A stretch of 32,469 bases of DNA from an uncultured Clostridia bacterium (GTDB lineage: Bacteria; Bacillota; Clostridia; Lachnospirales; Lachnospiraceae), in contig CAOKVX010000024.1 in NCBI GenBank assembly GCA_948472945.1, positions 1 through 32,469 on the forward strand, given 5' to 3'. Below are positions 1 to 32,469 of this stretch, one piece after another. Each line of letters begins with the position of its first letter. Positions within the stretch are counted from its first letter, which is position 1. The notes beneath the pieces were generated by a model, which ran no database searches, was not told the origin of the DNA, and saw only the letters and a list, made by a program, of their open reading frames with translations. Made by a program: the position numbers and the translations under genes.

Positions 1-50
1 ATCTTCCACGAACACAAAATGCTTGTAAAACTGCTTAAAATAAAGGATTT

Positions 51-1439
51 CTAGGTATGTTTCCTTTGTATCAACACCACACATTCTGTATGCACTGTCA
101 TCCCAAACATATCGCACGCCCTGACCCTCTCGACCCGGTATCCGCCCTCGCCAAGAATCTTGACATCCCTTGCCAAAGTTGCCGGGTCACAGCTTATATA
201 AACAATCCTTTCCGTGGAGATATCAAGAATGGTATCAATCAGCCCCGCATCGCAACCCTTTCTCGGCGGGTCGACCACAATTACGTCGGGAGATTTGTAT
301 TTATCGAAACTGGCCGAATTGTCAAGGTAATCAGCGATGTCCTCTGCGGGGCAGGCAACAAATTCAGCGTTAGCTATACCGTTAGCCTTTGCATTAACCT
401 TTGCGTCCTCAATTGCCTGTGACACAACCTCAACCCCGAGTACACGTTTTGAGGCGGCGGCAAGAAAAAGACTGATTGTACCTATACCACAGTAAAGGTC
501 CCAGACCACTTCATTTCCTGTAAGCCCTGCGAATTCAAGCGCGGTGTTGTATAGCTTTTCTGTCTGGACGGGATTAACTTGATAAAAAGAATGTGGGGAT
601 ATTCTGTACTTTATATCCCCTATATAATCTTCGATATAATTATCGCCGTAAACATTGACGATATCAGTTCCGAGAATCTTGTTTGTCCTGTCCTTGTTAA
701 TGTTAAGACATACGCTTCTTAGGCCGTCTATCACTTTAAGTCTGTCGACAAGACCTTCAATGCCGTGCACCCTGATGTCAGTCACAACCAGACAAACCAT
801 CACGTCCCCCGTCCTGTACCCTATCCTCGTTAGAATATGCCTTATAAGACCAGTATGGGACTTCTCGTCGTAAGGCGCAAGTTTAGTTTCAATCATCCAA
901 GAACGCACAATTTCTGCCACACGGTTTGATATATCAGACTGGATGTGGCATTCCGTACAGTCTATAATACTGTGTGTCCTTCCTGCATAGAATCCTATAG
1001 ATACGCCGCCGTCCTTAGCGCGTCCCACGGGAAATTGAGCCTTGTTTCGGTAATTAAATGGATTGTCCATACCTATTATTGGCTCCATTACCGAATCGAT
1101 AAAGGTTTCCTCACATCCTCCCATTCTGATAAGGCAGTTCCTAACTTTATTCTGTTTATAATCTAGCTGCTTTTCATAACTGTAGTGCTGAAGCTGGCAA
1201 CCGCCGCAGCGTGTAGCGTTATTACATCTCGCCTTAACACGGTCAGACGACGGAGTCAGAACTTCAAGTAAATGTGCGTAGCCATAATTTTTTTTAACCT
1301 TAGTAATTTTCACCTTAACTTTATCTCCGGGAAGCGTGTCCTTAACAAATAAGGCATAGCCATTAATATGTCCTATGCCTTGCCCTTCCGTCCCGATATC
1401 ATCAATTGTAATTGTTACAATGTCATTTTTTGAATACAT
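51..1439 (-). CDS. rlmD: 23S rRNA (uracil-5-)-methyltransferase, RlmD/RlmCD (RumA) family
   Basis: SAM-dependent methyltransferase expected to make 5-methyluridine in 23S rRNA; in Firmicutes one enzyme (RlmCD) often does both sites. Seen: an N-terminal TRAM-like beta-barrel (about residues 1-60), a CxxxxxCGGC cysteine cluster near residue 75 plus a later CTEC that could complete a 4Fe-4S site, a SAM-binding WDLYCGIGTISLFL loop, VDPPRKGCD, and the catalytic ISCDPATLARD near the C terminus. Length is normal for the family. The start at 1439 is preferred because TTGGAGA lies just upstream; an in-frame ATG at 1454 is an alternative adding five residues. It lies about 190 bp downstream of yhaM on the same strand. 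Confidence 0.93.
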   Translation of the reverse strand: MYSKNDIVTITIDDIGTEGQGIGHINGYALFVKDTLPGDKVKVKITKVKKNYGYAHLLEVLTPSSDRVKARCNNATRCGGCQLQHYSYEKQLDYKQNKVRNCLIRMGGCEETFIDSVMEPIIGMDNPFNYRNKAQFPVGRAKDGGVSIGFYAGRTHSIIDCTECHIQSDISNRVAEIVRSWMIETKLAPYDEKSHTGLIRHILTRIGYRTGDVMVCLVVTDIRVHGIEGLVDRLKVIDGLRSVCLNINKDRTNKILGTDIVNVYGDNYIEDYIGDIKYRISPHSFYQVNPVQTEKLYNTALEFAGLTGNEVVWDLYCGIGTISLFLAAASKRVLGVEVVSQAIEDAKVNAKANGIANAEFVACPAEDIADYLDNSASFDKYKSPDVIVVDPPRKGCDAGLIDTILDISTERIVYISCDPATLARDVKILGEGGYRVERVRACDMFGMTVHTECVVLIQRKHT

Positions 1440-1604
1440 ATTATCTCCAATCATATACCGCCCTTATGCTGCTTACTATTGCAAATTGCCATCTGCTGCC
1501 GCAGCTTCACTCGCCGCAGCCACCGCCGCGCCTCATCTAGCCGCCTTGCAGACTGTTAGTTCATTCTGTTTATGCACCCGTCCAACGCCATGCTGATGAA
1601 ACCT

Positions 1605-1628
1605 TATCTTATGAAATTTCATAAGATA
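1605..1628. repeat. Perfect 24-bp palindrome between yhaM and rlmD
   Basis: TATCTTATGAAA is followed directly by its exact reverse complement TTTCATAAGATA. With no loop and no T-run it looks more like a dimeric regulator's operator than a terminator. It lies 17 bp past the yhaM stop and about 165 bp before the rlmD start. Confidence 0.6.
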
Positions 1629-1644
1629 TTAACAGGCCGGCACA

Positions 1645-2595
1645 CTATTTTCTTGTCCCGTACGTCTGCCTGATATTAGAGTCAAGCACTCTGTTGAAGC
1701 CGAGCCAATCCATATTATCCCCTGCCATATCAAATGCCTCAGAAAAAGTCTGCATCTTAGCGTCTATGTTGTCAGCAAAGTTGAGCGCGAAAGCCTCGAC
1801 AAGAGCCGGTTTTTTCGGAGAACCGTATTCAAGCTCACCGTGGTGGGCGAGTATACAGTGCCTAAGTTCTGAGGCAAGCCTAGACGGAAAATCAGGAATA
1901 TCCTTAACAGTATTTCCTATGAGCTCCGCCCCAAGGAAAATGTGCCCAAGAAGCTGACCGTCATCCGTATACTCGCTCGCAGGAAACTCCGCCAGCTCTG
2001 TCAATTTTCCAATATCATGAAACAAGCCTGCAGTCATTAACAGGTCTTTGTCGAGCAGGGAATACGTGTCCCCGAGAAAGTTGCATATCCTTACAACCCC
2101 CAAAGTATGCTCAAGAAGACCGCCTATAAAGCCGTGGTGAACGCTCTTTGCGGCGGCATGATTTTTAAACTTCACTATAAATTCCTTGTCCTCTACAAAA
2201 ACCTTTTTTATAAGGCTTCTGAGATATTCATTCTTAACACATGAAACAATTGTTAGAAGCTCCCTGTACATCTCATCCCTGTTATATTTGGAAGCCATCA
2301 TATAATCGTCGACATTGTACTCTCCCTCGCTGCATTTTCTTATGCGAGTAAGCTTCCACTGTGCATTACCCTGAAAACTTGTAACCTGACCGTATACATC
2401 TATGTAATCCATCGCATCAAACTCGTCAATGCCGCTGTTAATATCAAACACTTTCGTATCAATAGTTCCCGTTTTATCCTGTAAAATTAACGAATAGTAA
2501 GTCTTACCCGTTTTTGCGGTAAGCGCCTGCTTTGATTTACAGAGATAAATGCCCTTGCAGTAATCTCCCTCATGATACTCGTTTATATATTTCAT
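1645..2595 (-). CDS. yhaM: 3'-5' exoribonuclease YhaM family (OB-fold + HD domain)
   Basis: YhaM proteins are cytoplasmic metal-dependent 3'-5' exonucleases acting on RNA (and ssDNA). Seen: an N-terminal OB-fold nucleic-acid domain (about residues 18-88, including YYSLILQDKTGTIDTKVF), then an HD phosphohydrolase domain with HHGFIGGLLEHT, the metal-binding GLFHDIGK around residues 190-197, and LAHHGELEYGSP downstream. At 316 aa it matches the family length of about 310-320. The ATG at 2595 has AGGAGG eight bases upstream. It shares strand with rlmD but the gap is wide, so separate transcription is possible. Confidence 0.93.
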   Translation of the reverse strand: MKYINEYHEGDYCKGIYLCKSKQALTAKTGKTYYSLILQDKTGTIDTKVFDINSGIDEFDAMDYIDVYGQVTSFQGNAQWKLTRIRKCSEGEYNVDDYMMASKYNRDEMYRELLTIVSCVKNEYLRSLIKKVFVEDKEFIVKFKNHAAAKSVHHGFIGGLLEHTLGVVRICNFLGDTYSLLDKDLLMTAGLFHDIGKLTELAEFPASEYTDDGQLLGHIFLGAELIGNTVKDIPDFPSRLASELRHCILAHHGELEYGSPKKPALVEAFALNFADNIDAKMQTFSEAFDMAGDNMDWLGFNRVLDSNIRQTYGTRK

Positions 2596-2729
2596 TATGT
2601 TTCCTCCTAAATATTATTTACTCTTTCATTTATAAAATATAGCCTATTTTAAATTTATGTTTATTTGCTTCAATTACTGCTTTAATTTATTGCCTTATTA
2701 AAAATATATCAACTTAATTCATCAGCATT

Positions 2730-4004
2730 TTACCTTACCGCTTCACCTATAACAATACTTACGGTTCTTTCTACGTTGTTCTTTGCATATGGGCGCCTGA
2801 TAGTTACCGAAACCTTGTCACCGGCATTATATGACGCAATAATGTTAGAAAATCCAAACACGTTTTCAACCGTCTCATCCCCAATCGAGACAATAATATC
2901 CCCTGTCACAAGATTTGCGCTCTCGGCAGGCGAACCCTGCTCCACGGAAGTTATATAAATACCGTTTGAAAGATTATTTTCAAGCATATACTCTTCGGTC
3001 ATGTCAATTGCAACAACTCCCATATACAGCATATTTCTATTGCTTATTAAAAGATTTATCAGGTTTTCAAGTTCAGAAATGCCGATAAATGAAGTGATAT
3101 TGCTATCCTCAGTGTCAAATCTTTTCGTAATAATGCCGACTATCCTGCCCTCATAATTCATGACAACTCCTCCGCCGTTTGCCACACACGGCATGTCAGT
3201 GTGAAACAGCGACACACGCCTGTCCGTAATATACCTTGTAATAGGTTTTGTGAGGACGGCGCCGTATGACATAGAATACATGCTGCCCGCCGGATTGCCT
3301 ATGGCTGTAACAAAATCCCCGGGTTTCAACTCTGTCGAATTGCCGATGACAGCTTTTCTTGCCGATTCAAGCACCTCAAGACTGAGCTCGTCAAGCTTAG
3401 CTGATATTACTGCAAGTCCTGTAATCTTGTCAACTCCAAGTACATTCGCCCTTGTAACTTCCCCATTCCTAAAATATATTTCATAGGCAGAGTTCTCCTC
3501 AAGCCCGTCATACTCTGTTAATATATAAATATTTTTATTGTCCACACGGACTACAACCCCGCTGAAAGAATCACTGCTCTCAACCGGATTTTCAAAAAAA
3601 TCTACTCCCTCTGTGACCTTTGCGACAGTCACAATCGTATCGTCGTACGATTCTGCAAATTCGGCTACTTTACCTTTCAAATCTGCATAATCAGCTATAG
3701 TGAATTCCTCCATATTAAGACTTTCCTGACTATCAGATTTTCCGCCGAGCTCGTCTTTAGGTTCTAATATTGTATCTACACCCGGTGTCTCGACAGGCTC
3801 ATAAGTAACTTCAGGCTTTGTTACATCCTCAGGATGATTAATACCGCTGCCGCTGTAAATAAGTATACCTGTGACTGCGGCGACGCTTCCAAATACTGCG
3901 CCAGATACTGCCAGCTTAAAAAACTTTACTATTTTCTCCTTAATAACCCTCTTCTTTTGTGGTATTATTTTCTCTTCAATAAATTTATAGTTATCTTCTG
4001 TCAT
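2730..4004 (-). CDS. Membrane-anchored HtrA/DegP-like protein with PDZ domain, predicted proteolytically dead
   Basis: Order: short basic cytoplasmic N terminus, one membrane segment (residues 30-51), an acidic/proline linker, a trypsin-like fold (about 120-300) and a C-terminal PDZ domain (about 328-415, with GSPAESANLVTGDIIVSIG). This is the S1C (HtrA) architecture. The triad is missing: the usual TNxHV histidine region reads ILTEYDGL (Asp166), the triad-Asp region reads DKITGLAV (Gly196), and GNSGG reads ANGGG (Gly277-278 where Ser should be). The flanking scaffold (FVTAIGNPAG, HTD, GRIVGI) is intact, so this looks like specialised loss, not decay. Start at 4004 is chosen for GGAGGT five bases upstream; an ORF extension to 4034 has no such site. 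A scaffold or sensor role outside the membrane is inference. Confidence 0.85.
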   Translation of the reverse strand: MTEDNYKFIEEKIIPQKKRVIKEKIVKFFKLAVSGAVFGSVAAVTGILIYSGSGINHPEDVTKPEVTYEPVETPGVDTILEPKDELGGKSDSQESLNMEEFTIADYADLKGKVAEFAESYDDTIVTVAKVTEGVDFFENPVESSDSFSGVVVRVDNKNIYILTEYDGLEENSAYEIYFRNGEVTRANVLGVDKITGLAVISAKLDELSLEVLESARKAVIGNSTELKPGDFVTAIGNPAGSMYSMSYGAVLTKPITRYITDRRVSLFHTDMPCVANGGGVVMNYEGRIVGIITKRFDTEDSNITSFIGISELENLINLLISNRNMLYMGVVAIDMTEEYMLENNLSNGIYITSVEQGSPAESANLVTGDIIVSIGDETVENVFGFSNIIASYNAGDKVSVTIRRPYAKNNVERTVSIVIGEAVR

Positions 4005-4195
4005 TACAGACCTCCGGATATAAATTTGTACCACCCCACATATACTATAACTCTTATATGTTAATACTATATGAATAATATATAAATTTTTTTATTACAT
4101 TAAATCAAAACATATAAAACATTGAAGCAAAAAATATTATTAAATGCTCATTTATTATTTCGTAGTAAATCTAATCCGATTGCCTTTAAATAGAG

Positions 4196-4224
4196 TTGCA
4201 AGCTTGTTGCTAATTTAATATAAT
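4196..4224 (+). promoter_or_regulatory. Sigma-A-type promoter for mutS2 operon
   Basis: TTGCAA (4196-4201), a 17-base spacer and TATAAT (4219-4224), about 50 bases upstream of the mutS2 ATG. Probably drives mutS2 and the two-component genes behind it. Confidence 0.7.
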
Positions 4225-4273
4225 GATATCAACTGAATTAACAGCGCTTTTTTATTAGAAACGAGGAACTACG

Positions 4274-6637
4274 ATGAACTTAAAAACACTAAACACATTA
4301 GAATATTATAAAATAACAGAAATGCTTTATAATAAAGCCGACAGCACTCCGGCAAAAAAGCTGTGCAGCGCTCTCGAACCAAAAAGCGACATAAAAGAAA
4401 TTGAGTCGCTCCAGCAGCAGACCTGCGATGCGCTAACGCGTATCTATCGTCACGGAGCGCCGTCATATAAGGGAATCCACGATATAGGCCCGTCGCTGCT
4501 GCGGCTTGAGGTCGGCGGAGTCCTCAACGCATCCGAGCTGCTTAAAATCAGCTCGCTGCTTGAGTGCGCCCTGCGTTCTAAAAACTATAACGGAGAGACA
4601 CAAGACTGCCTTACGCCGCTCTTTGAAAGCATACAGCCTCTATCTCCACTGCAGAAAGAGATTGTAAGATGCATTATTTCGGAGGATGAGATAAGCGACG
4701 ACGCAAGCCCGGGACTAAAAAATGTCAGAAGAAACATTAATAATACGAACAGCAAAATACACAGCCAGCTTAATTCAATACTCAACTCATCGCGTTCACT
4801 GCTTCAGGACGCGCTGATAACAATGCGCGACGGCCGATACTGCCTTCCCGTAAAGGCCGAAAGCAAGTCGTCATTTCCCGGAATGGTACATGACCAGTCC
4901 TCCACGGGCTCGACACTGTTTATAGAACCTATGTCAGTTGTTGCGCTGAACAACGAGCTTAGACAGCTTGAGATTCTTGAAAAAGAAGAGATTGAAAAAG
5001 TCCTGGCCACCTTAAGCAATATGACGGCGGAGGAGCTTGGGACAATAAATTCAAACCTATCTGTACTAACGGAGCTTGACTTTATATTTGCGAGGGGAAA
5101 ACTTGCACATTCCATGAAAGCCGTAAAGCCAAAACTTAACACAAACGGATATATTAACCTTAAAAAAGCAAGGCATCCGCTCATACCGCGGGATAAAGTA
5201 GTACCAATAGACGTTTATATAGGTGATGCGTTCAAGCATCTCATAATTACCGGTCCTAACACCGGAGGTAAAACAGTTACGCTCAAAACAGTCGGACTGT
5301 TCACTCTTCTTGGACAATCAGGACTTCATATTCCCGCGCTTGACAATTCCGAGATAGCCGTATTTGACAACGTGTATGCAGACATCGGCGACGAACAGAG
5401 TATAGAGCAGAGCCTAAGTACATTTTCATCGCATATGACAAATATTGTTTCAATACTCAAAAAAATAGATGTGACAGGTCACAACTCACTTGTACTTTTC
5501 GATGAGCTTGGTGCGGGAACCGACCCTGAGGAGGGCGCCGCGCTTGCCATGTCAATTCTTTCAGACCTGCTGGCAAGAGGCGTAACCGCGCTTGCGACTA
5601 CACATTACAGCGAGCTCAAATTATACGCTCTCTCGACGGAAAACGTAGAAAACGCATGCTGCGAATTTGATGTTGAGAGCCTTAGGCCTACCTACAGGCT
5701 GTTAATAGGTATACCGGGAAAAAGTAACGCTTTCGCCATATCCGGCAGACTCGGACTGCCCGAATACATTATAAAAGACGCCGGCTCAAGAATAAACAAT
5801 GAAGACAAGTCGTTTGAGGATGTTATAAGCGGCCTAGAGGAAAGCCGTATTAAAATGGAGACAGAACAGAAGGAACTTGAGGAAGCCAAAAGAGAAATAC
5901 AACATCTCCGAAAAAAACTAAAGGAAAAAAATGATCGCATAGACAAGGCAAAGGACAAAATAATCAGACGTGCTAACGAAGAGGCGAGGGATATACTACA
6001 GCTGGCAAAGGCACAGGCCGACGATGCAATGAAAAAATATAACAAGTGGATTCAAAGTTCCGGAGCAGGCAGCGACCTTGAAAAAGAGCGTTCAATGCTC
6101 CGCGATGAGATTGCAAAAAAAGATAATTCACTTGCTATTAATACTAAGAAAAAGAAAAATACTAAAATAACTCCCGAAAACATACACATCGGAGACAATG
6201 TACATGTCATTTCACTTGGACTTGACGGTGTCATAACATCACTGCCTAATAGCAAGGGTCTTGCGGGCGTCAGCATGGGTATGCTCAACTCGCAAATTAA
6301 GATCAGTGACCTCGAACTGCTTGGAAAAAACTCAAAAGAAAAAGAACCTGCTGTTAAAACGCACACTTACAAGCTGTCGAAAGCAGCTAACATAAGTACG
6401 GAGATTAATCTAATCGGAAAAACCGTTGTTGAGGCCATACCACTGCTCGACAAATATCTCGACGATGCTTACCTGTCACATCTGGCTCAGGTTACCGTAA
6501 TACACGGCCGCGGGACGGGCGCGCTCAGAAAGGCGGTCCATGACCACCTGAAGCATGTAAGCTATATTAAATCATACCGAATAGGAGAATTCGGGGAGGG
6601 CGACCACGGGGTAACAATTGTTGAGTTTAAAAGCTAA
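4274..6637 (+). CDS. mutS2: MutS2 family ATPase with C-terminal Smr domain
   Basis: MutS2 binds branched DNA and limits recombination, and in Bacillus it also acts on collided ribosomes. Seen: the MutS core, Walker A GPNTGGKT at residues 327-334, an ST..STFSSHM signature, Walker B LVLFDELGAGTDP with Asp410, a long charged coiled coil (about 515-600), a KOW-like segment and a C-terminal Smr domain with VIHGRGTGALRKAV (His744) ending in GVTIVEF. It lacks the mismatch-binding domain I, as expected. At 787 aa it is full length. One oddity: the Smr motif usually LDLRG reads INLIG (Asn712), which may weaken nuclease activity. GAGGAA lies five to six bases before the ATG. The response regulator starts 13 bases after the stop. 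Confidence 0.96.
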   Translation: MNLKTLNTLEYYKITEMLYNKADSTPAKKLCSALEPKSDIKEIESLQQQTCDALTRIYRHGAPSYKGIHDIGPSLLRLEVGGVLNASELLKISSLLECALRSKNYNGETQDCLTPLFESIQPLSPLQKEIVRCIISEDEISDDASPGLKNVRRNINNTNSKIHSQLNSILNSSRSLLQDALITMRDGRYCLPVKAESKSSFPGMVHDQSSTGSTLFIEPMSVVALNNELRQLEILEKEEIEKVLATLSNMTAEELGTINSNLSVLTELDFIFARGKLAHSMKAVKPKLNTNGYINLKKARHPLIPRDKVVPIDVYIGDAFKHLIITGPNTGGKTVTLKTVGLFTLLGQSGLHIPALDNSEIAVFDNVYADIGDEQSIEQSLSTFSSHMTNIVSILKKIDVTGHNSLVLFDELGAGTDPEEGAALAMSILSDLLARGVTALATTHYSELKLYALSTENVENACCEFDVESLRPTYRLLIGIPGKSNAFAISGRLGLPEYIIKDAGSRINNEDKSFEDVISGLEESRIKMETEQKELEEAKREIQHLRKKLKEKNDRIDKAKDKIIRRANEEARDILQLAKAQADDAMKKYNKWIQSSGAGSDLEKERSMLRDEIAKKDNSLAINTKKKKNTKITPENIHIGDNVHVISLGLDGVITSLPNSKGLAGVSMGMLNSQIKISDLELLGKNSKEKEPAVKTHTYKLSKAANISTEINLIGKTVVEAIPLLDKYLDDAYLSHLAQVTVIHGRGTGALRKAVHDHLKHVSYIKSYRIGEFGEGDHGVTIVEFKS

Positions 6638-6650
6638 GGAGGACATACAG

Positions 6651-7370
6651 ATGACAGACAAACAAAAAATACTCATAGTAGACGACGATTCCAACATTGC
6701 AGAACTCATATCCCTATATCTTACTAAGGAATGTTTTGACACATGCATAGTTGGAGATGGCGCCGAAGCGCTGCATGAATTCAAAAATTACAGACCTGAT
6801 TTAATACTCCTTGATATTATGCTGCCTGTAATGGACGGATACGACGTATGCCGCGAAATCAGGAAAACTTCATCTGTTCCTATCATAATGTTATCAGCAA
6901 AAGGAGAGGTATTCGACCGAGTTCTCGGACTTGAACTTGGAGCCGACGACTACATCATAAAGCCTTTCGACTCAAAAGAGCTTGTAGCCCGGGTAAAAGC
7001 AGTACTTCGCAGATTTAAGGCGGCAAGGACTTCAGCCGAACAATCAGATATTGAATCCTCCGATAAATGTGTCGAATACCCAGACCTGACCATTAACCTC
7101 TCCAACTATTCGGTCGTTTATTACGGAGAAGTCATTGAGATGCCTCCTAAAGAACTTGAACTGTTTTATTTTCTGGCCTCACATCCAAACCAAGTATTTA
7201 ACAGGGAACAGCTTCTCGACCATATCTGGGGATATGAGTATGTTGTTGATACGCGCACTGTTGATGTCCACATAAAACGGCTGCGCGAAAAAATAAAAGA
7301 CCACGACGCATGGGGAATATCAACGGTATGGGGTATCGGATATAAATTTGACGTAAGACGCTGGAAATAA
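6651..7370 (+). CDS. Two-component response regulator, OmpR/PhoB family
   Basis: A 239-aa cytoplasmic transcription regulator. Receiver domain at residues 5-120 with the acidic pocket VDDD (11-13), phosphoacceptor Asp55 in LILLDIMLP, the switch Ser in MLSAK and Lys in DDYIIKPF. It is followed by a winged-helix DNA-binding domain (about 140-238) with NREQLLDHIWG and VDVHIKRLREKI. The start at 6651 is set by AAGGAGG at 6636-6642, which overlaps the mutS2 stop; a longer frame back to 6618 would sit inside mutS2 with no such site. It is paired with the histidine kinase 25 bases downstream. The signal and targets cannot be read from the sequence. Confidence 0.95.
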   Translation: MTDKQKILIVDDDSNIAELISLYLTKECFDTCIVGDGAEALHEFKNYRPDLILLDIMLPVMDGYDVCREIRKTSSVPIIMLSAKGEVFDRVLGLELGADDYIIKPFDSKELVARVKAVLRRFKAARTSAEQSDIESSDKCVEYPDLTINLSNYSVVYYGEVIEMPPKELELFYFLASHPNQVFNREQLLDHIWGYEYVVDTRTVDVHIKRLREKIKDHDAWGISTVWGIGYKFDVRRWK

Positions 7371-7395
7371 TCATAGACACAGGTTGGTGGAATCA

Positions 7396-8799
7396 ATGCG
7401 TTTCAGACTTAATATAACGGCAAAATTAATAATTTCTTACTTAATTTCACTGATTTGCCTTATTTTCGGGTGGTCTGTATTTGGTACGCGTTTTTTTGAA
7501 AATGAACTTATAAAAGAAACAAAATCTTCTTTCTATAACTCACTTTCAGGAATTGCCGACAATTATAAAAAAGGATACTATAACAACTTTCTGAACAGCG
7601 CTGACTTGTCAATAGAGCTTGACATAATAAGCGATTATCTTGACTCAAGAATACTGCTTGCAAAAAGCGACGGCACAGTGATATACGACTCGCACAGCAC
7701 ATCCTACGTTAATCTTTTTTCATATGAAAATGATATACTTTCGTACTCATACTGTTATAATGTCAAACTGCCGGGCTTTATAGACGAACCTTTCTTATCC
7801 GTATCATACCCTATTACATACGATATGAGGCTGCGCGGCCACATAGTTATGTTAGAATACTGTTCCGACATATTTGATGAGGCGGACGCAATAAATGCGT
7901 CATACTGGCCGTATATAACCGCAGCTTCATTGATTGTAACGCTTATTTATATTTTTTTATATATACTGGTTATGCGTCCGCTGAAAAAGATATCACATGC
8001 GGCAAAAGAATACAGCAACAAAAATTTCTCATACGAGTGCAGCTTCAAGGACCATGAATTCAGAGAACTTTACAATGCGGTTAACTGTATAGCAGATGAC
8101 CTCAACAGCCTTGAGGATGAACAGCGCAAATTTATCAGCAACATTTCTCACGATTTCCGGTCGCCGCTCACCTCAATACGCGGGTACACGGAAGCAATGA
8201 TTGACGGTACAATACCGCCCGAGATGAATGATAAATACCTGAAAATAATTTTATTTGAGACCGAGCGGCTTACAAAACTCACAGCAAGTCTTCTTGAAAT
8301 AAACAATATGGACAGCAGAGGGGCTTCCCTAAACATTTCTTCTTTTGATATTAACACAACAATCAAGCAAACCGCCGAGTGCTTCGAGGGTTCATGTAAA
8401 GAAAAGCTCCTTCATTTCAAGCTTGTCTTTGAGGAGCCGAATACCTATGTCGTAGCAGACCTCGGCAAAATACAGCAGGTACTGTATAATCTTATCGACA
8501 ACGCAATAAAATTCAGCCACAACAATAGCGATATAACAATATCAACGACAATACGGAATGAAAAAATATTTGTTTCCGTTAAAGATTCCGGTATCGGAAT
8601 CCCAAGAGAGTGTATATCAAAAATTTGGGACCGCTTCTATAAGACGGATGTCTCGCGCGGAAAGGATAAAAAAGGAACAGGCCTCGGCCTGTCCATAGTA
8701 AAAGAAATAATTAATGCCCACAACGAAAATATCAATGTAACCAGCACGCTCGACGTAGGAACCGAATTCTCTTTCTCACTTCCAAGAAAGCCTGTGTAA
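7396..8799 (+). CDS. Membrane sensor histidine kinase
   Basis: Partner of the preceding response regulator. Two membrane segments (about residues 9-29 and 175-197) enclose an extracytoplasmic sensor of about 145 residues with no recognised ligand motif. Then come HAMP, the dimerisation domain with the phosphoacceptor His252 in SNISHDFRSPLTS, and the ATPase domain with NLIDNAIKFS (N box), VKDSGIGI (G1), a DRFYKTD segment and GTGLGLSIVKEI (G2). All catalytic boxes are intact. Start at ATG 7396 is favoured; the frame opens at a TTG at 7384 but that would add only four residues. The last 24 bases overlap the end of trmL on the other strand. Confidence 0.94.
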   Translation: MRFRLNITAKLIISYLISLICLIFGWSVFGTRFFENELIKETKSSFYNSLSGIADNYKKGYYNNFLNSADLSIELDIISDYLDSRILLAKSDGTVIYDSHSTSYVNLFSYENDILSYSYCYNVKLPGFIDEPFLSVSYPITYDMRLRGHIVMLEYCSDIFDEADAINASYWPYITAASLIVTLIYIFLYILVMRPLKKISHAAKEYSNKNFSYECSFKDHEFRELYNAVNCIADDLNSLEDEQRKFISNISHDFRSPLTSIRGYTEAMIDGTIPPEMNDKYLKIILFETERLTKLTASLLEINNMDSRGASLNISSFDINTTIKQTAECFEGSCKEKLLHFKLVFEEPNTYVVADLGKIQQVLYNLIDNAIKFSHNNSDITISTTIRNEKIFVSVKDSGIGIPRECISKIWDRFYKTDVSRGKDKKGTGLGLSIVKEIINAHNENINVTSTLDVGTEFSFSLPRKPV

Positions 8800-9267
8800 C
8801 TCACCCTGCGTACACATTCCGTGAAATTCATTCTGCCTGAGCGCCTCGTAAAGGATTACCGCTACGGAATTGCTTAGGTTAAGCGAACGCGTATCTCCTA
8901 TCATTGGAATTCGTATACATTTGTCAGAATTCTCAACTAGAATCTCCTCAGGTATTCCGGCGCTCTCCTTTCCAAACATAATAAAACAATCCGGTTCATA
9001 CTCAACCTCAGTATACATCTTCTCCGCCTTTGTAGTAGCCATATACACAACCGAATCCGCGTGTTTCTCCTTAAAATCCCTGTATGAAATATAAGTCTCT
9101 TTTTCAAGCGACGGCCAATAATCCATACCGGCCCTTCTAACGGATTTCTCGTCAATCCTAAATCCAAACGGCTCAATCAAATGTAATTTTGTTCCCGTCG
9201 CGACACATGTACGTCCAATATTACCCGTATTCTGTGGTATCTCAGGTTCAAGTAAAACTATATTCAT
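8776..9267 (-). CDS. trmL: tRNA (cytidine(34)-2'-O)-methyltransferase TrmL, SPOUT family
   Basis: Methylates the wobble-position 2'-OH of leucine tRNAs using SAM. Seen: the N-terminal NIVLLEPEIPQNTGNIGRTC motif, LHLIEPFGF, the trefoil-knot segments MFGKESAGIPEEIL and RIPMIGDTRSLNLSNSVAV, all typical of TrmL/CspR. At 163 aa it is family length. The ATG at 9267 is preferred: TTTGGAG lies about eight bases upstream, while the frame's upstream TTG at 9279 overlaps that site. It ends inside the histidine kinase gene in convergent overlap. Confidence 0.95.
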   Translation of the reverse strand: MNIVLLEPEIPQNTGNIGRTCVATGTKLHLIEPFGFRIDEKSVRRAGMDYWPSLEKETYISYRDFKEKHADSVVYMATTKAEKMYTEVEYEPDCFIMFGKESAGIPEEILVENSDKCIRIPMIGDTRSLNLSNSVAVILYEALRQNEFHGMCTQGELHRLSWK

Positions 9268-9332
9268 CTCATGCTCCAAAAACCCTGCTAAATAGCATTA
9301 AATAATCAAAAAATATCAAATAAATAAACTCA

Positions 9333-9806
9333 TTAACCTACAATTGAAAGATTAATGTTTATAACTTTCTTCCCTCCGTCAAAAGTCATCGGAATACACA
9401 GATTCTTAGTGAGGCTGCTCCTAAATTCAACCATACCATGCGACAGCGTAGGCGGAGTTATATCTATTCCAATCTCGTTGGCGGCAAGAATTGTCGCCGC
9501 ATTACCGAGTATCATATTTCCCAGCTCGCAGATAGCGCTTGAAGACATCTCATCCATCTGCTGAATAGTAGTCATGCACATCCTAGACGCAACATCAAGT
9601 ACCGCTTCCGTTGAAAATGCTATTAATACCTGCCCTTTAAGTTCTCCCGTCAATCCTATCATAATAACCCAGTCATCTGCTGAGAAAGATGTGTCTCTAA
9701 GATAAGGCTTTCCTATTTCTAAATCTGACAACATACAACAATCTCTAAGAACACTGGAGGACGCCATTAAAAAAGGATTGATATGGTTAGCATTAATTGC
9801 TGCCAT
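9333..9806 (-). CDS. CheX/CheC-like protein (CheY-P phosphatase fold), orphan
   Basis: The CheC/CheX/FliY family dephosphorylates CheY-P. The 157-aa protein carries the family ExxN motif, Glu94 and Asn97 in AICELGNMILGNA, in the expected place, followed by a PPTLSHG segment and beta strands ending in ININLSIVG. One active-site repeat, as in CheX, not two as in CheC. Start at ATG 9806 is set by GGGGAGG eight bases upstream; a GTG at 9815 lies inside that site. No chemotaxis or flagellar gene lies in the window, and its two neighbours (trmL, aminotransferase) are unrelated. It could serve another response regulator, which is inference. Confidence 0.85.
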   Translation of the reverse strand: MAAINANHINPFLMASSSVLRDCCMLSDLEIGKPYLRDTSFSADDWVIMIGLTGELKGQVLIAFSTEAVLDVASRMCMTTIQQMDEMSSSAICELGNMILGNAATILAANEIGIDITPPTLSHGMVEFRSSLTKNLCIPMTFDGGKKVININLSIVG

Positions 9807-9978
9807 ATCTAACACCTCCCCTTAAGTAATTCACTTTTATTTCAGACTCAAACATTGTATAGCAAAAATGCAATTATATGTGCGTATCATACGTTCGACC
9901 GCGGCGCTTGAGTATTATTTTTATAATCTTTATAATTCTAACACAATACTATATGCAATATCAAGCTATATTATCGAA

Positions 9979-11142
9979 TCATTTTTTACTTATTTTTTTA
10001 ATAAAGTCGGCTATTCTACCAAGCGCTATCTTTAAATCGTCTATGGAATAGGCGTATGATATTCTTAGAAAACCTTCACCACACGCTCCAAATGCAGTAC
10101 CCGGTACAACAGCAACTTTCTCTTCCCTTAGAAGCTTCTCAGCAAATTCGTCAGAAGTCATACCGAATTTTTTTATACTTGGAAATGCATAAAACGCTCC
10201 GTAAGGAGTAAAACAGTCTATACCCATCTTCTCAAATTCATTGAGCAAAAAACGCCTTCTCTTGTCATAGCAGTCTCTCATCATCTCTACATCTTTATTG
10301 CCTTTCTTAAGAGCCTCCACCGCTGCATACTGGCTTGTAGTAGGAGCGCACATTATTGCAAACTGGTGAATCTTGAGCATCTGCTTTAATATAACGGACG
10401 GAGCCGCAACATATCCGAGACGCCATCCTGTCATGGCGTATGCCTTTGAAAAGCCGTTTATCAGGACCGTTCTCTCCCACATCCCATCTATTGAGGCAAC
10501 TGAAACGTGCTGAGACTTATACGTAAGTTCAGAATATATCTCATCCGAAATAACAAACAAATCGTGCTCGATTACTATCTCTGCAATTGCTTCAAGGTCT
10601 TTTCTCTCCATTATCGCACCGGTTGGATTATTTGGGAAAGGAAGTATTAGTATCTTAGTCTTATCTGTAATTGCAGCCTTAAGCTCCTCCGGGGTAAGCC
10701 TAAATTCATTTTCCTCCTTAAGCTCAATGATAACCGGCGTGCCGCCTGCAAGCAGCGTACACGGCTCATATGACACGTAGCTCGGCTGCGGTATAAGAAC
10801 CTCGTCTCCGTAATCGAGCATCGCCCTGAGCGCAATGTCAATCCCCTCGCTTCCACCGACTGTCACAACAACCTCTTCAGTATCGTAATCTATATTTTGT
10901 GTCCGTTTCAGATATTTGCATATCTCTGTCTTTAATTCCTTTAGTCCTGCATTTGACGTATAAAATGTACGGCCCTGTTCAAGGGAATATATGCCTTCCT
11001 CCCTTATATGCCAGGGCGTATCAAAATCAGGCTCACCGACTCCCAAGGATATTGCGTCCTCCATCTCGCTCACAATATCAAAATATTTTCTTATGCCTGA
11101 GGGCGGTATTGTCTGTATTAACTTTGATAACGGGTCTCTCAT
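9979..11142 (-). CDS. Pyridoxal-phosphate aminotransferase, class I/II
   Basis: 387-aa fold-type I aminotransferase, cytosolic. Seen: VGEPDFDTPWHIRE near the N terminus, GGSEGIDIALRAML, the PFPNNPTGA segment contacting the cofactor, the DEIYSELTY Asp/Tyr pair, the Schiff-base lysine in INGFSKAYAMTGWRLGY, and the carboxylate-binding Arg in GFLRISYAYS. Closest by eye to the aspartate/aromatic PatA group; the true substrate cannot be told. The start codon overlaps the stop of the Lrp gene (ATGA), so translation is probably coupled. Being encoded with an Lrp/AsnC regulator suggests amino-acid responsive control. Confidence 0.93.
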   Translation of the reverse strand: MRDPLSKLIQTIPPSGIRKYFDIVSEMEDAISLGVGEPDFDTPWHIREEGIYSLEQGRTFYTSNAGLKELKTEICKYLKRTQNIDYDTEEVVVTVGGSEGIDIALRAMLDYGDEVLIPQPSYVSYEPCTLLAGGTPVIIELKEENEFRLTPEELKAAITDKTKILILPFPNNPTGAIMERKDLEAIAEIVIEHDLFVISDEIYSELTYKSQHVSVASIDGMWERTVLINGFSKAYAMTGWRLGYVAAPSVILKQMLKIHQFAIMCAPTTSQYAAVEALKKGNKDVEMMRDCYDKRRRFLLNEFEKMGIDCFTPYGAFYAFPSIKKFGMTSDEFAEKLLREEKVAVVPGTAFGACGEGFLRISYAYSIDDLKIALGRIADFIKKISKK

Positions 11143-11624
11143 GGCGTTATTTTCATCCTTCCTTCTGTCTTCTTCTCATCGACGAGTGTCACACCGTGCT
11201 CCTTATATTTCTTCAATACAAAATGCGTAGCGGTGCTTATTACTGATTCAAGCGGAGCAAGCTTCTCATGGACAAAGCTTGCAACCTCTTTCATACTTTT
11301 TCCCTCTATTGTGACTGAAAGGTCATATCCTCCCGACATAAGAGATACGCTCTCAACCTCGTCAAAACGATATATCCTCTCTGCAATCTTATCAAATCCA
11401 AGCCCCCTCTGCGGGGCGACTTTGACCTCTATCACCGCCGATACTTTTTCACAATCTGTCTTCTCCCAGTTAATCATTGTAGGATATCCGCATATAACTC
11501 CCTCATTTTCCATAGCGGCAATCTCTGATTCAAGTCTGCTCTTCGGTATATCAAGCATTACTGACATGTCTTCATAAGAAATCCTGCTGTTGTTGTAAAG
11601 CATATCGAGTATTTTTTTCCTCAT
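11139..11624 (-). CDS. Lrp/AsnC family transcriptional regulator
   Basis: 161 aa. N-terminal winged HTH (about residues 1-55: ILDMLYNNSRISYEDMSVML, then a recognition helix in PKSRLESEIAAMENEGVICGY) and a C-terminal RAM ligand-binding domain (about 65-145: AVIEVKVAPQRGLGFDKIAERI, VESVSLMSGGYDLSVTIEG). Such proteins bind amino acids and form dimers to hexadecamers on DNA. It overlaps its neighbours by ATGA on both sides (upstream AIR-like gene, downstream aminotransferase), so it likely senses a substrate or product of the aminotransferase and may regulate its own operon. That link is inference from context. Confidence 0.93.
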   Translation of the reverse strand: MRKKILDMLYNNSRISYEDMSVMLDIPKSRLESEIAAMENEGVICGYPTMINWEKTDCEKVSAVIEVKVAPQRGLGFDKIAERIYRFDEVESVSLMSGGYDLSVTIEGKSMKEVASFVHEKLAPLESVISTATHFVLKKYKEHGVTLVDEKKTEGRMKITP

Positions 11625-12193
11625 CTCACTATCCCTCCAAACTTTTTCAATTCATCTTCTATTCTTGAGTCAATATATCTCTTTTCATCGCCATTGACAA
11701 TTATTCTGTCATTGTTGTCAGCCGTATAACCTATTACAGCACAGTTCATGCCTGTATTCCTAAGCGCTCTCAGCATCCTGTTCCCGCTCTTCGTCATAAT
11801 CAGGTACGATCCCTCGGCCTCAAGCATATATGGGTTAATATTATAATATTCACATATTTCAATATATTCCTGTCTCACAGGTATTTTTTTTATGTCTGCC
11901 ACAAGTCCTGTACAATATTTTTCTGCCATGTCCCAAAGGGCTTTAAATATTCCTCCCTCACCCGCAGAATAAACAATTGCAGAACTGTCGACAGAATTTG
12001 CAATTGTTATATCTAATTTTGTATTTAATACTTCATCAGAAACCTTTTTTGCATTATCAACAAGTCCTGCACTGAGATTTTCTTTCAATTCAATTTCGTA
12101 ATTATGTAGTATACAGGATATACCGCTGTTAGCAGCATACCCTGTCATTATAATATCTATTTCTTTTCCAGTCAAAATCTTTTTCCGCAGCAT
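11621..12193 (-). CDS. AIR synthase/HypE-like C-terminal domain protein, lacking the N-terminal domain
   Basis: 190 aa. Resembles only the second half of PurM/HypE/ThiL proteins: a linker like KEIDIIMTGYAANSGISCIL, the glycine turn SAGEGGIFKALWDMAE (where HypE has DPTRGG), IPVRQEYIEICEYYNINPYML, and EAEGSYLIMTKSG (compare anEGkll). The ATP-binding N-terminal domain is absent and there is no room for it upstream, since vanW ends 22 bases before the start. It therefore probably does not catalyse the family's ATP reaction unless it works with a partner. ATG 12193 is chosen, with a weak TTGGGAA site; the frame opens further up inside vanW. It overlaps the Lrp gene by ATGA. Confidence 0.75.
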   Translation of the reverse strand: MLRKKILTGKEIDIIMTGYAANSGISCILHNYEIELKENLSAGLVDNAKKVSDEVLNTKLDITIANSVDSSAIVYSAGEGGIFKALWDMAEKYCTGLVADIKKIPVRQEYIEICEYYNINPYMLEAEGSYLIMTKSGNRMLRALRNTGMNCAVIGYTADNNDRIIVNGDEKRYIDSRIEDELKKFGGIVR

Positions 12194-12215
12194 AAATGTT
12201 TCCCAACAATTCTTT

Positions 12216-13856
12216 CTAAACTCCCGGATTATCAACAGGCGGCTGAACAGGAGCATCCGTTACCGTCGGCTCCTGAGGAGTAACATCCTGCGACGGGGCG
12301 GCATCGGAGCTGTCAGGCGGCTCTGCATCTTGGTCCTGACTATCGTTGTCTTTCTTGTCGTCATCATCATTATCTTTTTTATCTTTATCTTTCTTGTCTT
12401 TATCTTTGTCCTTATCCTTGTCTTTGTCCTTTTTCTCTTTCTTTGTTCCAACAGTTACATACTGCGGAACAGCCTTATACCTGCTGTAGTTTACCTTATC
12501 CTTTGAAACTTGAACCCCGTCCTCATACACAATCTTATACAGATTCGCAACGTATCCGACATGGGCCTCCTGAGTCACTTTTTTGTAGCTCTCCGGCAGT
12601 GTTTTATCCTCGGTTACAATATCCTTGCCCGGCTGAATCGTCTCTACAACATCCGACTCATATTCAATTTTTCTGGACGATGGCCTGGTCTCCATTCCAT
12701 ACACCGTAAATGTAAGTATCCCGCCTCCTGCGCTGCCATGTATATAAACGGGAGCATCTGTATCGTTTTTAAACTTAAAATCTTTGTAATCTCCGGCTAT
12801 TGCGGCGTCCATAGACGGTTTTACATAAGATACAACCATCGAATGAGGCGACCTCTCAACAACCTCAAGTTCGGATAACAATACTGCATTATACAATGTC
12901 GTAGATACCTGACACACACCGCCTCCAAGACTGTCTACAACCTGTCCTCCGGCGTAAGACGGGGCCTCAAGGTAGCCATTGTCTGAAGTAAGCGGATATA
13001 TGGTATCCGCAACGGATAAGGTCTCTCCCGGATATACCACCTGTCCGTTTATAAAGCTCACGGCATTTTTTACGTTTGCGGACCTTGCAACCTGTCCCTC
13101 TTGATATGACGTCGAAAACTTTCCGAGAACGTCCTTACACTTGGACATATCATCGGCAGTATACTTAGGCTCAATATTTTTTATTACCGCGTCTACGTTA
13201 AGCTGAGAACTTTTGACGGCATTATTATTTATCTCGGCAATCATTGCCGCCTTTGTGGCTTCAATGTCAATCTCCTTGCCATTCTTGCCTTTAATTACCT
13301 TAAAAGCGCCATTCACCCTTTTTAAGGAAGCATTTTTTGCTTTTTTAGTAAATGCGCCCTCCTCGTCCTTAAAAATTTTTGGCAGCTTTGTATCGTCAAG
13401 GGAAAAATCAATATTGACGGTGCCCTCGTCCTCAAGCGCGAACGCCTTATCTACAAGCGCCTCTTTGTCACAGCTCACTCCAAGTTCTTTTAAGCTGACC
13501 GTAATAATAACCCCGTTGGCATTTATATTTATCTTTTTTTCCAACAAGGAGTTAATAAACTCATCAACGTCCTTGACCGCGGTATTATAATCCAAACCGC
13601 CGACCGATACAGTCTCTATATATACGCCGTCGTTAATGTATCCGGCATCATCGGAGCTGTTATCAGACACCGTATTGCCGTCATTCGATGCTATATTGTC
13701 TCTTTCTGAGCTTTTACCCTGTATATTAATAATCACAAAAATAATTACTGTTGCAATAAGAACGGCTGCCAACCCTATAAAAGCTGCTGCCATTCTCTTT
13801 CTTCTCTTAATCATTCTCTCCATACTTCTTGTTCTGTAACTGTACTGTTCCGCCAT
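12216..13856 (-). CDS. VanW family membrane-anchored cell-wall protein
   Basis: 546 aa. A basic N terminus and one membrane helix (about 24-46) place the rest outside the cell. Then come a peptidoglycan-binding-4-like region (about 90-200), the VanW domain (about 240-390) with GETLSVADTIYPL, GGGVCQVSTTLYNAV and ERSPHSMVVSYV, a G5-like segment (about 395-455), and a low-complexity tail. The tail is a Lys/Asp-rich run (about 457-500) followed by Pro/Asp/Thr-rich sequence, probably spanning the wall. VanW's biochemical role is unknown even though it occurs in some vancomycin-resistance clusters; this copy is not in a van operon. It has an AGGAGAG site before ATG 13856 and follows a small membrane-protein gene by 47 bases. 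Confidence 0.9.
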   Translation of the reverse strand: MAEQYSYRTRSMERMIKRRKRMAAAFIGLAAVLIATVIIFVIINIQGKSSERDNIASNDGNTVSDNSSDDAGYINDGVYIETVSVGGLDYNTAVKDVDEFINSLLEKKININANGVIITVSLKELGVSCDKEALVDKAFALEDEGTVNIDFSLDDTKLPKIFKDEEGAFTKKAKNASLKRVNGAFKVIKGKNGKEIDIEATKAAMIAEINNNAVKSSQLNVDAVIKNIEPKYTADDMSKCKDVLGKFSTSYQEGQVARSANVKNAVSFINGQVVYPGETLSVADTIYPLTSDNGYLEAPSYAGGQVVDSLGGGVCQVSTTLYNAVLLSELEVVERSPHSMVVSYVKPSMDAAIAGDYKDFKFKNDTDAPVYIHGSAGGGILTFTVYGMETRPSSRKIEYESDVVETIQPGKDIVTEDKTLPESYKKVTQEAHVGYVANLYKIVYEDGVQVSKDKVNYSRYKAVPQYVTVGTKKEKKDKDKDKDKDKDKKDKDKKDNDDDDKKDNDSQDQDAEPPDSSDAAPSQDVTPQEPTVTDAPVQPPVDNPGV

Positions 13857-13903
13857 ATTACTCTCCTAACGATTGACTTTATTGATAGTGTTATGCGATA
13901 ATA

Positions 13904-14005
13904 TTAAAATACGGTGGTCAAAATAAGCGGCACTATCATTGCCAACACAAGAATTATACATATGATAGATGCAATTATCTGTTTCGTTTTTTTGTTAAAC
14001 CTCAT
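13904..14005 (-). CDS. Small single-pass membrane protein, 33 aa
   Basis: A perfect AGGAGG stands nine bases upstream of ATG 14005. The product starts MRFNKKTKQIIASI, with a basic cytoplasmic start, then one uninterrupted hydrophobic stretch (about residues 10-32) and a short end, TTVF. The stop is 47 bases before the VanW gene on the same strand, so it is probably the first gene of that operon. Function unknown; it resembles in form the tiny basic-plus-helix membrane proteins common in Firmicutes. Too short for statistical proof, so the call rests on the ribosome binding site, membrane pattern and position. Confidence 0.65.
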   Translation of the reverse strand: MRFNKKTKQIIASIICIILVLAMIVPLILTTVF

Positions 14006-14143
14006 TTTGTTATTCCTCCTAAAATGATAGAATGGGAAACATAAAATGTTCCTTATTTATTTTTGACCCCGGCGAAGTAAGCTGCCAAGGTATATTCTTG
14101 AACAAAACATACAAAATATTATATAACACGAAAGGTTATTCAC

Positions 14144-14764
14144 ATGGGTATGATATTTATAATCTCACCATTAATTATACTTCTTATTTTAAGAATGTGG
14201 CTCAACATGTCGTCAAAGGACAAAAATGATGAAATAATGGAGGAATTCTGGGCCCGTGAACGCGAGGCACGGTTTGCGCGCAATGTCGACATATCTGACC
14301 TCCCATTATTCACCCCGGATATGGAATGTCTGCCATTTCTTAAGTCTTCCGAAGACAAAAAGAGAAGTAAGCTTGAGGCCAAGGTCATTTCTTCAGCAAA
14401 TGAGCCAATGCTCGACCTCCACGAATTCACTAACACCGACCTTAAAATAAAATACGGCAACGGAAACTTCACTACCATATCATCATACGACCAAAACTTC
14501 ATGTATTTTACCCGCGATTTGTTCCAGTGGGGAAAATATCTATATGAAAATGATTATACTGACGACGCCCTCAAAGTACTTGAGTATCTCATATCAATAA
14601 CACAGGATATAGTCAGTGCTTTCACTATTCTGGCTAAATTATACTGTGACAACGAGGAGCCTGACAAAATTACTGACTTAATTAAAATTGTTGAATCTAC
14701 TAAAGATTCAATAACAAAACAGACTACTTTGCGCTCTCTTCGCAATATAATCAATTCCTACTAA
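14144..14764 (+). CDS. Membrane-anchored hypothetical protein with TPR-like C terminus
   Basis: 206 aa, function not recognised. Residues 3-19 form a hydrophobic anchor, followed by a charged helix (EEFWAREREARFARNVDIS). The middle carries LDLHEFTNTDLKIKYGNGNF and YDQNF. The C-terminal third (about 125-205) is all helical, with a TPR-like rhythm (WGKYLYENDYTDDALKVLEY, then AFTILAKLY). No signal-peptidase site is obvious, so the soluble part is probably cytoplasmic. AAAGG lies eight bases before the ATG. It is divergent from the VanW operon and convergent with the radical SAM gene. Confidence 0.75.
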   Translation: MGMIFIISPLIILLILRMWLNMSSKDKNDEIMEEFWAREREARFARNVDISDLPLFTPDMECLPFLKSSEDKKRSKLEAKVISSANEPMLDLHEFTNTDLKIKYGNGNFTTISSYDQNFMYFTRDLFQWGKYLYENDYTDDALKVLEYLISITQDIVSAFTILAKLYCDNEEPDKITDLIKIVESTKDSITKQTTLRSLRNIINSY

Positions 14765-14831
14765 ATATAATTCATTTTTTTAATAAGTGCAAGCCCTTTC
14801 GCATTTATGATTTGTCGGGAATATCATTTTT

Positions 14832-16481
14832 TCACATCTCACAACGCTCCACAACAACATTGTGAGTAATGATATCCCGTTTTTCATAGTCAAATATATA
14901 AATCGAACCACACTTATTAATTCGTCCGGATTCAATATATTCTTTAATATCATAATCAAAATATTCGAAATGATATAATTTTCTGCTAAGATTTCTCTCG
15001 CGGCAGAACCTATGAGTGAAATCATTTTTAGGTTCGGCGTATGTCGGCCTTTTATTACAGTTTTCACGGAGATAAATGTCATATACGAGAAGCTCTCTCA
15101 AAAACTCATGGTTGTCGACAAACCGTTTCCCAAACTTATATAAAAACTCATACCTTGCAAGCCTTGAATGGCTTACACCCGTCTCAAACTCTCTGTCAAA
15201 GCAGCCGCCCAGCTCACTATACATATCAAACGGCACGTCAAAAAATTCCAATATATAGGCCATTGTCACATCAAACTGCCTTGAATTGTAATATATGTCA
15301 AGCACATTTTCAACCCTTTTTAACAGCAGAATATCATCATATGTGAGCCATTTCGTAGCCATAACCTCATACGGCGGGTAATCTGACTTCACAATTCCAT
15401 ACTCCTGCTGTCTAATCTCCATCTCCGAACCTGACAGGACTTTCAGGAACCCCAGCTGGAATTCATCCGGCGACAGCCTGTACACACTGTTGAATGACTC
15501 TGCAAATGAGTCAATTCCCTCATACGGAAGTCCGGCAATCAAGTCAAGATGAAGGTGTATATTTCCCGCGTCGCGAAGTCTGACTACTACATGGCAAAGC
15601 TTGTCTAAATTACAATTTCTGTTAATCTCGACAAGAGTTTTTTTGTTAAATGTCTGTATACCAATCTCAAACTGCAAAAGCCCTTTTCTCATTCCCGCAA
15701 GGAACTCTATTTCTTCATCGCTTATAAGTTCAGCCGACAGCTCGCAGTGGAATGTTGTAATACCCCTGTCGTGTTCAGCTATAAACTTCCATATATCCAT
15801 CGCATGCCTGCGGTTTGCATTAAATGTTCTGTCAACAAATTTTACAAGCCTAACACCTCCGTCTATAAAATGCAAAAGCTCCTTTTTAACTATGTCAAAG
15901 CTCCTGTACCTAGTAGTTTTATCGATTGATGAGAGACAGTAGCTGCACGAAAACGGACATCCCCTGCTTGTCTCATAATATATAATCTTATTATCGTAAT
16001 CAGACAGACTGCTATATATAAACGGTATGTCGTCCATCGCAAGCGGCTCCTCACACCCTATTACTCCGGAAATTCTGTCTCCGTCACAGTATGAATTAAC
16101 GCAGCTACTGAATAACCTCTCTCCCTCCCCGCACATGACAAGGTCAAATGATGGGTTATCAGCAAGAAACTGTTCAGCCCTGTAAGACACCTCCGGTCCC
16201 CCGGCCCATATCCCTATATGCGGCATAATTTTCCTTAGCGCCGACGCTATCAACGTCACATATTCTACGTTCCATATGTAAACCGAAAATGCCGCGACAT
16301 CGGGCTTTTTAATATATATGTCAGGAATTATCTCGTCTATACGGTTATTAATTGTGTACTCGGCAATCTGAAATTCTATGTCTCTACCATCTGCCGACTC
16401 CCGCGCATATTGACTTAGAGAATATACGGCAGGATTTGAATGTATGTATTTTGCGTTTACTGCAATTAACAGAATTCTCAT
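14832..16481 (-). CDS. B12-binding radical SAM protein (DUF4080 type)
   Basis: 549 aa. N-terminal cobalamin-binding-like Rossmann domain (residues 1-140: ILLIAVNAKYIHSNPAVYSL, KKPDVAAFSVYIWN, GIWAGGPEVS), then a radical SAM barrel with the 4Fe-4S motif CPFSCSYC near residue 170 and EIGIQTFNKKTLVEINR, LDLIAGLPYEG further on. The last 170 residues match the DUF4080 extension. Such enzymes do radical chemistry with SAM, and a cobalamin where the B12 site is intact; I do not see a clear DxHxxG motif, so cobalamin binding is unproven. Substrate unknown. ATG 16481 is set by AGAGGT eight bases upstream; the frame opens at a GTG 33 bases earlier. galK lies upstream on the same strand. Confidence 0.88.
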   Translation of the reverse strand: MRILLIAVNAKYIHSNPAVYSLSQYARESADGRDIEFQIAEYTINNRIDEIIPDIYIKKPDVAAFSVYIWNVEYVTLIASALRKIMPHIGIWAGGPEVSYRAEQFLADNPSFDLVMCGEGERLFSSCVNSYCDGDRISGVIGCEEPLAMDDIPFIYSSLSDYDNKIIYYETSRGCPFSCSYCLSSIDKTTRYRSFDIVKKELLHFIDGGVRLVKFVDRTFNANRRHAMDIWKFIAEHDRGITTFHCELSAELISDEEIEFLAGMRKGLLQFEIGIQTFNKKTLVEINRNCNLDKLCHVVVRLRDAGNIHLHLDLIAGLPYEGIDSFAESFNSVYRLSPDEFQLGFLKVLSGSEMEIRQQEYGIVKSDYPPYEVMATKWLTYDDILLLKRVENVLDIYYNSRQFDVTMAYILEFFDVPFDMYSELGGCFDREFETGVSHSRLARYEFLYKFGKRFVDNHEFLRELLVYDIYLRENCNKRPTYAEPKNDFTHRFCRERNLSRKLYHFEYFDYDIKEYIESGRINKCGSIYIFDYEKRDIITHNVVVERCEM

Positions 16482-16547
16482 TGTCGCATACCTCTGTTTT
16501 ATATTTGTTTCCACAGGAAACGTGTCAAAAAGCTTTTAACTAAATTC

Positions 16548-17711
16548 TTATAATTTGTGTGGTCCGTCTCCGATTGAAACATCATAGAAGTCAGCCTTAA
16601 TACCGCACCTCTCCTTATACACAACATCTATTTTATCCTTTATATTATCTATTTTATCTGTGTCAAAAATACCGACGCAGCATCCTCCGAATCCACCGCC
16701 TGTCATCCTGATTCCCCACACTCCGTCAAGCTTGAGCGCCTCCTCGACAATGACGTCAAGCTCTCTGCACGACACTTCATAATCGTCCCTGAGCGATACG
16801 TGGGATTCAGCCATAAGCTCACCGAAAAGCTTAATATCATTTTTCTGAAGGGCCATTTTTGCTTTTATGGTTCTCTGGTTTTCATAAACGGCATGCCGCG
16901 CCCTTTTTACCAGCAGTTCGTTTTCTATACAGTGTTTATGTTCCTCAAACTCACTCTCGCTAAGTTCGCCGAGACTTTTAATATCCGCCTCCTTTTGAAG
17001 CTGTGACAAGGCAGTCTCCGCCTCGCGTCTTCTATCGTTGTAGTGTGAATTGACAATACTATGCTTTTTGTTTGAGTTGATAATCAAAAGACTCTGGCCG
17101 TCCAGCTTTACCGGTGCATATTCATATTCGAGTGTGGCAGTGTCAAGAAATATTGCGTTTCCCGCCTTGCCTTTAGCTGAGGCAAACTGATCCATTATCC
17201 CGCAGTTCGAGCCGTTAAAATTATTTTCTGAGTATTGGCACAGAAGAGCTATATCTGTGAGCTCTATACCAAACCCAAATATTTCGTTGAGGAAATACGC
17301 GGTAAGCACTTCAATTGAAGCTGACGAGGAAAGGCCGGAACCGCTTGGAATATCTCCGTAATATACAATGTCAATTCCCCTGTCAAGCACATATCCTTTT
17401 TTATATAAAGCCCAAATAACTCCTACAGGATAGTTGCACCAATCCGGCTTCTCAACATAACCGTAATCTCCAACTTCTATCTCGCACATTCCTTTTTGCG
17501 GAAAATTATCAGAATACATTCTTATTTTACGGTCATCCCTGACTTTCACCGCCGCATAAGTTCCGATTGTAAGCGCACATGGAAAAACGTGTCCTCCGTT
17601 ATAATCTGTGTGCTCCCCTATAAGATTTACTCTGCCTGGTGCAAAATAAACTGAAACACCGTCCCTGCTTCCATATATCTTCAAAAATAACTCCGTCAAC
17701 TTATCTTTCAA
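16548..17711 (-). CDS. galK: Galactokinase, TTG start
   Basis: GHMP kinase phosphorylating galactose at C1 with ATP, first step of the Leloir pathway. Signature 1 GRVNLIGEHTDYNGG lies at about residues 27-41, the ATP loop SGSGLSSSASIEV at about 125, and motif 3 MTGGGFGGCC near 338. 387 aa is standard. The start is a TTG at 17711 with AGGAGG eight bases upstream; no ATG fits. galT and galE are not nearby, so the rest of the pathway must lie elsewhere. The upstream region has an extended -10 promoter touching a small inverted repeat. Confidence 0.96.
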   Translation of the reverse strand: MKDKLTELFLKIYGSRDGVSVYFAPGRVNLIGEHTDYNGGHVFPCALTIGTYAAVKVRDDRKIRMYSDNFPQKGMCEIEVGDYGYVEKPDWCNYPVGVIWALYKKGYVLDRGIDIVYYGDIPSGSGLSSSASIEVLTAYFLNEIFGFGIELTDIALLCQYSENNFNGSNCGIMDQFASAKGKAGNAIFLDTATLEYEYAPVKLDGQSLLIINSNKKHSIVNSHYNDRRREAETALSQLQKEADIKSLGELSESEFEEHKHCIENELLVKRARHAVYENQRTIKAKMALQKNDIKLFGELMAESHVSLRDDYEVSCRELDVIVEEALKLDGVWGIRMTGGGFGGCCVGIFDTDKIDNIKDKIDVVYKERCGIKADFYDVSIGDGPHKL

Positions 17712-17745
17712 TTAAAATACCTCCTGAAATATGCTTTTGTCCGCT

Positions 17746-17767
17746 ATTATAGCATGTCTTTCAGACA
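17746..17767 (-). promoter_or_regulatory. Extended -10 promoter and adjacent inverted repeat upstream of galK
   Basis: On the minus strand TGCTATAAT (17746-17754) is an extended -10 box with no good -35. Directly upstream, TGTCT-ttc-AGACA (17755-17767) is a perfect small inverted repeat where a regulator could sit. A second TGCTATAAT occurs about 65 bases further upstream, near 17810. Confidence 0.5.
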
Positions 17768-17771
17768 CGAC

Positions 17772-17970
17772 GGCCCAAACCGGCTTAAATTTTTTTCAAC
17801 AGAATCATTATAGCATATTCAATTTCTTGTTTCTACTATTTCACAATTCACAGCGTCGTTGAACTATAATAAAAATACAATAAGTAGCAATTACACATCT
17901 CCCCATCTCCCATACCAGCAAAAGATATTATATAAAATATAAATATATTTAAAAATGTTCCCCTCTATAT
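17772..17970. other. A+T-rich gap upstream of galK
   Basis: Apart from the second TGCTATAAT box mentioned with the galK promoter, I see no gene, ribosome binding site with an open frame, or stable hairpin here. Confidence 0.5.
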
Positions 17971-17996
17971 GAAAAGGCTGCTTTATGCAGCCCTTC
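17971..17996 (-). terminator. Rho-independent terminator after the 36-aa gene
   Basis: GGCTGC-ATAAA-GCAGCC stem-loop on the minus strand (17976-17992), followed by TTTTC. It lies about 40 bases past the stop of the small membrane-protein gene at 18033. The U-tract is short. Confidence 0.6.
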
Positions 17997-18032
17997 AATA
18001 CACTGGTGAATGATTATTTACTGTTAACAATG

Positions 18033-18143
18033 CTACATTTTTGTCATCAATACGGGTATCTGATTGCTATATGCAAAATAATACTGTATCAATATCATTA
18101 TAACAAGAACTACATAAGGTGTAAATTTTTTAACTTGTTCCAT
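18033..18143 (-). CDS. Small single-pass membrane protein, 36 aa
   Basis: AAGGAG lies nine bases before ATG 18143. The product starts MEQVKKFTPYVV, giving a short charged start, then a hydrophobic helix (about residues 9-25), then a polar tail with SNQIPVLM. A hairpin terminator follows the stop, so it looks like a complete monocistronic unit between galK and the helical hypothetical gene. An ATG two codons upstream is also in frame but too close to the ribosome binding site. No function recognised. Confidence 0.5.
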   Translation of the reverse strand: MEQVKKFTPYVVLVIMILIQYYFAYSNQIPVLMTKM

Positions 18144-18321
18144 AAGCATCTTCTCCTTCAATTACAAATTAAATATAGCCAACATGACAACATATAATAT
18201 TTTCCAATCAAGGTTATAATCTATTATTTCGTCATTGATGAAAAATTCTTGCATAAATGATATTATACAATCATTAAATATTTATTATTAAAATATAAAG
18301 CCCTATTTTTTGCATATTATT

Positions 18322-18753
18322 CTACAAATATTCCAGTAATTCATCCATAAATTCTTTTTCAAGCTTAATCAGCTTTTGTGTCAATTTTGTGCTTTTTTCA
18401 TCGGCAGTGCAATATTTGTTAAGATATTCGCTTAGCCCCTTAATTCCCATATTACATCCATCAACAAGCAGACTTGCTATTTTATGATTGGAACTGTCAA
18501 TTGTCAGCTTCAGCTCTGTTCCCATCTCCGCCATAGCCATTGCAAACTTGTTTGGGTCTTTTTCATTATGGTAAGCCTCATTTAACATTTCATGGCACTC
18601 ATCGCCAAGCTTAATATGGTTTTCATTATATTTTTTTATAAGCGCCTTTAACTTTTGATCTTTAACGTGGTCCATAACCTGCTCCATACTGCTTGTAGCC
18701 GACTTGCACCCTGCATTACATTCTTTTAAAAGATTAATGGTATCTTCATTCAT
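18322..18753 (-). CDS. Helical hypothetical protein, ferritin-like bundle form
   Basis: 143 aa, function not recognised. Composition predicts four or five long amphipathic helices (residues 3-25, 30-62, 67-92, 95-115, 120-143) with no membrane segment or signal. His, Glu and Asp occur in the helices (HIKLGDECHEML, EMGTELKL), which would fit a metal-binding bundle of the DUF2383 sort, but I cannot show a metal site. Cysteines at positions 13 and 17 (KECNAGCKS) and later ones are present. GGAGGT lies seven bases before ATG 18753. It is probably a single-gene unit; its upstream neighbour pdaA ends in a strong terminator. Confidence 0.75.
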   Translation of the reverse strand: MNEDTINLLKECNAGCKSATSSMEQVMDHVKDQKLKALIKKYNENHIKLGDECHEMLNEAYHNEKDPNKFAMAMAEMGTELKLTIDSSNHKIASLLVDGCNMGIKGLSEYLNKYCTADEKSTKLTQKLIKLEKEFMDELLEYL

Positions 18754-18867
18754 GATACATACCTCCGATTCAGTTTGCTTTATATGATTATTAGTATTAA
18801 CTATACTGCAGTACTATATTCATAAAATGTATTACTTTTAGTTGTTTCAACTTTAAAAAGCAAATCT

Positions 18868-18910
18868 TAAAAAAACATGGTCTTTAAGATACTATCCAAA
18901 AGACCATGTT
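18868..18910 (-). terminator. Strong terminator after pdaA
   Basis: Perfect 12-bp stem AACATGGTCTTT / AAAGACCATGTT (18874-18885 with 18899-18910), 13-base loop, then a seven-base T run on the minus strand. It starts 41 bases past the pdaA stop. Confidence 0.9.
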
Positions 18911-18950
18911 TATGCTATGAATTTTGATTTTGGTTGGTTTGTATATTTAT

Positions 18951-19751
18951 TTATAAGCTAAGCTCACTCAATGCAGCAAACCTGTAACCCTTTCCCTCAA
19001 GAAAAGTAAGTATGTCTCCCAAAGCTTCTGTGTTAGATTTAGAAATATTATGTGTAAGCGTAATTGCTCCTTTGTGGTAATATTTCTTAAAATGCTCTAC
19101 TACATAATTCTTTCCCGGCTGTTTTGCCGGGTCGTAATCATAATACGCTATACTCCAAAATATTGTAGTATAGCCCATCTTCTGCAGAACCTTTAACACG
19201 CGGCTGCTGAACTCTCCCTTTGGCGGTCTTATAAATTTGTCAAGCTCATATCCTGTCTTTTCCTTAAACAGTTTTTCAAGCCCTCTTACTTCTTTTCGTA
19301 TTCCTTTAACGGACTTTGACGGAAGACTTGGGTGGTTTAAAGTATGGTTTCCAACAAGATGCCCTTCTTTTTTCATGCGTTTACAGAGCTTTGGATTTGA
19401 ATCGACAAATCCTTTAGTCACAAAAAATGCCGCCTTTACGTCATGTTCTTTAAGCACGTCAAGAATCTTTCCCGTATAACCGTTCTCATACCCGCAGTCA
19501 AATGCAAAATACATCACCTTATCTTTTGATTTGCTGTCATAGTAGTATGCGTTATACTTTAGAAGATTTTTAGCCGAGTCCGCACCTCCCGATGGTTTGT
19601 GCTTATCCTGTCTCATTATATACCAGCTCTTCTTGGTATTGGAATACTTATTGTAATCCGTCTTCGCCAGCGCAATGTTACTTACACACCCTGTCAACAC
19701 TGCCGCGGTTAACAAAGCGCTTAAAAATTTCCCGATTATTTTCCTCATCAT
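18951..19751 (-). CDS. pdaA: PdaA-type peptidoglycan N-acetylmuramic acid deacetylase (spore cortex)
   Basis: NodB-fold deacetylase; PdaA makes muramic delta-lactam in the spore cortex, which is needed for germination. Seen: FDCGYENGYTGKILDVL (motif 1), AAFFVTKGFV, the metal-binding GNHTLNHPSL (HxxxxH), the RPPKGEFS motif 3, and ITLTHNISKSNTEAL, all matching PdaA rather than generic deacetylases. Residue two of motif 1, normally Asp (Asn in Bacillus PdaA), is Cys. The N terminus is a signal with a lipobox (AAVLTGC, Cys22), so it is probably a lipoprotein on the outer face of a membrane. It has a strong terminator behind it and SipL just upstream. ATG 19751 follows GGGGGAAC. Confidence 0.9.
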   Translation of the reverse strand: MMRKIIGKFLSALLTAAVLTGCVSNIALAKTDYNKYSNTKKSWYIMRQDKHKPSGGADSAKNLLKYNAYYYDSKSKDKVMYFAFDCGYENGYTGKILDVLKEHDVKAAFFVTKGFVDSNPKLCKRMKKEGHLVGNHTLNHPSLPSKSVKGIRKEVRGLEKLFKEKTGYELDKFIRPPKGEFSSRVLKVLQKMGYTTIFWSIAYYDYDPAKQPGKNYVVEHFKKYYHKGAITLTHNISKSNTEALGDILTFLEGKGYRFAALSELSL

Positions 19752-19780
19752 ATGTTCCCCCTATTATTTCATATGTTCCC
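19748..19780 (-). repeat. Duplicated ribosome-site/start segment before pdaA
   Basis: The 12-mer GGGAACATATGA occurs twice on the minus strand (19769-19780 and 19748-19759), 21 bases apart. The downstream copy starts pdaA. The upstream copy starts a two-codon frame, ATG-AAA-TAA, which ends just before the second ribosome site. Confidence 0.7.
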
Positions 19781-19932
19781 TTATGCCGCGTACAAAAAAT
19801 CTCCACATAGCGATATTTTCTCAAATCCGTATGTTTATTCCGCATATTATAAAGAAGCGTAGATTTATTTAACTACTCTATTGTATTTTACTACATATAT
19901 TTACATTTATCCACTGTATAATATTTGCATTC

Positions 19933-19954
19933 AAAAAAGGTCTTTAACCAACCT
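19933..19954 (-). terminator. Weak terminator overlapping sipL stop
   Basis: AGGTT-GGTTAAA-GACCT followed by a run of T on the minus strand; the stem is only five pairs and includes the sipL stop codon. Low strength, so some read-through into pdaA is possible. Confidence 0.35.
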
Positions 19955-21500
19955 GTTTTATCAAAAGCAGTTTGTCACCCGGCATAACATCTTCCTCTCC
20001 CAGAGAGTTCATTTCCTTTATCATGTCTATTGTCGTCGAGTACTCCTTAGCTATATTCCACAGCGTATCTCCAGTCTGTACTATGTAGCCTGTCATTCCA
20101 GGTATATTCATGAGCCTCGTTATATCCTGTTCATCCTCCCTGCAGTCGGTTATAATCTGCTTTTCCAGCTTTTCAAACACTATTACGTCTATTGCAATAG
20201 TAGCTTTGACCTCAATCTCACGTCCCTCAACGACAATTACATTAATTTGCTCGACATTTGTATTTATCTCGTAGATACAATTGTCATTAATTCCTTTCAC
20301 CTCAATAAAATGTGAAAATGGAATCATATCTTTGCAGGCGCCTATAATATAATCGTCCTCCTCCGTAAAATATAGAAGCTTAACCTCTACTATTCCGTCT
20401 ACAGATATTCCTCCCGGAACTATTTTCTCCTCATCAATTCTGACATTGCCAACAGTGTTGCACATCTGCAGAATAGACGGATTGGATTCATCAAGCGTCA
20501 GCCTTTCGTTTATTCTCGCCTTACTGTTATTTTTCATAACAAGATTATTAAAATCTGCCCGCTTAAATACAGGCGTAATCTGTGCGCTTGTGGAATACAT
20601 GTCGGACAGAAGATTTATTTCTTCTTCCCTGTACACTTTCATGTCGAGTCCAAGCACTATCTCAATGTCAAGTATTCTGTCCTCGCCGTCCTCATCCTCT
20701 TTCGCCTGTATGTCCTTATCCTGTATGCTTACTACAATATTCGGTATCATGCTTTCATTGCATCCATTGCAGTCAATTGTTCCCGCAAAGCCTACATTTG
20801 TCTCATATGCGTTTATTCTGTCATTTTCAATGCCGCTGTAAAGTATAAATAACCTCAGCTCACCGCGCAGACTGAGCTGACCGTCCGTAAGCCTCATATC
20901 TACTTCCTCAAGTACCACATCCTGATAAAGTATTTCCCTTATACTGTCACGGCCTGATGATATAGTCACCTCCTCTTTTATTCTGTAAGTGTCCTTTTTG
21001 CTTAGGGCAAGCTCAGTGACGGTTCCGGTTTCATTTAACTGTTCGACGTATCCGCCGTCGCTCACTGCTACCGCAGCCTCCTCATCCATTATCTCATCCG
21101 CGCTTACAATAAGCTTAAGTATTGACTTTACGCTGACTTTCCTTGAGTTTATTACATCGGCGGTCAAATCTTCAAGCTCCCACTTTACCTGTACATTATC
21201 ACCGTCACATGTGTCGCTCATGTTAACTGACTCGTTAAACGGAATACTTCCTGTCATATGCTGTATCTTATCTTCGTCCTGTTCTGCTATATATAATATG
21301 TTTGTTACAAGTTCGCCTTTTATGTTGACCCTTCCGTTGCTTACCTTGACATCAAGTACCTTTATGTCCCCCTGTTCCCTTACAATCCTCTCGATATCCG
21401 GTTTAACATCAGGTACATTTAGGTCATTGTCAAGTGTAAGCTGCAGGCTGCTCCTACACTTCTCCCTGTTCATATGTATATTTTTTCTTATTAACTCCAT
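19944..21500 (-). CDS. sipL: SipL-like spore coat morphogenetic protein (DUF3794/SPOCS + LysM)
   Basis: 518 aa. N-terminal DUF3794/SPOCS repeats (about residues 20-130, 165-290 and 310-450) and a C-terminal LysM domain (472-515: IVQTGDTLWNIAKEYST, then MPGDKLLLI). This layout and length match C. difficile SipL, which binds SpoIVA and anchors the coat to the forespore. No signal peptide or membrane helix, fitting assembly from the mother-cell cytoplasm. AAGGGAG lies eight bases before ATG 21500. It is 17 bases downstream of the PrcB-domain lipoprotein gene, probably one operon, and pdaA lies on the other side. Expected to be under a mother-cell sigma factor (SigE); I could not identify such a promoter. 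Confidence 0.9.
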   Translation of the reverse strand: MELIRKNIHMNREKCRSSLQLTLDNDLNVPDVKPDIERIVREQGDIKVLDVKVSNGRVNIKGELVTNILYIAEQDEDKIQHMTGSIPFNESVNMSDTCDGDNVQVKWELEDLTADVINSRKVSVKSILKLIVSADEIMDEEAAVAVSDGGYVEQLNETGTVTELALSKKDTYRIKEEVTISSGRDSIREILYQDVVLEEVDMRLTDGQLSLRGELRLFILYSGIENDRINAYETNVGFAGTIDCNGCNESMIPNIVVSIQDKDIQAKEDEDGEDRILDIEIVLGLDMKVYREEEINLLSDMYSTSAQITPVFKRADFNNLVMKNNSKARINERLTLDESNPSILQMCNTVGNVRIDEEKIVPGGISVDGIVEVKLLYFTEEDDYIIGACKDMIPFSHFIEVKGINDNCIYEINTNVEQINVIVVEGREIEVKATIAIDVIVFEKLEKQIITDCREDEQDITRLMNIPGMTGYIVQTGDTLWNIAKEYSTTIDMIKEMNSLGEEDVMPGDKLLLIKQVG

Positions 21501-21517
21501 TTTGCTGCTCCCTTCTT

Positions 21518-21928
21518 TTATTCATATATGATTTCACAATCTAAAAACTCCATCTTTACAACCAGATACGGAAAGGTAGGAGTCTCTTTCACTTCTGTGT
21601 CATCCTCAGGTCCCTTAAGCGTCGTTGCAAATACAATAGTATTGTCAGTCTGGTATAATTTATCGACTGTTATACTAAATCCTCCTGACATCTGTTCACC
21701 ATAACCGACTACAATATACAATTCCTCGTTATCAGAGTAGCTAAGTTTGAACGGTTCTTTTTTCTTTTCCTCTATTGCGTTTAGCAGCGTCTTAGGTATT
21801 TCTGCTTCAGGAACAACCGTATAATCTATATCTTTTACCTTATCATTTGACATCTCCTGCATTTTACATCCTGTCATGGCTATACTTATGCTCGCTAACA
21901 ACAAAAAACATAATAATTTTTTACCCAA
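21518..21928 (-). CDS. PrcB-domain lipoprotein, TTG start
   Basis: 136 aa. A hydrophobic signal ends in the lipobox AMTGC, so it is predicted to be lipid-anchored outside the membrane. The C-terminal part (about 60-130) matches the PrcB_C domain: ELYIVVGYGEQMSGGFSITV and FPYLVVKMEF. The name comes from a protease-complex subunit of Treponema; no protease partner lies beside this gene. The start is taken as TTG 21928, seven bases after GGAGGT; the frame opens at a GTG inside that ribosome site. It lies directly upstream of sipL. Confidence 0.83.
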   Translation of the reverse strand: MGKKLLCFLLLASISIAMTGCKMQEMSNDKVKDIDYTVVPEAEIPKTLLNAIEEKKKEPFKLSYSDNEELYIVVGYGEQMSGGFSITVDKLYQTDNTIVFATTLKGPEDDTEVKETPTFPYLVVKMEFLDCEIIYE

Positions 21929-21994
21929 AAAAAGCACCTCCACAGATAGATAGTATATATCTATGCGTGTAGGCGCTTAATAATGTAGATTTTT

Positions 21995-22711
21995 TTAAAT
22001 TTCCCCGACTACCTCCGAAAGTTTATCCGATATTCTCTCCTTTACCATAAATGCAATATCTCTTGAATTCATTCCCGCATATTCAAAATACTCTATGGCT
22101 TCAAGAAAATGAACCTGCGTCACTACTTTTTTAAGCGAATTTATCCCAAACGGTTTCCACGAATCTATTATACAAACAGGGATAATCGGACACTCCGACT
22201 TAGATGCGCATCTGAAACACCCGGTGGCAAATTCCTGCATACTGTTTCGGTTATCAACATATCCGCCTTCTGGAAATATCAGATATCTTCTGCCATCCCT
22301 GACCTCCTTTGCAATTTCATTGAGCACCTGAATCTGCTGCCTTGGATTATCCATTTTAATGCGTTTCCCTTTCAGCGCGTCGACAAATTGTTTTGCAAAT
22401 ATTACCTTTGATTTTTTATACTCCATTAGCACCGACAAAGGTTTTTTATGCCCGTATATAATTCCAAGCGCATCATATTTTCCCTGATGGTTAGAATACA
22501 TTATGTAACCGTTCTCGCTCGGAAGATTCTCCGTTCCATAGACAAGCGTAGAAATTCTCCCCTTTTTCTTCAGCAGATTAACTGTCCTCACAGCCTCCCT
22601 ATACCTTTGTTCCTCCGTAAATTCCTCATGTGATGCATAATATGACAGTTTTACTATCTGTATGACCGCATAAAGCAATCCCGTAACAATTAAAAATACA
22701 AAACGCAGCAA
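21995..22711 (-). CDS. plsC: 1-acyl-sn-glycerol-3-phosphate acyltransferase, PlsC family, TTG start
   Basis: Acylates lysophosphatidic acid to phosphatidic acid at the membrane. An N-terminal hydrophobic helix (about 3-20) is followed by the catalytic NHQGKYDALG (HxxxxD, near residue 72) and the glycerol-phosphate block FPEGGYVDN near 140, where family members usually have FPEGTR. A third block, CPIIPVCIIDSW, follows. 238 aa is typical. The start is TTG 22711 with GGAGG nine bases upstream. It is divergent from the repeat-rich leader of the ArsR gene; the next gene downstream (PrcB lipoprotein) starts 66 bases on. Confidence 0.92.
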   Translation of the reverse strand: MLRFVFLIVTGLLYAVIQIVKLSYYASHEEFTEEQRYREAVRTVNLLKKKGRISTLVYGTENLPSENGYIMYSNHQGKYDALGIIYGHKKPLSVLMEYKKSKVIFAKQFVDALKGKRIKMDNPRQQIQVLNEIAKEVRDGRRYLIFPEGGYVDNRNSMQEFATGCFRCASKSECPIIPVCIIDSWKPFGINSLKKVVTQVHFLEAIEYFEYAGMNSRDIAFMVKERISDKLSEVVGEI

Positions 22712-22870
22712 TTAAATTATCCTCCGTAAAAATAAATCTTATGTTATTATATCAAATACCGGAATAAAAACAATGTTATTTTACTTGGAGAATCGAATTA
22801 ATAACTAATGAATAATTTCTTATTACAGCATTTTTATAAGAACCTGATTATAGAAGAACATTAAATGATA

Positions 22871-22879
22871 TGTTATAAT
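22871..22879 (+). promoter_or_regulatory. Extended -10 promoter for the hairpin leader and arsR-type gene
   Basis: TGTTATAAT gives a TGn-TATAAT extended -10 box; the -35 is poor. A start site about 22886 would place the whole hairpin train in the 5' leader of the regulator mRNA. Confidence 0.5.
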
Positions 22880-22903
22880 GTCCACGAAAGCAATGAGCAA
22901 TGC

Positions 22904-23005
22904 CGGTGCAGCAGGAGACAGATAGGATGTTTACATCCTTATCTGTCTATTGCTGTACCGATAGGGCGAATGCCCGTGAGCTCGAAAGCCTACGGCTTTC
23001 GAGCT
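22904..23005 (+). other. Three consecutive stem-loops at the start of the arsR leader
   Basis: First, a long hairpin 22904-22960: ten pairs (CGGTGCAGCA with TGCTGTACCG, one G-U), a 2x2 internal loop, then about 14 more pairs with one bulge around a TTTA loop. Second, GGGC-GAAT-GCCC (22964-22975). Third, a 12-pair perfect stem AGCTCGAAAGCC / GGCTTTCGAGCT with loop TAC (22979-23005). None has a T-run, so they are not terminators. Dense, back-to-back structure suggests a structured RNA or a mobile palindromic element. I do not recognise the family. Confidence 0.75.
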
Positions 23006-23006
23006 T

Positions 23007-23223
23007 GCAATGCTCATGTGCTATTTTAACATGAGCCGCAATGCTCATGTGCTATTTTAACATGAGCCGCAATGCTCATGTGCTATTTTAACATGAGCCG
23101 CAATGCTCATGTGCTACTTTAACATGAGCCGCAATGCTCATGTGCTACTTTGACATGAGTTCGCAATGCTCATGTGCTACTTTGACATGAGCCGCAATGC
23201 TCATGTGCTACTTTGACATAAGA
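23007..23223 (+). repeat. Seven tandem 31-bp palindromic repeats
   Basis: Units begin at 23007, 23038, 23069, 23100, 23131, 23163 and 23194 (31-bp period, one unit 32). Each contains GCTCATGT, a 9-base spacer and ACATGAGC, an 8-bp perfect inverted repeat, joined by CGCAAT. Copies 1-3 are identical (spacer GCTATTTTA), copy 4 has GCTACTTTA, copies 5-7 GCTACTTTG; the arms vary only at the array's right end, where copy 7 reads ACATAAG. Read across the junction, ACATGAGC-cgcaat-GCTCATGT is a second possible pairing. The array ends 43 bases before the regulator's ATG. Confidence 0.95.
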
Positions 23224-23266
23224 AAGGATAAATATAGGCTTCCATGCCTTAAAATTGATTGATATT

Positions 23267-23602
23267 ATGAAAAAAAATAAAGATTTTAACAAAGAACTAT
23301 ATGATATACAAAAAAATCTGCCGGATCGAGACGTAATCTACAATCTGGCAGAATTATTTAAAATGTTTGGCGATACCACAAGAGTTCGTATCCTATACGT
23401 TCTTTTTGAATCCGAGCTCTGTGTAAATGACATAGCTGAAATTCTCGGTATGACGCAGTCAGCAATATCGCATCAGCTGAGCGTCCTTAAAAGTTCAAAA
23501 CTCGTAAAATCAAGGAAAGACGGTAAATCAGTCTACTATTCTCTTGACGACGACCATATAAAGCATATATTTGATCAGGGCCTCGCACATGTAACCGAAT
23601 AA
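23267..23602 (+). CDS. ArsR/SmtB family zinc-sensing type repressor, orphan
   Basis: 111 aa winged-helix repressor. HTH: SELCVNDIAEILGMTQSAISHQLSVLKSS, then the wing DGKSVYYSLDD. The C-terminal helix carries Asp95-x-His97, His108 and Glu111, exactly the D-x-H-x10-H-x2-E spacing of the alpha-5 Zn(II)/Co(II) site of SmtB and CzrA; Glu111 is the last residue. The alpha-3 site is not complete: ELCVND has one Cys where ArsR/CadC have CxC. So it should derepress with zinc-like metals. Relatives usually precede a P-type metal ATPase, but here the next gene is a convergent Nudix hydrolase. Start at ATG 23267 is preferred; TTG 23255 is possible. Neither has a good ribosome site, which is unusual for this window. 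Confidence 0.9.
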   Translation: MKKNKDFNKELYDIQKNLPDRDVIYNLAELFKMFGDTTRVRILYVLFESELCVNDIAEILGMTQSAISHQLSVLKSSKLVKSRKDGKSVYYSLDDDHIKHIFDQGLAHVTE

Positions 23603-23645
23603 TGGAATCTTTAGTATCCGTGACAGTCGCCTATAGTTTTGACGT

Positions 23646-24362
23646 CTACATTCCCCTCTGTATGTGTAGCAGTCCGTCGACAATAAACCTTGCATGGTCA
23701 AATGCAATATTGTTGCTCTTAATGACACTTATGCGTCTTTCTTTTAGTATTCCTCTTATATTTTCATCAACCGATACAATTGCGCTGCACTCCTCGCCGT
23801 TAGGTCCGTTAAGTATGAGCGTATACATAATCCTGTTAATTTTTTTGCCCTGCTTTTCTATAACAGATTTTCCCCTGATGTCAATCACTATATTAAACCA
23901 CTCTGCTTCTGCAGCGTCGTCTCCCGCTACAGGCTTAGGCTTTCTGACAGCGTCGTCCACAAGTGCAATATATGATGCGGTTATAACCCTGTAACGAGGG
24001 TCTCTCCAAACCTCTCCCCACGTATTAATTAATTCCAACGGAACATCCGTGAGACCGGTTTCTTCCTTTAGCTCCCTCTTTGCCGTAGCCTCAAGGTCTT
24101 CTCCTATCTCGCAAAATCCCCCGGGCAGAGCCCATAACCCTATACTTGGATGATTCTTTCTCTTAACCATAAGAATTGATAATCCGCTCTCTATTGTTAA
24201 AATATTTCTCGTATAGCGAAATACCATTACATCAGCTGTGACACTTGGGGACTTATACTTAGAAGCATCATAATCTTTAAGAAATTCCTCAAGTGTAAGC
24301 CCGTCCTCATTCTTTTTTCCGTTTCCTACAAATGGTGATATATCATCTAAAAATGACGGCAT
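23646..24362 (-). CDS. Nudix hydrolase (ADP-ribose pyrophosphatase-like)
   Basis: 238 aa. Complete Nudix box at about residues 80-103: GGFCEIGEDLEATAKRELKE followed by ETGL, so it should be an active Mg-dependent pyrophosphohydrolase on a nucleoside-diphosphate-linked compound. An N-terminal 40-residue extension (TLEEFLKDYDASKYKSPSVTADV) and a C-terminal region (NNIAFDHARFIVDGLL) resemble NrtR/ADP-ribose-type Nudix proteins, though no winged helix is evident. The substrate is not determinable. GGAGGT stands about five bases before ATG 24362. It is 23 bases behind the S1-domain gene, probably the last gene of relQ - S1 - Nudix. Confidence 0.9.
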   Translation of the reverse strand: MPSFLDDISPFVGNGKKNEDGLTLEEFLKDYDASKYKSPSVTADVMVFRYTRNILTIESGLSILMVKRKNHPSIGLWALPGGFCEIGEDLEATAKRELKEETGLTDVPLELINTWGEVWRDPRYRVITASYIALVDDAVRKPKPVAGDDAAEAEWFNIVIDIRGKSVIEKQGKKINRIMYTLILNGPNGEECSAIVSVDENIRGILKERRISVIKSNNIAFDHARFIVDGLLHIQRGM

Positions 24363-24385
24363 AATAACCTCCAGTAAATAATAAT

Positions 24386-25309
24386 TTAGTCTAATTTTAG
24401 TCCAGCGAGCAGAGATGCCATTCCTGTAGTTGCCTCTTCACCTGCAAGGTACTCAGATGGACTATCATCCTTATCAGTATCATTTTTTTCAGTAAAATCC
24501 AGTAGCGCTTTCATGCTGAGGCTTATTTTTCCATCCTTGATTTCAATGACTTTGACATCAACTTCCTGTCCAATCTTAACCTCCTCCGACGGAGACTTAA
24601 GCCTCCTGTGGGATATCTGCGATATATGGACAAGCCCTGAAAGACCTCCTCCTATATCAACAAAACATCCATAAGGCATAATAGACTCAACAATACCTTT
24701 CATAACTGTTCCCGGCTTAACTGCGAGAACTTTCTCCTCATGTTCTTTATCGGCGCGCTTTTGTTCAAGCTCTCTGGCCGATAAAATAAGACTGTTTTTC
24801 CCCTCGTCCATGTCCGCTATAATTACGTCGTACGTCTTTCCTACATAATTTTCTTTTTCCGAATCTTCGATTCTTTTTAACGATAGCCTTGATACCGGAA
24901 TAAATCCCCTTATTCCGTTCAGGTAAGCTATCCATCCACCATTGACGGACTTGGAAATCTTAACTGTGTACACCGTCTCGTTTTCCTTTCCCTCGGCAAG
25001 CGATTCCCATGCAAGAATATTTGCCGCCTGCTTTAGCGATAGAATCAGATTCCCATTGGCATCCTCCTCTCCTACAACAATACAGGTAATCTCATCACCT
25101 ATTGTCAGGTCATCCATCATATTAAATGAAGGGTCGTCGCTTAATTCTGTCGGAAGTATTATACCCTGCATATAAGTACCGATATCTACATGAACAACAT
25201 AATCTTCAATGTTAGCTATCAATCCCTTAACCATGTCGCCCTTCTTAAATTTCTTCATGCTGGCATTTATTTCATCTTCAAAATCTGCCATTGTGAGTTT
25301 TTCTTCCAT
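24386..25309 (-). CDS. S1-domain RNA-binding protein (ribosomal protein S1 homologue)
   Basis: 307 aa with three S1 OB-folds: residues about 20-85 (GDMVKGLIANIEDYVVHVDI), 105-175 (a degenerate copy with GWIAYLNGIRGFIPVSRLSL) and 195-262 (GTVMKGIVESIMPYGCFVDI, GLSGLVHISQIS). A short acidic tail ends MASLLAGLKLD. Shorter than the six-domain S1 of Gram-negatives; the protein probably binds mRNA or ribosomes. GGAGGG lies about nine bases before ATG 25309. It sits 22 bases downstream of the alarmone synthetase gene, suggesting a shared transcript. Confidence 0.9.
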   Translation of the reverse strand: MEEKLTMADFEDEINASMKKFKKGDMVKGLIANIEDYVVHVDIGTYMQGIILPTELSDDPSFNMMDDLTIGDEITCIVVGEEDANGNLILSLKQAANILAWESLAEGKENETVYTVKISKSVNGGWIAYLNGIRGFIPVSRLSLKRIEDSEKENYVGKTYDVIIADMDEGKNSLILSARELEQKRADKEHEEKVLAVKPGTVMKGIVESIMPYGCFVDIGGGLSGLVHISQISHRRLKSPSEEVKIGQEVDVKVIEIKDGKISLSMKALLDFTEKNDTDKDDSPSEYLAGEEATTGMASLLAGLKLD

Positions 25310-25331
25310 AAAATTAATCCCTCCATCTTTT

Positions 25332-26138
25332 TTATCTCCAAAGCTTGCGCTTTCTTGGTTCTTTCCTCACACTCTTTTTAATAGATGGATTAATTCCCAT
25401 CTTTACATCTTTTCCATTATTATCGGCTTCATTTTCAATAATATTCACGTCTCTCGAAACGGCTTCGTCATATTCAGCGTCAATTGTCATATCGCTTACG
25501 CTGCCTTTCTCTGCATATTCCTTGACATTCTCATTAATTGTAAACATTTTTTTATCAAGATATGCTACAATATCCGCACATTCCTTTAATTCCGCCCTTA
25601 TTCCCTGAGGCGCATTGCCTTCAAATTTGTAATATATTTTATGTTCAAGACTGGCCCAGAAATCCATTGCTATTGTTCTAATCTGAATTTCAACCTTTGT
25701 CTTTATAACGCTGTCAGACAAAAATATAGGTACTGTTACAATCATATGATAGCTCATGTAACCGTTTGGTTTGGGTTGTTTAATGTAATCCTTTATTTTG
25801 AGTATCTCAATATCGCTCTGCCTCTCAATAGCTTTAGCAATTCTATAAATATCTTGTGAAAATGAACATATAACCCTCAATCCGGCTACATCATTCACAT
25901 ATCCCATAACATTTGCAACCGTAAGTTCCCTGTCTCGTTTTCTTAGTTTTCTCGCAATACTGTCCATGCTCTTAAGCCTGCTGGAAATATGTTCTATAGG
26001 ATTATACTGGTGAGACAGTTTAAATTCATTATTTAATATCTCAAGCTTTGTGCTTATTTCCTTTATTGCCGAATCGTACAATAAAAGCATCTGGCTCCAT
26101 TCCTCTTCCTGAACCAAATATATTGGTAAATCTCCCAT
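25332..26138 (-). CDS. relQ: Small alarmone synthetase, RelQ/SasB-like (p)ppGpp synthetase
   Basis: Single-domain GTP/GDP pyrophosphokinase without HD hydrolase. Seen: PIEHISSRLKSMDSIARKL, VNDVAGLRVICSF, the substrate-binding KDYIKQPKPNGYMSYH, and VEIQIRTIAMDFWASLEHKI. Length 268 aa exceeds the roughly 210 of typical RelQ because of an extra C-terminal tail (about 215-268) that ends strongly basic (KKSVRKEPRKRKLWR). No RNA-binding or ACT domains. ATG 26138 follows AAGGGTAG. The leader upstream contains a hairpin. Whether this is RelQ or the related RelP cannot be settled by eye; RelQ fits better. Confidence 0.88.
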   Translation of the reverse strand: MGDLPIYLVQEEEWSQMLLLYDSAIKEISTKLEILNNEFKLSHQYNPIEHISSRLKSMDSIARKLRKRDRELTVANVMGYVNDVAGLRVICSFSQDIYRIAKAIERQSDIEILKIKDYIKQPKPNGYMSYHMIVTVPIFLSDSVIKTKVEIQIRTIAMDFWASLEHKIYYKFEGNAPQGIRAELKECADIVAYLDKKMFTINENVKEYAEKGSVSDMTIDAEYDEAVSRDVNIIENEADNNGKDVKMGINPSIKKSVRKEPRKRKLWR

Positions 26139-26154
26139 AATCTACCCTTCTTCC

Positions 26155-26188
26155 GTATATGTTCTGCATAAAAAACATGCTCATATAC
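26155..26188 (-). promoter_or_regulatory. Hairpin in relQ leader
   Basis: On the minus strand GTATATG ... CATATAC (26155-26161, 26182-26188) encloses GCAT-GTTTTTT-ATGC. It stands 17 bases before the relQ ATG, so it could affect translation. A TATAAT box lies just upstream, near 26190-26200. Confidence 0.4.
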
Positions 26189-26238
26189 CATATTATATCA
26201 GTAAATTATGAACAAAGCTTGAACACTTATATGGGAAA

Positions 26239-27105
26239 TCACAACAATGAGGCTAATTCTGCAAACTGTGCAAGTGACAGTGTCTCTCCCCTGACATTGA
26301 CGTCAAGACCCATTTTTCTGAGCGTCTGTTCGACATACTCCCTTTCATAGTCTAGTTTATCACAATTTTTGATTCCGTTCCACAAAGTTTTTCTTCTTTG
26401 CCCAAACGAAGCCCTAATCAATTCAAACATAAGGTTTACATTGTTCGTCTCAACAGGAGGTTTATCATACTTTTCAAGGTTAATTACGGCGCTTGCGACA
26501 TTCGGCCTCGGCATAAAACAATTCTGCGGCACATTTGCAGCAAGGTAAGGCTTTGAATAGTACTGTACTGCCAGAGACAACGCACCGTAAGCCTTTGTTC
26601 CGGGTCCGGCCTGCATTCTATCCGCTACTTCTTTTTGAACCATTACGGTTATACTATCAACAGGCGTGTCCTTCTCAAGGAAGCCCATAATAATAGGTGT
26701 TGTTATATAATACGGAAGATTGGCAACTACCTTAAAATGCTTTCCGCCATTATACTGTCTGGACAGCTCCCATATATCCTGTCTGAGTATATCTCCCTGT
26801 ATTATATTTATATTGTCATACTCAGAAAGCGTATCTGAAAGAACCGGGAACAGCGCCTTATCTATCTCTACTGCGAGGACGCTGCCCGCAGCCTCGCACA
26901 AAAACTGCGTCATCGTACCTATTCCCGGCCCTACTTCAAGCACCGCGTCATTCTTAGTTATTCCCGCTGCCCGTATAATTTTATCCATCACGCGTGAATC
27001 AATAAGAAAATTCTGTCCGTATTTCTTCTGAAAATGAATATCGTATTTTTTTAGTATCTCAATCGTATTTCGCGGGTTCACAAGATGCCTGTCGTTATTA
27101 TCCAA
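26239..27105 (-). CDS. rsmA: 16S rRNA dimethyladenosine transferase, TTG start
   Basis: RsmA (KsgA) dimethylates two adjacent adenines at the 3' end of 16S rRNA during 30S assembly. Seen: KYGQNFLID, SAM motif VLEVGPGIGTMTQFL, VEIDKALFPVL, the catalytic NLPYYITTPIIM, and a C-terminal helical domain with FGQRRKTLWNGIK. 288 aa is family length. The start is TTG 27105; its ribosome site GAGGT is formed by the last codons of tatD, so translation is probably coupled. Gene order metG - tatD - rsmA is widespread in Firmicutes. Confidence 0.96.
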   Translation of the reverse strand: MDNNDRHLVNPRNTIEILKKYDIHFQKKYGQNFLIDSRVMDKIIRAAGITKNDAVLEVGPGIGTMTQFLCEAAGSVLAVEIDKALFPVLSDTLSEYDNINIIQGDILRQDIWELSRQYNGGKHFKVVANLPYYITTPIIMGFLEKDTPVDSITVMVQKEVADRMQAGPGTKAYGALSLAVQYYSKPYLAANVPQNCFMPRPNVASAVINLEKYDKPPVETNNVNLMFELIRASFGQRRKTLWNGIKNCDKLDYEREYVEQTLRKMGLDVNVRGETLSLAQFAELASLL

Positions 27106-27108
27106 TAA

Positions 27109-27909
27109 TTATACCTCGATTCCATACATGGTTAACGCGTTGACTCTGGTTATTTTTATTACCTCGTCAGCCGCCATATTTTTAATCTCAGATATACACT
27201 GAACCACATATTTTAAAAGTGATGAATCATTGCGTTTTCCCCTGTACGGAACAGGCGCCATATACGGACAATCCGTCTCGATAAGCAGTCTGTGTATATC
27301 TATTTGTTCAACGACTTTTTTCAGCCTGGAAGCATTCTTAAATGTCAGCACGCCCCCCACACCGATATAATAGCCCATATCAGCGTATTCTTTTGCCATC
27401 TCGGCCGAACCGGAATAACAGTGTATTACTCCATATCTTCCGTCTGTACAGCCGCCGTTTTCGGACCTTCCGCCATAATGTTTTATTATTTCCATCGTAT
27501 CAGCCGCTGCATCCCTGCTGTGCACTATTACCGGCATTTGAAGACTAACCGCCAGCTTAATCTGTTCAACAAACCATTTTTTCTGAACGCTCCGCTCCGG
27601 CTCAGAATAATGATAATCAAGTCCAATTTCACCGATGGCCACAATCTTATCGTTTTTTGCAAGATTTTTTATCGTTTCAATATCTTTCTGTGTCATATTT
27701 GCGCATTCTTCGGGATGCACCCCGACGCTGCCATATATAAAAGGATATTTTTGCGTCATTTTGACTGTTTCCACACATGTCTCCACACTTGAGCCGACAT
27801 TTACTATAAATTCGACCCCGAGAGAGGATATGGAGGACAAAAGGCTTTCCCTGTCCTCATCAAACCGTCCGTCCTCGTAATGCGCATGGCTGTCAAATAT
27901 TCCTAACAT
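27109..27909 (-). CDS. tatD: TatD family metal-dependent hydrolase/DNase
   Basis: 266-aa TIM-barrel amidohydrolase; TatD proteins have Mg-dependent 3'-5' exonuclease activity linked to DNA repair and degradation. Metal ligands seen: FDSHAHYE (HxH), the bridging GEIGLDYH, VIVHSRDA, HCYSGS, and IETDCPYMAP. All are in the usual order. The ATG at 27909 overlaps the end of metG by seven bases, and the stop lies three bases before the rsmA start. Confidence 0.95.
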   Translation of the reverse strand: MLGIFDSHAHYEDGRFDEDRESLLSSISSLGVEFIVNVGSSVETCVETVKMTQKYPFIYGSVGVHPEECANMTQKDIETIKNLAKNDKIVAIGEIGLDYHYSEPERSVQKKWFVEQIKLAVSLQMPVIVHSRDAAADTMEIIKHYGGRSENGGCTDGRYGVIHCYSGSAEMAKEYADMGYYIGVGGVLTFKNASRLKKVVEQIDIHRLLIETDCPYMAPVPYRGKRNDSSLLKYVVQCISEIKNMAADEVIKITRVNALTMYGIEV

Positions 27910-29894
27910 ATCTCTGCTCCCGCCGGCATATCTTTCTCAGGGGTGAGCAGCGCAAGATTACCGTCCGCATCCTCGGCACAAAGAAGCATACCCTCCGACA
28001 GAACTCCCGCTAGCTTTGCGGGCTTTAGGTTGACGAGCACCATGACTTTCTTTCCAACCATTTCCTCCGGAGTATAATGTGCCTTTATTCCCGATACAAT
28101 CTGTTTCACGCTGCTTCCTATCTTAACCTGTGAACAGAGAAGTTTTTTTGATTTTTTAACTTCCTCGCATGCGATTATCTCTCCGACCTGAAACTGCATT
28201 TTCATAAAGTCGTCAAATGTTATCTCAGGCTTTGCCTCGATATCAATTGTAGCCTCGCCTGATTTTTCATAACCGGACTGTTCCCCGCCTGCTGCTTCTT
28301 CTACTGCGGAAAATCTCTCTTTAACTTTTTCCATAACTTCGTTTATGTCAAGTCTTGCAAACAATATCTCAGGCTTATTCGTAACTTTTGTACCCGATTC
28401 GTAAAGCCCGAACTCCACGCACTCTTCCAAGGTTCTCTTTTTTGAATTCAGCTGTTTTAGAATCTTTACGCATGTATCCGGCATGAAAGACTCTAATAGC
28501 GATGCCCCTATGCTGATTGATTCCACAAGATTATAGAGCACCGTCTCAAGTCTGGTCTTCTTTTCCTCATCTTTCGCAAGAACCCACGGCATTGTCTCGT
28601 CAATATATTTGTTACATCTCTTGAACAGATTGAATACCTCTGTTATCGCGTCTGCAACGCGCAGCTTTTCCATTTTATCAGTCACTTTAGCCGCAGTTTT
28701 AGTGACAACAGCTTTTAAGTCGCCATCTATATCTTCAATAACACCCGCATTATTAACAGCGCCTCCAAAATATTTGTTTGACATTGATATTGTTCTGTTT
28801 ACAAGGTTTCCGAGTGTATTAGCGAGCTCAGAGTTAATCCTCTCAACAATAAGCTCCCACGAAATAATACCGTCGTTCTCAAAAGGCATCTCGTGCAATA
28901 CAAAATATCTTACCGCGTCCACGCCGAAGAATTCGACCAGGTCGTCCGCGTACAGCACATTGCCTTTTGACTTGCTCATCTTTCCGTCGCCCTGAAGCAG
29001 CCACGGATGTCCAAATATCTGCTTAGGGAGAGGAATGTCAAGAGCCATGAGCATAATCGGCCAGTATATAGTATGAAATCTTAAAATGTCCTTTCCTATT
29101 AGGTGTAGATCAGCCGGCCAATATTTTTCAAACATATCGTCGCTTCCGCCACAGGCATCAAATCCAAGACCGGTGATGTAATTACTTAAAGCGTCAATCC
29201 ACACATATACAACATGTTTATCGTCGAATGATACAGGTACTCCCCACTTAAATGATGTTCTTGACACACATAAATCCTGAAGCCCCGGCAAAAGGAAGTT
29301 ATTCATCATCTCATTTTTTCTTGACTCCGGCTGAATAAACTCCGGGTGTGTGTTAATGTGCTCAATAAGCCTGTCGGCATATTTGCTCATCTTGAAAAAA
29401 TAAGCCTCTTCCTTGGCTGGCTGGCACGGGCGTCCGCAATCCGGGCAATTTCCGTCTACAAGCTGCGACGCCGTAAAAAATGCCTCGCACGGCGTACAGT
29501 ACATTCCCTCGTACTCGTCTTTATATATATCACCTTTGTCGTAAAGCTTTTTAAATATCTTCTGTACCTGTTTTTCATGGTCTTCATCGGTAGTCCTTAT
29601 GAATTTATCATATGAGGTGTTCATAAGGTCCCATATGCCCTTTATCTCCCCCGCGACATTATCTACAAATTCCTTAGGCGTAATGCCTGCCTCCGCAGCT
29701 TTTAATTCAATCTTTTGGCCATGCTCGTCAGTTCCGGTCTGAAAACGTACGTCATAGCCCTCCATTCTCTTATATCTGACAATGGCGTCGGCAAGCACAG
29801 CCTCATATGTGTTTCCTATATGCGGTTTACCTGAAGTATAGGCTATCGCCGTTGTAAGATAATAAGTTCCTTTTTCATTACATTTTTTGCACAT
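27903..29894 (-). CDS. metG: Methionyl-tRNA synthetase with C-terminal tRNA-binding domain
   Basis: Class I synthetase charging tRNA-Met. Seen: HIGH-type PHIGN near residue 22, a zinc knuckle of the two-pair sort (CTPCEAF ... CPDCGRPC, about 126-148), KMSKS at 305-309, an anticodon-binding helical domain, then a low-complexity linker (about 530-560) and a C-terminal Trbp111-like OB domain (565-663: VGEIIACEEVKKSKKLLCSQ, VSGIKAHYTPEEMVGKKVMV). 663 aa is typical of the long MetRS. AAGGAG lies seven to nine bases before the ATG. Preceded by a methionine T-box leader and a strong promoter, so its expression should rise when tRNA-Met is uncharged. Confidence 0.97.
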   Translation of the reverse strand: MCKKCNEKGTYYLTTAIAYTSGKPHIGNTYEAVLADAIVRYKRMEGYDVRFQTGTDEHGQKIELKAAEAGITPKEFVDNVAGEIKGIWDLMNTSYDKFIRTTDEDHEKQVQKIFKKLYDKGDIYKDEYEGMYCTPCEAFFTASQLVDGNCPDCGRPCQPAKEEAYFFKMSKYADRLIEHINTHPEFIQPESRKNEMMNNFLLPGLQDLCVSRTSFKWGVPVSFDDKHVVYVWIDALSNYITGLGFDACGGSDDMFEKYWPADLHLIGKDILRFHTIYWPIMLMALDIPLPKQIFGHPWLLQGDGKMSKSKGNVLYADDLVEFFGVDAVRYFVLHEMPFENDGIISWELIVERINSELANTLGNLVNRTISMSNKYFGGAVNNAGVIEDIDGDLKAVVTKTAAKVTDKMEKLRVADAITEVFNLFKRCNKYIDETMPWVLAKDEEKKTRLETVLYNLVESISIGASLLESFMPDTCVKILKQLNSKKRTLEECVEFGLYESGTKVTNKPEILFARLDINEVMEKVKERFSAVEEAAGGEQSGYEKSGEATIDIEAKPEITFDDFMKMQFQVGEIIACEEVKKSKKLLCSQVKIGSSVKQIVSGIKAHYTPEEMVGKKVMVLVNLKPAKLAGVLSEGMLLCAEDADGNLALLTPEKDMPAGAEIC

Positions 29895-30061
29895 ATTAAC
29901 ATCTCCTTTTTATATTAAGAATTAAATAGGCGTTTGCAAAATTCCTTATTTCCAAATCTAGTGTGCTGTATCATTCTTTTTCAAATAAATAACGGAGCCG
30001 CCATCGTTTATCGAATTTTTTGAGCTCAGCGCCGCCATGAACGACAATAAAAACAAATTTT

Positions 30062-30464
30062 CCAATATAATAAAACGCCCTTAAATGCTTTCACATCTAA
30101 AGGCGTCATAACGCGTTACCACTTTAATTTTATCCATACCTCGCGGTATGAACCTCATCGGCTGCATGATATTTTATACACAAGACATTTAAAATATTCT
30201 ATCTTACAGTCGTACACTGTAACGGGTGCGCCCGTCGCAGCCTTAATATATACATTTATGCATTATAGAATAAATACGTAAATCATTATACCGTAAATTA
30301 CGATTCATATATCAGCCTGCATATATCTCGGTGCGAAGCTCCAAGTCCATCTTCCATTAACTTTACATTTCCCTTTCTCAGCACCCGGGTTCTCTTTAAA
30401 TGAATTCAGTTAACGTACTCTTCTTTTCTCAGCTTTTTTCATATTGATTTTTAATGTTGATATA
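30062..30464 (-). promoter_or_regulatory. T-box riboswitch, probable methionine specificity, upstream of metG
   Basis: On the minus strand the leader has a T-box core AAAGTGGTAACGCG (30112-30125; consensus AGGGTGGNACCGCG) and a stem I with AGAGAACCCGGGTG and TGAGAAAGGG (about 30370-30400). A candidate specifier ATG (30348-30350) lies in GAAGATGGACTTGGAGC. The fourth base of TGGT can pair with the discriminator A expected in tRNA-Met. A small hairpin CATACC-gcga-GGTATG precedes the T-box core. The terminator follows. About 170 further bases separate the terminator from the metG start; they contain no gene I can support. Confidence 0.88.
30064..30106 (-). terminator. T-box-controlled terminator of metG
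   Basis: Thirteen-pair stem with three G-U pairs (ACGCCTTTAGATG with CATTTAAGGGCGT), loop about TGAAAG, followed by TTTTATTAT on the minus strand. It competes with the antiterminator formed around the T-box core. Confidence 0.88.
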
Positions 30465-30470
30465 AAACAC

Positions 30471-30499
30471 ATTTTATTAACATATTACGTTATTGTCAA
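30471..30499 (-). promoter_or_regulatory. Sigma-A promoter of metG T-box transcript
   Basis: TTGACA (30494-30499), 17-base spacer, TAAAAT (30471-30476) on the minus strand. A start near 30464 fits the 5' end of the T-box leader. Confidence 0.85.
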
Positions 30500-30749
30500 G
30501 ACCTTTTTCAAGCTTTTATAAATTAAAATCCATACTCCAGAGGTACAATTTTGACAATTGTAAATAATTAATTTTATAGATACACTTTTTAAACACGTAT
30601 TACTTAATTGTGCTTATCAAAACTAACATTAGTGCTTTTAAATGTGAACAAATAAAATTATGTTTCGCCAACAATTTATTGACTATATAATATATAAATA
30701 AATATATATATAATATTTATTTATATTTAATTAAATATCCCTGCAAAGT
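30500..30749. other. A+T-rich gap between greA and the metG promoter
   Basis: Mostly A and T, including a run of alternating TA and ATAAATA tracts at about 30680-30735. No open frame with a ribosome site and no GC-containing stem that would serve as a greA terminator was found. Confidence 0.5.
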
Positions 30750-31250
30750 TTAATACGTACTTATCGCCTCCGACTCGTCGTCGCTTTTATCAATCGAACG
30801 TATAATAACATAATATCCATATGAATCGTTTATCTTTATATATACCCTGTCACCTACGCGTCTGTGGACGAGCGCTTTTCCGAGCGGGGATTCTATACTG
30901 ATAATTTTATTAAGTGAATCGCTTCTAACCGTTGTTACTATTTTATATGTCTCCTCACAGTCATCCTCCTCAACATAAATAGTAACCTTATCATTTAGGC
31001 CAACCTCATTCTCATTCGAATCATCCTCCACTATCACAGCAGTCTTTATCATTTTTTCCAGATATCTAATTCTGCTTTCATTTTTGTTCTTATGTCTTTT
31101 TGCAGCCTTATATTCAAAATTTTCGCTGAGGTCGCCGTGAGCTCTGGCTTCTTTTACATCTTCAAGCGCCTCTTTTCTAACAACAAGCTTGCGATGCTCT
31201 ATCTCCTGTTCCATTTTGGCAATATCCTGCCTCGTTAAACGGTCATACAT
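30750..31250 (-). CDS. greA: Transcription elongation factor GreA/GreB family
   Basis: Rescues backtracked RNA polymerase by stimulating transcript cleavage. N-terminal coiled coil (about residues 5-75) with the acidic tip HGDLSENFEYKAAK, whose Asp and Glu are the catalytic pair, and the C-terminal FKBP-like domain (about 85-160) with VTIYVEEDD, SIESPLGKAL and GDRVYI. 166 aa against about 158 for typical GreA, ending in an acidic tail. ATG 31250 is set by GGGGGAA about seven bases upstream; the frame opens at a TTG 33 bases before it. The linkage with metG is only by strand. Confidence 0.93.
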   Translation of the reverse strand: MYDRLTRQDIAKMEQEIEHRKLVVRKEALEDVKEARAHGDLSENFEYKAAKRHKNKNESRIRYLEKMIKTAVIVEDDSNENEVGLNDKVTIYVEEDDCEETYKIVTTVRSDSLNKIISIESPLGKALVHRRVGDRVYIKINDSYGYYVIIRSIDKSDDESEAISTY

Positions 31251-31378
31251 AGTATATTCCCCCAAAATTATACGTTTGCTCAAACATCACACAAATAATC
31301 ACTGACTATTGTGATTATCTATTTTCGATAAACTCTATCTGCACACGTCAATAATTGATTTTACTCAATAATTAACAT

Positions 31379-31879
31379 TTATTCAAATACCCTTTTTATA
31401 CTGTCATAATGAAGAAATATGCCTTCCGATGCATATTCCTTTATTTCTTCATGCGTTGCAAGCTTATAGCCATCCGTCTCTGCTTCCTGCATATGCACGT
31501 CGCTCTCATCAAAATCAGCTATAAATTTATATACGTCTACAAAATAATTGTCTCCCTTTCCGGGATTATCACGTTTATATGTAAACATATATCCGCCTTC
31601 CCATCCGGTAACGTCAAGTCCCGTCTCCTCAAGAACTTCTCTCCTGACAGCGTCCTCAGAGCTTTCGCCAGCCATTACCCCGCCGCCGGATACTTCCCAC
31701 CAGCCTGGAGCCCATGACTTAGTCATCACCCTTTTACTGATAAGATATTTTCCATCAGGCCGGGCAATTACGCCAAGAACGGTGAGGTGATATTCACCAT
31801 CTTTAAGAGACCAGTCGTTGCGCTTCATTGTCCTCCCTGTTTTCTCTTTATTTGAATTATATATATCCCATAGTTCCAT
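31379..31879 (-). CDS. Nudix hydrolase, IPP-isomerase-like family
   Basis: 166 aa. Starts ELWDIYNSNKEKTGRTMKR, typical of the YfcD/isopentenyl-diphosphate-isomerase-like Nudix subgroup. A complete Nudix box follows at residues about 66-88 (GGGVMAGESSEDAVRREVLE, then ETGLDV). YHLTVLGVI and KRVMTKSWAPGWWE give the expected fold. The substrate is unknown. The ATG at 31879 has AGGAGG about nine bases upstream. It stands alone between greA and the tRNA genes. Confidence 0.9.
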   Translation of the reverse strand: MELWDIYNSNKEKTGRTMKRNDWSLKDGEYHLTVLGVIARPDGKYLISKRVMTKSWAPGWWEVSGGGVMAGESSEDAVRREVLEETGLDVTGWEGGYMFTYKRDNPGKGDNYFVDVYKFIADFDESDVHMQEAETDGYKLATHEEIKEYASEGIFLHYDSIKRVFE

Positions 31880-32104
31880 GTAATACCCTCCTTATAAATG
31901 AATATGTTTACCGAATAGCATACATTATACTAATATACTGGACTATTGATATTCACAATAGCTTTGCAAAATTATAACCCAAATTTAAGGCATGTTTTTA
32001 TGGCGCAGCGGTGTCTATGGCTGTAAAATCCAACATAACGGATAGTATAACAGATATATAAATGGACATATCTGTCTGCCAATTTATCAACACGTCTATT
32101 AACT

Positions 32105-32141
32105 AAAAACCCTCGGAAATAATATATTTCCAAGGGTTTTT
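32105..32141 (-). terminator. Terminator of the tRNA transcript, bidirectional
   Basis: Sixteen-pair stem with one mismatch (arms around AAACCCTCGGAAATA and TATTTCCAAGGGTTT), three-base loop, flanked by A and T runs on both sides. It begins 14 bases past tRNA-Lys. Confidence 0.92.
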
Positions 32142-32154
32142 TGGTTTCTTTCAA

Positions 32155-32227
32155 TGAGTCACGGGGGAATCGAACCCCCGACAACTTGATTAAAAGTCAA
32201 GTGCTCTACCGACTGAGCTAGTGACCC
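32155..32227 (-). tRNA. tRNA-Lys(UUU)
   Basis: A 73-base cloverleaf on the minus strand: acceptor GGGTCAC / GTGACTC with one G-U, D-arm TAGCTCAGTCGGTAGAGCA, anticodon stem CTTGA / TCAAG with loop CTTTTAA (anticodon TTT), and T-arm CGGGGGTTCGATTCCCCCG. The discriminator is A and CCA is not encoded. Confidence 0.97.
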
Positions 32228-32246
32228 ATAATATAGCTTAACAAGC

Positions 32247-32408
32247 AATCAAATACCCCGCAGCAGAGCTACGAGGCATGCTCTAGCTTCTTTTTAACAA
32301 ATACGCCTTTTAAGGCTAAATATTTGATTCTCACGACTTATATGCTCCTTATTCGGCGAGCGCTTACAGGCAACTAAATACAACTGCTTGACTAACTATT
32401 CGTGAGAA
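32247..32408 (-). other. Inverted-repeat-rich spacer between two tRNA genes
   Basis: Two adjacent long-range stems: TTCTCACGA with TCGTGAGAA (32328-32336 and 32400-32408, loop 63) and AATCAAATA with TATTTGATT (32247-32255 and 32321-32329). The second encloses AGAGC-n10-GCTCT (32265-32284) and GCCTTTTAAGGC-type pairing (32305-32316). No open frame with a ribosome site. It may be a processed spacer or a small structured RNA. Confidence 0.5.
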
Positions 32409-32414
32409 TAAAAG

Positions 32415-32469
32415 TGCCCAGAGCCGGAATCGAACCAGCGACACAGGGATTTTCAGTCCCTTGCTCTAC
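32415..32469 (-). tRNA. tRNA-Phe(GAA), cut by window end
   Basis: Minus strand; 55 bases of the 3' part are present. Anticodon stem AGGGA/TCCCT with loop CTGAAAA (anticodon GAA), T-arm GCTGG-TTCGATT-CCGGC, acceptor TCTGGGC with discriminator A. The 5' acceptor and most of the D-arm lie beyond the window. Confidence 0.95.

Follow-up and report, generated by a model that had tools for sequence, protein, structure and literature searches.

In the 32,469-nucleotide stretch of DNA analysed here (the window), which comes from an uncultured bacterium of the family Lachnospiraceae, a train of about ten hairpins precedes the gene of an ArsR-type regulator. It may be asked whether these hairpins serve that gene, as an operator or a regulatory leader, or have arrived there as a repeat with a history of its own. 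The best explanation, with a probability of roughly 0.6, is that the leader begins with a dispersed, mobile and structured 5'-leader element placed exactly where a transcription unit begins. By comparison of sequences, a conserved fold, location at transcript-end sites, unrelated downstream genes, turnover between sister species and concerted evolution within the genome could be shown.

Layout and fold of the leader

All features of the leader lie on the plus strand. The conserved left limit of promoter-type copies is an extended -10 box (TGTTATAAT, 22871..22879), which is common to 14 copies in this genome and places TATAAT (22874-22879) directly 5' of the element. The adjoining 5' segment (GTCCACGAAAGCAATGA, 22880..22896), in which the transcript start would be expected, consists of near-invariant columns in two gapless alignments, designated A1 (35 copies of the 64-nt P2 region) and A2 (19 copies, 72 nt). 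It is followed by the 5' strand of a closing helix, P1 (GCAATGC, 22897..22903; extended as ATGAGCAATGC, 22893-22903), a long hairpin, P2 (22904..22960; 26 bp, base 22939 being bulged), a short hairpin, P3 (GGGC-GAAT-GCCC, 22964..22975), and a further hairpin, P4 (22978..23006), which is supported by both covariation and the predicted fold. The first 3' strand of P1 (GCAATGCTCAT, 23007..23017; predicted duplex with the 5' strand approximately -14.1 kcal/mol) is at the same time the start of the first unit of a tandem array (23007..23224), from which a leader tail (23225..23254) extends to the regulator gene (23255..23602; PF01022 HTH_5, E 1e-16). The element itself is about 135 nt long, and similarity among its copies begins at the extended -10 box TGNTATAAT and ends near the motif GCACTGC.

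The regulator gene may start at TTG 23255 or at ATG 23267, the TTG-start frame being present also in the orthologue from the sister genome (G008), the protein product of which is 88% identical. The sequence-only reading had described the start codon as having no good ribosome site, which is roughly right: the AAAGGA at 23223-23228 is separated by 26 nt from the TTG and by 38 nt from the ATG. A small hairpin (AGGC-n6-GCCT, 23236-23249) occupies the interval and could draw this remote ribosome site closer to the TTG; one like it was noticed by eye in the G008 orthologue. On the promoter side, the window's own copy is devoid of a good -35 hexamer, and a consensus scan lists no plus-strand promoter at the site.

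RNA folding and covariation, two of the checks that the sequence-only reading had put forward for the leader, both came out in favour of structure. The stretch 22871-23266 folds at -176.8 kcal/mol, compared with -107.8 (sd 4.6) for 100 shuffles (z -15.0), while the element and the array, each folded alone, reach z -11.4 and z -6.3, respectively. The three stem-loops that had been described as opening the hairpin train proved to be three helices of a covarying four-helix fold (P1 to P4) that starts just after the -10 box; their place in a leader gains support, with transcription itself inferred. In a full-length alignment (A3), which comprises 55 of the 65 copies within the length limits out of 89 parsed, both partners vary in 32 of 39 pairs, and the alignment outscored all 500 shuffles on each of five measures.

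Within each of A1 and A2, the P2 hairpin keeps the same length, and its sequence is largely free to vary. Changes on both sides were seen for 23 of its 26 pairs in A1, where pairing extends to 88.8% of cells and the covariation score reaches 0.635, as against 0.202 (sd 0.013) after shuffling and at most 0.138 when the partner strand is slid by 1-3 columns. The corresponding values in A2 are 27 of 28 pairs, 94.4% of cells and a score of 0.876 (0.239 shuffled). In P1, changes on both sides were found for five of seven pairs in A3, with compensatory examples such as GCAGTGC/GCACTGC, GCCGTGC/GCACGGC and GCCATGC/GCATGGC, and a partner strand with at most one mismatch occurs in 82 of the 89 parsed copies (exact in 58). 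P3 is largely invariant, with 99.1% of cells paired in the 55 copies of A3, and P4 is the weakest helix, with eight of nine modelled pairs changing on both sides and 73.7% of cells paired.

The element appears, from compensatory changes in several helices, to fold as RNA. The residual mismatches are asymmetric: G-A or A-G oppositions outnumber C-T or T-C by 67 to 2 in A1, 12 to 0 in A2 and 102 to 10 in A3, which favours selection on the sense strand, although the second measure, G-U versus A-C, agrees in A1 only (31 versus 13; 11 versus 11 in A2 and 58 versus 53 in A3). At the gathering score, Rfam 15 recognises two tRNAs in the window and six tRNAs in 20 other loci, and nothing else; around the hairpin train, all Rfam matches are sub-threshold.

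Copies and their genomic contexts

The block 22904-23005, which had been singled out as worth looking for elsewhere, belongs to a dispersed element with 14 full copies in its own genome. A search of that genome with 22871-23240 gave 21 matches: 14 share the start position to within one base, and the others are partial and confined to the 3' part. A 26-base 5' pattern (up to three mismatches) was detected in 25 of 299 family genomes, the same pattern read backwards in none of the 299, and the exact degenerate pattern was found in 60 named stretches, mostly from Lachnospiraceae or from genera such as Lacrimispora, Enterocloster, Roseburia and Lachnospira. Lacrimispora celerecrescens carries copies at L081, L095 and L124. 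A covariance model (R1) matched nine of ten genus genomes (E 1e-3), 165 of 299 sampled GTDB family genomes (E 1e-5, with up to ten candidates scored per genome) and 19 of 291 class genomes (E 1e-4), ten of these outside the family. In 46 sources (392 kb) that were chosen for holding an element, so that the scan measures stray matches only, R1 gave 50 matches at E 1e-3, all of them at or beside known elements (tandem copies). Searches of 72,556 plasmid records and 50,697 phage records gave no match, and the exact 5' pattern was not found in viral contigs. With so wide an occurrence in the family and no Rfam family to mark it, many 5' untranslated regions would be misread as gene-specific regulation. 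Two very similar elements (L154 in G009 and L177 in G592) come from genomes of separate GTDB families, and each lies between 11-bp direct repeats with a sequence particular to that copy; this likeness may reflect either horizontal movement or contamination of the metagenome-assembled genomes.

Among 102 promoter-type copies, TG at the extended -10 position occurs in 81. A TTGACA-like hexamer (at least four of six bases) with the 17-nt spacing precedes 30 of them, where 4.7 would be expected and 200 shuffles gave no more than 11. The next gene runs in the same direction in 70 of 93 pattern-found copies and in the opposite direction in eight, and fewer than 700 bases lie downstream of the other 15; the same-direction genes therefore amount to 70 of 78 callable copies, with several of the eight opposite genes looking spurious by eye and counted nevertheless. 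A cruder count of the same 93 copies, in which frames overlapping the hairpins were allowed, gave 60 same, 30 opposite and three without a gene. In this genome, ten proteins encoded downstream of the element belong to unrelated Pfam families, except for one without any family. No family or pathway common to these ten was seen, which gives no support for a metabolite riboswitch.

The contexts were surveyed in 70 of the 90 model matches in 80 loci, leaving out 20 that were partial, cut off, tandem or further copies from this genome; the proportions that follow are biased by the training of R1 on promoter-type copies. A -10 box stands directly 5' of the element in 38 copies, a tRNA lies within 150 bases upstream in eight, and neither was found in 24. 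For six of these eight, the 3' end of the tRNA coincides with the first bases of the element; in two more loci (L148 and L153), the same tRNA-Arg end as in L165 was recognised by eye and was not called by ARAGORN. A terminator hairpin with a T-tract that ends at the element, or within two bases of it, occurs in seven of 26 tested loci, that is, the 24 with neither signal and two (L158 and L193) in which the tRNA is further off. Altogether, 51 of the 70 copies lie at one of three signals (-10 box, tRNA 3' end or terminator T-tract), or 53 if the two recognised by eye are included, and 17 fit none of these contexts. The copies at tRNA 3' ends and T-tracts are found among the more distant members. 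At L184, the terminator that precedes the element just upstream of position 1501 resembles, by eye, the terminator of a T-box leader. In the tRNA-linked loci L146 and L165, a terminator-like hairpin with a T-tract was seen by eye closely 3' of the element, and these copies could be stand-alone RNAs.

If the element does lie at the start of the transcription unit, RNA polymerase would start a few bases inside it and give an mRNA with a very stable structured 5' end, which would probably alter mRNA stability or processing rather than sense a metabolite. The 26-28 bp P2 helix would offer a possible RNase III-type target, and the 5' structure could block a 5' exonuclease. Since it is the fold that is conserved, in front of unrelated genes, the mechanism considered most likely is a 5' end that is stabilised or processed by an RNase, and the element may provide unrelated mRNAs with a new front end. 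It would spread by copying into such sites, that is, -10 boxes and transcript ends. Integration at transcription starts, if real, would amount to a natural means of furnishing arbitrary genes with the same 5' end, and the way in which small repeats choose promoter sites would become directly testable. It is a quite tentative proposal that integration is guided by transcript ends (after the -10 box, the tRNA 3' end or the T-tract), with the element's own 5' end placed there and co-transcribed from the first nucleotide. If true, this would be a novel mode of target-site selection in bacteria, and three otherwise different sites would have one feature in common.

The array of 31-bp units

Tandem Repeats Finder reports a period of 31 with 6.8 copies and 96% matches at 23007-23219, and the unit starts (23007, 23038, 23069, 23100, 23131, 23163 and 23194) are 31 bases apart except for one spacing of 32. 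The order given in the sequence-only reading, three stem-loops followed by seven 31-bp units, is thereby confirmed, as is the stepwise series of spacers (GCTATTTTA three times, GCTACTTTA once and GCTACTTTG three times). The arms, which had been said to be conserved in copies 1-6, are complete (8 nt) in copies 1-4 and 6, but copy 5 has one changed base, with ACATGAGT at the end of its right arm, and copy 7 (ACATAAGA) has decayed.

Each unit carries a P1 3' strand together with a hairpin. Every unit opens with GCAATGCTCAT, which can pair with ATGAGCAATGC at 22893-22903 (one A-A mismatch, approximately -14.1 kcal/mol), and this pairing competes with the unit's own hairpin, predicted at -9.8 to -11.5 in units 1-6 and -2.5 in unit 7. 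The array can also be read in another register, as ACATGAGC-n6-GCTCATGT followed by GCTATTTT; a scan reports this as two terminator-like sites, with 0.6 expected. The array is most likely a local expansion of the module carrying the 3' strand of the closing helix. Slippage or unequal exchange would have multiplied this module and left one P1 5' strand with seven possible 3' partners.

That the palindromes form a multi-site operator for the ArsR-type regulator, as had been proposed, is suggested by their symmetry, by a period close to three helical turns and by their position directly upstream of the gene. The array, however, lies downstream of the -10 box, other copies of the element precede unrelated genes, and the palindrome is not kept at the G008 orthologue despite its closely similar protein, the tail there being a different tandem unit (period 69, 2.7 copies), so that the operator is now very improbable. 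Homologues of the regulator elsewhere in the genus (L280-L283, 58% identity) were left uncounted, being probably not orthologous since the gene in front differs by eye; that gene is presumably P-type-ATPase-like.

The other alternative raised earlier, a dull repeat, holds for the element, which is dispersed at many unrelated loci, but not for the 31-bp unit: at up to three mismatches, a search found seven copies in the window's own genome and none in 298 further genomes of the family. That the array is a slippage minisatellite with no function of its own is given an even chance, and would be compatible with the structured element as the best explanation. Tandem tails with periods from 20 to 133 bp accompany 20 of 87 copies of the element, and both the different unit at the G008 orthologue and the privacy of the 31-bp unit to one locus agree with slippage. 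Against an absence of function, each unit retains the P1 3' strand and a stable hairpin, and at least two exact P1 3' strands are present in 20 of 87 copies, where 0.009 would be expected per copy; in 29 of the 87, the window's copy included, there is no exact P1 3' strand. The variable tandem tail offers a ready system in which to ask whether competing partner strands tune an RNA.

Turnover, probable mobility and known systems

In the sister genome, which is 85% complete, 10 of 11 queried genes were found, and at the ten orthologous loci the element is present in two, a remnant in one and absent from seven. The shared loci are arsR and L008 (at the latter, the G008 contig breaks off within the promoter), and the element is degraded at L004. 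At L006 and L014, the resident promoter aligns through TATAAT in both genomes and the element follows 3' in this genome only; the alignment scores are 54 (shuffled maximum 37.5) and a modest 44 (shuffled maximum 40.5), respectively. The promoter at L012 is nearly identical (95, shuffled maximum 44), and G008 carries another repeat after the same -10 box. At L003, G008 has neither promoter nor element, and no alignment of the promoter stretch was possible at L002, L005 and L007. The two shared copies resemble their own-genome paralogues (90.8% and 95.6%; 92.2% and 95.6%) more closely than their orthologues (84.5% and 86.3%), as expected for gene conversion or re-insertion.

A cis-regulatory leader that serves the host, whether as an antiterminator, attenuator, mRNA stabiliser or protein-binding site, would mark a regulon and would have spread through usefulness, not selfishness. 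Strong covariation, same-direction placement and the two shared orthologous loci would suit such a leader; it is nonetheless rather unlikely, as the ten downstream genes tested are unrelated, seven of the ten loci are not common to the sister species, and copies start after tRNAs or terminators. Equally doubtful is an ordinary miniature inverted-repeat transposable element (MITE) moved by a classical IS transposase with a target duplication of approximately 10-11 bp. It would account for the presence and absence of dispersed copies at orthologous sites, and direct repeats of at least 10 bp ending at the junction were found in 8 of 130 copies, a small but significant minority compared with about 0.8 expected from swapped flanks. 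Most copies nevertheless have no junction repeats, one of the eight (L173) belongs to a duplicated element, and most of the junction repeats consist of a second -10 box, which could be a second promoter; in an unanchored test for target duplications, 25 of 125 copies had at least 9 bp, with about 12 expected. By eye, no promoter-type copy showed terminal inverted repeats, and no transposase was identified, the search covering the Y1 family.

As a partner in the manner of REP/RAYT systems, the Y1 transposase was rejected, being absent from this genome (G000) and from G008; it is present in three of ten genus genomes. At L173:1501-1660 and its flanks, a 61-bp direct repeat takes in the element's 3' end, and the element and its flank look to have been duplicated in tandem at the start of a gene.

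Group IIC introns insert after terminator stem-loops, and the seven of 26 tested copies that follow terminators resemble them in position. Unlike these introns, the element is only about 135 nt long and occurs at promoter -10 sites as well, and no group II domains were detected at 20 loci at the Rfam gathering threshold. Processive antitermination RNAs of the put type and others are structured, stand at the transcript start and could act in cis on any gene; the element is likewise a structured RNA at a presumed transcript start, but differs in its many dispersed copies and their turnover.

Among known systems, the BOX elements of Streptococcus pneumoniae appear to be nearest in layout. These are described as small dispersed repeats that are predicted to fold when transcribed, contain one module in zero to several tandem copies, are thought to alter co-transcribed genes and are over-represented between convergent genes, without a comparable empty site (PMC3049150). 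Compared by layout, the two are alike in dispersal, predicted fold and variable tandem module, whereas the element described here occurs at -10 boxes facing a gene, and promoter sites without it were found. MITEs such as Correia, ERIC and RUP are described as short, non-coding, dispersed and strongly folded, some families affecting mRNA (PMC2229807, PMC3049150). The element differs from MITEs so described in that terminal inverted repeats are not recognised in promoter-type copies, target duplications are seen in a minority only, and no related IS was found. The accessible parts of PMC3049150, PMC8040213, PMC2267715, PMC8632094 and PMC2229807 contain no account of the element, and no description was found in the literature covered, the scope of which did not extend to subscription journals, preprints, supplementary tables or the 3161 candidates of PMC8040213.

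A second repeat was observed in the same lineage, for example at L230, L233 and L234 in G008 and at G000:C22:26965-27088. Of a 19-base piece of this repeat, G008 has 20 occurrences and this genome three, and there are none in eight other genus genomes. At L230 and L234, the repeat comes after the same -10 box, and its end provides a new TGGTATAAT.
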